Shown here piece by piece: positions 1 through 64,000 of a stretch of 64,000 nt of DNA (position 1 is the stretch's first letter; the number at the start of each line of letters is the position of its first letter). The DNA lies in the NCBI GenBank assembly GCA_017506865.1, contig JAFCMP010000518.1, forward strand, positions 1 through 64,000, in the 5' to 3' direction. The position numbers and the translations under genes are program-made. The notes beneath the pieces are model-generated. The model did no database searches, was not told the DNA's origin, and saw only the letters and a list, made by a program, of their open reading frames with translations. Source of the DNA: Tribonema minus. Taxonomy: Eukaryota > Sar > Xanthophyceae > Tribonematales > Tribonemataceae.

Positions 1-3000
1 GCTTTGGCAAGAATCAAGTGTCAGACAACCCTGAGTTGGCCGCTGCCGCCGAAACAGAACTACCAGGATGGGACAACATTGTATTGGTTGCAGAGCAAGG
101 GGCTGCTTTGCAAAAACAAGCTACTGTCTATATAGCCAAGAAGTACCCCGTCACAGAAGCTACAGCGGATGGAATTGCAGTTGTGGTGACTTGGACCGGT
201 GACGCACCACCGGGGAACTATGTGCTCGAAGGGGCAATTGACCCACGGGGGCATTGGGCTGTGCGGCGGCGGCGAGTGTTGGTAGAGGAGGGTATGCACA
301 CCAGCACTATAAATCTCACTATTGTCAAGCGTACCGGTAAGCTGAAACCGGGCGTCAAGCTTGGGCACTTGCACTTGCTAGATGAGGATTTGTGGAAGCG
401 ACAATCACACAGATGTGAAGTGGAAACCACATGGAGCTTAATAGCACTGACTTCAGTACAGGAGAAAGACGAGAAACAGCAGTTGCTAGAAAAGCGCTTG
501 ACGGCGATCAAAGCGAGGATAGCACAGATAGAGCGCAATGATCGTCTAGCCACGGTTTGCTTCATGGTTGCTGCTGGTTATGTGACACCAGCTGAGGCGC
601 AAGCGGAGGCGCCAAATGTCATTTCGGGAACGGCAGCGGAGGCTCTGTTTGCTGAGAGCTGCGACGTAGGTTGGGGGTGTGGAGCACAGGTGAACCCTAC
701 TTCAACGTCAACTACTTCAACTAGCAGCATGGCAGACAAAGTCAATTCGGCTAAGTTAAACCCAGTCTCTGATTCACGAGTGCAAACATTGAGTGTAGAG
801 GAGCCCCACGCAGACAAGATAGTGCACAAGGCGCGGCCCCCCGCAGAACCGCCGCCGCCAAATGCTCCTTGCACTGCCGTCCCTGAAACTCACAATAAAC
901 CAAAAAAGGAAGCGAAGGTTGATGTAGAATCGCAACCTGGTGTTGGTGCTGACTCATCTGCAGCTCAAGAGTGTACGGACGATGAAGCAGTGCAACGGGC
1001 ACGGGAGCTGGAATGGCTTGCCGCGTTCCGTGTTGGGGAATTGGAACACTTGACGGAAGTTCAACGAATGCAGTTGACAGATTTGCTTCGCAAAATGGCA
1101 CGTAAGGGGATCTTCTCACATGATGGTAGGCCAGGAAAAGTGTCGTTGGTCCGCCACCATATTGATGTTGGAGATGCTAGGCCTGTGCGTTCCAGATTGC
1201 GAAAGTATAGTCTGAAAGAACTTGAAGTTTTATGGAAGGAAATTGACTTCTTGTTGAAGAAGGGCGTGATTGAGCCGTCAAATTCACCCTGGAACTCTCC
1301 TCTCATGATAATACCAAAGCCAGACGGTGGTATGAGAGTTGTGCAGGATTTGAGGGCGGTTAATCAAGCAGTGAAAGAGCGTGGTGGCGGTCAGGATGGG
1401 TTTCCGCTGCCGCGCATAGATGAGGTGCACTCAGTGTTGAATGGCTCTGAGTGGTTTAGCTCTATGGACGCGGTTGCTGGATTTTGGCATGTTGAATTGG
1501 ACAGAGAATCCAGACCAATAACGGCTTTTCAAACCAAATGGGGGTGCTATCAATGGAAGGTGGGACCTATGGGGCTTATGAACATGCCATCTACTTTTCA
1601 GCGTCTAATGCAGCTTGCTATGGGGCATGATGCGCTGTGGGTGTACGCCCTGGTGTACATTGACGATATTCTGGTTTTCAGCAAAACCTTCAAAGAGCAC
1701 ATGAAGCACTTGGAGATAGTGTTGAGCCGACTGCTCTCAGTAGGCATAAAGCTGAAACCATCCAAGTGTCATTTCGCCATGCGGGAGGTCAAATTTCTGG
1801 GTCATGTCGTAGATGCCCAGGGCAAGCGCGTTGATCCATCAAAAGTAGAGGCAATTGAGAAGATACCTTTGCCCTCTGACCTTCATGATGTACGTTCCTT
1901 TTTGTGTATGGCAGCGTACTACAGGCAGTATATCTCCCATTCTTCAACAATCACGGAGCCCCTGGTCAACCTTACTCGCAAAGGTGTACCGTTTGAGCTC
2001 TCGGATGATTGCATTGCTGCGTGGCAGGTGCTCAAGGAGGCCTTGAAGACATCCCCTGTTTTAGCACATCCCGATTTGAAAGGCATCCTCAATGGCTCAG
2101 TCAAGTTGGTTTTGCAGACTGATGCTTCTGACTATGGACTGGGAGCGGTGTTAACGCAGGTATGCCCCACCAACGGAGAGCACCCGATAGGATACTATAG
2201 TCGTACTTTGAAAAGTGCTGAACGCAATTATGGTACTTATGATAGGGAAGCGCTAGCAGCAATGGAAGGAGTTCACTACTTCAGACAGTTTTTGCACAAT
2301 GGTAACACGTTCATCCTACAAACTGACCACTCTGCATTGGCGCACTTGATGGGTGGCTCAGAACCGCGCACCAAGCGGCAGGAACGTTACATATCAGAAC
2401 TGCAAGAATACAATATGGACATTGTGCACAGGCCTGGTAGAGAGAATGGTAATGCTGACGCCCTCTCGCGTATCAGGGATGGCGCTTTCGTCACAGTGTC
2501 TGCAGGTGTGGCCTTTTCTAATGATGCAGCGACGACCTCGCAGCATGGGGGGATACAGCGGCCAGCACCTGTTCCGGGAAATTTTTCGTCTGTTGTTTTG
2601 CCTGCCGCTTGTGAATGTGACGATGCAGCTGGAGTGAAGATAGTGTCAATCAACATCACAGCAAGCAGGGTGGCTCAGCTGTTCCCAGAAGATGGCGACG
2701 AGAACATGGACCTTGAGGCTGAGTTGGAGGATGGCCATGAAGACATCAACAACAAGGATACAGGTGGCAAAGTAGATGGTAATAGGCAACGACATCGCGC
2801 CGTGTTTGAAGCGGGCGACTTGGTATCTTCGCTGAGCAAGGATGCGGTATTGGGGAAAGTAGCGAAGTACTTGACTACTAGACTAAGAGAAGGTGGTCCC
2901 CCACATGGCCTCTCACCTGGAGAAGTTGAGGATGCTCGCGCATTTGAGCGCGCTGGCTACTACATGCGCAATGGGAGAATGCATTTTGCTGCTGGTGGCA

Positions 3001-4022
3001 GGTCCCACAAGACAGGCACAGACTTGCTAGTGGTACCGAAGTCACTAAGAGAGCGCGTGTTTGAGGAATGTCATGATGGTGCGATTGGTGGAGGTCACAG
3101 TGGCTTTGCTCGCACATATGACAAAGTGAGGCGCAGGTATTTCTGGCCTGGCATGTATTCTGATGTTTTCAAGTGGGTGCTGACTTGCCTGGCATGCCAA
3201 AAGCGCAAGTCCAAGCGCGATATGCGTGTGCATGGATTTGGAGATGTAGATCTACAGCATGCGTTTCAATTGGTAGGCTTCGATATTGTGGGACCGCTGC
3301 CCAAGACTGCCAGGGGCAACACTTTCATTTTGGTCTTCACGGATTACCTGACTAGGTGGCCGGAGGCCTTTGCGATACCTGACAAATCAGCAGTCACTGT
3401 TGCGCGTGTCATAGTCAGTGAGATCATACCAAGGCACGGGTGCCCTCAAATGTTCCTCTGTGACAATGCTAAGGAGTTCAGGGGGTTGCTGATGAAAGAG
3501 CTAACTAGGTTAGTGGGCATTGAGCAGCGCTTCACATCCCCTTACCACCCTGCATGCAATGGTCTCACTGAGCGTACCAACGGCACGCTTGTCAACCTTC
3601 TGGCAATGATGGTAGAAGACAACCAGAAGAATTGGGACTCAGTCTTACCCATGGCTCTTTTCAACCACAGAGCTTGCACAAACACGACGTATGGCATGTC
3701 ACCGTTTCGCATGTTATATGGGCGTGAGCCCCTGCTGCCGTTCGAGGCAATGTTGGGAGATCTTCGTGCACCTGAGCTGTCGCGCAGGTGGAAGTCAGCA
3801 GCTGAGCACCTGCACGTAATTCATGAGCTCATCAAGGAAGGACACAGGCTGGTACAGGTGTCACTACAAGAGCAGGAGGAGAGGCTACGGGCGGCGGCAG
3901 CACAGGAGAAAGGGTTTGCTCGTCGCTTTGAACCTGGAGATCATGTTCTTGTACACTATCCGCCCGTTCGTAAGGGGCTGAGTAAGAAATTGAAAGCAGA
4001 ACGCTGGTTGGGTCCATTGTAG
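1..4022 (+). CDS. pol: Ty3/gypsy retrotransposon Pol polyprotein (RT-RNase H-integrase), 5' truncated by the window
   Basis: The reading frame is open to the left edge, so the GTG at 18 is not a true start; Gag and protease lie outside. Counting from 18, residues 60-115 resemble the beta-rich segment that follows protease in Ty3 elements. Reverse transcriptase follows, with the catalytic YIDD at about residue 547. RNase H begins near residue 700 (TDASDYGLGAVL) and ends at NADALSR. The integrase has an HHCC zinc knuckle (about 1018-1060) and a DDE core at about D1087, D1147 and E1184 (FDIVGP, CDNAKEF, NGLTERTNG). These enzymes would copy the element RNA into DNA and insert it. The frame stops with two adjacent TAGs at 4020-4025, just where Ty3 integrases continue; homology carries on in the next frame. 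Family assignment is firm; activity is doubtful. Confidence 0.95.
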   Translation, partial: FGKNQVSDNPELAAAAETELPGWDNIVLVAEQGAALQKQATVYIAKKYPVTEATADGIAVVVTWTGDAPPGNYVLEGAIDPRGHWAVRRRRVLVEEGMHTSTINLTIVKRTGKLKPGVKLGHLHLLDEDLWKRQSHRCEVETTWSLIALTSVQEKDEKQQLLEKRLTAIKARIAQIERNDRLATVCFMVAAGYVTPAEAQAEAPNVISGTAAEALFAESCDVGWGCGAQVNPTSTSTTSTSSMADKVNSAKLNPVSDSRVQTLSVEEPHADKIVHKARPPAEPPPPNAPCTAVPETHNKPKKEAKVDVESQPGVGADSSAAQECTDDEAVQRARELEWLAAFRVGELEHLTEVQRMQLTDLLRKMARKGIFSHDGRPGKVSLVRHHIDVGDARPVRSRLRKYSLKELEVLWKEIDFLLKKGVIEPSNSPWNSPLMIIPKPDGGMRVVQDLRAVNQAVKERGGGQDGFPLPRIDEVHSVLNGSEWFSSMDAVAGFWHVELDRESRPITAFQTKWGCYQWKVGPMGLMNMPSTFQRLMQLAMGHDALWVYALVYIDDILVFSKTFKEHMKHLEIVLSRLLSVGIKLKPSKCHFAMREVKFLGHVVDAQGKRVDPSKVEAIEKIPLPSDLHDVRSFLCMAAYYRQYISHSSTITEPLVNLTRKGVPFELSDDCIAAWQVLKEALKTSPVLAHPDLKGILNGSVKLVLQTDASDYGLGAVLTQVCPTNGEHPIGYYSRTLKSAERNYGTYDREALAAMEGVHYFRQFLHNGNTFILQTDHSALAHLMGGSEPRTKRQERYISELQEYNMDIVHRPGRENGNADALSRIRDGAFVTVSAGVAFSNDAATTSQHGGIQRPAPVPGNFSSVVLPAACECDDAAGVKIVSINITASRVAQLFPEDGDENMDLEAELEDGHEDINNKDTGGKVDGNRQRHRAVFEAGDLVSSLSKDAVLGKVAKYLTTRLREGGPPHGLSPGEVEDARAFERAGYYMRNGRMHFAAGGRSHKTGTDLLVVPKSLRERVFEECHDGAIGGGHSGFARTYDKVRRRYFWPGMYSDVFKWVLTCLACQKRKSKRDMRVHGFGDVDLQHAFQLVGFDIVGPLPKTARGNTFILVFTDYLTRWPEAFAIPDKSAVTVARVIVSEIIPRHGCPQMFLCDNAKEFRGLLMKELTRLVGIEQRFTSPYHPACNGLTERTNGTLVNLLAMMVEDNQKNWDSVLPMALFNHRACTNTTYGMSPFRMLYGREPLLPFEAMLGDLRAPELSRRWKSAAEHLHVIHELIKEGHRLVQVSLQEQEERLRAAAAQEKGFARRFEPGDHVLVHYPPVRKGLSKKLKAERWLGPL

Positions 4023-4600
4023 TAGAAAGGCGGATACCTGGGCTAGACACATATGTTTTGCGGGCGACGCATGCAGGGCAAGTCATGTTGAAGTACATCC
4101 ACTGTAGTAGGCTGAAGTTGGCTACTGAGCGACAACTTGAAGTAGCGGTGCCGCCTCCACCAGATGTACACTTGCCTACGCGTGATCAACAGCATGTGCC
4201 CCGTGACCCGGCTGACAGGCCATCAGCGGCTGCAGCACCAGCACCACGTGAAAAATGCCCATATGCTAAAGGTGACATCATAAGAGTTTCATTGGCTGCA
4301 TGGGTAGATGGCTCTGATGATAGTTGTGATGGCTATGTGGTACACATTGCTTCCAATGGCACGCTGGAATTCATATGCCCGATTGATGCAGCAGAGCCGG
4401 ATGAGTTGACGGCTCAGCTGCCCTCATTTGCAAACCGCTATAAAGGTCATGCGACTAAAGGCGACAAGCATCTGGCACGTCTCATCTATACACTGCATCA
4501 TTCGTCACCGTTCCTTGGCGAGCGCACTGGCAGTTTTTGGCAGCCCCTTGCAACAGCACCAGCGGTTCGGTTCTGCAATACCATAGTATATGTCAATTAG
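4022..4600 (+). pseudogene. C-terminal tail of the Ty3/gypsy Pol, displaced by a frameshift
   Basis: The frame beginning at 4022 continues the integrase C-terminus: its first codons give the conserved strand-turn-strand segment ending TYVLRATHAG, which normally follows the GPF-type motif in one frame. One missing base near 4015-4020, next to a short T run, explains the break. A proline/alanine-rich linker follows (about 4140-4260), then a ~110-residue domain of unknown role, unusual for the family (about 4255-4600, YAKGDIIRVSLAAWVDGS), and the stop at 4598-4600. Either the copy is dead or a base was lost in sequencing. Confidence 0.75.
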
Positions 4601-6338
4601 AAGTATCCAAGTCTTGTTGTTTGGCAGCGTTCCCTACCCCGCGCCTTGCGTGCCGCATGTTTCAGGAGGAGTGTCATATGAGGTGAAGACGGAGTCTTGG
4701 CGCGCAGCGGCGGGCGTTCTACATGCGCATCTACCGGTGACGAGATTTTCAAGCGAAGGACCTTTCAACTTCAACCACCAGCTCAACTTCAGCAAGGGCG
4801 CTTCAACTTCAGCTATTGGCCTAGCGCAAGTGTGAGTGAGTTACCACACGGCGCAGTGCGTGCTCCAGCGAGTTGCTGAGCACTGCCAAGGCAAGGGCAG
4901 CCTCAATCAGTCGCTGAGCGCTGCCCCAGGCCCGGAGGCGGATTGGGGACTAAGCTATTTGGGACGCACTCATGCGAGCTGCTGAGCGCTGTCAACTTGA
5001 CGGGCCTGGGCGGACTGGGGTTGCATAGTATGGCCTAGCTACGGCATGCAAAGCAAGTTGCTGAGCAGTGCCAAGAGCTTGGGGGCGTACTGTGAGAGTC
5101 AGGGCGGGCACGCATGCGAGCTGCTGCGCCGCGCGGAGTGTGCAGTGCTCCTCACGTTGCTGAGCACTGCTACGGCCTGGAGCAGGGGACGTGGCCAGTG
5201 TAGCCGGCGATTTGGGGGGGGGCGTCATGGGGGGAATTGGACGTCAGCCTGGTTGGTAGCGCGCGGGAACTCGGGCCATATGTCATGAGACTGACCGCAG
5301 CCGAACTTCCAGCCTCTTTCCTGTAACGTTCAAGGAAACGCGGGGAGAGTAGGCGCCAGGTGTATCATTTTCTCCAGCAGGTGCATAGTCGCGTCTACCA
5401 GCGCGCACCTTAAGGCACCGCCTACGTTATGGTGACCTTTTAGGGGTTGGGGGGGGTTATATCCCTATTACAGGGCGTGCATGACACGGGGTGTAGTGGG
5501 GGGTTGCGCGAGTGCCTCAGGCGGGTTCGCAGTAGTGCGGGGGTTGCGTGAGTGCCTCAAGCGGGGGCGCAGTAGTGTGGATTGCTGTTTGCATCACAGG
5601 TTGTGCGTTTGTTTGCTTGTGTACTACTAGGCAATTACCGGGGCGTATGTAAGTGGTGCAGCCTCTTTGACGGGTGCAGCATTAGAGGCATATAGCCACA
5701 CACTGGCAGTGCTCCCCTCTGTTATTTCAGCACCATGACGTCAACATATGGTGTTGCTCTGCCGCTGCCGGTGTCGCCGCCACCGTGTAGCCGCAGCCGC
5801 CGCCTAGAGGGGTAGTATCTGCTTGTGATGCGCAATCAGGTGTTGCAATCGCATCGACAACACTTGGCGCGCAGTAAAGTGGTGCCAGGCGTGCTGTATC
5901 TGCTGAGGATTTGCATTGCTTATTTGCGGTAGGCCGGGCTTGCAGTAGCTCCTTATGCACGCTTCACTGTTATTTGATCCAGACGGTCGATGACGTCATG
6001 GATGGGGGCGTATGTCGTGAAGCGGCATATTAACGTGCATTAGGATGATAGATGTGTGTTGGCAGCACGTAGCACACCTTGAGGTGGCCAGGGCTCAGTT
6101 GGAGAGTTGTGCCCGTATTTGTACAACAGTCACCTCAAGTTGAAATGGCAGCAGCGCTCAGCTGCATTTGTGCTTGTGTTCGCCTAATGATCAGAAACCG
6201 ATCTACATGCTTTAAGGAAGGCTTTTGTCTGCTTTTGCACCGCCACGTTTACCGGCGCCATGGCACTTGGTATCTGGAGAGAGTAGTTGCAAGCGCCGCT
6301 GCTTTCTCAAGGCAACATTCGCAGGCTTTAGGCTGTAA
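4601..6338 (+). mobile_element. 3' untranslated region and probable 3' LTR of the Ty3/gypsy element, with internal repeats
   Basis: No gene is supported here. A purine tract ending at 4671 (AGGAGGAG) is followed at 4672 by TGTCATATG, the expected arrangement of polypurine tract and LTR 5' end. The 3' LTR boundary and target duplication could not be found because the 5' LTR is outside the window. Five degenerate copies of GTTGCTGAGCACTGCCAAG lie between about 4870 and 5170, and a ~40-bp GC-rich unit is duplicated at about 5498-5577. CAACTTCAA-type motifs recur at 4765-4815. Discoidin-gene homology resumes near 6339, which limits how far the LTR can extend. Confidence 0.5.
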
Positions 6339-9300
6339 CTGGAGCAATGGAGCAGTTCCTCACTCCTGAAGAGTCAACACTGTGAGCTGGGACACCACCC
6401 AGTCACCACAGATGGAGTACAGGTATACGGTCAATGGGTACAGATACAGCTCTCAGCAGCTAAAGCCATCTCGCAGTACACAATTACCAATGTCAATTCG
6501 CTGACGCAGAGCCCGACAAGTTTCATCATGGCCGGATCAGACACCGGTGGCACCTATTGGGCGGCTATCGATGCAAGGAGCGGGCTCACTTGGAGCAGCA
6601 CCTTTTCCGCAATGACATTTACTGTTGCAAATCCGACTCGATGGACATACATGCGTCTGGTGTTTCCGACCACCAATGGCGGTGTAAGTGTGCAACTATC
6701 CGAAGTGGAGCTGGTAGAGAAGCTGACGGCGCCTGTGAACACTACACCGCCGACCGTTGTGACTGTGGACTATGCCAGATTGTCCACCGAATCGCAAACG
6801 TACTCGGCGTCCACTCTCCTATCGGGGTCTAACGCTTCATATGCCTTCAATGCAAACACCGCTAATACGTGGACGAGCAATAACACAGGCGCGGAAGCAT
6901 ACACTGGTGGTGTATACCCTCTAGGTGCCAGCTACACCATAATTGATGGTCAGCAGGTGTACGGTCAATGGGTACAGATCAAGTACTCCGCATCAAAGGC
7001 AATTTACCAGTACAGTATATACTGCAACTCACTGGCAAACAGCCCAGTAGACTTCATGGTGGTCGGGTCCGATGACGGTGCGTACTGGTCTACCATCGAC
7101 TCGCAAACAGGTGCAGTGTTTGCGTCCGCGCAATCCGCGTTGACATTCACTGTGGCACAACCTGTTCGCTGGGCATACTTTAGGATTGTGGTCACCAAGA
7201 CCAATGGCGGTCCATACGTACAGATTAGTGATGTGAACTTGATCGAAAAGCTGACAGCGCCCCCCAACACGTCAATACCCCCCAGGCTCGTGGTGACTAA
7301 TGCCCGAATCAACCCAGACTCAGCCTCAGTAGGCAGTTCCAGCAATACAGGTGCTTCTAATGCCTATGCTTTCAACTCTACGACGACTTCAATATGGACG
7401 AGTGGTACGTCATACAAGGGCGGAGAGTTTGTCTTCTCCAAGGTCTCTTCGATTGCCAGCTCTGCATATGTGTACGGAGAGTGGACACAAATCAAGTTCA
7501 CAGCTGCCACAGCTGTAAGTCAGTACATCATTTACAATGGCACTACAACTGGAAGTAGCCCAGCGGAGTTCTATGTGATCGCATCCCCTGATGCAATCTA
7601 CTGGGACACGATGGACCATAGAACAAACCTCGTGTGGTCAGGAACACGTGATTCAAAGAACTTTACCATTCCTTCTCGCAAGCGCTACCTCTATTGGCGC
7701 TGGGTCGTGCCTAAAGTAGATGGCACGGCCACCACAACTCAGATCAGTGAGGTCTTCTTGTATGAAGACCCCAGTGTGGGCGCCAACACAACAACGCCGC
7801 CGACTGCCACGCCGTCAACCGCCCGCGTGCTTGTGACTGCGATCATTACCAAAACATCATCCAGTGTGGACGCGACAAACACGGTGGCGCGTGCGTTTGA
7901 TGAGGGAGTGACAACATACTGGGCAACACCAACTTCACAGTACAACCCTTCCTACATCGGGACTGCCTTCTCCACTACCATAGACTCGGTTCCAGTTTAT
8001 GGTCAATGGCTGCAAGTGCAGTTTTCTGCTGCAAAGTCTTTGTACTTTTTATTAATTCTCGCTCAGGGCGCTTTGTACTCATACAAAATGTGGTACAACT
8101 CAGCAACCACTGCACCGGTTGACTTCAAGCTGGCTGGATCAAATGACGGTTCTACATGGACACTCATAAACTCCAGAGTCGGAGTGTCGTGGGCCGCTGC
8201 TGCAGTACAGGAGTTTCCAGTGTCCAATTACACTGCATTCACGTATGTGCGCCTGGTGGTCACAAAGATCAGTAGCACTGCTGCTTGTCAAATTCTTGAG
8301 CTTGGCTTTACGGAATGGCTTACTACACATCCACCACCAGGCGCCATAGCTCCAGCAGGGGGCACCCTAACTGTTGCATCAAAGTCTGACACTGGAGCAT
8401 CAGTGTCTGTTGCAATTGGCACTCTGGGCACAGGTGCTACCTATACATATGTTGTCAGCTACTCGACGATAAACTCCAGCGGCGAGTTCATGGTTGATTG
8501 CGGCACTGTTGTCGCACAGACAGCTACACAGACAGTAGCTATATCAGGGCTAACAAGCGGCACCACTTACTACCTCTGGGTACGTGCACTCACCGGTGGC
8601 TTGTACACGAATCTGATGACCACCGGCACACAGCTGACCACTACAACCACTGCACCGTCAGGCGGAAGCATTACTGTGAATTCTGTCACTAGCTCTACAG
8701 CTTCAGTGTCTGTTTCGATCGGAACGCTGGGCACAGGGGCTGTCTACACTTATGTCATCAGCTACTCCATGACCAACACTACCGGTTCATTCATGACCGA
8801 CTGTGGGCCCGTCATCGCGCAGACAGATGCGCAATCATTGACTGTTGCCGGCCTGAACAGCTCGACAACCTACTACCTGTGGATACGTGCACTCACCGGG
8901 GGGGTATACACCAATACCATGACTACCGGTGCCCAAGTGCGCACCACCGCTGTCCCCATCACTCCTTCCAATGGCCATCTCACAGTCAACTCTGTCAGCA
9001 GTTCAACAGCGTCTGTATCAGTGTCAATTGGTACCCTCGGAACAGGAGCCTCCTACACATATGTAGTCAGCTACTCTGATGCCAATTCTATCGAAGCCGA
9101 CATGACTGACTGCGGTTCACTTACCGCACAGACAACTACGCAGACTGTGGCGATTACAGGGCTGGCGAGTGACACCACCTACTTTATGTGGGTGCGTGCA
9201 GTCGCCAATGGGGTGTACACTAACATGATGGGCATTGGGACAGAGCTGGTGACCACAGCCGGCCCTGCACCACCGTCCAACGGGAGCATAACTGTGAACT

Positions 9301-9632
9301 CTGCTGCAAACACGACTGCGTCGGTGTCAGTAGCAATTGGAACGCTCGGGTCGGACGCAACATACACGTATGTCGTCAGCTACTCTACCACAAACTCTAC
9401 AGCAGCAGCTATGACTGACTGCGGGACGTTGTTGGAGCAGACGGCGGCACAGACAGTGGCTATATCGGGGCTCACCAGCGGAACGACATACTTTCTGTGG
9501 GTTCGCGCGCGTACTGGTGGTGTATACACTAATTTGATGACAGACGGCACTCAATTAGACACTACAAACACTAGCGGCGAAGCACCGTCCAACGGCAGCC
9601 TCAGTGTGATCTCTATTGCAAGTACAACCTTC
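6339..9632 (+). pseudogene. Discoidin (F5/8 C-like) and FN3 repeat surface protein, 5' part of a split gene
   Basis: The frame is open from 6339 (a TAA lies at 6336-6338) with no convincing start; ATG 6528 lies inside a repeat, so the 5' end is lost or degenerate. Four ~165-residue discoidin-like units follow, each with a YGQW(V/L)QI...FSAAK segment, a GS(D/N)DGxxW motif and a terminal Q(I/L)S(E/D)V. FN3-like units begin near 8340, each ~100 residues with IGTLGTGATYTYVVSYS, a DCG motif and SGTTYYLWVRA. The fifth breaks off after codons for AST-T at about 9632. The continuation is at 19133-20814. Such proteins bind glycans and often form surface or fibre adhesins; a viral or algal coat role is inference. 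There are no introns, and codon use is less GC-biased than in the inserted Fanzor. Confidence 0.8.
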
Positions 9633-11867
9633 TGCTGCTGCTGCTGCTGCCGCTGCTGCTGCGATATTGCTGCTGCTGCCCTGCTGTCCCTCCCTCCTCC
9701 TCTTTGCTGCACGCATGTCCGTCCGCAGCATGGCGCTGGCTATTGGCCGCCTCCAACTCCCGTATCTGCCTGCTGAAGCTGGCATGGCGCTGCCTCGCTT
9801 GCTCCAAGGTGTAGCAGGGCTGCCCCTGCTTGTTGAGAGGGATGAGAGCTTGGTGCGGCCGACCCTGATCCGCCGCCTCTATCACGATGCCGTAGTTCCT
9901 TCTGGAAGTGCGCCATGACCTCAGCTGCCTGCTCTCCTCCCTCGTGTACACCATGCTGCCGCCGTTGCTGGTTTGCCTGTCAATTTGACCGTGTCAATTT
10001 GACAGGTGTCAATTTGACAAATGAATTGTGGCCCCGCCTGTCAATTTGACTGCCTGTCAAATTCAGCTGCTGTTTCACAACACAACCACGAATGAAGCTG
10101 CGAGAGGAAGCCACCACGCAGAAGACTTGCTGCAGACGGTTTGCTGCCTCTGCTTCCGGTACCGCTGGCGTTCACACTGGTGCACAGGTGCGGAGCCTCT
10201 GTTTTTGAAGCTGACAGACTGGCAGCAGCAGCAACAGCAGGAGGAGAGGACCGGGCCGGTGGCTATAGGACGTATCTGGCGCACCGGTGATTACTCAATG
10301 GTAAGAAATAAGCAGCATTGAGCATGTGGCAGTGCCTACTTCGAAATGCGCAGTGCAGGCTGCAGCGGCAGTCCATTTTCGCATCCCTTTGATTTTTCCC
10401 ACAGCGCCAGAGCTGCATCTCCACGACCACGAGCTCTATTGCAGCGCCGCTTACGCAGGGAGCTTCGCCAAATGTTATTTGACTTATCCCGCATGACTGC
10501 TGCCCCCGCATCCTGCGAGGTAGACATTGACAGCAGCAGAAGTCCATTTTGGAAGCAGCGGTTTCAATTTGGAGGGCCATGGCACCGCAGCCAGAAGTCG
10601 ATGACCACGACCGTGATTGGAGCGCCGCTTGTGCAGGCAGCTTCGCCACACGCTACTTTAATCGTCCCGCATCACGGCTGTCCCCACAGCTTGCAAAACA
10701 CAGAATCACAGCCGCAGGAAATCCCATTCTTCGGCAGCTGGCCGTTGCTGCTGTTGACGATACACCACCCTTGTTCTTGCTCTGCCAACATGATGTCTGT
10801 AATGTGAGCTATGCGCCAAGCTGGTGATTTCGCTGAAAAAGACGCCGCTGGACTCGAGAACTGTGGCAGCTGTTGTGCACAGTATCGTTTCAGGGACTTC
10901 TCCGAACATCAACACAGCAGCAGCAGCAGCAGCTCTGCAGGCGGTGTTCTCAACATGCGGCTGGTGCAACATGCTTTTTCTTGTGCGCTTAGTGCAGCAA
11001 ATGAGTGGTTCGCTTTCCGTTAGGCCACTGCGCGTCCTCCAAATTGTAGCACAGCTCAAGTACCACAGCTACTGATGCTGCAGGCAATTTAGAAAGTGGC
11101 ATAGCTAGCTGCTGCTGTTGCTGTTGCGCGGGCTGCTGCTGTCAGTTGCACTGTTCTCTGGTATGCACTGGACACATACGCCCTTCATCGCCGTACTCGA
11201 GGCTCACACGCCTGTGCCACACAAACTGATGCAGCGCCTTCAGAGCTTCACCAGCATAACCACAGTGGTTCCTTGCTGTATTACCATCCGTGCCCAGGAT
11301 AGCTCTGCAAAGCAGCACAGCCTCACCAGCATGACCATGCTGAACTACCAGAAAATGTTGGGACATGAAGCCACGTTTCCACGAGGTTTATCACTCAACC
11401 ACCATCTGTAACTGTCACCCAAACTGCCATTTTGTCTCATTATGCACACAGACACTAGCAGCAGTCTTGCATTGTGGCAAAGCGCAATTCAAGCACTTCT
11501 TGCACTCCAAACATGGTGCAGAAGTGATGTTCACGACACATTCGTGTGTGCCTACCACAATGGTTTCCTGCTGTGTTAGTGTCCCTGCCCAGGCTAGCTC
11601 TGCATGGCAACACAGCCTCGCAAGCACAACCACGAGCAGCTCTCACGAAACCTTGCATGTGCTGCTGTTCCTTGGTGACTAGATTTTACTTGAAATTCTC
11701 GCACAGAGACGCAATGTCCTGCGACAACACACCCTGGAGATCCTAGTCACGTGCCATGGTTGCTCACTGGGCATCCTTGCTCACACTGGTGCTGCTGCCT
11801 CAGCTCCCGCCAATCATTATGGCCCCCGTGCTGACCTCCCTCTCCTCCCCGCCTGTCCTGCTGCTGG

Positions 11868-11898
<31 letters not shown>

Positions 11899-11925
11899 TT
11901 GCTTGTGCTGCCCCCTCCCACAGCC
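9633..11925. other. 5' flank of the Fanzor gene: CTG repeats, palindrome cluster, degenerate tandem duplications
   Basis: No exon is firmly supported. CTG/CAG runs lie at 9632-9680, 10920-10940 and 11865-11895. The palindrome TGTCAATTTGACA or near copies occur at 9978, 9992, 10007 and 10039. A ~200-bp segment at about 10370-10500 recurs diverged at about 10540-10690, and another at about 11230-11350 recurs at about 11500-11650. A frame on the minus strand (9954 to 9613) reads plausibly for ~60 residues before running into repeat-encoded Q/S; it is not identifiable. A pyrimidine tract ending CAG at 11923 could be a splice acceptor, so a further 5' exon of the Fanzor is possible. Confidence 0.5.
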
Positions 11926-14900
11926 ATGGCACAGTTCGAGGAGTCCTTCGTGGAGCGACTGTACTGGGAGTTCGGCGACTCCGTGCTGCTGCCCAACGGC
12001 GACTTCCCCAGCACAACCCGCAGCGTGTTGCGCACTGTGTTGCGCACGTACGAGAGGGAAGCAGGGCGACTGCCCCAGGGGGAGGACGTGTTTCTGAGGT
12101 ACAAGACCATCACCTGCTGCCTGCAGGACGTGCTCCACCGCCATGGCCAACTGCACATCCAGGAGCGCATGCAGGAGATCAGCGACTACATCGGCAAGGT
12201 GCGCCACCTGGCCTCCCTGCTGTCCAACTACATCTGCGACTGGCACCTGGCCCAGGCGCAGGCCGCGCACCAGCAGTTCCCGGTGGCGGACCGGGACTTC
12301 TTCCTGGCGTGCCTGGCGTGTTTCGTGCAGGGCGCAGGGTGGGGCCAGGTGAGCACCAGGCCACAATTTTGCAGCTTCTTTGTGATGCTTGAAAGTGGCC
12401 ATGCCGTACTGCCGCTGATTTGGGATGTGTAGTGGTGCCCTTCGGATGTTGTTATTGTTGTGCGAACGTGAGACGTGGGAGCCCTCAGCAGTCTGGTATG
12501 AGAGGGCTTGGAACGCCACGCCGCCTGCAGCACTTCCGTGTTGCACACAGCGACAATCATTATGAGTGGACACCTGATCTTGTCTACGTGGCACTCCCAT
12601 ATCATGTCATTGAGCACAGAGCCAAGAACAGGTGCTGGTGGTTTAAAGTAGAAGAGGTGTCCGCGCACCGTAGCAGAGATGCTAGCCGGATCAGAGGCCA
12701 GACACAGCCTACTTTACTTGACTGTCATGAGTGCTGACATTGCTATGGCCAGTCAAGCCAGATGGACCGCAACTGGAAGCTAGCACGTCTCAGATTTTGA
12801 ACCGCACAAAAGCAGGTTGCCATCACAGCCACACCAATTGACCACAATGCATCAGCCACACAGGCACCTCCTGCAGACATTCTCAAACAGGGAAGTGCAG
12901 CACAGCAACACAATCAAGCTAGGTGGCATCCACGACTGCCACATCCAACATCTAACCTGCTACATGCCAACAGCTACTCACTGTATACTATCAGCAACAG
13001 AGAGCAGCTGTGGATAATGGACAAGCTGCGGCCCTGCATAGGTTACAGGCAACGTGTCACTGCCACCATGGCAACACAGCATAATGGCTGCACAGTATAC
13101 ATGCCGATGCAGACACCGTGTGCGACCTAGCCAGCAGCGCTGGGCCTTCCGGCAAAGCCAGCATTCGCATGCACTCACCACCCCTTTCATACTCCAGCAT
13201 CACAACGTGAGCGCCACTTTCATCACCCTATGCACCGCAGACACCAACCACCTCTGTCCAGCACCGAGGTTGCAACCAACCTGTGAGAGAGAAGGCAACG
13301 GATTGCATGCAACACTCGCGTGTGAAGCCTAGACGTGGGTGGCGAAGATCACTTATTTACTTTCGGTATGGTGTTGTTGAAGTTAAACAGTTTTCGTACG
13401 CCATGCAGCTGTGGTCATTATCTTACAGTGGCTGTGGGGCTGGAGCGTCATGATGTCCTAAACGCATTGCATAAACTGTGACATCTAGCCTTGCAGCTGC
13501 ATGACATGTAAAATGTTTTTTTGCTGCCCTCACATCGCCATCCCACCCCCCCTCACCCCGGGCCAACAGGTGCCTGCCTCTGTGGCGGCCCGGTTCCAGG
13601 AGCTGTGCAACGCCAGCGGCCTGCAAGCTCTGCCCCCCCCGGTCCCTCGGCCTCGCCTCTTCGAGATGTTCAAGTACGTTGCGACACAGATGGCGACAGC
13701 CGCTGGGACGTACATCAACGAGCACGGCGATCAGCGCCGCCACGACATCACGAGGTGGGCCCTGTTGTGGGCCCTGCGAGGGCACATCATGGAGGGCTTC
13801 CCTGACACCGAGGTCGACATGAACGTGGGCCCATTCACAAGGTGGGCAGTGTGTCACAGGGTTGGCTGTGTGTTAGCTGGACAGAGGGGCCTAGCTCGAC
13901 AGATCAAGCCCTACCTGTGTGTGCATCGACCAACAGGGGAACACATACTCCATCACATTGAAAGTCTTGTTATGGTCTGTGCCTGCAGTGAAGCAGCAGA
14001 GAGCAGTGGCGAATGTTGCGTGCAAGGTGGCCAGTCTACACAAGTGCAGAGACCTTCACACTGGGTAGTCTGAGGGTTGCAGCTCTGGTCCCGCAGTGGT
14101 GTCAGCACTTGCCGTCATGTCACCAAATCTGCAGTCATCACACTGTGGTGTGCTTCTGGTACTTTAGCATATGTCTGCAATTGCACTTTGTTGGTCAATT
14201 CATTAGCTCGCATTCCAGCATAAGTTTCACCTCGACTTGAGGTGCAGCGGTGCTTAGTAGACACTTACTAATAGGCTCGCTCAGCAAACCCTACGTGGGG
14301 CGAGCTGAGTGATACCACACGTGGTGTATTGTTACATGTTGCATATATTTGCTACAATAATCGTACTTGATCATCATGGCACTACACTAGTTGTACGCAG
14401 AATCTACAACGTATAAGCAGGCTGAGCGTTGAGCATAGCAGATACGTGTAAGCGAGCTTGGTATTCAGCAGCAGCAGCTGCAGATGCCATTGGTGACCTG
14501 TCCACCTGCCACTCACAAGTGTGCTGACGGCGGACATGTGGCTGCGCTTGGCAATGCCCGCAGGTCTGTGCACGAGCTGGCCACCCTCGTCACCACATAT
14601 GACGGCCCTGATTTCGACTCAGCGCTGCAAGAGGCTCTGAACGACTGGGGCTTCAGGGGCACTGAGGTGGATGACGAGGGGGAGGTGCAGGAAGGCACGG
14701 ACTACAGCAACATAGCGGACATCTGCGAGGCAGTGAGGGACCTGCCGGACAACCACCACGCCACCTGGCGCCGGCACCTGGCCGTGCTGCAGGAGGACTA
14801 CGTGGTGCAGCAGAGGCTGGAGTACCAGGAGATTATGGGGGAGCTGTTCGAGGCGTATCCCGATGACCCCGCTGCGCGCGCTGCCGACCGGGATGCTCTG

Positions 14901-17900
14901 TGGGGCCTGCCCGCCCCGCCGAAGCTGACCGCGCCCCTGCCGCGTTTCGAGATGAAGGCAGCCTTCTGCCGCTATGACAAGACGTGAGTGCCATGACGTG
15001 CTTCTACTTTCTGGCCGTGGCTAGCACAGAAGTTCACAGACTAGTGGGGCACCTCAACCTGAGGGGGTAAGAGAGCAGGCATTTTCCTAATTGATGCTGG
15101 CAAATTCAGCACTGCAAGTAACTTGACAGGCTAGACACACCTTGACAAAGTGGCACTACACGCAGATGTGCAGGCTAGGCAAAGATTGGCATCATGGCAA
15201 CACCACCGCAGGGAGCTGGGAGGCCTTGCTCAGGTTTGGATGTAGAGCAATTGCATTGTGAGCAAAACAAGCCCGGGGCCCGCGAGATCATTTTGAGTTA
15301 TGTCCGTTCAAAAATGTCCTTTCAGGTATGCGCCAGGTATGTCTTGTGCGGGCGTGTCCTGTCACAAGGCCTGACGTGCCCCGCTGATGAACAGGTAGAA
15401 AAGTGGCCCTACCCCTGACGCCCCAATACTTACTGCTATGTGACTCCTTCGTACAATACTAATGAGATTCCTCTCTGTGACTGGTGCTTCCCGGGGGCAC
15501 CCATACCTCTTGCTGCTGCCAGTGACTGGGCCCTGCAGCAGCTGCCTGAGCCTCAGGGTCCCATGCACTCAGCCACTGGTTCCTGCAGATTGTCTCCTTC
15601 GTATGTCATAAACCACATGAGGCTACACTGCTAGGCTGACAAAGCTCGTGGACCAGGTGGCAGATAGCAATTTGAAAACCGAACGCTGATTATCAATGCA
15701 GCCTCCAGGCAATGTGTGCATGCTGACGAACTAGAGTACAGCCTCTGCTCACCGAGGGTGAACAAAGGCAAATGTTGAAGCAATGGCAAACCCACCACAG
15801 CTTGACTTTCATGTGACCAGCCTCTGAGACTGGTGCCGATGTAACTGCCAGAACTGCAACTTGCACCAGCAACTGTCTGCTCATGGAGACACGTGTCCGT
15901 CACCACACACAATCTGCCTCCATAGCCAGCGCAGCATCATTTGTCAACAAGTGTGGTTGTGCTTACTCTGAGGGGCATTTGGCGTCGCAATTGGGCTGAC
16001 TAGTATTGCACACACGTTGTCTGCTGCTGCTGGACCACAGGGCGATGGGCACGCTGGTCCCTGAGCTCCAGGCCGAGATGGGCCGGCTGGGCATCTGCTG
16101 GTACCGCGCGTTCATGAAGCCCGAGGCCAGGAAGGCGCACGTCACCACCATGCAGCGGCGCACCAACCACTACGCCCGCAGCGAGAAGGGTGTGATGAAG
16201 GCCATTCGCCACGCCCGCCAGGCCCCGCTGCTGGTGGCCTCCTCCTTCGAGACCGACGGCTACCAGCTCAAGCTCCTGCTCGTCACCAGCACCCTCTCCC
16301 GCCCGGGCCCGCACGGCCTCACCAAGCTGCCCCTGGCGGGCTACCAGGTGAGGGGTCTGTCTGCTGTAGGTGTTGGCGCATTCAGCAGTACAGTGTTGTA
16401 GCCGTGCTGTGGAAGCATCTGATGTTGATGTAGCTGGTGCTTCTTGTTTGCAAGCCCACCTGCAGTCCGTGTGATTCACACCTCAGTCAATCAGCTAGCT
16501 GCAGTAGGCCTAAACAGCAAACCTCTGCAAACGTGATGCGAAGTGCAGCGCCAGTACCAGCCATTGGCTGTCGGCTGGACCTGCATCTGTTGCCTGATTG
16601 ATTGCGATGCGAGGGTCTGCCTGTCAATGACTGCGTCCCACTGGGTCGTGTCGATGCTGTTTGCCCTCAGCCGTGTCATTTGTACGCCTCTGCCGCCATG
16701 TGCACACCAAGTCTTCACTGGTTTGACAGGCTCTGAGACGCTGCTGCGGCCGTTGCGCGTGGTGTGCAACAGGTGGGGTACGAGGACGTGACGCTGGAGG
16801 ACGTGATCGAGGGGGGGGACGGGGTCTTTCGCCTGGAGAAGGTGCACAGAGAGGTGGGGGCGGAGCCGGTGGCGTATGGCCCCGCCGACGCCCAGGAGCG
16901 GCTGGCGGCTATGGACGGCATTGCGGTGACTGGCGTCGACCCTGGGCAGGTGCTGGCCGTGAGCGGAGTCGGTGCTCGGGGCGAGCAGTGGAGACGTGAG
17001 AACGCAGCGGACTTGGTCAGTGACCCGACGGGTCAGGAGGTGGCGGCTTTCGAGGTGTCGGGCCACATATACCGTACGTGGGCGCTGTCCATCCGCAACG
17101 AGCAGGGAGAGACGGCCCGCCGCGTCGCCAACGACGAGTACAACGACGCTTGCACCGCGCTGGCGGACGAGCACACGCGCACTGGCGACATAGAGGTGAG
17201 CTGAGACAGGGAAACCGCCACAGTGCAGAGCGCAGCCTGTGCTGTGGCACTTGATGTCATCCGCTGTGCGTGTGCAGCAGCCTGTTCACACGTGGCTCGC
17301 TGGAACGAGCAGCCATGTAATTTTGTGACTGCAGCGTGGGGTTTTGGCAGGCCATGGTATCACTTGTTGAAGCAGCTGGTAGGAGCTGCTGGTGCTGCTG
17401 GCGCTGGTACGGGGTGGGGCCACACTAAGTCTTGTGTCTTGGAATGGCCGGAACAGAGTAATCACAGTAACTGTAGTCGTACACCTGGGTGACCTGGTAG
17501 CATGTGCCGCCGCTCAGGGGTAGGCTTGGGTACACCGTGACTGAGGACCTTAACAATACTGTGTGGCATAGTAGTACACATTGTTTAATGGGTAGGTCCG
17601 CTACCCCTTTGTCTGACCAGCCGGCTACAACTGCAAAATTATATTTAATGTATGCAATAGTGTAATAAACATCGCCATGTCCGAATCTGGCTATATCATC
17701 TGGACCCGAATTGGCCTGGAAGTTTTGCTGGTGCCCTCAAACGCCAGGTACCATATGACTGAATATCAAAGCAATCATCAGCCCTCCATCACCAATCAAC
17801 TTCATCACTCACATCACAATGTGTCATTGCAGCAGGGACACAGCGAAGGCGTCAAAGCCCGTTCCTCGCAAGCTCACATTTTGCTCATCACCACACGCGG

Positions 17901-18767
17901 CATTCCCAGCACAGATGGTGGACGATAGAAAGCATGTACAGAGACAGCACTGACCCTGCGTCTTGCACCTGTCCTGTTCAGGTTCTCACCGACCACTGCA
18001 CCGCATATGCTGAGCATGGGGATGCCATGTACGAGGAGCTGCTGCACGCTGTGCGGAAGATTCAGCGGTTCAGTCACTTCCGCGCGCAGCAGAGGGCGGC
18101 GGCCAGGGTGGCGGAGGTCATCGCGCCGATGCGGCGGCAGCGCATGCCGCCCGGCTGGAAGCCCAGACGGCAGCGGCGTCAGAAGCACCGCAAGTGGCGC
18201 AGCAACCGCCGTGCAGGCCGACGCGTCGTCTTCTTCGGTGTCGCCGCGCGCACGCCCGCCCGTGGGCGCCCTTCCATTCCTACCAAGGCAGTGGTGTGGC
18301 AGCTGGCGTGCCGCGCACCTGTCGTCATGACGCCGGAGGCACACACGACCGTGTGCTGCCCGGGGTGCGGCGAGCGGACGCGCCCCGGCGGCGCGGAGCA
18401 CGGCCACAGGAACCGCGTGTGCGACTCCAATCTGCCGCACCGCATCTGCCCCATTCAGGAAGCCGTGCATGGGGTTGGGGTCAGGGGGCTGGTGGTCTTC
18501 AACCGCGACCGCAGCGGGGCCACCAACATCGGCGTGCGTGGCGTGTGCGCGGTGTCCGGCGTGGAGGACATCATTCCAGGGTACCCCTGGGAGGAGGGCG
18601 ACGGGGGCGATGGGGACGGCGGCGACGGAGGCGAGGAGGAGGAGGAGGACGATGGCGGCGGCGGTGGCGGCGGCGATGGTGGTGACGGTGGCGGTGGCGG
18701 CGGCGGCGCGCTGTTGCTTGTGCTGCCACCGCTGGCGCCAGTGGACAACATGGACGTGGACGAGTAG
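11926..18767 (+). CDS. Fanzor (eukaryotic TnpB-like RNA-guided nuclease), six exons, 876 residues
   Basis: Exons read 11926-12348, 13570-13841, 14564-14983, 16041-16347, 16773-17195 and 17982-18767. All five introns are GT-AG with GTGAG/GTGGG donors, phases 0, 2, 2, 0, 0, and the 2631 bases join in one frame. RuvC-I is GVDPG with D530. E734 in the TPEAHTT segment just before the zinc-binding CxxC fits the relocated catalytic glutamate described for Fanzors. RuvC-III is NRDRSGATNIG with D791. Cysteines and histidines between 741 and 775 form the ribbon. The C-terminus is an acidic glycine tail coded by a GGC/GAC repeat. Fanzors cut DNA using a guide RNA made from the element's 3' end. Exons are very GC-rich at third positions, unlike the interrupted gene, pointing to an algal nuclear origin. 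An upstream exon is possible. Confidence 0.88.
12349..13569 (+). other. Fanzor intron 1
   Basis: The donor GTGAGC follows codon GGC-CAG; the acceptor is a pyrimidine-rich tract ending CCAACAG before GTGCCTGCC. Phase 0. It has many in-frame stops and no gene of its own. Introns 2 to 5 lie at 13842-14563, 14984-16040, 16348-16772 and 17196-17981; all keep the frame across the junction. Their lengths (425 to 1221 bases) are large beside the other introns in the window (86 to 148). Confidence 0.85.
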
Positions 18768-18984
18768 TGGTTTGAGGGGAGAGGGTGTGGGTGATGGCGG
18801 CGGTGCACAGTTGCACGCACCTGCCGCCGGGTACAGCGTTGCTTGCGGATGTGCCACTGTCGTAGCATGACTTGTAGCAGCAGCTGGTGGAGGGGATGGG
18901 AGGCTGGGCTTAGGAGTAGTGGGCGTGCGGGCGATAGCGCAGTAGCTGGTGTAAGTAGTTAAACATGGCAATCGCCAAAGTTCA

Positions 18985-19130
18985 TGACCAGGGAGCTCCG
19001 GCTTTGTTGAACATCGGGGGGGTTCGCCCCCCTGCCCTGGGAAGGAGTCTAACCAACTCCGCAGTGTGGCTCTCCGGGTTTGAAAGCCCTTCGGGGTGAG
19101 TACCGCGACTCCTACTATAATGAACGATTG
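18985..19130 (+). ncRNA. Candidate Fanzor guide-RNA scaffold and right end of the element
   Basis: About 220 bases after the Fanzor stop lies a stretch with three compact hairpins: G6/C6 closed by a TTCG loop at 19016-19032, GGAGT/ACTCC at about 19044-19060, and CCC-TTCG-GGG at about 19088-19097. GAGTC and GACTCC elsewhere in the tract could pair at longer range. It ends directly where the interrupted FN3 gene resumes. In TnpB and Fanzor elements the guide RNA spans the 3' end of the element and its guide is the adjoining flank, so here the guide would be read from about 19121 onward. Position and structure are seen; the RNA is inferred. Confidence 0.5.
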
Positions 19131-19132
19131 GC

Positions 19133-20814
19133 ACTGATACACATATGTAGTCAGCTACTCGGCGATAAACTCTACTGGAGCGGTCATGACTGACTGCGGC
19201 ACAGTCGCAGCGCAGACGACTGCACAAACGGTCACTCTGTCAGGGCTGACCAGTGGCGTCACTTACTACCTCTGGGTTCGCGCACTCACTGCCGGGGTGT
19301 ACACTAACTTGATGAGCAGTGGCACACAGATGACTACCACCATAGCACCTTCTGGTGGTTCAATCCGCCTTCAGTCAACAAGTGTGAGAACAGCATCTGT
19401 AACAGTGTCGATTGCCACCCTAGGCACTGATGCCACGTATGCCTACTTTATCAGTTTCTCTCTCAGCAACTCAGCTGGTGCGACCATGACAGACTGTGGC
19501 GCAGCCGTAGCTCAGAGCGCACCGCAGACGATCACATTGACTGGCCTCAATCAAGGCACTACGCATTATCTGTGGCTTCGTGCCAGAAAGGTAGGGCCGG
19601 GCACTTACACTGTCATATCAGCAACAGGATTGGAGTGCACCACTGCAACACCAGCAATCATAGCAGGCGCAGTGACCAGTGCACAGGCCTATGGTGCTGA
19701 TGATGGCTATATCGGCGCCACATCCATGACTTTTGCAGTGCCGCCTGTTGTGTACACCTGGTCATCCTCTGCAGGGGCTACTACCATTGCAAATCAGGAT
19801 GGATCACCAAAAGTGGGCTTGAAGGCGGGTAGCTACACTGTCACGGCGGTAGATTCTATAGGCTCATCTGCATCTTACACGTACACTGTGACACAGCCTA
19901 TCAGAGTGACACTGTCAGCGACTCCCTGCAGTGCGTACGATGCCAATGATGGCAGCGCCACAGTGTCTTTCTTAGGTGGAGGTGTGCCGCCTTATACACT
20001 GCAGTGGTCAAGCAGCACAACACTGCCCTTGCAGAACAGCACGGCAACCTCCATCACAGCATTGGAAGCAGGTGAGTATGTCCTGACTGTGTCTGATGCT
20101 ACAGTCTATAGGGCAACTGCTACTGTGACCGTGACAGAGCCTCAACAGGCACTCAGTGTCACCAGCATCACACCAATCAGCATAGCCTTGTCATGGCCTG
20201 TACCACGTGCATCAACTGGTGGTCTGTACAGCGTCAGTGCTGCACTTGAGGACGGAGGCGGAGTCGTAGCTGATGGCTTGTTGACCACTGCAGGGTCATA
20301 CACACTGATCGGACTGACACCTTCTACATCATATATTGTGAAAGTGCATAGAGTACTGAAGCGGGCGCGCAACATAAGAAAGCCCCTGGCTCAGGCAAGC
20401 GTTTCAACACTTGCAGACAGCCCGACCAATTTCGACAAGGCGCAGTATGGAGCGACGGATGGTACATATGCAATGAAGGGGGTGAAACTGGCGAATGTGA
20501 CCACAGACGTCCTCTCAATTTTTGAGCCGAACGATGTGCTCAATATCAGCACGAGAGTGACGGCCGACGCCAAGGCTACAGTTGCCAAGAACAATGACTT
20601 GTTCTCTACGAGCAAGTTTGATGCCATAGTGCTGCCATTCTCCAAGACTGGTGGCGGCGACCAGCACCTCGACCTTCTCGAGACAACGACTGGGATTGCA
20701 GCAAGTGTGTCCTATGTAGAGTCAACAGATGCGATCAAGGTCGGTGACACCGCATATCAGCAAGGAACATCGTTCTATGTAGGCAAGTACAGGGTTTCAG
20801 TGTGTGAAATATAG
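19133..20814 (+). pseudogene. Discoidin/FN3/SprB-like surface protein, 3' part of the split gene
   Basis: Homology resumes in mid-FN3 unit (TYVVSYS) and the frame runs to TAG at 20812-20814. After the resumed unit (to about 19350) comes one more FN3-like unit (to about 19650). Next is a pair of SprB/PKD-like beta units (about 19660-20150) with YTWSSSAG...LKAGSYTVTAVDS and its sister PYTLQWSSS...LEAGEYVLTVSDA. Another FN3-like unit with SLSWP-type start follows, then a ~135-residue C-terminal region (20410-20814) with no recognised fold that may anchor the protein. The full protein before insertion would have exceeded 1,700 residues. An independent start in this half is unlikely. Confidence 0.75.
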
Positions 20815-20839
20815 GGACACCTAAGGTAAAATGGTGTAT

Positions 20840-22032
20840 TCACGGCTCAGGGCCGATGCAGCGTGCCAGGCGTGTCGAGAGAATGTGCAGCAAATACTGC
20901 CTGAAATAGCCAACGTTGCGCTGCGTGAAGAACTGCTTCTGATAGACGTGGCACCATGCATTCGCGCATGCAAATACGCCACAGTCCTTGTTGTTGGTCT
21001 GCTGACACTTTGCGTTTGCTAGGAACGGCTCCCGTGTACTCATGATTGTTCCCAAACCAGGAGTGGTGGGGTACAGCATCAACAGCAGCTCATGCATATC
21101 CTCCATCTGTGCTTGACGCTGTGCACCAGGTGGTCTGGAAGCAGAGCACAAGCTGTCGTACACGACTAGCTCTTGTTGCTTTCGGTCGACAATGACCACC
21201 ACCCAGTGAGACTCGTGGCAAATGGGAATAACGAGGAGGTCAGCACCCTCCAATTCCGCAGTTTGTTTCCTGACCCACCCCGCCACCATGTTGCCTCTGC
21301 GTACGGTGGGGATGAGGACTACCTTGCCGCTGCTCGGGGTGGCAATGAACACGTCGATGAATGCATCTATCGCAAAGTTGTTCAACCACTCTGTGCCGGC
21401 AAAGCGGTGGATCTCCCGGCAAGTTATGCTGTGCCCCCCACCCTCAAATATTGCAGTTCGCACATCACCGTCCAACAGGCGATGTTCGCTCCACAACCAC
21501 AACTGCCGCAGTGCCGACGCCTGGTCCTGGCTAAATTGCAAGTCAGCAAGCTGCTGAGGGAGCTTCTTGAAGCTCAGCACGGCTAACCTGTTGCGACATT
21601 TCTTCCTGCGCTGCATCCTCTTCCCCTCATCGCATGCACTCCCCCCCGCTCCTCCACTGCTGTCATCACTATCGATGTCCAGCACTGCACCCGCAGGGGC
21701 AGCCATGACCCGCTCTCCTGAGCTACCGCTGCTACTGCTACTGCCTGTCGCGGCAGCTGTCTCCCGCTTCGCTTTTGCCTTCCTCTTGCCAAACATTGAA
21801 GGTCCGGCATCATAGTCCTCGCTATCAGAGAGTGTAAATGGCTCTGTTGCAGTTCCGCTTTCGACGCACGTGGAGGTTTTCTGCAGCAGCAAGGCAGCAG
21901 GACGCAGTGGTGAGAAGCAGGAAGCCACATAATACAAGAATGTAAGTCAGCAGTATTTGTATGCAAGGTGCTCTTGCCCACCTGGTGCTGCTGCGGTTTC
22001 CCATCGTTCGCCGCGGATCCAACAGCAAGCAT
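20840..22032 (-). CDS. Ulp1/adenain-type (C48) cysteine protease, two exons
   Basis: Exon 1 is 22032-21982 and exon 2 is 21880-20840; a 101-base GT-AG intron in phase 0 joins them to give 363 residues. Without splicing the frame runs on from a Met inside the intron. The N-terminal third is low-complexity and basic, with an acidic SDSEDYD segment and a KRKAKAKR nuclear-signal-like cluster. The C-terminal protease has the family motifs in order: SHWVVVIVD (catalytic His), VYDSLC (Asp), and QQTNNKDCGVFAC (oxyanion Gln and catalytic Cys, Cys codon at 20983-20981). C48 enzymes process SUMO or ubiquitin-like proteins, or viral and transposon structural proteins; which applies here cannot be told. 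It diverges from the ARM gene across ~230 bases. Confidence 0.82.
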
Positions 22033-22264
22033 GCTCCAATGGTGCTCACTAAATACGGTGCTCCTGTTGCGCTGCCTGCGGCTGCCATAAAATCCGTTGC
22101 ATGGTGAAGTTACTACTGCCGCCGCCGCTGCTGCTGCTGCTTGCCTGTACGCTATTGCCTCTGAGCCTTCTCTGCCACCGCAACCAACTTCAACTGTTGA
22201 ATACGGTAAACAGGGCAGCAGAGGCGACAGACACAGTGCAGCAGCAGCAGCAGTGACCGGGACA
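22033..22264. promoter_or_regulatory. Divergent intergenic region between the Ulp1-like and ARM genes
   Basis: This 232-base gap separates two genes read outward and must hold both promoters. It contains GCC/GCT triplet runs (22110-22140 and 22235-22253) and no obvious TATA box. Confidence 0.35.
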
Positions 22265-23117
22265 ATGTCTTTGAACTCCATAAGAGCCATAATCGGCAGC
22301 CTGGAGAGACAGCAAGACGACCTAGCAGCTCAAGTCACCGGGATGAAATTGCTGCTGTACCTCGGTGTCGCATCTGCTGAGACATGGAGCACTATTGCCG
22401 GTGAACGAGGCTGCGACGTACTGCTGCGCGCCATGACGACATATCCGTCCGACTTAAACGAAAATGGGGTGTAGAGCACTGGCAGAGCTAGCACAGTGCG
22501 CTCAGGGCAGTGCGATCCTCATCGCAGCTGGCGCTTGCGACACAATTTGTGCAGCCATGTTTGCGTATCCTGAGCAAATGGAGATACAAGGCAATTCTTG
22601 TGCAGCGATCTGCAGGCTGCTGGACGCGGGAGAAGCTCCTAGCACACTTTACAGGGCAGGAGGGGGGATGCGAGTGGCTGAGGCAATGATGGAGTTTCCG
22701 CATAGCGTCCACATTCAACAAAATGGTTGTGGCGTGACGGCACGGTTGGCACTGGACTCGCACAATCGCAACGCGCTCATCGCTGCGGGCAGCTGTGAGA
22801 TCATCACAAAGGCCATGGCTACCTTTCCTGAGCAAGAAGCGATCCAAGGCTACGGCTGCGCGGCGATTGCAAACATTGCTGCGGAGTGTGAGATCAGGGA
22901 GCGGCTGAAAAATGCGGAGGCGGAGGAGAGGGTAGTGGATGCCATGCTCAAGTTTTCGGGAAATGCTCAGTTGCAGCGAGTTGGTGAGCACGCCATTAGC
23001 CTGTTGCACCTTAGATCAGTGCGTTCGAACAATGAGTCGGATGCACAGAGGCACAAATGCGCTCAGCCTGTCTGTGGCACGACGGACGGTCTCAAGAACA
23101 GCAGCACTGCTCGTTAG
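22265..23117 (+). CDS. Armadillo/HEAT-like repeat protein, interrupted by one frameshift
   Basis: ATG 22265 opens a frame that stops at 22472-22474; homology continues one base out of frame from 22464 to 23117. The switch lies in a GGGG run at about 22456-22460, so a single extra G explains it. Across both pieces run about five ~43-residue units with the pattern (I/L)xxxGxCxxIxxAMxxxPExxxIQxxGCxAxxxLA. This is the signature of ARM-type repeats seen in many protist and algal scaffold proteins. They form a superhelical protein-binding surface. The last ~35 residues lack the repeat and may be spurious. The partner and role are unknown. Confidence 0.72.
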
Positions 23118-23901
23118 CACCGAGAGGTGCGGCAGCACTCGCGGTGGCGCTGATGGTGGCGAGGGTGCATCAGGCAGCAAGGGGATGGGAGATGCTGGCT
23201 GTGAGCAGGAGCTGCGGAGTCGCGTGTGGTGAGGATACGGCTTTGGGCAGCAGCAGGGGATATTGGAACATGGGGATACGGATAGCATCAGGGCACACTG
23301 TAGATCGTTTGCTTGAACACGCAAGAAAGAGAACCTCGGCCAGGCACGTCAGCGGCGTGCTTAGGCAAGGAATCGAGGACCGGGCGCCTCTGGCCCAAAT
23401 GTATACTAGAGGCATAACCGCGGTCCTCCGGCGTTTTCGCTCAAGAGATGGAGACATCGGCTACGATAGGTGTGGCTCAGACTGGGTGCCGCTGGGTCTG
23501 CCCCCCATGAGTCTAGTACAAGCCTGCAACGCAGGGCTCTAAGGGCCCGTCCGATTTTAGTTTTTTGCATTCTTATCCAACGCATCAAGCCCACCTTGGG
23601 GCTGCTATAAATACAAGATCATAAGTGCAGCAGGTGCAAAGCTGTGAGATATTGCAGCAGGCATTGCCAGATGCAGCACCTGCGTCAACACAAGCCGTTC
23701 TGCAAGCCGCTTTGAAACAGCAGGTGCTACACTGGAGGCATTGAATGTACTTTTTTGTTGCTTGCACGAGCCTCCACTTCTGCAGTTTGTGCCGTTGCCG
23801 TGACTAATCATATGATGCGGGCACACTGGTTATATGCTTGCACTGTGCAATCAAATTGAAGCAAAGAGAAAATTTTGTTATAGCATTGTCAGAGAACGTC
23901 C
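23118..23901. other. Intergenic, no gene supported
   Basis: Overlapping frames on both strands have no recognisable domain and no convincing start. No hairpin terminator, tRNA or repeat was seen. Confidence 0.5.
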
Positions 23902-24231
23902 ATGTCTGCTGGTGTGAATGAATGCTTATCCTCCATTTTGAGACCAGGCAAGTGCAAGGTTTGCGGCATTGACGTTCGCGGTGGAAAAGGTCAATTATGT
24001 AGGAAACATGAGGCCGAGCAGCAGCTCATGACACTTGAAGCAAAGAGAGTAACGCTTGCAAATGAAGTGCTGCGTGTAGAGCGCGAGCGCATGGAGCAGA
24101 GGTGGCAGGAAACCTGTGAGCTGCGGCAGCAAGCCCGTCATAGTGCAGTGATGCAGGCCAGAGCTGAGAGACTTGCGGAGCTGACAGCGCTGGTGACTGC
24201 TAGAGGCTCAGGTTGTGTTGGCCAGAAATAA
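23902..24231 (+). CDS. Small Cys-cluster coiled-coil protein, function unknown
   Basis: It encodes 109 residues. Residues 15-35 contain CKVCGIDVRGGKGQLCRKHE, a CxxC-x12-CxxxH arrangement that could bind one zinc ion. The rest (about 38-100) is a long charged helix rich in Arg, Glu and Gln, likely a coiled coil. The stop (TAA, 24229-24231) comes just before the GIY-YIG gene start, and both lie on the plus strand, so they could share a transcript. No family is recognised. Confidence 0.6.
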   Translation: MSAGVNECLSSILRPGKCKVCGIDVRGGKGQLCRKHEAEQQLMTLEAKRVTLANEVLRVERERMEQRWQETCELRQQARHSAVMQARAERLAELTALVTARGSGCVGQK

Positions 24232-24257
24232 TATCGGGTGATAGTCAACAGTTCTTG

Positions 24258-24701
24258 ATGAGCCACTATTGCTATGCGTTGTGCAATGAACATGGACGAA
24301 CATATGTAGGCTATACTGTATGCCCTGCTAGGCGCATCAGACAGCACAATTCAGCCATCAAAGGCGGAGCAAAAGCGACAAGAGGACGAGGCCCATGGCG
24401 GTTCATATATGTGATTGACTGCATAGACTATTCTGCAAGTGATGCACTGTCTCTAGAGTGGCACATCAAGCACCCTGCCAAAGGAATTGGCAGGCGAGGT
24501 GCACAAGCCAGGATAAAAGCTCTGCATTGTGCAATGCTACGCCCCAAGTTTGTGAGCAAACCTTGCCGCGTGCATTTGATGACTGACTTTGCTCGTCATC
24601 AGTTATTGCTGTCAGATTTAGATGTGCAGGTGACTGACACTTTTGCCAACAGAGCTATTGCATCAGCTGCAGAAATGCACCACCTGAGTCAATCATTATG
24701 A
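24258..24701 (+). CDS. SLX1-like GIY-YIG endonuclease
   Basis: The chosen ATG at 24258 puts the first motif at residues 4-8 (YCYAL), as usual for the family; an in-frame Met 15 codons upstream gives an unlikely leader. The nuclease fold is complete: YVGYT at 16-20, PARRIRQHN with the catalytic Arg, a GGAKATRGRGPW turn, then SLEWHIKHP with the metal-binding Glu. SLX1-type enzymes cut branched DNA; stand-alone versions occur in large DNA viruses. The RING/PHD finger of cellular SLX1 is absent: the last ~60 residues have no cysteine pairs. That favours a viral or mobile single-domain form. Length is 147 residues. Confidence 0.88.
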   Translation: MSHYCYALCNEHGRTYVGYTVCPARRIRQHNSAIKGGAKATRGRGPWRFIYVIDCIDYSASDALSLEWHIKHPAKGIGRRGAQARIKALHCAMLRPKFVSKPCRVHLMTDFARHQLLLSDLDVQVTDTFANRAIASAAEMHHLSQSL

Positions 24702-25238
24702 GATGCAACAAACTTATCAAATGTTTCTAGCTCAATTCGCTTTAACCTGGACTGTAAGATGCTACTGTACAAAGTGGAGTTCTGGTAGTTGACGTGCCAA
24801 GAGGAGTCTGCTCTTACTACGCTGCCACGAGCTCCTCTGAAGAGTTTGTATGTATGGTGCGCGTTGCAGCAGGTGTCCTGCCAAATGTACGTTTGCGACA
24901 CTTGAATACACGTCGGTGACAGTGACGTTATGTTGTCTTGAAGCAGCCACTGCTGAAGATGGAATTTGTGTAGCAATTGACCTGAACTGCTGCACCTGTA
25001 AGTCCTACACATACCAGTTTTTGTCAACACTTGATCAATCAATGTTGCACTATGCTGGTGCAAGGTGCTGCTGAAACATGTCAAATACCCTGCATACATG
25101 GATCGCACAACACGGTGGAACAGCATAGCTTAGTCAACTGCATTACGACTACTATATTTTTGTAAACACGCAAGAGACATGCGCCTGTTGTTTCAAACAG
25201 CAGATATAATATGTGACAAACTTTAAAAAAAGCATATC
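24702..25238. other. Intergenic, no gene supported
   Basis: No frame here has a recognisable domain. The last 100 bases become AT-rich (an A7 run near 25225) and probably hold the promoter of the short gene at 25239. Confidence 0.5.
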
Positions 25239-25358
25239 ATGCGAACAAAGACGTATGTGTCACTACTGCTAGTCACCACAGCACTTCTTTGCATAGGCGC
25301 CATCGCATTCTATAAGCACCACCGTAACACGTCAGACACAGAATCTCATACTAAGTAG
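25239..25358 (+). CDS. 39-residue single-pass membrane protein
   Basis: It begins MRTKTYVSLLLVTTALLC and stops at TAG 25356-25358. A positively charged start is followed by one hydrophobic segment (about residues 6-25, through CIGAIAFY) and a short polar tail (KHHRNTSDTESHTK). This is an N-in or signal-anchor layout. It sits 28 bases before the next plus-strand gene, with an AT-rich stretch and A7 run just upstream. Small proteins of this design are common in large DNA viruses, but no family is recognised. Confidence 0.5.
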   Translation: MRTKTYVSLLLVTTALLCIGAIAFYKHHRNTSDTESHTK

Positions 25359-25386
25359 GAAATTTTATAATGTCACAGACTAGATA

Positions 25387-25845
25387 ATGGACGCCCTCGT
25401 GACTGAAGCTGTTGAACGCATAACGAAAGGCGAGTTTACACTGCGCCAGCTGCACAAAGCGATCACAAAGGAACTGGCAACAGTGCCACTTTTTGACTAT
25501 GTTGTTTACAACGCCTGCTATGGAGGGTTCAACTACTCTGATGACTTTCTAGCATTCAGTGCGACACAAAAGATTGCGTGCCGTACGCAAAAGATGTCTG
25601 ATTTCGGGAAGTTGATGGCGCAGAAAAATGCTGCAGCATATGACGCATTCTTGAACTCGAAAGACCAGGGGCCGCATCCTTGTCGGAGGTGTCACTACGA
25701 CGTATACGATGACATGACTGATTATGTCAAGTACGGCCTACATTGCGCAAGTGGTGTTTTCTGTACGCTGTCAATAGCGCAGGTTCCGCACTATGTTGAC
25801 TGGAGAAAGACAGAGTATGACGGGCTAGAGAGCATTGAATACTGA
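25387..25845 (+). CDS. Hypothetical protein, 152 residues
   Basis: Not recognised. It starts at ATG 25387 and ends at TGA 25843-25845. It is acidic and aromatic-rich with no signal peptide or membrane segment. Residues 96-101 (HPCRRCHYD) hold a CxxC pair, and two more cysteines (LHCASGVFC) follow ~26 residues later, so a zinc site is possible. It lies in a plus-strand run with the small membrane gene and GH26, with short gaps. Confidence 0.6.
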   Translation: MDALVTEAVERITKGEFTLRQLHKAITKELATVPLFDYVVYNACYGGFNYSDDFLAFSATQKIACRTQKMSDFGKLMAQKNAAAYDAFLNSKDQGPHPCRRCHYDVYDDMTDYVKYGLHCASGVFCTLSIAQVPHYVDWRKTEYDGLESIEY

Positions 25846-25916
25846 GTTTCTTCGATTTAACAGTGTGAGATTGTGGCCACCAAAATATTATCTTGTTGCA
25901 AACTGTATCAGGTGTT

Positions 25917-27152
25917 ATGAGGCGTACCCTTGCGCTGTGCCTGCTGCCATTCATACACACATGTGCATTAAACATGACTGCTCATGTCAGTGCAAAATAT
26001 GCTGACCCTACGTGCATAAACTCATGGCTGGAGCCGAAGACATTAGAATACTGCTGTCCGGTAGACTGTCCGAAGTGCAAGGTGACGTGCAATGGGTTCC
26101 CACGCTCTACAAGCACTAAAGTGTTAAGGCGGTGCTGCGGCAGCATGATTAGAAAATCGAAGAAATCCTGCGAGCACAACAGTGCGCCGTGTGTGGTGAA
26201 TGTGAAGAAGCGCTTCCCACCCGCAGACATTGCGACAAAAGGCGCTGAACCATGTAGGCCTGTAGCAATCGGTTTGCATGCTCAAGATCTTGATAATCAG
26301 CTAGCACCTCGCGCGATTGCGTATGGCTCTAAATTCACTGCAGTATTGCTGTTCCTACCTGTGCAGGCTTCAGCCTTAAAGTGGAACTACATTGAAGGTT
26401 ACTTGAAAAAGGGCTATGACGTGCACCTTGTGATTGAGTTCATGTCGAAGAAACCACTTGATGACATCAATAACGGAGACTATGATGATGTGCTAAAGTC
26501 TTTTGCAAAAGCCGCAAACAGGTACACAGGCGGCAAGCAGGTGTACATTCGGCCCCTCCATGAGCTAAACGGTAACTGGTACGCCTGGACCGTTTTCTAC
26601 AAGGCACCTAACGGGAGCAACATCCCCGTGTATCTCAACGCCTACCGTCGGGTGGTGAGCGTCATGCGGCAGAGCGCACCAGGCAAGTTTTTGTTTCAGC
26701 AACACTACAATCCTGTAAATTATGGCGCTGACAAGTACTTTCCACTGAAGCAGATGTATGCAGGCGATGACTATGTAGACATGGTAACAGTGTCTGTGGA
26801 CAATGCCTGTGGCACAAGCTCAGTCATATTGAGATCTTTTGAGCAAGTCCTCAACACGTTTTGTTATCAAATGACTGCTATTACAAATCGACCCATGGGA
26901 ATTGGTGAGATAAGCACAACCAGTTACTGCGGCGTTGACAAGCCTGCGTGGATCCGTGACGCCTGGCAGCAGCTGGCTATTAAGTACACGGAGGTGACAG
27001 CTGTTGACTTCTTTTTGGACAACAAGCCCTTTGGTAAGACCGTGAAGGACTGGGACATGAACACTCCGGCAGATGTGTCTGCCTTCTCATCAGGCTGGTC
27101 AGAATTTCGACAGGACACGTGTGCATCAGAAACGCACGCATCTGATGCTTAA
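25917..27152 (+). CDS. Secreted glycoside hydrolase family 26 (beta-mannanase-like)
   Basis: ATG 25917 gives a clean signal peptide (MRRTLALCLLPFIHTCA); an in-frame ATG at 25893 would bury it. A cysteine-rich module (about residues 28-90, with CCPVDCPKCKVTC) comes next and may bind carbohydrate or be disulfide-bonded. The catalytic domain carries the GH26 acid/base motif RPLHELNGNWYAW (E216) and the nucleophile in PMGIGEIS (E331), both in the expected order and spacing. GH26 enzymes hydrolyse beta-mannans and related beta-1,3/1,4 xylans. Action on algal wall or matrix glycans, either for a virus or for host wall remodelling, is inference. It converges with the helicase gene (115 bases between stops). 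Confidence 0.88.
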   Translation: MRRTLALCLLPFIHTCALNMTAHVSAKYADPTCINSWLEPKTLEYCCPVDCPKCKVTCNGFPRSTSTKVLRRCCGSMIRKSKKSCEHNSAPCVVNVKKRFPPADIATKGAEPCRPVAIGLHAQDLDNQLAPRAIAYGSKFTAVLLFLPVQASALKWNYIEGYLKKGYDVHLVIEFMSKKPLDDINNGDYDDVLKSFAKAANRYTGGKQVYIRPLHELNGNWYAWTVFYKAPNGSNIPVYLNAYRRVVSVMRQSAPGKFLFQQHYNPVNYGADKYFPLKQMYAGDDYVDMVTVSVDNACGTSSVILRSFEQVLNTFCYQMTAITNRPMGIGEISTTSYCGVDKPAWIRDAWQQLAIKYTEVTAVDFFLDNKPFGKTVKDWDMNTPADVSAFSSGWSEFRQDTCASETHASDA

Positions 27153-27267
27153 CCAAGGGGGCAAGACAATCGATGCCACTAAGCACAGTTGCAGAACACA
27201 CCACATTGACTACAAACAAGAAGGCACAGCAAGCAACTCTCATAAACACACAACAAGCTTTCACTAT

Positions 27268-29294
27268 TTACTCATGGCCTCCATACTTTCCCTCCCATCG
27301 AAATCCTGCTTGATTCAACTTGTTGACTCGCTCATTGGGCAGTAAGTCTTTGCGCTTGCGCAGGTTAGCTTGCCACGCTCCAACCTCACATTGCTTGCCT
27401 TCCATTTCGACTGATGTTCGCTTTGACATGCCACCTCTATCACGTGCCATGCACCACGCTTTGAAGCTGGCATTCCACTCTGCGTCTAGCATGCTGCTCT
27501 GTGGGACGGTTTTTAGCATGGCGCTCCGCTGGGCGGACAGTGTGCCTGCTGCGTCCGCTTTGCGCTGGTGTTTGATCCACAGTCCCACAGCAAACTCCTC
27601 GCCCCCCATTGTGTATGTTGTCCTTTGCCCGACTGCACCTTCAGTGCATGCAAGACGCCATGCATTAAAATTGACATCCCATGGCTGGCGGGGGCGACAC
27701 ACTGTCTTGAATCCTGCTTCTTTTAGCGTGGCGACTCGTTCGTCACTGAGCATGCTGTTCTTGATAAGCGTGCGCTGATTGCTCTGCCATATCCCAACAG
27801 CGTACTCTTCACCGTCAACTGTGATCCGCGTCGTCCGGATGATGTCTCCTTGCTCACGCGCCAGTTTCCACATCGCAAACATCTTTTCCCACCTCCACTC
27901 CGAGTAGCCGACTATCCTCCTCCGGATGACGCTGATGGCTTTTTGCATGGCCGCCTTCTCCGCAGACCTGTCGACATTCTTAAGTGACGGTGCCATGAAG
28001 TGAATGGTCTGCTCCCAGCCAGGGTGATCCTGACATAAGTCGATCATGGCCTCCGGGGTGTTCCACACCATGACTGTGGCAACCTCTTTGCCAGGGTAGA
28101 GGCGTACGCTACGAAACGCTCTCTGCATGTAGAGGTTGTGATCTCCAACACTGTTGATAAAGACGCAATCTACAGCAGGAATGTCAATGCCGTCATCAAA
28201 TACGTGCACCGAGGAGATCACACGTACATGATTTCGGTCACCTTCACTCATCCACTTGATTGTGGCATCCCTCTCTGCTGCTGGAGTTGTTCCGGTAATG
28301 ATGCGTGCCTCCATGTGCATGCTCTGCTGGGCAAACTCCTCCTTCAGCAGTCGCACTATCTCCGTGGCGTCCGCGATGGTGGGCGAGTAGAGTAGGTGAC
28401 GGCGTGGACCATACCCGAGGCGCATCGTGGCAGTGACGATGAACTCTGCCCGTGTCTCTATACCAGCCGTGTCGACATCAACGTTGTGGGGAAGTATGAA
28501 CCTTTGTGGCACAATGATGCCGGCGTCTATAGCCTCCGTGATCGTCATGATGTATTGCCTGTCCTCATCGCTGCTCATCATGCTCGTAGGTATGCCACGC
28601 CATGTGCCTGACACCAGAAGTATGTCTTTCGTCAGCGATGTGAGCTCACCGAGCTGACTGTGGTTATAGTGGTGCGCCTCATCATATATGACCAGCAGCT
28701 TCTCTGCCCTTTCCTTCAGCGCCTCGGCCACCTTGGCTGCGGACTTGTACGTCGTGTGAATGAAGTGCATGCTGTCTGCTGCGCCATCCTCCTCAAACGC
28801 ACTCAGCACATCGCTGTCCGTGCTGCCATCCGTGTCAAACAGCATGGACGTGTATGAGCGTCCGTCACTGTCCAGCACCGCATCAAACCTACGCTTCGTT
28901 TGCGAGACCTGACACCTGCGTGGTGACGCTACTACCACCGTGCTAAACCTGCGTGCCACCTCGTGCAGGCACAGGAGAATGCAGGCTAGTGTCTTACCGG
29001 CGCCAGGCACGACACCAAGTACATAAGGACCCTCAGTGGCAAAAGCTTTTGCCATTGAGCACAGCGCGTCCTGTTGCCACTTCCTGAGGTTCTGGCTGTT
29101 GGCGATGTCATCCCCAGCTGAAGCCACTGGTCCTTTGGGCTCCCATTCTGCAGCTGCTCCAGCGATTTGAAGGCTGCCTCCTCTACGATCAGCCAGTCGG
29201 GCCTGATGCGAAGGTTGCCGGCACGTTCATTCTCCTCCACAACAATGTTCCTCTTGCCAAGCATGCTGTCAGTAGTTGGGGCTGCTGCAGACAC
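27268..29294 (-). CDS. Superfamily 2 DEAD/DEAH-like helicase with three helicase-associated (HA) repeats
   Basis: The main frame starts at ATG 29127 and gives 619 residues. Walker A is PGAGKT (41-46), motif II DEAH (149-152), motif III SGT (174-176), and the second RecA fold ends with QRAFRSVRLYPGK. Three HA modules fill the C-terminus from about residue 400, each with a conserved Trp, a (V/A)G(I/L/A)W turn and a final LxxxGF-like helix. This pairing is typical of DNA helicases of large DNA viruses. A start at 29294 in another frame gives ~55 residues (MSAAAPTTDSMLGKRN...) that lead naturally into the gene, with the frame lost between about 29130 and 29160, so one indel may have split off the N-terminus. 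It probably acts on viral or host DNA; the exact role is unknown. Confidence 0.85.
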
Positions 29295-29339
29295 TGATGC
29301 TGTTGCTTGTTTGCAAGGTTGTGAAGGATGGAGTGGCAG

Positions 29340-29390
29340 CCCCTAATTATTATATAATCTTGAATCTCTTTATAATAATCAATGTTGAAT
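29340..29390. promoter_or_regulatory. AT-rich stretch with TATA-like runs
   Basis: TAATTATTATATAATC at about 29345-29360 and TTATAATAATC at about 29370 stand out in otherwise ~50% GC DNA. They lie immediately upstream of the helicase (minus strand) and overlap the 3' end of the next minus-strand frame. A similar AT-rich patch containing AATCTTGAATCC occurs at 37057-37085. Confidence 0.3.
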
Positions 29391-29568
29391 CCGACGATAT
29401 TCGAATCTGGTTCCTGTAAAAATCAAGTGCGTCGAACATGGCCACGTGTGAGCAAGTCGCGCTGGCAGCGTCATCTCCTGTGCAACAGTATTTGAGTTCA
29501 TGTGTCACATTCTGCAGCACGTGCATTTTCACAAAGCTGCGCAGCAGAATAGTTCCAAAGCAATACAT
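29350..29568 (-). CDS. Hypothetical short frame directly after a TAA
   Basis: It is 72 residues beginning MYCFGTILL and unrecognised. Its ATG directly follows the stop of the frame above (TAAATG) in the same phase, so the two together could be one ~155-residue gene with a premature stop, or two tightly packed genes. The AT-rich 3' end suggests the final residues are not under strong selection. Confidence 0.35.
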   Translation of the reverse strand: MYCFGTILLRSFVKMHVLQNVTHELKYCCTGDDAASATCSHVAMFDALDFYRNQIRISSDSTLIIIKRFKII

Positions 29569-29817
29569 TTAAGCGTGATCAATCTCATTGGCATACGCCT
29601 CGTCCACAGTCAGCAGGAGTGACACATCCCTGGGCACATAGCCATAGTCACATACAACCCAATGCTTGAGAGCAAACGTCATCGGTCCCCAGAACAGCAG
29701 CTCGTTTTTCATATACACGAAGCTTTCTAGGTCAGCAGGTTGCAAATGAATTACATCCATGTACTCCATGAGCACGTGGTCCGCGTCCATTAAGTTTCCC
29801 CACAGAGGGATGTGCAT
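29569..29817 (-). CDS. Hypothetical protein, 82 residues
   Basis: It begins MHIPLWGNLMDADHVLMEY; residues 35-60 (KNELLFWGPMTFALKHWVV) are rich in Trp, Phe and Leu. There is no recognised family, signal peptide or clear membrane span. It reads toward the helicase on the same strand. The frame continues in phase after the stop. Confidence 0.45.
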   Translation of the reverse strand: MHIPLWGNLMDADHVLMEYMDVIHLQPADLESFVYMKNELLFWGPMTFALKHWVVCDYGYVPRDVSLLLTVDEAYANEIDHA

Positions 29818-30138
29818 CGCTACAGCTGGAATCTCGCCATCTCACTCAGTTCTTGGAGCGTGGCTCTTGTGCCCCCCAAAACGTTAAGAAAAAGTATGGC
29901 GTCGGCACCAGCTCAAACAGAGGCCGTGGCTGCTGCTCAAACTCTCCAAGCTTGTAACACAGTGCGTTCATGGCCTTGTGAGGTGTGACTTGTTGGAAGC
30001 ACAGTGTTTCGATCAGCACTTATATTGTTACAGTTCAACGAATCTTATTTGTACCTGTACGTATGGACTTGTATTTATAAAGGCCCAAGGGAGGCCGGGT
30101 TGCCTATGCAATCGAAAAGCTTGCGTCAACGCAGCAGC
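29818..30138. other. Intergenic, no gene supported
   Basis: Nothing recognisable beyond scattered stops in all frames. Confidence 0.45.
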
Positions 30139-30612
30139 CTAGTCTGCGCTGTGCCCTAGGAGCTTGGATACCGGCGCCGCAACACAGCCCAGCATTCGCG
30201 CTCCACGTGTGTACGCCATGACGCGCTCCGCCAACTCCCGCGCCAGCGATATGCTCAGCTCAATGAGGATCTGACGCTTAGCTAACCCGGCCTTGCGTAA
30301 CACATCTGCCTCCCCCCCCCCTGAGCACAGTGCTGAGTGCATTGCCAACTCCTTAACAAAAAGGCTTGTCTGCTTGCCCAGCCGTCCGTACGACTCCTGC
30401 ACGAATGGCACAAAAGCCCAAGATGACGTCAAGGTGCCGGTGTGGTGCTTGACCTTCGCGTCCTCCCCCACCCCAGCAGCATAGCCGTCCGTGTTCGAGG
30501 CATTTGTTTTGCCTGTCAGGTACGAGCTCGCTGTGGGCGCGCGCACACTTGTGTCTAGCACTATTCTGTACACTAGAGATTCACAGTCCAATCGAATCGA
30601 ACAAGAATACAC
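30139..30612 (-). pseudogene. LINE-type retroelement remnant (C-terminal tail of the reverse transcriptase ORF)
   Basis: The middle of this 157-residue frame carries the order of short motifs found at the end of LINE polyproteins: LDTSVRAPTASSYL, then GEDAKVKHHTG, AFVPFVQESYGRLG, and an alpha-helical end (ELSISLARELAERVMAY). No reverse transcriptase core is present, so it is a 5'-truncated insertion, as LINEs usually leave. A second, diverged tail of the same design lies at 48171-48554 on the plus strand. Family assignment rests on remembered motif order, not a search. Confidence 0.5.
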
Positions 30613-30732
30613 CAGGATTCAAACACATAAAAAACACAACTGTTTCGATTCGAACTGCTCAATGAGTTTATTTTGATACATCTACCAAAGCTTCACACTG
30701 CTGTTTCGATTCGATCCGCTCTATACACAATC

Positions 30733-30906
30733 ATGATGAAGACCAATGCCGATGTCAAGGCTCTCCTAGAACAGCAGAGCGAAGCGTCATCGAGTGCTGA
30801 AGCTGCGGCCAAGTGTGCATATGCTGACAATGTGCAAAAATGGAAGCAAGAGCGGGCCGCTCAGGCGCACCGGGAAAAAGACCTGTGGCAGAGTCTCAAC
30901 AATTGA
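30733..30906 (+). CDS. Small charged helical protein, 57 residues
   Basis: It begins MMKTNADVKALLEQQ and is almost entirely alanine, glutamate, glutamine and lysine, so likely a single amphipathic helix or short coiled coil. It ends 10 bases before the convergent kinase gene. Just upstream the motif TTTCGATTCGA occurs twice (about 30643 and 30704), with its complement near 30590. No family is recognised and it may not be real. Confidence 0.35.
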   Translation: MMKTNADVKALLEQQSEASSSAEAAAKCAYADNVQKWKQERAAQAHREKDLWQSLNN

Positions 30907-30916
30907 ACACGTTATA

Positions 30917-32191
30917 CTAAATACTCATGCTCTCAACTTGTTCACGCCAGTGTCTCCAATACCGTCGCCAGAGCGCTGTTACAAGGTTGTAAAGCTGCTG
31001 CCTCTGTTGCGGCCATCCTGCTTGGCGCGGTCTGCTGGTGTATCCTTCAAAGAACGCTTCCCACACATTGCGTGGTGCTATAGACATGAACTTGAGCATG
31101 TCAAAGTCTTTGAAGGTGCTCGCCAGGTTGCGGTCAATACCGACAACTGACGTGGTGCGATCAAAGTCCAGCACAAACACTCTGCCGTCCGGAACAAGCA
31201 TGAAGTTCCCTCCATGTGCATCACCATGTACCATGCCGTTTCTATGCAGTGCAAAAAGTATTTGCCCAACCTTTCGAGCTATACTTCGCTTGTTGGTGAG
31301 TGAAAGAGTCTGATCACTAAATGCTGCCCTCAAGTTCCTGCCTGATATACGTGTCATCACCACCAGGCCCACCTTGTCGCCCCCTGCTTTCACTGTCATT
31401 GCAGATGTGATTTCAGCCGTAAGCACCAGGGGTGTACCGTTGTTGGCTTCCAACTCGTGAATCATCTGATGCGTTCTCACACCATATACAAAGTCACAAT
31501 ATCGCGTTGTTCTCCACTCGTGCACTTGGCCATTCATATTCACATCCATTGCATGTGCTTCATTGCCTCGCTGTATGCGCGTGACCTTCAGAACATGATG
31601 CACATTGTTCAAGTTTACCATGTTCATCACGACTCCGTAGGCGCCGTGGTCCATCAGTGCTGTAATTCTGTAACCGAGCCTACCAACAGGCATCGCTTCA
31701 GTCATCGCCCGACAAGGGTCACCAAGACCTGGATGTATGTTGATTTGCAGCACATTGCGGAGCGACTGGATGGTGTCATTGTCCAGCACACAGGGGTGAG
31801 CATCTCTTTGCCTTTCCAACACTTGTTTCTGCATGTAATGTCGCCACCTGACAACGACGTCAGTCTGCAGTTGACGAACTTGAAGACTTGCACGCGCTCG
31901 GGCCAAGGCCCCCACAAGACGCTGGTTTGTTGCTGCCTGGCGTTGCTCAGGGCTAGCAGCACGAGTCAGCGGTGAACCGATTATTCTACTGCATACTGCA
32001 AACTGCCTCCTCTTGGGGGTGTCCATTTCAGGCGTTAGAATTGCCCCCTTCCATTCATCATACGCCACCCTCTTTGCCGCTCTGTTTCTGCCATCACCTT
32101 TCGATTCCCGCAGAAACAAGATCCACGGATTCGGTGCCATGCACCTGTTCGCTTTTGTCGTATAGCAGGTGGGCCTTTCACATGGCGGCAT
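30917..32191 (-). CDS. Protein kinase-like protein (RIO/Bud32-like core)
   Basis: The start at 32191 (MPPCERPTCYTTKANRC) keeps a short Cys segment resembling N-termini of some large-virus proteins; Met codons at 32260 and 32140 are alternatives. The N-terminal ~130 residues are basic and helical (NPWILFLRE). The kinase fold follows: a glycine-poor loop (LMDHGAYGVVMNMVN), VLKVTRI with the likely ATP lysine, then HGDAHGGNFMLV (catalytic loop, Asp and Asn present) and VLDFDRTT (the DFG-equivalent metal Asp). The compact HGDxxxxN and DFD style resembles RIO/Bud32 and viral kinases more than classical Ser/Thr kinases. The substrate is unknown. It converges with the small gene at 30733. Confidence 0.78.
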   Translation of the reverse strand: MPPCERPTCYTTKANRCMAPNPWILFLRESKGDGRNRAAKRVAYDEWKGAILTPEMDTPKRRQFAVCSRIIGSPLTRAASPEQRQAATNQRLVGALARARASLQVRQLQTDVVVRWRHYMQKQVLERQRDAHPCVLDNDTIQSLRNVLQINIHPGLGDPCRAMTEAMPVGRLGYRITALMDHGAYGVVMNMVNLNNVHHVLKVTRIQRGNEAHAMDVNMNGQVHEWRTTRYCDFVYGVRTHQMIHELEANNGTPLVLTAEITSAMTVKAGGDKVGLVVMTRISGRNLRAAFSDQTLSLTNKRSIARKVGQILFALHRNGMVHGDAHGGNFMLVPDGRVFVLDFDRTTSVVGIDRNLASTFKDFDMLKFMSIAPRNVWEAFFEGYTSRPRQAGWPQQRQQLYNLVTALWRRYWRHWREQVESMSI

Positions 32192-32488
32192 TGCCTTGAC
32201 TGTACAATGCAAACATAATAGTTTACCACACATTGCAGCTGATGTGTATTTGCACAGCATGGCATGTGATTATTGTATAGCACAACCATCAGCAATCAGC
32301 AATGGAGTCGGACTGCGGTTCTCAATCACATGATCACAAGCACAGATCACCTCTGCGTGCTTAACACGTGCCCTGACACGCACGGCATCTGAGCTGCTTG
32401 CGATAGAGCGCCATCGCATGTCAACTTCAGGCAGCACTGCCTCTCTGACAAGCACCAAAAGCCATGGCGAGTGTACGATGCTTTCCTA

Positions 32489-32897
32489 AGGAGAGAATTT
32501 TTTGGAGCAATCCCCGGATACTAAAAGGCACCACAGGACATCAATGCAATGATCGAGTTGAAGATCGCACAATCATTTGACTGAACAGCAACAGTTCGCT
32601 TCAGGATGCTGTACGGACGGTGATGCAACCGTCAAACTTCAAATTGAAGATGATGGTCAATACTGAGCGTGACAGTTGATGTTAAACTTCAACTTGAAGT
32701 TGTACTTCAATTACAGTAGCGTCTCGAGTCAAGTTTGTCCAATTTGAAGTTTGAAGATTGCACCATCATCCGCAGAGCGAGCTGAAGCGAACTGTTGATG
32801 TTCGGTCAAATGGTTGTGCAATCTTCAACTTGATCATTGCATTAATGTCCTGTGGTGCCTTTTAGTATCCAGGGATTGCCCCAAATAATTCTCTCCT
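32489..32897. mobile_element. Foldback MITE, copy 1 (409 bp)
   Basis: The ends are AGGAGAGAATT and its complement AATTCTCTCCT, and the terminal inverted repeats continue for over 100 bases (TACTAAAAGGCACCACAGGA near each end). Flanks carry the duplicated target CCTA, or TCCTA if the last base is counted in the target. The interior is rich in CTTCAA/TTGAAG and codes for nothing. A near-identical copy of the same length lies at 52382-52790. Confidence 0.9.
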
Positions 32898-32952
32898 CCT
32901 AGTGTGTGATCTACAGAATTTCAAATTTATTGTAACTGCTCTCTAGCAAAGC

Positions 32953-33234
32953 ATGAACTATGACCTATGGTGTGTGGTCTTCAATTACTTAGGGATCGAA
33001 GAAAAGGTACGTTACAAATTCCCTCCTGCGAGGATCGACATGCACAGGTTTGAGGAACAGCTAGTAGATCATCTGCGCATGAGGCGCATGTGCACTACTT
33101 GTAACGGCAGTGAAACATTGCGTGTCATCAGAGTAACATCTCGCAAGGCATTATGTACAATGATCAAGGGAAGCAATGTCTCACATTGGAAGCAACTTGT
33201 TGAAAATGGAATTTTGCCTGACAAATTACTCTAG
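32953..33234 (+). CDS. Hypothetical protein, 93 residues
   Basis: It begins MNYDLWCVVFNYLGIEEKVRYK, a helix-turn pattern faintly like the start of F-box or ankyrin-type viral proteins (LWxxVFxYL), followed by a basic region with a CTTC pair (residues 52-55). There is no firm family. The ATG lies 56 bases after the MITE, so the MITE may have displaced its promoter. Confidence 0.5.
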   Translation: MNYDLWCVVFNYLGIEEKVRYKFPPARIDMHRFEEQLVDHLRMRRMCTTCNGSETLRVIRVTSRKALCTMIKGSNVSHWKQLVENGILPDKLL

Positions 33235-33461
33235 TGAATTCTATTTTATTTGATGTTGGCATTGCTGCACAGAAAAAGTATGCATGCAGCACAGTGTAGC
33301 ATCAGAGTCAACAGAAGGCAAACACAAACAGCAGAGATGAACCTCAATTATAGTACAACTCAAGCAGCACATGCCAGCAGCCGCACACATGGCGCAGCTA
33401 CTTGCGGCGCTCCTGTGCCGGGTCACTGAGTGGACCGAATGTGACATGTATGTATGCGTTT

Positions 33462-33695
33462 TCACCTCGTACTTTCTTTAAAGGAGTACTTCTGCATGCT
33501 ACGCGCAAAGGCTGCATTACTGCCGCCCATGGCTTGCACCAATTTCTCCTGTGACTTGAAGCATATCATGTACCCTTCCGTGCCACGACGCTTTTCAAAA
33601 TGAGCAACTTTTCCCTGCAGAGTCACCAATTGTAGCAGGGGCAAGAACTTGCCATGCGGTACAGCCACGCTTGCCCCCTTGGTCTTCATCGCCAT
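33462..33695 (-). CDS. Hypothetical basic protein, 77 residues
   Basis: It begins MAMKTKGASVAVPHGKFLP. Ten lysines and a KRRGTEG patch make it basic; the secondary structure looks mixed alpha/beta with no signal peptide. It could bind nucleic acid, but no family is recognised. It diverges from the PhyH-like gene across the 33768-33963 repeat cluster. Confidence 0.5.
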   Translation of the reverse strand: MAMKTKGASVAVPHGKFLPLLQLVTLQGKVAHFEKRRGTEGYMICFKSQEKLVQAMGGSNAAFARSMQKYSFKESTR

Positions 33696-33767
33696 TGTCT
33701 TGAATGGCTGCCTCCGACCTCCGTGATATTTTGAGAGTGATTACATTAGCCAAAGTATGGGCCATGG

Positions 33768-33963
33768 GAATATACACGGAGGAATATACTTTGTGTTACA
33801 TGAACATAACGGCGTATATTCTCCCGCGCGTATATTCTCCAGCACTGAACAGGATGCATGTCGTGCTGCATAACACTACCTTATACACGGGGAATATACC
33901 CCACGGTATATTCTCTCGAGTGCGGTATATTCTCCCGGTGCAGTATATTCTCCCGGTATATTC
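33768..33963. promoter_or_regulatory. Cluster of nine GAATATAC/GTATATTC octamers
   Basis: GAATATAC occurs at 33768, 33782 and 33892; its complement GTATATTC at 33814, 33830, 33906, 33925, 33943 and 33956. Several are followed by CTCCCG. The cluster lies between two divergent genes, immediately upstream of the PhyH-like start at 34025, as expected of a binding-site array or a small repeat-derived promoter. No regulator is known. Confidence 0.45.
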
Positions 33964-34024
33964 CCCACTCCACACAGTTGTTATCTGTCTCACTCCCCAA
34001 TCCTTTGCCTCCGAGGCCAAGAGG

Positions 34025-35109
34025 ATGAATCTTATACCGGAATACAGGAGTTTCAACGTTGCGGTAGAGGGGGTGAAAGCCGCACTGGAGCGAGATGGAG
34101 TTGCGGTGGTGCCTGGGGTGATTTCGGCAGAATCGCTGCCTGCACTGAGGAATAGCATGTGGGAGACATTTGAGACACTTACTGAGGGTCGTTTGCAGCG
34201 TGGAGACCCTGCCACATTTTCCGTAATGTCAGATTTTTATCCTATACACTCCATGCTGTACCAGCACTGGGGGTTGGGGCATGCACAATATGTCTGGGAT
34301 GTCAGGGGCTCAGCTGGTGTGATCAGGACCTTCTCTGAGCTCTGGGGCACAAACGACCTCATCACCAGCTTTGACGGCGTGTCTCTGCATTTGCCGTTTG
34401 AAGATACCAAGAAGGTAAGATGGTTATAGCAACTTCACGTGCATGTTACTGCTTGGTTTGGAATTTGATACGTGCTATCAATGCTCACAATGCTCACACA
34501 TTCAACTTGCTTGCTTTCCTCGAATTCAGGGGTTCTATCGCGGCAACGGCTGGCTGCATACCGATCAGAGGTCGTCCCGTAATGATTTGGTGTCATACCA
34601 AGGCGCCGTCAACCTGTATGATGTCAACGCCGGCGACGCCACCACAAGAGTGTTGACAGGGAGCCATGTGCTGCACCGCGAGTACATGCAGCACTTCAAC
34701 ATTGACACGGGGAGCGCTGATTGGCACAAGATGCCAAAGGATGCGGTGGAGGAGCATGTCAACTTCTTTTTGGAGAGGGGATGCGAAAAGGCATGTGTGC
34801 TGGCCAACGCGGGGGACATGGTACTATGGGATAGTCGGACAAATGCATCAAGGCGTGGAAGCGCAAAAGGGGCGCGCGCAACGTAACACTCGCTCTGTTG
34901 TGTACGTTTGCATGGTGCCGAGGTCGACAGCAACGCCTGCAGCGCAGCGGAAGCGCAAGCAGATTTTTGCTGACAAGCGCATGACTACGCACCTCCCCCA
35001 GCAGGCTAAGCTCTGTCCCAAGATGCCTCGTACATATGGTGGCGCGGCGCCCTCTGTTGGTGCTCTGCCTGAACCTGTGCTTACGCAGGCAGCGCGTCGC
35101 CTGATTTGA
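34025..35109 (+). CDS. Phytanoyl-CoA dioxygenase (PhyH)-like Fe(II)/2-oxoglutarate oxygenase, two exons, one frameshift
   Basis: Exon 1 is 34025-34414. A 115-base phase-0 intron (GTAAGA...TTCAG) ends at 34529 and exon 2 starts at 34530. The PhyH fold begins with a GVAVVPGVIS strand and helix; the iron-binding HxD is in GWLHTDQ just after the intron, followed by LTGSH. The frame then breaks at about 34846 in an AAA run: the distal iron His (HQG) and the 2-oxoglutarate-binding Arg are readable only in the next frame, which runs to TGA at 35107-35109 and ends in a basic tail. One extra A explains this. Such enzymes hydroxylate small molecules or lipids and occur in algae and their viruses. The substrate is unknown. 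Confidence 0.8.
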
Positions 35110-35548
35110 GTTTGTAATACGCAAGGCCAATGCCACGGAATCGCAATGATTATCGCAGTAAATACATTCCGCAAGTTTCTCAGTGTTCTTTTGTCAACTA
35201 CTGAGCTTGTCATTGTGTGCTTCTGTGTTTAGTACTTGTGCATGCCTTGCGGTACTCACATGACTATGTGCTCAAAGGAAGTGAACAGCGCGCCTTCGAT
35301 GCAGAGCTCTTTCGCTGGAAGCAACAGTTTCCCGAGGTGCAGTGTGTCTTATGGATGCGAAAATCCCCTCTAATGAGTTGCGCCTGGTCTTTTGAACGGG
35401 AAAGGCTCATGTTTATAATCTGTACGATATTTTTACTTGGAGAAAAGCTTGCGCATTGAAACAGGAGCTCTAGACAAAGAGCGTTCTGTGCTTGCCTGGT
35501 CACTCTCCTGCAATTTGCAGTATGCCTGCACCTTGTCATCAAGAGCCT
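35110..35548. other. Intergenic, weak frames only
   Basis: An 80-residue plus-strand frame (35217-35459) has no recognisable domain and overlaps an equally long frame on the other strand; neither is supported. Confidence 0.4.
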
Positions 35549-35926
35549 TCAGACGTCATAAATGCTGCATGTCTGTACTGCCAATTCACTAATTCTGGTT
35601 GTAGCTGTTTCGATTGCAACTGTGTTGGACGATATATCTTTCTGCACTGCTGCTAGGTCTTGTTTGACTGCATTGCCTAGTGCAGTGTGATCCTCGCTTC
35701 TGGCATAAGTTTGCAGCATGATTGCCACTTCATTCACTCGGGCGGACATCACGTCCATCTGGCCACTCAGGTCTTTTGCCAAACCTTGCATCTCTTCTTG
35801 CACTTTTTGCTCTATCTCAGACACCTTGGCACACACATCGTTGCGAACTTGGTCAATTTTTGCCTGAGCTTCTGCGCGCACCTTCATCATTTCATCTTCC
35901 AAGAGAAGGGACAGCAAGCCACCCAT
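35549..35926 (-). CDS. Coiled-coil protein with a possible N-myristoylation site
   Basis: The start at 35926 gives MGGLLSLLLEDEMMKVRAE, fitting the MGxxxS myristoylation pattern; an in-frame Met upstream (36007) would add an unlikely 27-residue leader. Residues ~10-120 are a nearly continuous heptad coiled coil (IDQVRNDVCAKVSEIEQKV...) ending in a short polar tail; length is 125 residues. Membrane-attached coiled coils are common structural or scaffold proteins. It diverges from the gene at 36047 across 120 bases that contain a TATA-like box. Lipidation is inference. Confidence 0.6.
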   Translation of the reverse strand: MGGLLSLLLEDEMMKVRAEAQAKIDQVRNDVCAKVSEIEQKVQEEMQGLAKDLSGQMDVMSARVNEVAIMLQTYARSEDHTALGNAVKQDLAAVQKDISSNTVAIETATTRISELAVQTCSIYDV

Positions 35927-35949
35927 GTTTGAGCTACACCTGAAGCGCA

Positions 35950-35958
35950 TATATAAAA
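35950..35958 (+). promoter_or_regulatory. TATA-like box
   Basis: TATATAAAA lies 89 bases before the ATG at 36047 and 24 bases beyond the start of the minus-strand gene at 35926. It could serve the plus-strand gene; there is no other support. Confidence 0.3.
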
Positions 35959-36046
35959 CACTTGGTGCCTGACACAATGACGCTTCCGAATTGTGTCCCC
36001 TTCGCATTTCTTATTATGTCAATCACTGAGTACATATGCGCTCAGT

Positions 36047-36457
36047 ATGATCGTTGTCAACCGTGGTCTGGAGTATTACATTGTCTTAAAACACCCCATT
36101 GAGCGCTTCGCTGTTATACCAGATCCGGAGAAGGCATTGAGGAAACAGGTGAGCTACATGACTGTCAGTCTCGATCCTGTTCCAGGCCAGCGTTCACCGG
36201 TGTATGGAGTGATTGCAGTCGTTGAACAAGCACAAAGTGATGACAGGCTGTTGAAGAGCAAGTACTACGCGCAGCACAGTGCCACATGGTTTGACAACAA
36301 TCGCCCGCGCATTCTAAGTCTGGACAGTAAGCAGGTGCAGGACATGATGCTGACAGATGAGGAGCAGCACGCATTGCAGACAATCATGGAGCACCCTGCC
36401 GTCAAGGATAACATTGAGAAAACTGGTTGGTATGATGTCACTCAGCACGTTGGCTGA
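36047..36457 (+). CDS. Hypothetical protein, 136 residues
   Basis: ATG 36047 (MIVVNRGLEYYIVLKH) is preferred to the ATG 18 codons upstream because the intervening residues look untranslated. The protein is acidic and soluble, with a beta-rich first half (GVIAVVEQ) and a helical second half (DEEQHALQTIMEHPAVKD). Not recognised. Its stop overlaps the end of the convergent minus-strand gene by 16 bases, a compact layout more like a viral than an algal gene pair. Confidence 0.58.
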   Translation: MIVVNRGLEYYIVLKHPIERFAVIPDPEKALRKQVSYMTVSLDPVPGQRSPVYGVIAVVEQAQSDDRLLKSKYYAQHSATWFDNNRPRILSLDSKQVQDMMLTDEEQHALQTIMEHPAVKDNIEKTGWYDVTQHVG

Positions 36458-36987
36458 TGGATAGGTGCATTGATTTCAATGAACTTGTCCTTACAGAGTA
36501 TTGAGTCGACAAACTCCTTGTAACCAACACCGTCCCTCTTAATCTCCCAGTCTTTGACCCGGATTCTGTACAATGACAGCATTTTGTGAACCAGCTTGAG
36601 AAGCTGTGGCTCCATATCATCTGCTACCTGGAAGCCCATGTGCGAGCTGAACAGCATATCTGCTTCTTGCGAGTTCATATCTCCAGCGCACTCGTACAAA
36701 GTGTTGACGTATATCATTGAGTAAGAAATGAGCTCATGCATGCCACACAGCGGGTGCAAGTATTGGACGAACCGCCAGACCTTGAGGATATAGTACGTGA
36801 GGAGCTGAAATTGAGCCATGTCCGTGTCAGACGGTGGATCCCTTGCACTTGAGATCAGGTCGTGGATATCGCTGACTTCCAATCCGGTCTCTCGAAGGCT
36901 GTCCATGTCGTGACGCTGATACATGGCGGCGTCGAGGTTGCGGATGACCCTGATGAACACTGTGCTCTCCAATGGCAGCAGGTGCAT
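36442..36987 (-). CDS. Hypothetical helical protein, 181 residues
   Basis: It begins MHLLPLESTVFIRVIRNLD. Hydrophobic helices at about residues 60-80 (MAQFQLLTYYILKVWRFVQYL) and 88-105 could pack in a soluble bundle; they are too mixed for clear membrane spans. It ends CPTC-like (HQPTC). No family is recognised. It converges with and overlaps the gene at 36047. Confidence 0.58.
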   Translation of the reverse strand: MHLLPLESTVFIRVIRNLDAAMYQRHDMDSLRETGLEVSDIHDLISSARDPPSDTDMAQFQLLTYYILKVWRFVQYLHPLCGMHELISYSMIYVNTLYECAGDMNSQEADMLFSSHMGFQVADDMEPQLLKLVHKMLSLYRIRVKDWEIKRDGVGYKEFVDSILCKDKFIEINAPIHQPTC

Positions 36988-37141
36988 GGTTCAATGCTTG
37001 GCAGCCGTTGCAGCTGTTGATTGCAGGAAGTGATACCACCTTCACCTGTCGCATCATTAATCTTGAATCCTGCTAATAATTAATTGCCTGAATCCCCGGC
37101 AATCCCGGCGACCTTTGGCTGCATCGGAGCCCCCCGGCAGC

Positions 37142-37247
37142 CCCACAACACCCCCACAACACCCCCCCAACACCCCCCCAACACCCCCACAACACCCCCA
37201 CAACACCCCCACAACACCCCCACAACACCCCCACAACACCCCCACGT
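37142..37247. repeat. C-rich minisatellite (ACAACACCCCC)
   Basis: About nine copies of an 11-12 bp unit with C5-C7 runs. The minus strand has runs of five to seven G, enough for G-quadruplexes. Frames across it (repeating CGGVVGVLWG) are artefacts of the repeat. Confidence 0.85.
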
Positions 37248-37657
37248 CCTACGACGTCCGACCCCGTCCGACCCCCGTCCCCCCACACCATCTGTGTTAT
37301 TGTAGTCACAGACCTCTGTTCCAACCCGTCGACGAGCAGAGAGCCATCTTCGGAACCTTTTGTGGCTCTCCTACAACAAGTGAGCCCACATAATCTGCCT
37401 GACGTTGTGGCCTGCCAGCAAGACACGCAGAACCTGAGGGAGGAGCCAGCACAAAGGAGACACAGCTTTGCCTGGAGGAGGCAGAAGGCGTTGGGCTACG
37501 AGAGCGCGTGTCAGCAGCCACGCACAGGCCTCCTTACATTATACAACAGGTGTGTGAAGCTGACCAGCAAATTGTTGAGGGTATGGTAGTGATGCTGCAG
37601 CAGTAGCAATGGCAGAATTTAAACCCCTTGTCCATCGCCCCTGTTGTAACAGGGATA
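37248..37657. other. Intergenic, no gene supported
   Basis: Short frames on both strands overlap without domains. Nothing else seen. Confidence 0.4.
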
Positions 37658-38671
37658 ATGGCGCACGCGTTAAGGCTTCAGGAGTGGAACTACGTCGGTG
37701 GATTCCTTAACGTGGCCCAGGTGGCCAGATGTATTCAGCTCAACAAGGAGTTTCATGCAGGAATGCATAAGACCGCATTAGGGGGCACCACTGCGGAAGG
37801 CGTCGTGTTCACCACACCATATCCCTTCACTCACCCGATTGTCGGTCGCCCCACCTCTCAGACACACCACCAACTGTTGTGGTCTGATGTGGTGCTGGTG
37901 GCGCAGATTTTCCGATACACTACGGTACCTGTTGCGAGCACTTCCACACAAACCTGGGCGCAGCTAGTAGCACGTAGGTATGCTCCAATGTTCCATGGGC
38001 CTCTACCCCCACCAGGCCGCCTGGTCTTACCTGAGTGGAGTGAGGGCTTGGAGGTGTTGATGCAGGCTCTTTCACCTCACCCCCACACGCTGACTGTCAA
38101 GGTCGACGACGGTTTCAGTTCGTCATTTGCGTTCAGAGCAGAGGAGATCTCATTGGAGGGTGACAGTGCTGTTGACGCAGCTGTGCAACTTCCTCAAAAT
38201 CTGAGCGCGCGTACTCTGCGCATCCTCGACTCTGAGCACATCCGAACAGTAGATGTACAGCATCTGCCAGGTGCCCTTAGGCATGTCACACAACAGAGGA
38301 GGCCAATCAGGTGGCCCTGCATCATCTTGGTGTTGACTGAAGTAGCAGTCAACATGGACTGGCCTGCTGTGCTTGATGTAATCGACACCATGGTCGACAC
38401 ACTTTCTGAGTGTGCACTTCTTGCTGTTCAACGCAGTCCATATCTTCTGGTCATGAAAGTGTGCGGCGCATTGGATGTCGGGCCAGCCGCAGTTGCGCGA
38501 CGCTATACACAGGTATCAGCATCGGCCTGGTCTCGTAAACGGCACCTGCGCCGACGTTCGCTGAAAATAACTGTCGCCGTAAAGGAGGCAAACTTTCCCT
38601 ATGTAGCGCTTGAGGTGTCGGTGGCACAGAGAGTTGTTCCGCGTCTGGTACGCCACATGTCCCCTCAATAG
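37658..38671 (+). CDS. Hypothetical protein, 337 residues, weakly F-box-like N-terminus
   Basis: ATG 37658 (MAHALRLQEWNYVGGFLN) is the first Met of a frame open from about 37628. Residues 8-40 (NYVGGFLNVAQVARCIQLNKEF) resemble an F-box-like helix pair as found in some virus families; the similarity is weak. The rest is globular and mixed, with strands such as CIILVLTEVAVNMDW and a basic patch near 290 (SRKRHLRRRS). There is no signal peptide and no recognised catalytic motif. It ends at TAG 38669-38671. Confidence 0.6.
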   Translation: MAHALRLQEWNYVGGFLNVAQVARCIQLNKEFHAGMHKTALGGTTAEGVVFTTPYPFTHPIVGRPTSQTHHQLLWSDVVLVAQIFRYTTVPVASTSTQTWAQLVARRYAPMFHGPLPPPGRLVLPEWSEGLEVLMQALSPHPHTLTVKVDDGFSSSFAFRAEEISLEGDSAVDAAVQLPQNLSARTLRILDSEHIRTVDVQHLPGALRHVTQQRRPIRWPCIILVLTEVAVNMDWPAVLDVIDTMVDTLSECALLAVQRSPYLLVMKVCGALDVGPAAVARRYTQVSASAWSRKRHLRRRSLKITVAVKEANFPYVALEVSVAQRVVPRLVRHMSPQ

Positions 38672-39147
38672 TCTGCCCCTGTAGCACTCCCTATCAATGT
38701 ACGTACTTCAACACTTTACATTTGCGAGCCCGGCCTTTGTGTTTGTTTTTCCCACCCTGCAACACCGAGCACGCACAGGTGAGACCGAGTTTTTGTTTGC
38801 CACCTTGTACGGTTAATGGGAGTTTCGCCGCCTGGTACTCAGTTCCTTACAAGAAAGGCCTGCTGAAGCGTCTGCCAGATGCAGAAAATCGTAAAATGCA
38901 CCCTGCATCTGAGCTCTCACTAGATCACTCCACATCCTTTCGAAGGACAGGGCCACTTGAGTTTTGCATAAGTGGTGGAAGTTGGGCATCATTACACTCC
39001 ATGAACGTTTAAGCAGTGTGAGTGCAAAAGAAGTGTGAAGACATAAAATGCAAGTATCATTGATTGCCAAACTATATTGAGGCCCAATGCATGGCTGCAG
39101 CGTGTGTATGGAAGGTCTTCTGCAATGTGGGTTACATTCTTCAGCAC
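38672..39147. other. Intergenic, weak frame only
   Basis: A plus-strand frame to 39012 lacks any recognisable domain. This region probably holds only the 3' flanks of the genes on either side. Confidence 0.4.
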
Positions 39148-41316
39148 TCATACCCTGGTCCTAATAGCATATTCCACTTTTCGAGAAGGTGACATTTCCT
39201 CCCAAAGCTTCCTTAGTTCATCATTGGCATTCATTGCTGGGTCAGGGTCTCCACTCCTGGTGAGTTCTCTCTCCACTGCACCCCGTTCATCTGCACTGAA
39301 GCGATCGAAGAACTTGCGCTCTGCTGTGTCTATTGTGTGTCCCTTAGAGATGAAGTGGCGCAATATGCGCTCATATTCTGCAGTGTTCTGCACTGCATCA
39401 TGATCAACGGCCCACACATTGTCATCTTCATCTTCCTCATCATCATCACTATCAGGCTTGCCTTGGTCGCCATAGTAGTAGTAGCTAGCCCGCTCCTCGT
39501 CATCTTGGTTATTCCAAGCGATAATTGTAAATCGTTCAATGTTAGCCTCAGTGGCAGCTAGCTTTCGCCTGTTGATTAGATCGACAATGTAATCACGATG
39601 CTTATTCTTGTAATTATGGAGGCACAGCTCTCCAACTAATTCCTGTTGCTGGTCGTTTGTCAGTGCTTTCCAGGCGGCCATGACCTTCTTGTTGACTTCC
39701 TCATTGCTGTCTTCAGATTTTACGAGGCCCTTTTCAAATTGCTTCTCTACAAAGTATGAGAATGCATAGTGTAGTAGCTCAGGCACCTCAGCGGTTACCG
39801 TAACATCATCGTCATAGTCCGCCTCCGGTTCATACTGGTCCTTAGCATTTTCCTCCATCTGTAGCCACTCCAGTTGCATCGTATCATTAAACTCGTCATC
39901 GCTCAGCTCTCTGCCTCCATTTTCCCTTTTCCACTTTGCATTCTTGGCATCCTCTTGTGCGTCAAAGAATATGTGGTAGCGGGGATCGTCCACAGGGTCA
40001 ACAAACATGTTGCGCTGAGCATCAGTCATTGTTGTCCACCGCTGAGTAAGAAAAGCATCCTTCTCTGCGGCAGTCATATTGCCAAGTTGACGTCCCACAG
40101 CCCACTTGAATACGTCAAAGTCGCCAACAAGTTGATCTCCATCTTTATCGAGCTCGGTGGCTGCAGCTCCGTAGGTCGCCTTGCGTTCAGCATTCAGCCT
40201 TGTCCACTTTTTGACTGCTGCCTTCATGACTTCATAACGGAATGCGTGTCTGCCCTTGTCCTTCAGCTCTGCCTCTGTAGCGTTATAGGTGTCTGCAAAG
40301 AAGGCATCGAATGCTGCATGCTCACTCACAGGTATGTCTTTGATGAGGAGCGACTCATCTGCAAACTCACAGCGTTCCATGTCAGTCATTCTTCTCCAAT
40401 TATTCAGCGCCTTCAATTCTACTTCATGCTTGCTGGCATCTGCTGGCATAAGTTCACGTATATCTTCTTCCTGATCAATCAGATAGACGTCAAAATTGGG
40501 CATAGGCATGTCATAATACAGCTTCCTCTCTTCATCATCCATGGCAGCCCATGCTCGTTCAATTGCTGCATGGATGTCTGCAGCACTAGTGCCTGGGCGG
40601 TAGAGATTAGGCTCAGATCTCACCTGCTTGAATCTTTTCAGCGCTACTTTAATGTCCCTAGTCTCTGGTTTGGGCGATGCCCGTGCTTTTCCCTTCCCCT
40701 TACCTTTCCTGTTGGACTCGTCGCTAGTCTCTGAAGTAGGTGATGCACGTGCCTTACCTTTCCCTTTACTTCTGGATGCATCAGGGCGGCTACCACCCCT
40801 GAATGTGATATGACCTTTTGCCCTCATCTTTTCCATCCTCCGCTTTCTAGCCTCTTGAGCAGCTTTACTACTTGCCACAGAGAGTGAATTGGGAGTACGG
40901 GGACTGTCAGCTGAAGAAGTACTCATGGCACGTACTGTCCTTTTGCCCTTGCCTCGATTTCTGGATGCATCAGGGCGACTACCACCCCTAAATGTGACAT
41001 GACCCTTAGCTTTCATTTTTTCCATCCTCCGCTTTCTAGCCTCTGTAGCAACTTTGTTTTTTACCGCAAAGAGTGAACTGGGAGTACGGGCACTGACCGC
41101 AGAGGGTGAACTGGGAGTACGGGCACTGACCGCAGAGGGTGAACTGGGAGTACGGGCACTGGGAGAACGGGGACTGTCATCAAAAGAGTCAAAAGAATCA
41201 AGACGGCGCTTGCGAGCAGCGGCGCCGCGGCCCCCAGGCCTTGGGGATGGATCATGCACAGAATCATCATCTGAACTGTCGGACACAAGGTCAATGATGT
41301 CTGGGTGTGGAGGCAT
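39148..41316 (-). CDS. Acidic protein with about nine HMG-box-like helical repeats and a SUMO-interaction-like start
   Basis: The start at 41316 gives MPPHPDIIDLVSDSSDDDS, a hydrophobic core with acidic flank like a SUMO-interacting motif; the longer frame to 41481 adds an unlikely leader. Three copies of SARTPSSPSAV follow, then two copies of a basic module (RMEKMxAKGHxTFRGGSRPDAS). From about residue 210 come about nine units ending in a W/F-x2-M/L-x3-(E/Q)R-x3-(Y/F) helix (for example AWAAMDDEERKLYY, NWRRMTDMERCEF, RWTTMTDAQRNMF, LWEEMSPSRKVEY). This is the last-helix signature of HMG boxes, though the units lack an obvious basic first helix. The product would be 722 residues. DNA or chromatin binding is a reasonable guess. 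Confidence 0.65.
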   Translation of the reverse strand: MPPHPDIIDLVSDSSDDDSVHDPSPRPGGRGAAARKRRLDSFDSFDDSPRSPSARTPSSPSAVSARTPSSPSAVSARTPSSLFAVKNKVATEARKRRMEKMKAKGHVTFRGGSRPDASRNRGKGKRTVRAMSTSSADSPRTPNSLSVASSKAAQEARKRRMEKMRAKGHITFRGGSRPDASRSKGKGKARASPTSETSDESNRKGKGKGKARASPKPETRDIKVALKRFKQVRSEPNLYRPGTSAADIHAAIERAWAAMDDEERKLYYDMPMPNFDVYLIDQEEDIRELMPADASKHEVELKALNNWRRMTDMERCEFADESLLIKDIPVSEHAAFDAFFADTYNATEAELKDKGRHAFRYEVMKAAVKKWTRLNAERKATYGAAATELDKDGDQLVGDFDVFKWAVGRQLGNMTAAEKDAFLTQRWTTMTDAQRNMFVDPVDDPRYHIFFDAQEDAKNAKWKRENGGRELSDDEFNDTMQLEWLQMEENAKDQYEPEADYDDDVTVTAEVPELLHYAFSYFVEKQFEKGLVKSEDSNEEVNKKVMAAWKALTNDQQQELVGELCLHNYKNKHRDYIVDLINRRKLAATEANIERFTIIAWNNQDDEERASYYYYGDQGKPDSDDDEEDEDDNVWAVDHDAVQNTAEYERILRHFISKGHTIDTAERKFFDRFSADERGAVERELTRSGDPDPAMNANDELRKLWEEMSPSRKVEYAIRTRV

Positions 41317-41508
41317 GGCACCATGTAATAACACATAACACACATTATTGTTCTTATGAGAGTAGTGTTGATCATGCGCTTTTCTGTTGTGTGGCAAAGT
41401 GTTGGATGAATATAGGTCAACAAGGCAAGGGTCTGCAGGGTTGCGGCAGGCATCTAATATATGAAAACAGATGTGTATCATTCATGCCTCATTCTCCACA
41501 AGTAGAGC

Positions 41509-43488
41509 CTATCCAACCGAGGAGCTTACTTTCTGGGCCTGCCACTCATTATAACGAGAATCGCTCCGCGACTGTCTCAGCGCGGCGCAACTCCGTTCCA
41601 CCTTCGCAGCGTGCTCCTTGATCTCGCCTGCCAGCGTCGCGAAGGCTGAAGAGCCGCCGCTGCGGGCCTTCAGACGCTCCAGCTGTTCGGTTGCGTGCTT
41701 CGACTCCTGCCACAACTGCTTGAAGAGGGACTCCGCAATGTCGAGCCTCTCGAGCATGGCGAGCAAGTGTCTCTCAGCGAGTTCCGCCCTCCGAAACAGC
41801 GCGGCCTGGTCGGGAGCAACCGCGACGCCGAGAGCCACGTCCCTATCCCTCTCGAGCACTTCTACGGTGCCCTCCAGCTCCGACACTCTGGTCGTCAGCT
41901 CCTCCACTCTCTGCATGGACACAAACGGGCGCAGTTGGCATGTCAGCCCTACCATTGTGGTGATGCCCTCCTGTATGGTGCAGATGCGTTCCTGTGTGAT
42001 GCGCTTCTTGTCCAGCTTGGCGACCTCATTGGCAGTAGGGCCCTCCTACGAAGATGATACATGCATGACAAGCAGTGTCAATGGATTGGTGTGATAGGGC
42101 GCAGTTGATGCTGCAGGACTGTTGGAGCTTTACCTGGGCGGCCGCTGCCTGAGCCTTCATCTCTGCCGTCTGTGCGCGCTGCACTGCTGCCCGAGTATCC
42201 ACTTCTGCCGTCTGCGCGCGCTGCACCGCTGCCTCAGCATTCCTCTCCGCCGTCTGCGCGCGCTGCACTGCTGCCCGAGTATCCACTTCTGCCGTCTGTG
42301 CGCGCTGCACCGCTGCCCAAGTATCCACTTCTGCCGTCTGCGCGCGCTGCACCGCTGCCTCGGCATTCCTCTCCACCGTCTGCGCGCGCTGCCCCGCCGT
42401 CTGCGCGCGCTGCCCCGCTGCCTCGGCATTCCTCTTCGCCGTCTGCGCGCGCCGCACCGCTTCCTCGGCATTCCTCTCCGCCGTCTGCGCGCGCTGCACC
42501 GCTGCCTTGGCATTCCTCTCCGCTGTCTGCGCGCGTTGCACTGCTTCCCGAGTAACCACTTCTGCCGTCTGCGCGAGCTGCCTTGCTGCCTCTGCATTCA
42601 TCTCCGCTGTCTGCGTGCGCTGGAGCCGCTGCGCTGTCTCAACATCCTTCCTCGACACCTGTAGGCGCTGCATCGCCACCTCAGTGGTCTTCTCCACCGC
42701 CTGCCTTGCCTCAATTGTATCGCTGAGATCGCGCTGCAGACGTTCGAGCTGCTGCATGCCCTGCTGTACCATCACTTCCATCCGTGCCACTTGAAAAGCC
42801 GCACTTTGAATGTCTCGTGTCTGTTGTAAGACCACGCCTTGCAACCGCTGCTGCTCCGCCACTGCCGCCTGTGCGATCTGCCGTACATTCTCGCACGTTT
42901 GCCGCTCAAGGCACCACTCGTTTTGCGCAAGTAAAGCCATCTCCGCATGTGTCGGCGCCGCTGGAGCTGCACACAGTGGTCGCTGCACATTGTGCATGTC
43001 ACTGCATGGGCCGTGTGGGTGGTGCTCTGCGCGATGCCGAGGTTGGTAGCGCTCACCGCCCTGCCCGATGCATTCCCGGGTGCGCCTTGCCACTCGTGCT
43101 GACTGAGCAGCTCCAATTGTGACGCCAGGATCCTAATGAAGGCAAGTTTGACATCAGAAAGCACTTGAGACAGAGCATTTGTGTCCGCACAGGCAAGAAA
43201 CGACTATGGGAACTGCAGCTGATAGCACTTGCCTGCACAGATTAGTTACATCGGTGCAACCGTATTGACGGACAAACGCACCTGCACCCCTTGCTGCTGT
43301 AGCAGCATTCCTCGAGGCGTCGATGGACGCTCTGACTCGTGAGGAGCGGCCTGGTGCCCCCGCTCCAGTCCGTCAGGAGGAGGAGGCATCTGTGAAAGCG
43401 CTGAACCGTGTTCAGCACCACGCCCACTAACACCTTCACAATTCCAATGCGTTTCGGCCGCTGACGCTAGCACCGCCAAATTTGACAT
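41509..43488 (-). CDS. Three-exon heptad-repeat coiled-coil protein, 580 residues
   Basis: Exons are 43488-43282, 43132-42134 and 42045-41509; both introns (149 and 88 bases, GT-AG) are phase 0 and the frames join cleanly. The start MSNLAVLASAAETHW is the first suitable Met. The N-terminus is proline-rich; from about residue 130 the protein is almost all coiled coil. In exon 2 ten RAQTA units of 14 residues (RAQTAERNAEAAVQ type) repeat, each two heptads long, except one exactly 7 residues long. Exon 3 is a normal, non-repetitive coiled coil. Such proteins are filaments or spacers. A GTAAGC near 41522 may mark a further intron, so the C-terminus is uncertain. Confidence 0.72.
42160..42600. repeat. 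42-bp coding minisatellite
   Basis: About ten units of 42 bases (plus-strand landmark TCTGCGCGCGCTGCACCGCT) encode the RAQTA repeats of the coiled-coil gene. One unit near 42385-42410 is 21 bases, exactly one heptad. All unit changes keep the frame. Confidence 0.85.
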
Positions 43489-46400
43489 GGCTGCTGCGGT
43501 GTGAGGCCACCGGCGCACCCCGGCTTTGTGCTTCTGGTTGTGAGAGTTCTGAACTTTCACCGTCCGCAACAGACAGCTTCAACTGTTTATGCTTGATGTT
43601 GCAGCTGCAGTTGCAAATTTCATCGGACTATGAATAGCCACCACCAAACACACACGCAGCAGCACTTGCATGAAAAATGCACGTGACCGGCCTTACGCGG
43701 CGAATCTTTGATACTGCTGCCGTTGGCGATGATGAGGCTCTGAAAGAAGCGGAGAAAAGCGGAGAAACCCAATCTTGCTCCGGCGTTTGTTGTGCAGTCC
43801 TGCCACCACTGCCAATGTCATATTTACACTACAGTCATTAATGAGTTGCCTCCTGTTCATGGCCTGGGGAATACTTCATTCTCCATTATACAGATATATC
43901 AATATGAGTTGGCCATTCACATATATGAGTGATGAAGAGGCCAGGGGGCATTATGGTGCCATGTGGGCCATGTACAATTATGCTGGACCAGTGAGAAACT
44001 GACCAACCATGAATGTAGCTCATCAAAGAGCTCTTTAAGGAGTTGGGAACAGGGTTCCCTAGGTGATTTAACACCTACATAAGTATGAGTGGAGCACTCA
44101 ACATTTGACTCATTTTGCTGCATGTTTCGAACTGTCAGTGACAGCAACTTGAAGCTGAAGCACCATAACGTTAACTTGAGGGCGCGCATGGTTGACTGTG
44201 AAGTAGGATAATGCTGAGCAGCATAGTGAGCAACGCTCATGCAGTGTAGGAGTTGATGCAATCAGTCAATGCAATGCACCCTTTCATGACAAAGAATGCA
44301 GCTGCACACAAGGTATTCTGCATGCAAGTTTGCGCAGACCACTTATGAGTACGCTGTTGCAGGTATTTGCAGCAAGAACCACATGACATCGACATGTCAA
44401 TTTGACATTGGTGCATGGTACATCAATGCTCTGCTGCACCCAGCACTGGCAAATAAGAAGAAAGCCAATCAATGCTTACTGGCTAAGCATCCTAGAGCCA
44501 CACAAAAAGAGGGAACACCTGCAACTGCCGCATCGACACCTGCAGGTGTTGCGAAGAAAAGCTTTAGAAAGAGCGTCTGCGGCAGCGCATGTAGGATGTT
44601 GCTGTGTTCGTCGGGGGGCATAGGCGCCAAGTTGGTGTGGCCAAAGGCGTGCATTGAAAGGCATGGACCGATGGCAAGGCGATTACGAATCTGGCACAGC
44701 AACAGAGGCCGCCGACAAGTGAAAGTTTGCACAACATCATCAAGAGGCTGGTCTAGCTCTCTGCGGTCGAGACTGCCTATCACGCTGCGCCAGGTGCGCC
44801 CTGCTTTTGAGAATGGCTGCTGCGTATCTGTTATCAAGCTCGCTGTTCCTCTGCTTGTGTCTGCATGCAGAGAGCTTGTCGATCCCCTGATGGTACAGTG
44901 TCCTGGTTCACTGCTTAGCTGGCAGGTGCTCTCTACCTGAGGTCCGACTGTGCATTTGCAATGCCAACAAACGCCATAGTTACAACGCTCTGCTAAATAT
45001 ACAACAGGCAAGCGGTAGCAATGCCCTGTTGGGTGTCGCATGCATGTATGCGCACACAGGTGCTCAGCGTTTGCAGTCATCCGTATTTGATAGGCCGCGT
45101 ACCTGAATGCAGTGCTGGACGGCGCAACGTTGTGGAGACCGACATGCACTCTGTACTATGTGTCTCACATTGTACAAAAGTCCAAATTTATGAAGGCCTT
45201 GGTTTTGAGATACTGATATCTGTTGAATCATAGAGCCTGTTTGGTGGCAGACAGCTAACAACCTTCTGTCCGTCATGGCTGCATCCAGCCTGAGAGCGCT
45301 CATCACAGGCAAGTCGTAGTTAAGACTGTGGCTGTCAAGAGTTAGGGCCGCGTTTAGCTAGGGATGGGGCCTTGTAGTGAGTTCAGGTCAGGGCTTAGCA
45401 CTGTCGTGCTGCACTTCGCTAAGGTGACGTATGCTCTGCGTTTTTGAATGTTGCTTAAACCCAACCCGCGGTCGTGATGTCTGATTGCTCAGGATCGAGG
45501 AGCAGCCAACACCGTAGAGTCATTTGACAGCTGGCACTGCTGCCGTCCCACACGACGCCTGTGACCACATTGGCAGCGGTGCATCGCCGCCATCGCTGCT
45601 GTGCGCCCTGCCGCTGCCCGGAGCAGGCGAGCATTGACATGAGGTTTGCTCTAGCCCTGAACTTGCCCTCACAAGAATGCTCTCCAAGCAATGCAATTTT
45701 TTAGTGCACCACCACTACTGCTGTGCCACCCGTTGCTGATTCTGCTGCCTGAAGCACAGATCAGCCTGATGTGACGTATGCATGTACACACACTATGGAG
45801 AGGGTGCTGAGTCACCTGTGCTGAAGGCTGCTGCATTTTGTGTAAGCACATTTTGGTGCCGCACATCATGAATGTGTGCCATCCATTACGTTAGTGCATT
45901 TCGCAAGCATCATTCAAGCGCGTCGTCCAGTGTGCAGGTCGTCCACTGCAAGCTGGTCCCTGCTCTGATGGTGATGTCCCTGCTCTGATGGGGGCAGCCT
46001 GTTGTTGTGCCGTTGATCCTTGCATGACACATGATCTCAACCGCACCCTTCACGTGTGCTCAAGACGTACTTTGACGTTAGTGGTAAGTTGAGACTCTCG
46101 GAGCTGCTTCACCTTTGCAAGGAGCGCGCTGCGCAACAGCGATCTCGAGCTGCTTGGAATGAGTGATTGACTAAGCACCTGAGCGCTGCGTCATCTTGGC
46201 AGGCGACGCGAGGCGCAGGCACAGGCTCAACTGCAGTGGTGACGCCTGTCAGGAAGGGAGCGCTGATGCATCACTATGGCTGTGCATGGGAACCGTCGAC
46301 AGCTTCTTTGGGCGGCCGTGTTAGCATTCGCATGCAGCATGGAGCCACCGAGCAGGTATGAATGTAGCACACAACCTCAACTTGACTCCATAATCACATG

Positions 46401-47250
46401 TGAAATTCACAGGGCCTCTAATGGCGCAAACTGTGCGTTGCATTGGTGACAGCTACTAGTACTGGCAGCTGCCAGTATACTTGAGTTCTTAGTTACTGGT
46501 TCGCAGCCAGTGTCAACATGTACTCTGAAGCATGCATATATGCGCCAATGTGTGTCAATTGCATGATCTTTCAGTGCTTCTTGACCAGAGATGCGTCAAT
46601 GAAGCTGACATGCAAGGATGACAACAGCTCATGACACCAGCATGGCCTGAGAGCTGGAGTTGCCGTAGCTTTGACCCGGTCAGTAGGCGCAGTTGGGGTG
46701 GGTGAAGATTAGTCACCCACCCGCTCTGACGAGGTACATGCATATCACGTGTGTGCCCTCAGTGTCTAGAAAGGTAACTGTCAACCATTGCAATTGTCAA
46801 TCGTCACACAGGTTGAAACAACAGGTCAGAAACTCGACAGGATCTTCATTGTCTTTGATAAGCACAGAGGGGGGAGGGTATGAGCTGGCATCTGGTGCAG
46901 GCACTTCAGTCAAAAGTAGGCATGCGGCTGCCGACATGCAGAAACATCGAGTTTACTTAAGGAGTGCTGAGAACTAATGCATTATTATGAGGTCCTAGTC
47001 AATTAAACCCAATGACAATCGCAGGTACTGCAAAGTACTACTATAAACGTATGCCATGCTGCAATTCAACGCTCCAGTGATGATTATGGCGCTTCAGAAG
47101 GTGATAACTTGATAGCATGGTCATTTACGGCTGGCTAAGTCGTCCGCTCTGCAGAGTGTGATGTCAGATGTGTTGCGTGCCCGCTTGCACACAGCAGCAC
47201 ACCAACGGTGCGCTAAGAATACAGGCGCAGATTTGTGCTTCCAAACTCTG
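43489..47250. other. Gene-poor stretch, no gene supported
   Basis: Long frames on both strands (for example 44296-44940 plus and 45149-44469 minus) overlap each other and show no domain, so neither is accepted. One isolated copy of the palindrome TGTCAATTTGACA lies at 44395-44407. No tRNA or array was seen. Confidence 0.45.
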
Positions 47251-47270
47251 ACCCTTATCCTAACCCTTAA
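47251..47270 (-). repeat. Interstitial telomere-like repeat, C-rich strand
   Basis: ACCCTTATCCTAACCCTTAA is a degenerate (CCCTAA)n run. It faces the G-rich run at 47619-47646, so the two together mimic outward-pointing chromosome ends about 350 bases apart. Confidence 0.55.
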
Positions 47271-47618
47271 TAGCGAGACCTCTATGCCGTATCTTCACTG
47301 CTCGGCATCTGGTGTCCACATGTGACATGATTGCAACAGAAGCCATCATAGCACAGACGTCGTATCTCTTCAAGCTGATGTGCTTTGTCATATGCGTTTT
47401 CAATTTCAAGTGCACTGCGCGTCACCTCCCTCCACTGAGCCGCGAAGTGTTTCACAATCACAAGGGAGGCAACCGCGAGCATATTTGCTGCCATTCGTAA
47501 TACTTCGAAGTATCAACTATGCATTGGTGGCCACCGGTGAAGCACAAGGTGCTTCGCATCATCTTGATCGAAAGGTACACACCCTGTGTGAACAGCTTCA
47601 GTTGCGCAGTAGACGGTC

Positions 47619-47646
47619 TAGGGTTAGGGTTTAGGGTTAGGGTTAG
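47619..47646 (+). repeat. Interstitial telomere-like repeat, G-rich strand
   Basis: TAGGGTTAGGGTTTAGGG and further TTAGGG units mix the 6- and 7-base telomere repeats; a GGGGTTAGGG echo follows at about 47655. Such tracts mark old chromosome ends, break repair by telomerase or subtelomeric DNA. Confidence 0.7.
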
Positions 47647-48170
47647 ATAACCGTGGGGTTAGGGCTATGTGACGGCTGAGGATGGATTTGCTTTATACAT
47701 GCCTCAAACTGGCAGGCACTCAGTGTGGGGTAAAGTTTCAGAGGGTCCAGGCAGGGAGCAGGCAGCTTAGGGCTGCATGCAGGCGATGCTGTGAGTCATA
47801 GTTACGGTAAGGGCCCAGATCAGGAGGTTGAGCAAAGCACTCGCCTCGTAGGGTGGCGTGATACTCAGCTTGTGGTCCTGCGCCACATCAACATGCTTGC
47901 TGCTCGAGGCAGTTGAGCTTTCATTTGGTCTAGGGTGGAGGTAACGTGCAGGTCCAGTGCCGCAGAGTGAGTCCAAACCCGGACTACATTGATACGGTGT
48001 TTGAATTTGGACGACCAGGTCTGCGCAGCCTAGACTGAGTCTACGCTCTGATTGTACAACCCCTATTGCCGTGTATAGCTCTGCAGGCAGGGTTGGTTTT
48101 GGACCCCTATTTGAAAGTCTTGAACTGAAAGAGTTAATACCTGGGTTGAGCTCATTGACCAGCACTCTGC
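47647..48170. other. Intergenic, no gene supported
   Basis: One minus-strand frame (48192-47767) has no recognisable domain. Confidence 0.4.
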
Positions 48171-48554
48171 ATGCCGCTATATGCATTACCAAAGTACCGA
48201 GGTGAAGATCAGCAGGCAGTCAAACAGTCTCACTATTCTGATCATTATGATCAGAGTTGCTACAAACTCGCCACACTGGCAGTTGGGTCATTTGGCAGCA
48301 TGGGGGATCAGGGACGGAAGCTGTTAGACGCAATGGCGGAGGAGTATACGGCGCGGGAGGCGGTGCCAGGGACAGCACGCCCACTTGCACTCAAAGGCAT
48401 AGCATTGTCGCGCATACGTGCCTCACTGTCAGCAACCTTGCAGATGGCACTTTCGGCACGGGTCATGGCGTACATGTCTTCAACACGGACAGGGGGGAAT
48501 GTAACGAGGGGGGAGGTAGAAGATGACGTGGACCGGCCGGGAGATGGCTGGTAG
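48171..48554 (+). pseudogene. LINE-type retroelement remnant, second copy
   Basis: From about residue 40 the frame reads LAVGSFGSMGDQGRKLLDAMAEEY, followed by a helical segment ending ALSARVMAYMSSTR. This parallels the FVPFVQESYGRLG...LARELAERVMAY order of the remnant at 30139-30612. The upstream reverse transcriptase is missing. Identity between the two is low, so they are separate old insertions, not a recent duplication. Confidence 0.4.
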
Positions 48555-50520
48555 CTACTTGTAGACATTTCAGGTAGCAGTTGAGTTTGTGTGTGTGAGA
48601 GAGACAGGCATTTTCGCGCCCCATGCGAGAATAATCAAGTAAGGTGATGTTTGTAAGCATGCATATGCGTTTTGGCCAGGCCTTGCTCGCCCCCTCGCCA
48701 CACAGCTTTACTAGAACTTGGTTAGCGTTAACAGGCTTTAGGTACAAACCTGCCCCAAGGATACCCCAGGAGCGTATAGCTCAAACCCAACTCGTTCCCC
48801 TCAACGCTCTGATGATTGGGTGTGTGGACCCATCATCATTGTAATGAAACACACGTGTTGACCTTTACTCTGACCCCACGCGTTATGAATCTGCTCTACT
48901 TCAACTTGAAACTGCAAATGTGCCTACATTAATCAATCACCGCGCATTGCGTGAACGTCCCATACGCACTGCCCACATCACTCCATTTAAAGCCTCAACA
49001 AGCTTGGCGAAGCACTCTTGTTTGTGCAGAGCAATGGGCTCTGTGCATAATTTGTTGTTTTGCAGCTTGTGCGTGTTTCGCTTTGTCCGTGACGTTTTGT
49101 AATATCTCTAGAACAGCGCACTGAGGGTCCGCGACGCAACTGCAACAGTCATGGATGGTCACATCATGATGCCTGCGCAAACGTGTGCTCTTGCATATGT
49201 GCTCCGACAGCTCAATTGCAGGTTCTTGCCATCTGAAGAGAAAAATGCAAATGACTTGGCATTTAACGTCAGCCGCAGTGCTCACAGTTGAAGCTGAGGT
49301 ACCATCAAGTTAATATTGCCGTGCATCTTGTGGCTTGAGGATGGTACCGTTGCCACCTGTAGTTCGCATCCCGCCACCACATTTTCAAGAATGCATTGTC
49401 TCCACCTATTGTGTGCACGCTTCGAGCTATTTAGTCGTGATGACTGATCAGTGTTTGTGCAGACGCGATGCTCGCTGACAGGGTACCTGCAGCATGCGCT
49501 CTACAAGTGATCGAAAGCAGCGCATACGGTGTACAGGCAGTGCTGTAGCAGGAGATGAATTAGATCTCGGGCACAGCACACACAACGTGAGGGGCAGGAT
49601 GGAGCGGGACACTAATTCCTGTGCTGGTCGAGCAGCCAATTGGCGACTGCTTCAGGAACGACATGTTGATATCTGATGTGAGTGAGTCGACATGTTGATA
49701 TCTGATGTGAGTGAGTACACTGGGGTGGGGGGGTGGGGGGACAAGGACTCTTGGGGTGTGCTGATAGTACATCAAGAGGTGTCATACAATTGATGTGCAT
49801 AACTGTCATGTACGCATACGCAGGACATATCTGTAGATGCACCAGATGTAGACGCACGCGCAGCGCAAGCAGCATAGATTAAGTGTGCGAGCAGTCAAAA
49901 CAGCCGCGCGGGCATCACAGCAATGCACCCAAATATATGTTCATGGCATTCATGGCGTACGTGTGTCTTTGCATGCTTGCGCGCATCCTCATATGCTTGT
50001 CATTGCCCATGTGCGTACGCTGTGCGCTACGCGGCCTTTCACGCAATACATGGTCTCCACTGCCTTGCCTGTGTACACACCTAGGCCCTGTGCGGCGTGC
50101 CACAAAGGGTATGCTGTAGGCCTTGCATGCTCATATACCTTGCTCAGGGTGCTTTCAGCCAACCCTGCACAGCGTTTACACCTTCCGGAGGCTCCCCCGT
50201 TCTGGGCCCTGCCACCTCAGACCTTACAATCCCTGAAGTATGGTATGCGAGTGTACATCATGCTAGGCCCCCCCCGAACTCTTTGAAACCCCCCTAAAAA
50301 CCCCCGCTTGTTGCCCGCCTGTGCTGTCATCTCGTTATGTGCTGCACTTCGTCCTAGAAATGCAGCTCCCTGCTCGACTGTGTCGGCGCTCCGCTGCATC
50401 GCTGCTGATGTTTTGACACACCATGTGTCCGCTGCCGCCACCCTCTCACCTTGTGCTGTTGCGTCACTTGCACCTGTGCATGGCGCAGCACATTTTCGTC
50501 AATAAATGCTGGTTGATGAG
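48555..50520. other. Gene-poor stretch with a 29-bp direct duplication
   Basis: No gene is supported. A 29-base unit (GACATGTTGATATCTGATGT...) is repeated directly at 49660-49688 and 49689-49717, followed by a G-rich run (49722-49740). Confidence 0.45.
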
Positions 50521-51922
50521 TTGAAGTTATAGCTGGCGTCGAGGCACCTATAGTTGAAGTTGTACAGTCGCATGTCTTTCAAAAAAAAAGAAAAGTATTT
50601 GTCAGAGCAGACTCAAAATGGGGCAGGGAAGACGCTCGCTGAATTTTCGTAACTTGCAATCAAAATTTGTGGGAAATCAAATCAGTATGTACACTACATA
50701 GTAGGTCGAGATCAGCCTCAGCCAGGTTCCAGCTTCCCCTACATCAGTATTTGCCAAATCACATTGTTGAGCGTTGCTTAACACTATTGAACTGTGCATT
50801 TCGATAGTTGAAGTTCGGAAGGTGCGTCTAGCCAAAGTACATGTTGTACAGCACCAAATCAGTAGGTTTAGGACAGCCTGAGGGAGGTTCAAGCTGTCTC
50901 TACATGGAGTGCACACTGTGTTAGGCCTCACTGAATAACATCAGCCTGACTGTACACTGTTGAAGGGTTTCTGATGACTTCCGGTTATAGTCAGGGCCTT
51001 GGCGCCCATACTTGTGTCTGTGAGAAAGGTATTATTTTGAGCTGACCCAAACCGAGGCAGGTACGACGCTCGCTAGATTTTCGTAACTTGCAACTGATTT
51101 TTGTAAGTCAAATCAGTAGGTCGAGATCAGCCTCAGCGAGGTTCCAGCTTCCCTTACATGAGTACTCGCCAATTCACATTGTTTAGCAGTACAATATATG
51201 AAACAAGTTGAACTCTTGTTATACTTGAAGTTTCTGACTCTCTGTCAAACATGGGTGGCAGTCCAACACAGTACTAGTACAACTGCACGTGTCTATCCTG
51301 CACATGTTCAGGCCAGGAGCCTCCTTGAGCAGTCTGCAGGTGCAAGTAAGTAGTAGTGCCAGACAGTTCTCGCTTTATTAGAATTGCCAAAACTGTACGT
51401 TCATGGAGTACAATACCATCTGTGTAATCTGCAACTCCTTGGTCGACACCAGTACACTAACGTACCTCTACATGGTGACCTGACCGCATACTGCAATGCA
51501 CAGACAACTTTATATGGTTTAACATATTACTGTACACGATGGAGATTTGTGTTTCGATAGTTCAAGTTCCGGAATTTGTGTCGGCCCATAGTACATGTTG
51601 TGAGAATGCTACATCAAATCTGTAGGTTCAAAGCGGCCTGAGATTGATCCAACATAGAGCTCCCCATGTGCTGCCTTCCTTTATAAAACAGCCTGACTGT
51701 ATACGTTTGAAGTTGTGCTTGCTCCTGAAGTTCATTCAGGTGTGTTTGGCCAGAACTACATGGAGAATCAGCCCCGGAGATTTGTGGATAAATATTGATT
51801 CGCGCAACTAAACCAGTTCAATAAATAACCTCGAACTTCAGCATGCTCATTGCCAGTGATCACAGTCACAACGAAATCTGCAAGAGTTTCTGAGCATAAA
51901 GCAGTCAGGCAAGCGGCTAGCA

Positions 51923-52800
51923 TGTCCAAGAACTCAGGAATAACATCTGTAATCAACGACTCACCTTCAGGCCAAGTGGGGGCTCAGGTCGATAGCCGCC
52001 ACTGCTGACGCCACCTGAAGATGAGTAGCCGCTTCAGCCTCAGCTCTGTCAATGAGCTGGCGTCTTGGGTTCCAAGTGGCACAACCTACGCCAAAATGAT
52101 CAAGACGAGCGTCGCAACAGCATGGTCAACGAGGTACTACGAGTATACGTCTCCGATATCATAAGAGAGGCGGTGGCTGCGGATACGTCACCAACAACGG
52201 CACAGTGCAGCGACATGTTCACAAATCTAGGTGAGGAGGCAAAGGATATGTGGTGCATGCGGGTGGCTTCCCTTCATGCAGCTGTGGCATATGCTTGTTG
52301 GACAGTGCTTGTACACCACCATGTGGCAGAAAGGTCGAAAATGCGCAACAGATTGCAAGGAACGCATACACAGCCATTAAGAGGAGAGAATTTTTTGGAG
52401 CAATCCCCGGATACTAAAAGGCACCACAGGACATTAATGCAATGATCAAGTTGAAGATTGCACAATCATTTGACTGAACAGCAACAGTTCGCTTCAGGAC
52501 GCTGTGCGGACGGTGATGCACCCGTCAAACTTCAAATCGAAGATGATGGTCAATACTGAGCGTGACAGTTGATGTTAAACTTCAACTTGAAGTTATACTT
52601 CAATCACAGTAGCGTCTTGAGTCAAGTTTGTCCAATTTGAAGTTTGAAGATTGCACCATCATCCGCAAAGCGTCCTGAAGCGAACTGTTGCTGTTCAGTC
52701 AAATGATTGTGCAATCTTCAACTTGATCATTGCATTAATGTCCTGTGGTGCCTTTTAGTATCCGGGGATTGCTCCAAACAATTCTCTCCTTAAGGCAGCT
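51923..52800 (+). pseudogene. Degenerate, truncated copy of the tyrosine-recombinase element ORF, split by a MITE
   Basis: The 5' flank (from about 51720) and the start (ATGTCCAAGA at 51923) match the copy at 61454. Encoded stretches such as SDIIREAVAADTSPTTAQ and WCMRVASLHAAVAYA align with SYWCDIIREAVTAETSPPTA and WCTRIASMHAAVAYA there. The first ~50 codons are frameshifted. The MITE at 52382-52790 interrupts the gene within AYTAIKAAM; after it only ~10 bases match before satellite begins, so everything downstream, including the recombinase domain, is lost. Confidence 0.8.
52382..52790. mobile_element. Foldback MITE, copy 2 (409 bp)
   Basis: It has the same length and nearly the same sequence as the copy at 32489, with ends AGGAGAGAATT/AATTCTCTCCT. 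Flanking TAAG (or TTAAG) is duplicated, and removing the element restores the codons found in the paralogous gene at about 61940, which independently confirms the boundaries. Confidence 0.92.
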
Positions 52801-53529
52801 ATGAGAGAGGTTCAACCTTCCCTCACATGAGCACTTACCACGCTCAGCCTCACTGTCTAAAGTAGCCTACCTGTAAAAGGTGCAAGAATTTTGGGTTTGA
52901 AGTCATGTGCCTGCTCAATTCAGTTGGACTAACGCAGCCTGAGAGAGATTCAAACTTCCCCTACTACTACTTCAGTACTCACCATGTTCAGCCTAACAAT
53001 GTAAGGTAACCTACCAGTGTAAGGTGCAAGCACTTTCACACATTCTGTTCAGCCTTACTGTATGAAATTGAACTAATATATGTACTGGAAGTTCCTGAGT
53101 CTGTGTCTGACAAACAAAAGTAGTTTTTTTTTTTAGGCTGACCCTAAATGGGGCAGGTACGGGGCTCGCTAGACTTTCGTAACTTGCAAATAATTATTTC
53201 AGAGAATTAAACAATAGGCCAAGATCACACCGAGAGAGGTTCAAGCTTCCCCTTCATGAGCACTCACCATGCTCAGCCTTACCGTGTAAAGTAGCTTACT
53301 TGTGTAAGGTGCATATGTCGTGGTTTGAGGCCATGTGCTCACTCAAATTAGTAGGACTCATGCAGCCTGAAAAAGGTTCAAGCTTCCCCTACAGAGTACT
53401 CACCATCTTTCAGCCTCACTGTGTGCAAGTATCCTACCTGTGTAAGGAGCAAACTTTCGCGCATCCCATTCAGTTTTTAATAAAAATTCATCCCCTTGAT
53501 TGCGAATCAAGATACAAAGCTAGTACATA

Positions 53530-56500
53530 GTGAGTACTCACGTAGGGGACGCTTGACTCTCAGCTGTGCTCGGTCTTGTGATTTCTGCATACTTGATTGC
53601 GAGTTTGCACCGTTCACATGAAACCTCGATTTGAACAGCAACAAACATTGAGATCGAATTATGTAGGGGAAGTTTTCACCTCTCGTGCTCTGATCTGGCC
53701 CTCCTGATGTAGTTGTCTGTCATAATTACAGGTTACAAAAATCAACTAGTTACAAGTTATGAAATCTAGCGAGCGTCGTACCTGCCCCATTTAGGGTCAG
53801 CCTCTGAAATACTTTTCTGGCAGACACACAGGCTCAGAAAGTTGCGCCTTTGTCAATAGGCACGAAAGTTCTACTTCTACGTCTACTGTGCCTAGCCACT
53901 ACGCGCAAGATAAGTGTGCACTTGCCACCATACATCTAAACCTGGCTACGCATACCACTTTCAGCTGCCAACACCATCACTATCACAACTCACGTGGCAC
54001 CAACTGCGCCTAATGACTAGGCGCAAGTTTGATGCACACTCGCCCCCTTACATCTGAACCTGGCTAGATCTAACACTCTTAGCAGCCAAACACCATCACT
54101 GTCACACATCACCTACAACCCACTGCGCCTAACGACTAGGCGCAAGTTTAGCGCACAATCACCCCCTCACATCTTAACCTGGCTAGGCCTCACACTTTCA
54201 GCTGCCACCACATATCACCTAACACCTACTGCGCCAAACGACCCCTTTTACATCTTCAATCAGCTATGGTCTATCACTTCCACCTGCCAACAGCATCACT
54301 GTTGCATATCACCCAGCACCTACTGCGCCTAACGACTAGGCGCAAGTTTCGCACACACCCGCCCCCTTGAATATGAATTACGATAGAAGCCAGTGCATAT
54401 TGAGTACTCACATAGGGTAAGCTTGACTCTCAGCTGGTCTCGATCTTGTGGTTCTGCAGTAATTGCAAGTTTGCACAGGTCACATGAAACCTGGATTTGA
54501 ACAACAACAAACATTGAAATCGATTCATGTAGGGGAAGCTTCTACCTATCTTTGTCTGATCTCGCCTTCCTCATGTAGTTTCTTGCACTAATTAATTAAG
54601 TTACGAAAATCTAGCGAGCGTCGTACCTGCCCCATTTAGGGTCAGCCTCTGAAAAATACCTTTTCTGGCAGACACACAGGCTCAGAAAGTTGCGCCTTCT
54701 TCAATCGGCACGAAAGTTCTACTTCTACGTCTACTGTGCCTAGCCACTACGCGCAAGATAAGTGTGCACTTGCCACCATACATCTGAACCTGGCTACTCA
54801 TACCACTTTCAGCTGCCAACACCATCACTATCACAATTCACCTGGCACCTACTGCGCCTAATGATCAGGCGCAAGTTTGATGCACACTCGCCCCCCTACA
54901 TCTGAGCGTGGCTAGGTCTAACACTCTTAGCAGGCAAACACCATCACTGTCACACATCACCTACAACCCACTGCGCCTAACGACTAGGCACAAGTTTAGT
55001 GCAAATCACCCCCTTACATCTAACCTCGCTAGGCCTAACACGTTCAGCTGCCATCACATATCACCTAACACCTACAGCACCTAACAACCGCTTCCCCATC
55101 TTAAATCGGGTATGGGCTATCACTTCCACCTGCCAACAGCATGAGTCTTGTATATCACCCAGTACCTACTGCGCCTAACGACTAGGCGCAAGTTTCGCGC
55201 ACACTCGCCCCCTTGAACATGAATTAAGATAGAAAAGCCAGTACATAATGAGTACTCACATAGGGTAAGCTCGACTCTCAGCTGGTCTCGATCTTGTGGT
55301 TCTGCAGTAATTGCAAGTTTGCACAGTTCACATGAAACCTGGATTTGAACAACAACAAACATTGAAATCGATTCATGTAGGGGAAGCTTCTAGCTCTCTT
55401 AGTCTGATCTCGCCTTCCTCATGTAGTTTCCTGCACTAATTAATTAAGTTTCGAAAATCTAGCGAGCATCGTACCTGCCCCATTTAGGGTCAGCCTCTGA
55501 AAAATACTTTTTCTGGCAGACACACAGGCTCAGAAAGTTGCGCCTTCTTCAATCGGCACGAAAGTTCTACTTCTACGTCTACTGTGCCTAGCCACTACGC
55601 GCAAGATAAGTGTGCACTTGCCACCATACATCTAAACCTGGCTACGCATACCACTTTCAGCTGCCAACACCATCACTATCACAACTCACTTGGCACCTAC
55701 TGTGCCTAACAACTAGGCACAAGTTTAGTGCACACTCACCCCCTTACATCTAAACCTGGCTAGGTCTAACACTCTTAGCAGCCAAACACCATCACTGTCA
55801 CCTATCACCTACAACCCACTGCGCCTAACGACTAGGCACAAGTTTAGTGCAGAATCACCCCCTTACATCTTAACCTCGCTAGGCCTAACACGTTCAGCTG
55901 CCATCACATATCACCTAACACCTACTGCGCCTAACGACCCCGGTTACATCTTTAACCGGCTATGGCCTAGCACTTTCACCTGCCAACAGCATGACTGTTG
56001 CATATCACCCAGCACCTACTGCGCCTAAGGACTAGGCGCAAGTTTCGCGCACACTCGCCCCCTTGAATATGAATTAAGATAGAAAGTCAGTACATAATGA
56101 GTACTCACATAGGGTAAGCCTGACTCTCAGCTGGTCTCGACCTTGTGGTTCTGCATTAATTGCAAGTTTGCACAGGTCACATGAAACCTGGATTGGAACA
56201 ACCACAAACATTGAGATCGATTCATGTAGGGGAAGCTTCTAGCTCTCTTAGTCTGATCTCGCCTTCCTGATGTAGTTTTCTGCACTAATTAATTACAAGT
56301 TACGAAAACTAGCGAGCGCAATAGGCACGAAAGTTCAACTTCTACGTTTACTGTGCCTAGCCACTAGGGGCAAGATTAGTGCCATGTTGACACCATACAT
56401 CTGAACCTGGCTACGCATACCACTTTCAGCTGCCAACACCATCACTATCACAATTCACCTGGCGCCTGCTGCGCCTAACGACTAGGTGCAAGTTTGATGC

Positions 56501-56710
56501 ACACTCGTCCCCTTACATCTGAACCTGGCTGGGTCTAACACTCTTAGCAGCAGCCAAACACCACCAATGTCACATATCACCTACAACCCACTGCGCCTAA
56601 CGACTAGGCACAAGTTTAGTGCACAATCACCCCCTTGCATCTTAACCTGGCGAAGCCTAGAACTTTCAGCTGCCATCACACATCACCGAACACCTACTGC
56701 GCCTAGAACA
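53530..56710 (-). repeat. ~846-bp higher-order repeat, about 3.7 copies
   Basis: The landmark CCTGCCCCATTTAGGGTCAG starts at 53781, 54626 and 55474, giving periods of 845 and 848; a fourth copy from about 56098 is partly deleted. Each unit contains four ~115-bp subunits carrying the palindrome TGCGCCTA-ACGAC-TAGGCGCA (for example near 54005, 54122, 54322, 54970, 55167, 55817, 56020). Confidence 0.85.
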
Positions 56711-57989
56711 GGTAGGCTACTTGGCATTCTGAGGATGGACACCATAAGTGCAGCACTTTGTCATCAAAAACCTTCGCGAGGCAACTTATCAGCTCAGATC
56801 AATGCAACGAGAAGAGTTCGAAGGCGGCTCGAGAGCTCGCCTGCAGTGCCACCACCCTCGGCAAGTAGTGCTCCATTTTTATCAACACAAGGCAGCAATG
56901 TTCACATTTCACCAAGGCACGAAGTCACTGAGGCACAGTGTCTACCTTGTTTTAACTCAGTGATGAACAAGTGGTGGCACCTTGAAAGCTCGCCTGCAGC
57001 GCCACCGCCGTCGGCAAGCAGCGCTCCATTTCAACACACATGAGGCTTAGGTGTTGATAAATCCACTGCATCACGGTTGGCGGCGCGGTTCCGATGCCAT
57101 CCCCTGTACCACCTGGGCTCTCCATGTGCCCCATCTTGAAGCTGTCCACATCACTGTCGCAGCCGAGAAAACATGAAACATCCATCAGACAACTGCAACT
57201 TCGTCAAGTGAACTGCACGCGCCGTGCCTGTAGAGCAACAGCAGTGCATGCGCGAGGGTGAAACGGAATCTCTACCTCTACCATGAGCAGCGCATCCATA
57301 GCAGAAACGGTGCGCAAAGCCAGCGAAACGGTACGCAAGGCAACAATGGAGTTCAGTCAGATGCGCTGCCCGGTGCGCTGCCTTCTGAAGTGCACAACCA
57401 GTGTGTACTCACCTGTCTGCCCAAGTTTTGATGATGTCTGCTTGGTGCCCTGACAGTGTAAGCATCTCAAGGCACTTGCTCAGCTTGTGCCTGCAGATCT
57501 GCCTGTGGTTTTGCAGGGGATGCATCGACGACATCAACGGGATGCATCACCTACACTTCCGATGTTGGACCTGGATTATTTGCAGGTTCGCCTCCCGCTT
57601 GGTGCGCCACATTGTGATGGGACACTAACGTCAGTGTGTAATCATGTACTTGTAGTAGGAAAATATACAACCTCAAAATCAAAACGTCTGTCAGGCTGAT
57701 CTCGCCCTACTGATGCGATCTGCCTACGATCATTAATTGCAATTTACGAATATCTTGCGAGCGTCGTACTGGACCCATTTAGGGTCAGCCTCTTTTTTCG
57801 ACAGGACCAGACTCAGGAACTTCGAGTGTCCACACTTCAAGTGTCCACAAAGTTCAAGTCTAGGCAGTAAGGCTCAGTATGGTGAGTGCTCATGTAGGGA
57901 CAGCTTAAACCTGTGTCACACTGACCTCACCCACACTTTCCATCTTGATCCACGGTCATATGTTGAACCTGCAACAAACTGCTCTAAGT

Positions 57990-60110
57990 GTAGGTAAGAT
58001 CAGTGTAAGAGAGGTTCAAGCATCCCCAGCACTAGCAGAGGCCATACTAAGCCTTAGAGCACAAAGTTGAACTTGTGCTGAAACTGAAGTTCTTGAGGCT
58101 GGGCCTGTCTAGAAAAGTATTCACCACAGTGTAAATAATTGTGGCTCGTGATCGAAAGTGTTGGTGAGCTCAGGCTAAGAGAGGTACAATCTATCCCAAC
58201 ATGAGCAGTCACCATACTCAGCCTTACAGCACACACTTGAACTCTGGCACACACTTGAAGATCCTGAGGCTGGGCCTGTCGAAAAAAGCAATTTCTCAGA
58301 AGCTTACCCTAAAAGGGGTTGGTACAACGCTCGCTAGATTTTCGTAACCTGCAAAAAAAATAGGGCTCCTGATCAGAAGTGTAGATGAGATCAGTGTAAC
58401 AGAGGTTCAAGCATCCCCAGCACTAGCAGAGGCAATATCAAGCCTTAGAGCACAAAGTTGAACTTGTGCTGAAATTGAAGTTCCCTGTTGAGAAAGGTAT
58501 TCATAAAATGCAAATAATTATGGCTCAAGATCGAGAGCGTAGGTGAGTTGAGGGTAAGAGAGGCTCAATCTATCCCAACATGAGCAGTCACCATACTCAG
58601 CCTTACTGCACACACTTGAACTTTGGCACACACTTGAAGTTCCTGAGGCTGGGCCGAAAAAAGTATTCTTCAGAGGCTGACCCTAAATGGAGTTGAAACG
58701 ATGCTCGTTAGATTTTCGTCACCTGCAAATAAAGAGGGCTCCTGATCAGAAATGTAGATGAGATCAGTGTAACAGAGGTTCAAGCATCCCCAGCACTAGC
58801 AGAGGCAATATTAAGCCTTGAAGCACAAAGTTGAACTTGTGCTGAAATTGAAGCTCCCTGTTGAGAAAGGTATTCATAAAATGCAAATAATTATGGCTCA
58901 AGATCGAGAGCGTAGGTGAGTTGAGGGTAAGAGAGGCTCAATCTATCCCAACATGAGCAGTCACCATACTCAGCCTTACTGCACAAACTTGAACTTTGGC
59001 ACACACTTGAAGTTCCTGAGGCTGGGCCGAAAAAAGTACTCTTCAGAGGCTGACCCTAAATGGGGTTGAAACGACGCTCGTTAGATTTTCGTCACCTGCA
59101 AATAAAGAGGGCTCCTGATCAGAAGTGTAGGTGAGATCAGTGTAAGAGAGGTTCAAGCATCCCCAGCACTAGCTTAGGCCATACTAAGCCTTAGAGCACA
59201 AAGTTGAACTTGTGCTGAAATTGAAGTTCTTGAGGCTGGGCCTGTCGAGGAGAGTATTCACTACAGTGTAAATAATTGTGGCTCATGATCGAAAGTGTTG
59301 GTGAGCTCAGGCTAAGAGAGCGTCAATCTATCCCTACATGAGCAGTCACCATACTCAGCCTCACAGCACACACTTGAACTTTTGCACACACTTGCAGTTC
59401 CTGAGTCTGGCTCGAACAAAGTATTCTTCAGAGGCTGACCCTACATGGGGGTGGTACGACACTCGCAAGATTTTCGTAACCTGCAAATAAAGAGGGCTCC
59501 TGATCAGAAGTGTAGGTGAGATCAGTGTAAGAGAGGTTCAAGCATCCCCAGCACTAGCAGAGGCCATACTAAGCCTTAGAGCACAAAGTTGAACTTGTGC
59601 TGAAATTGAAGTTCCCTGTCGAGAGTATTCATAAAATGCAAATAATTGTGGCTCATGATCGAAAGTGTTGGTGAGCTCAAGCTACGAGAGGTTCAATATA
59701 TCCCAACATGAGCAGTCACCATACTCAGCCTTACAGCACACACTTGAACTTTGGCACACAGTGAAGTTCCTGAGGCTGGGCCTGTCGAAAAAAGTATTCT
59801 TCAGAGGCTGACCCTAAATGGGGTTGGTACGACGCTCGCTAGATTTTCGTAACCTGCAAATAAAGAGGGCTCCTGATCAGAAGTGTAGGTGAGATCAGTG
59901 TAAGAGAGGTTCAAGCATCCCCAGCACTAGCAGAAGCCATACTAAGCCTTAGAGTACAAAGTTGAACTTGTGTTGAAATTAAAGTTCCCTGTCGAGAAAG
60001 GTATCTATAAAATGCAAATATCTATGGCTCAAGATCGAGAGCGTAGGTGAGTTGAGGGTAAGAGAGACTCAATCTATCCCAACATGAGCAGTCACCATAC
60101 TCAGCCTCAC
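57990..60110 (+). repeat. ~370-390-bp tandem array, about 5.5 copies
   Basis: GATCAGTGTAA recurs at about 57998, 58389, 58761, 59134, 59520 and 59892. Each unit also contains a diverged second core (GAGCAGTCACCATACTCAGC) and the GACGCTCGCTAGATTTTCGT-type segment. Confidence 0.85.
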
Positions 60111-61453
60111 ACCACACCTTTCTGTCACCTACACTTCCGATGTTGGACCTGAATTATTTGCAGGTTCGCCTCCCGCTTGAAGCGTCACGTTGTCATTGGA
60201 CACTTACGTCAGTGTGTAATCATGTAGGAAAATGTACAACCTCAAAATCAAAAAAGTCTGTCAGGCTGATCTCGCCCTACTGATGCGATCTGCCTTAGAT
60301 AATTAGTTGCAGTTTACGAATATCTAGCGAGCGTCGTACCGGACCCATTTAGGGTCAGCCTCTGAAGAATACTTTTTTCGACAGGACCAGACTCAGGAAC
60401 TTCAAGTGTCCACAAAGTTCAAGTCTAGGCAGTAAGGCTCAGTATGGTGAGTGCTCATGTAGGGACAGCTTGAACCTGTGTCACACTGATCTCACCCACA
60501 CTGTCCACCTTGATCCACAGTCATATGTTGAACCTGCAACGAACTGCTCTAAGTGTAGGTGAGATCAGTATAAGAGAGGTTCAAACTATCCCCACATCAG
60601 CCTTACATCACACACTTGAGAGTTTTTGAGCACACTTGAAGTTGAAGCATCCCCGCATTAGCAGATGCCAAACTAAACCTATGAGCACAGAGTTGAACCG
60701 TTGCTAAGATTGATTGCAGTTCCTAATGCTGGGCCTGTCGAGAAAAAATGAATACTATAATCGCTCAGGATCGAAAGTGTAGATGAGGTCAGGCTAAGAC
60801 AAGTTTCTATCCCTACATCAGCAGTCACCATACTGAGATCAGCGTAAGAGATGTTCAAGCTGTCCCTGCATTGCCATACTACGCCTTAGAGCTCACTCTT
60901 AAACTTATGCTAACATTGAAGTTCTTGAGGCTGGGCCTGTCGGGTAAAGCATTCATAAAGTGCAAATACTTATGGCTCAGGATCCAAAGTGTAAGTAATG
61001 GGGACCCACCTGAGTGCTTGCCATACTAAGCCTTATGACACAAAGTTGAATTTATGGTCCAAGGTTAGGCCTGTCGAAAGAGGCTGACCTTATGAGGCTG
61101 GTTCGATGCTCGTCCTTGTTTCATTAAATGCAAATAATCATTGTACCAAATTGAATTAGTATGTGAGGTAGGCTTAGAGAAGTGCAAAATTTGCATACAT
61201 TTGCGTACTCACCATGTTCAGCCTCAGGTAAGCTAAACTGTCTGCATGCGCTTGAAGTTGCGCTTTCTTGATGCTCTTGAAGTTCATGAGCTGTACCAGA
61301 TATTATGGAGATTCGGCACCGGAGATTCGGGAGATCAATAGTGATTCGCGCAGCTATATCAGACTGCTAAATACCCCGCATCTCAGCATGCTCATTCTCT
61401 GCGATCACAATTACAACCACAGGCTCACAGCAACCAAGCAATCAACCAAAACC

Positions 61454-62950
61454 ATGTCCAAGACTTCTGGCATCACCTCTGTGGCCAACGACTCCGCGTC
61501 CGGCCAAGTGCTCAGGTCAGCTGCTGCCGCTGCTGAAGCCTCCATCAAGAAGAGCTCGCGCTTCAGCCCCTGCTCTGTCAACGAGCTCACGTCCTGGGTC
61601 GCCGCTGACTCTGGGTATGCCTACAACGATCAAGACAAGCGTCACAAGGCGATGGTCAGGGAGTCATACTGGTGCGATATCATACGCGAGGCCGTCACTG
61701 CAGAGACGTCACCTCCGACAGCTGCACAGAGCAGCGTCACGTTCAGCAACCTAGGTGAGGATGTGAAGGACAAATGGTGCACGCGCATCGCCAGCATGCA
61801 TGCAGCTGTGGCATATGCGCTGTGGACGATACTCGTACCATACTATGTTGCAGAGAGGTCGAAAATGGGCAACAGATCACACCATTGGCGCCCCCTGGAA
61901 CCTGATGCGACATTGCGTAAAGAACGCATGCAGGCATACAATGCTGTCAAGGCAGCGATGGCGTCAGACTACGTCAAGCGACACCCACAGGGGTCCTCCT
62001 CCTCGACCACTATGACTGGAACCTCACTCCAGATGACGAGCGGCTCAGATATTTCCTGGACCGTGATTTTTCAATTGAGGGGGACTCTGCCGATGCAGGT
62101 GGCACCTCTACCCAGTCTATTAGAGGTGTGGCCAGCACGATTGTTAGGTCGCTTTGGACGGCCTCTATAGTGCTCGGGCGCGAGCCCCACCCACTGAGTG
62201 CCATACGCCCCCTCATGGCAAAGGTCCTGGAGTGGATGGTGCTCGTCAAGGGCCACGGTGTGCCGGAGGACCTGCTGTCGGGGACCCGCATCGTCCCCCC
62301 CCTCAACTATGCTGACCTGGCGATGGACGCTGACGCATTCAAGCCATGCAAGAAGTACACATTCCTGGCGTCCATCACAGAAGATGCCTTCTTCTCCGAT
62401 ATAGTCATCCCTAAAGCATTTATTGTGATGCGGGCACTTCGTGTGGCTGTGGAACAAGCCATAGAGGGTATGAACAGGAATGACATGTGCCGGCAGATAT
62501 TTGAGGCAACGAGCGAAAACACCACTGCAGGTTTCAACAGCAACCTCGCATCGGTATTTGGCGCCATCAAGAGGAGCGGAGCGGAGCGGTACAGGCCAGA
62601 TGCGATGGACATCGCAGCAATACGTGCGTACCTACCATCCGCAGACCTGGCTTGGCTCGATACATCAGGGCAAGCGCTGACATACTCAGTGAACAAGTTC
62701 ATAGACACGTTCAGGGAAGCGTTTCTCACCACACGAAGGCGGCTGAGGGCGGTTGTCACTGTCAGCCGTGCGCTGGACAGGGGAGGCCTGAAGGCTAAGA
62801 AGGCCTGAGGATGACGGTCTTCGTGACATGATGCGGGCCCTCCGCAAGCAGATATGGAGCCGCGTGTGGCAGTCAATCATCGCCCCCTGGCTGCGCGCTC
62901 ACGATAGACCGCAGGAGCGACAGTCCTTCCTGAACACCAACGCATCTGAC
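61454..62950 (+). CDS. N-terminal and middle part of the recombinase-element protein
   Basis: ATG 61454 (MSKTSGITSVANDSASG) is the start shared with the degenerate copy. The reading changes frame at a GGGG run near 61991 (one base short), runs to 62808, and shifts once more near 62805-62812 into the frame reading DDGLRDMMRALRKQIW up to the MITE at 62951. About 500 residues in all, helical and without a recognised domain before the recombinase; DWNLTPDDERLRYF is a conserved-looking stretch. The region may bind DNA. Breaks at homopolymers leave open whether it is intact. Confidence 0.65.
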
Positions 62951-63382
62951 ATCCGCTCCGCTCATCCGCGACCCTGAACCCAAAAAGCAACCGAGCACTT
63001 ATGCTAAAGTGAGGTAAGTCAAGACACTCAAACTGTTGAAGTTTGATAATACTACTAGTAGGTTGTTGGCCTCACTCAGACGCACCAGAAGAGCTGTTGG
63101 TTGTTGAAGTTGAGACGGGTGGAGCCGTGCTATTGCACGTTGAGCAGTGATATGACAGTTGAAGTTAGCATGAAGTTGAAGTATGAATATCACCGTTGAA
63201 GTACAATATCACATCAGGATCAACATCAACTTCAACAAGTGAGTAGTCAGCAGATGCCCCTGACATAGGGCTACAGCATGCCATAACCCAACTTCAACAC
63301 CAGTTCTGCCCTGGAGACTTCACTACAGCATAAGTGCTCGGTTGCTTTTTGGGTTTCAGGGTCGCGGATGAGCGGAGCGGAT
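62951..63382. mobile_element. Foldback MITE of a second family (432 bp)
   Basis: Inverted repeats of ~55 bases bound it: ATCCGCTCCGCTCATCCGCG at the left and its complement at the right, differing by one base. The interior is non-coding and full of GTTGAAGTT/AACTTCAAC. It interrupts the recombinase-element gene between the codons for NTNASD and PVTDSAAGEG. The target duplication is unclear (at most the dinucleotide AT). Confidence 0.88.
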
Positions 63383-64000
63383 CCTGTCACTGACTCAGCA
63401 GCAGGCGAGGGGAATATCGTCAAGTTTGCAGACAGCAAGGGTTTCACCAGGTACGATGCAGAGAGAGTTCAGCTCCTGCTGATGCTTCACTTATCATGCC
63501 TCAGGTCGCAGGTGTGGCGTGACTCTGTCATAGAGGAGTATGAGCTCGGCGACCGCAAAGGCAAGCTGTTCTACACGGTCCACATGACTCGAGCTTTCAG
63601 GACGGCTTCATGCCAGGACGAAGGGATGCCAAGCTTGCGAGATGGGATTTGTCCGGGACGGAGAGGGCATTTGTGCACTGCGTGCTGCTGTTGTGCAGTC
63701 CGATGCTCGCCACAGGCGCCAAGAGTACAGCACGCATGTTTGTAGACGCTGCCGGCGCTCCCGTCACACAGCACTGGATTGAGACCAAGGTTGGAGAGGT
63801 GGGAAAGGAATGGCTCGGTGCGCCAAGGCTCGGACCTCATTCACTTCGCACCATGTGGCTCTCGTGGATGATCAACGGCGGTCTCATAACAGAGGCAGAC
63901 TTCGACAGCCTCGCCTCCTACGTCCACGTGTCGAGGGCAACAATGCTTGAGTCATACATCACTCCCAGTCACTACGGCCCTGCACAGCGCATTGGGCAGC
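63383..64000 (+). CDS. Tyrosine recombinase catalytic domain, truncated by the window
   Basis: After the MITE the gene continues PVTDSAAGEG; a one-base loss near a TTT run at about 63595 shifts it into the frame holding the catalytic end. HSLR (His codon 63838, Arg codon 63847) and the Tyr codon at 63955 are 36 residues apart in LASYVHVSRATMLESYI, the classic HxxR...Y of the family. A first Arg may be in LSCLRSQ (about 63502). These enzymes cut and rejoin DNA through a 3'-phosphotyrosine. The end of the gene is outside the window. Confidence 0.82.

Follow-up and report, generated by a model that had tools for sequence, protein, structure and literature searches.

Putative spliced Fanzor element inserted in an F5/8C–FN3 gene of a giant virus endogenous to Tribonema minus

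The window (the whole 64,000-nt stretch of Tribonema minus DNA that was analyzed) probably carried a nuclear Fanzor element, predicted to be spliced, that was inserted in an F5/8C–FN3 gene of an endogenous giant virus of this alga. The host gene was assigned to a giant virus because insert-free FN3 genes were found on contigs C90 and C179, which also bore NCLDV capsid genes. Why Fanzors persist in eukaryotes is an open question; here, a single genome contained the element, its right-end RNA, what is probably its guide, and two copies of the target that lacked the insert but were damaged, and empty-site cutting by a Fanzor is therefore directly testable. The element and its surroundings were composed as follows:

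6528–9628, + strand: 5′ segment of the endogenous viral F5/8C + FN3 gene that the element interrupts (Pfam fn3 and F5_F8_type_C; copies on C90 and C179)
9629–19123, + strand: inserted Fanzor element (absent from the C90 and C179 gene copies)
9629–11925, + strand: 5′ non-coding part with a CTG-rich start (copied at 86% on C114 and in part on C90)
11926–12348, + strand: Fanzor exon 1 (frame, GT..AG borders, match to public protein)
13570–13841, + strand: Fanzor exon 2 (frame, GT..AG borders, match to public protein)
14564–14983, + strand: Fanzor exon 3 (frame, GT..AG borders, match to public protein)
16041–16347, + strand: Fanzor exon 4 (frame, GT..AG borders, match to public protein)
16773–17195, + strand: Fanzor exon 5, holding RuvC-I motif DPG (frame, motif, match to public protein)
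17982–18767, + strand: Fanzor exon 6, holding the alternative Glu, C4 zinc finger, and RuvC-III Asp (frame, motifs, match to public protein)
18975–19123, + strand: right-end RNA element, candidate omega-RNA scaffold (covariance model R1, alignments A6 and A7)
19124–19144, + strand: candidate guide and target, host sequence directly 3′ of the element (matching, from the first base on, the insert-free site on C179; guide length of about 21 nt assumed)
19124–20814, + strand: 3′ part of the interrupted FN3 gene (Pfam fn3; copies on C90 and C179)

The sequence comparison was applied to the window and the whole T. minus genome (158 Mb, 554 contigs). Window 6528–9628 matched C90:716376–719443 (98%) and C179:113735–116802 (90%), and window 19124–20840 was found at 96% (C90) and 95% (C179) identity directly after these copies of the 5′ part. 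The uninterrupted copy of this adhesin-like gene that the original prediction had proposed looking for was thus found twice; both insert-free copies ran through the FN3 unit, whose two halves belonged to one gene, as had been claimed. NCLDV capsid matches lay in open frames on C90, C179, C112, C21, and C40 (10 in all), and the earlier description of the gene as virus-like agreed with the presence of capsid genes on C90 and C179 alike. PMC13236599 reports xanthovirus traces in Xanthophyceae and phaeovirus-like recombinases in Tribonema.

The insertion itself stood, while its borders were moved from 9633/19130 to 9629/19123 (refined edges: left 9628/9629 and right 19123/19124), the right edge being set by 12 aligned ends plus three uninterrupted sites and the left edge from the host side only. 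Nor was the insertion clean: host bases were missing at the left junction (see below), and no TIR or TSD was found when 8000–12000 was compared with the right end. No DDE transposase (PF01609) was found: comparison of transposases P0010 to P0012 with the whole window gave only a 39-aa match (E 0.79); the enzyme that moved the window element is not encoded within it. The 5′ non-coding part probably holds a promoter and a 5′ UTR intron, the latter proposed because CACAG precedes the start codon. Among subfamily-I copies (subfamilies I and II being a grouping made in this analysis), similarity ended close to the start codon, and parts of the 5′ region were common only to C114 and C90. The C507 and C90 upstream sequences had no match to the left flank of their respective inserted partners. 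C114:201050–203321 (L009) was an 86% copy of the 5′ non-coding part that ended at window 11741, and C114 contained no Fanzor match.

The six exons that the original prediction had joined in one frame to 876 residues gave a product identical letter for letter to the public T. minus gene model JKP88DRAFT_350433 (876 aa). The five introns measured 1221, 722, 1057, 425, and 786 nt, and all five had GT..AG borders. DNA matches from other intron-rich copies were confined to the six exon intervals (edges within about 30 nt), with introns unmatched; outside the exons, C114 and C90 matched the 5′ part, and C90 and C179 matched the 3′ end. The RuvC D/E/D set and zinc ribbon noted earlier were located at D530/E734/D791 and at C741, C744, C762, and C771. 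The Fanzor motif D-X(125,275)-[TS][TS]XX-[C4 zinc finger]-X(5,50)-RD, as given by Bao and Jurka 2013 (PMC3627910), was matched by D530, 206 residues, TT737–738, the C4 finger, 18 residues, and RD 790–791. PMC10711439 (NAR 2023) describes DPG in RuvC-I plus a Glu six residues before the first CxxC as a Fanzor fingerprint; the window protein had DPG at residues 530–532 and alternative Glu E734 six residues ahead of C741. Exon 6 dN/dS between the window copy and subfamily-I copies was 0.27–0.45. Identification of the window protein as a Fanzor, a probable RNA-guided DNA-cutting enzyme, is supported at the sequence level, as originally proposed, because it combined this published fingerprint with a conserved right-end RNA element and relatives in IS4-type transposons.

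Profile and structure searches recovered this family poorly. The window protein had no convincing match in Pfam, NCBIfam, PHROGs, or PDB searches, and neither did the A2 profile against PDB. PF07282 (TnpB/Cas12f zinc-ribbon) gave sub-cut-off matches at the finger of several relatives (P0013 0.0054, L040/L041 0.015, L046 0.022, and L030 0.11) and none in the window protein, L031, L032, L036, P0003, P0004, or P0005. In the T. minus genome, PF07282 lay above the cut-off at 14 places, none of them at the window-family loci listed by the own-genome protein search, which marks the window family as a divergent one missed by this profile. The 14 matches were located on C144, C179, C112, C445, C90, C68, and C346, several in open frames of >600 codons, and represented further Fanzor/TnpB genes. 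AlphaFold models of P0001 with 7 relatives and of P0013 with 8, the intronless T. minus relatives being left out of both inputs, had mean pLDDT values of 34.8 and 38.7 and were unusable. The hits of protein searches (about 8,000 candidates scored in each) were nine proteins of T. minus plus P0013, a JGI metagenome protein. Viral contig scans, with a contig set that may omit records very near the genome of the window, gave no relatives, and phage records, from which such near records may be absent, gave none in a tblastn comparison with the FN3 gene part. The accessible portions of the literature on Fanzor, Tribonema, and giant viruses contained no paper on this family that was noticed.

The own-genome protein search gave 58 scored matches, among them intronless frames of 720–951 residues on C112, C179, C514, C21, C379, C90, C110, C279, and C401, some with stops; the single-frame relatives had 30–38% identity over most of the window protein. 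These intronless relatives formed elements that measured about 4 kb and encoded a PF01609 transposase (2.7e-12 or better in four of the five frames scanned, the fifth being a fragment), and 8-bp TSDs flanked four of the five pairs of ends read, with none in L050. PMC13236599 reports a Fanzor-bearing IS4 transposon, the EVE element, as confined to Ectocarpus proviruses, and IS4-type Fanzor transposons are also reported for ESvi-1B and ESv-2 of Ectocarpus; the intronless T. minus relatives resembled these in having a PF01609 transposase, a Fanzor, and 8-bp duplications, whereas the window element was rich in introns and neither a transposase nor a TIR or TSD was found for it.

The intronless and intron-rich relatives displayed variation at the catalytic Glu: (i) L030, L031, L032, L034, L038, and L039, all intronless and IS4-borne, had Ala or Cys at the alternative place and Glu at the canonical RuvC-II place, while the other intronless members of the 15-row tree described below and P0013 kept the alternative Glu, and (ii) the intron-rich subfamily-II members L042, L043, L044, L047, P0004, and P0006 had Gln instead of the catalytic alternative Glu, which was kept in L028, L048, P0003, and P0005, while P0007 had Thr there in a gene model that skipped the stretch. 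In L030, the canonical Glu preceded the finger by 40 residues, and the aligned place in the window protein, at an equal distance, was Gly; in TnpB, the catalytic Glu lies about 50 residues before the finger. Four of the six canonical-Glu relatives were included in a tree of 15 rows, whose long branches were flagged by the program, and formed one clade (support 100/100) inside the intronless group, with dN/dS of 0.115–0.235 in four pairs, more distant pairs being near saturation. The simplest reading of these sequences would be that the catalytic Glu moved within the intronless clade. PMC10711439 ascribes canonical-Glu Fanzors to misannotated bacterial TnpBs and treats the alternative Glu as a Fanzor fingerprint; here, both placements occurred within one Fanzor family of one alga and its proviruses. 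The Gln form of subfamily II, possibly inactive, has spread.

The right-end region 18930–19125 was found again at four other genomic places. The five-copy covariance model R1 matched the window, one of its five training copies, over its full length at 146.1 bits, and among the 47 sources searched it gave full-length matches at eight further distinct loci (E 1.1e-6 to 0.19), all on the gene strand downstream of subfamily-I copies. It was positive at 8 of 10 further loci with subfamily-I exon-6 copies, silent in the 47 sources at L013 and L028, which both held such copies, weakly and partially matched in L056, and silent at the subfamily-II loci searched and the remaining intronless loci. A structure-fitted alignment of 13 sequences had 90.2% of cells pairing versus 87.4 in shuffles and a covariation score of 0.120 versus 0.082 in shuffles (0/500 as high) and at most 0.073 in slides; pairs changed on both sides showed no excess over shuffles (171/500 as high), and an unconstrained alignment contained only 18 consensus pairs, one changed on both sides. 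The folding energy of the window RNA was ordinary (z −1.13; 26/200 shuffles as low), and Rfam had no match over 9500–19300. The right-end element is probably a conserved, structured RNA.

Conservation of the right end stopped at ...TATAATGA (...CTATAATGA) and was followed by locus-specific sequence, a layout that resembles omega-RNA plus guide. The genome contained at least 13 right ends; 12 of the 13 were listed, the C97 end being dropped because its divergence began earlier, and nine were exactly ATAATGA. Right ends on C179, C101, and C62 had no exon-6 match in the adjoining stretch examined and resembled the 'ghost loci' described by Saito et al. 2023 (PMC10432273). The Fanzor copy on C90 was internally deleted, and beside it (L010 left part, near C90:982000–982741) lay a repeat of 850 nt, about 40 copies of which were scored, mostly at 93–95% identity.

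Five right flanks were searched for uninterrupted sites. In three cases, the match began where the element ends: C179 carried the site of the window flank, C90 that of the C179 flank, and C507 that of the C224a flank. The C90 flank had no uninterrupted match, and the C541 flank matched only further in. The host bases preceding the target were TTGGA, CCGGG, and CATGA, with G at −2 in all three, too few sites for a motif; the last bases of the element equaled two, none, and four of these host bases, respectively, and the edge was therefore ambiguous by the same numbers of bases. For L011 (right end at 1083, minus strand) and L061, a lone right-end RNA was recognized within a helicase-like gene, adjoining the probable nucleotide-binding loop of that gene, and an uninterrupted copy of the gene was present on C90.

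The window element shared with published Fanzors (PMC3627910, PMC10432273, and PMC10711439) the motif, DPG, the alternative Glu, a candidate 3′ omega-RNA with flank guide, and ghost loci, but differed in its 2.3-kb 5′ region, its five introns, and the lack of a significant PF07282 or PDB-chain sequence match. A guide from the right-end flank, as proposed for the window element, would also parallel TnpB of IS200/IS605 and IS607, no TSD being found in the window. In the proposed mechanism, the 3′ part of the transcript would become an omega-RNA with its scaffold at 18975–19123, the guide would be copied from adjoining host sequence from 19124 onward, protein and RNA together would recognize the same site in copies without the insert and cut it there, and such cutting would favor keeping or copying the element.

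The two uninserted gene copies were damaged at the insertion site. Relative to C179, the C90 junction lacked 9 and 15 nt, the window right flank lacked 5 nt directly after guide position 15, and the window left junction lacked about 25 nt of the FN3 unit (by eye). By phase counting, which takes the upstream frame in C90 and C179 as intact and, for C179, places the shift within the unit by eye, the FN3 unit of both copies was shifted one step relative to the downstream ORF and to the in-frame window unit; the uninserted copies thus appear to be out of phase at the site that the guide matches, as would follow from a cut there or from the loss of an insert. Downstream, C90 showed no net length difference over 1704 nt and C179 differed by the above 5 nt alone; upstream, both differed by 33 nt.

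It is quite conceivable, though short of an even chance, that the Fanzor element is genuine and that the C90 and C179 damage is unrelated to it, having arisen by slippage or deletion in a proviral gene that is built of repeats and has lost its importance: FN3 units are repeats, only three gene copies could be compared, and C90 and the window had a common breakpoint, so that two or three events would suffice. However, apart from the junction gaps, there was a single 33-nt net difference over about 4.8 kb (balanced indels not being visible), and the gaps therefore cluster at the insertion site. A tentative and rather doubtful reading is that the scars record natural RNA-guided cleavage of this site in sister proviruses by the Fanzor with an own-site guide, after which end joining disabled the viral gene. 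For most strands, published Fanzors cut 14–21 nt into the target, with 9–14 for one strand; the window gap therefore fits this range and the C90 gap spans the place. If cleavage were the cause, the Fanzor element would act for the algal genome, by design or accident, as a sequence-specific weapon directed at a giant virus resident there.

Footprints are left by cut-and-paste elements, a class that includes the intronless IS4-type relatives in T. minus, but the scars are unlikely to be footprints of a lost inserted element instead of empty-site cutting, since no element bases were recognized by eye at the C90 or C179 site and the window element lacked TIR, TSD, and transposase. It is similarly improbable that the window Fanzor copy is a dead, degenerate passenger that looks conserved without function: several other copies had stops, subfamily-II copies often had Gln at the catalytic Glu, and the left end of the window element was not defined, but its six-exon frame was open, all catalytic residues were present, and exon 6 dN/dS was low (see above). 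That the FN3 halves, each with a long ORF, were separate genes with nothing inserted was refuted by the two sister copies, in which at most about 50 nt separate the halves.

Several further components were recognized around the insertion. A 34-nt stretch within the FN3 gene (window 8038–8071) was present at dozens of genomic places, and because both sister copies were 33 nt shorter upstream, it may be a tiny insertion in the window copy. The contig end C293:1–250 was identical to window 6528–6778 and was perhaps an allelic fragment. An LTR-type retroelement occupied window 3–4022, where one open frame encoded reverse transcriptase, RNase H, and integrase domains, while 20840–21937 and 27268–29127 (minus strand) encoded a Ulp1-type protease and a DEAD helicase with HA domain, respectively, as candidate proviral genes.
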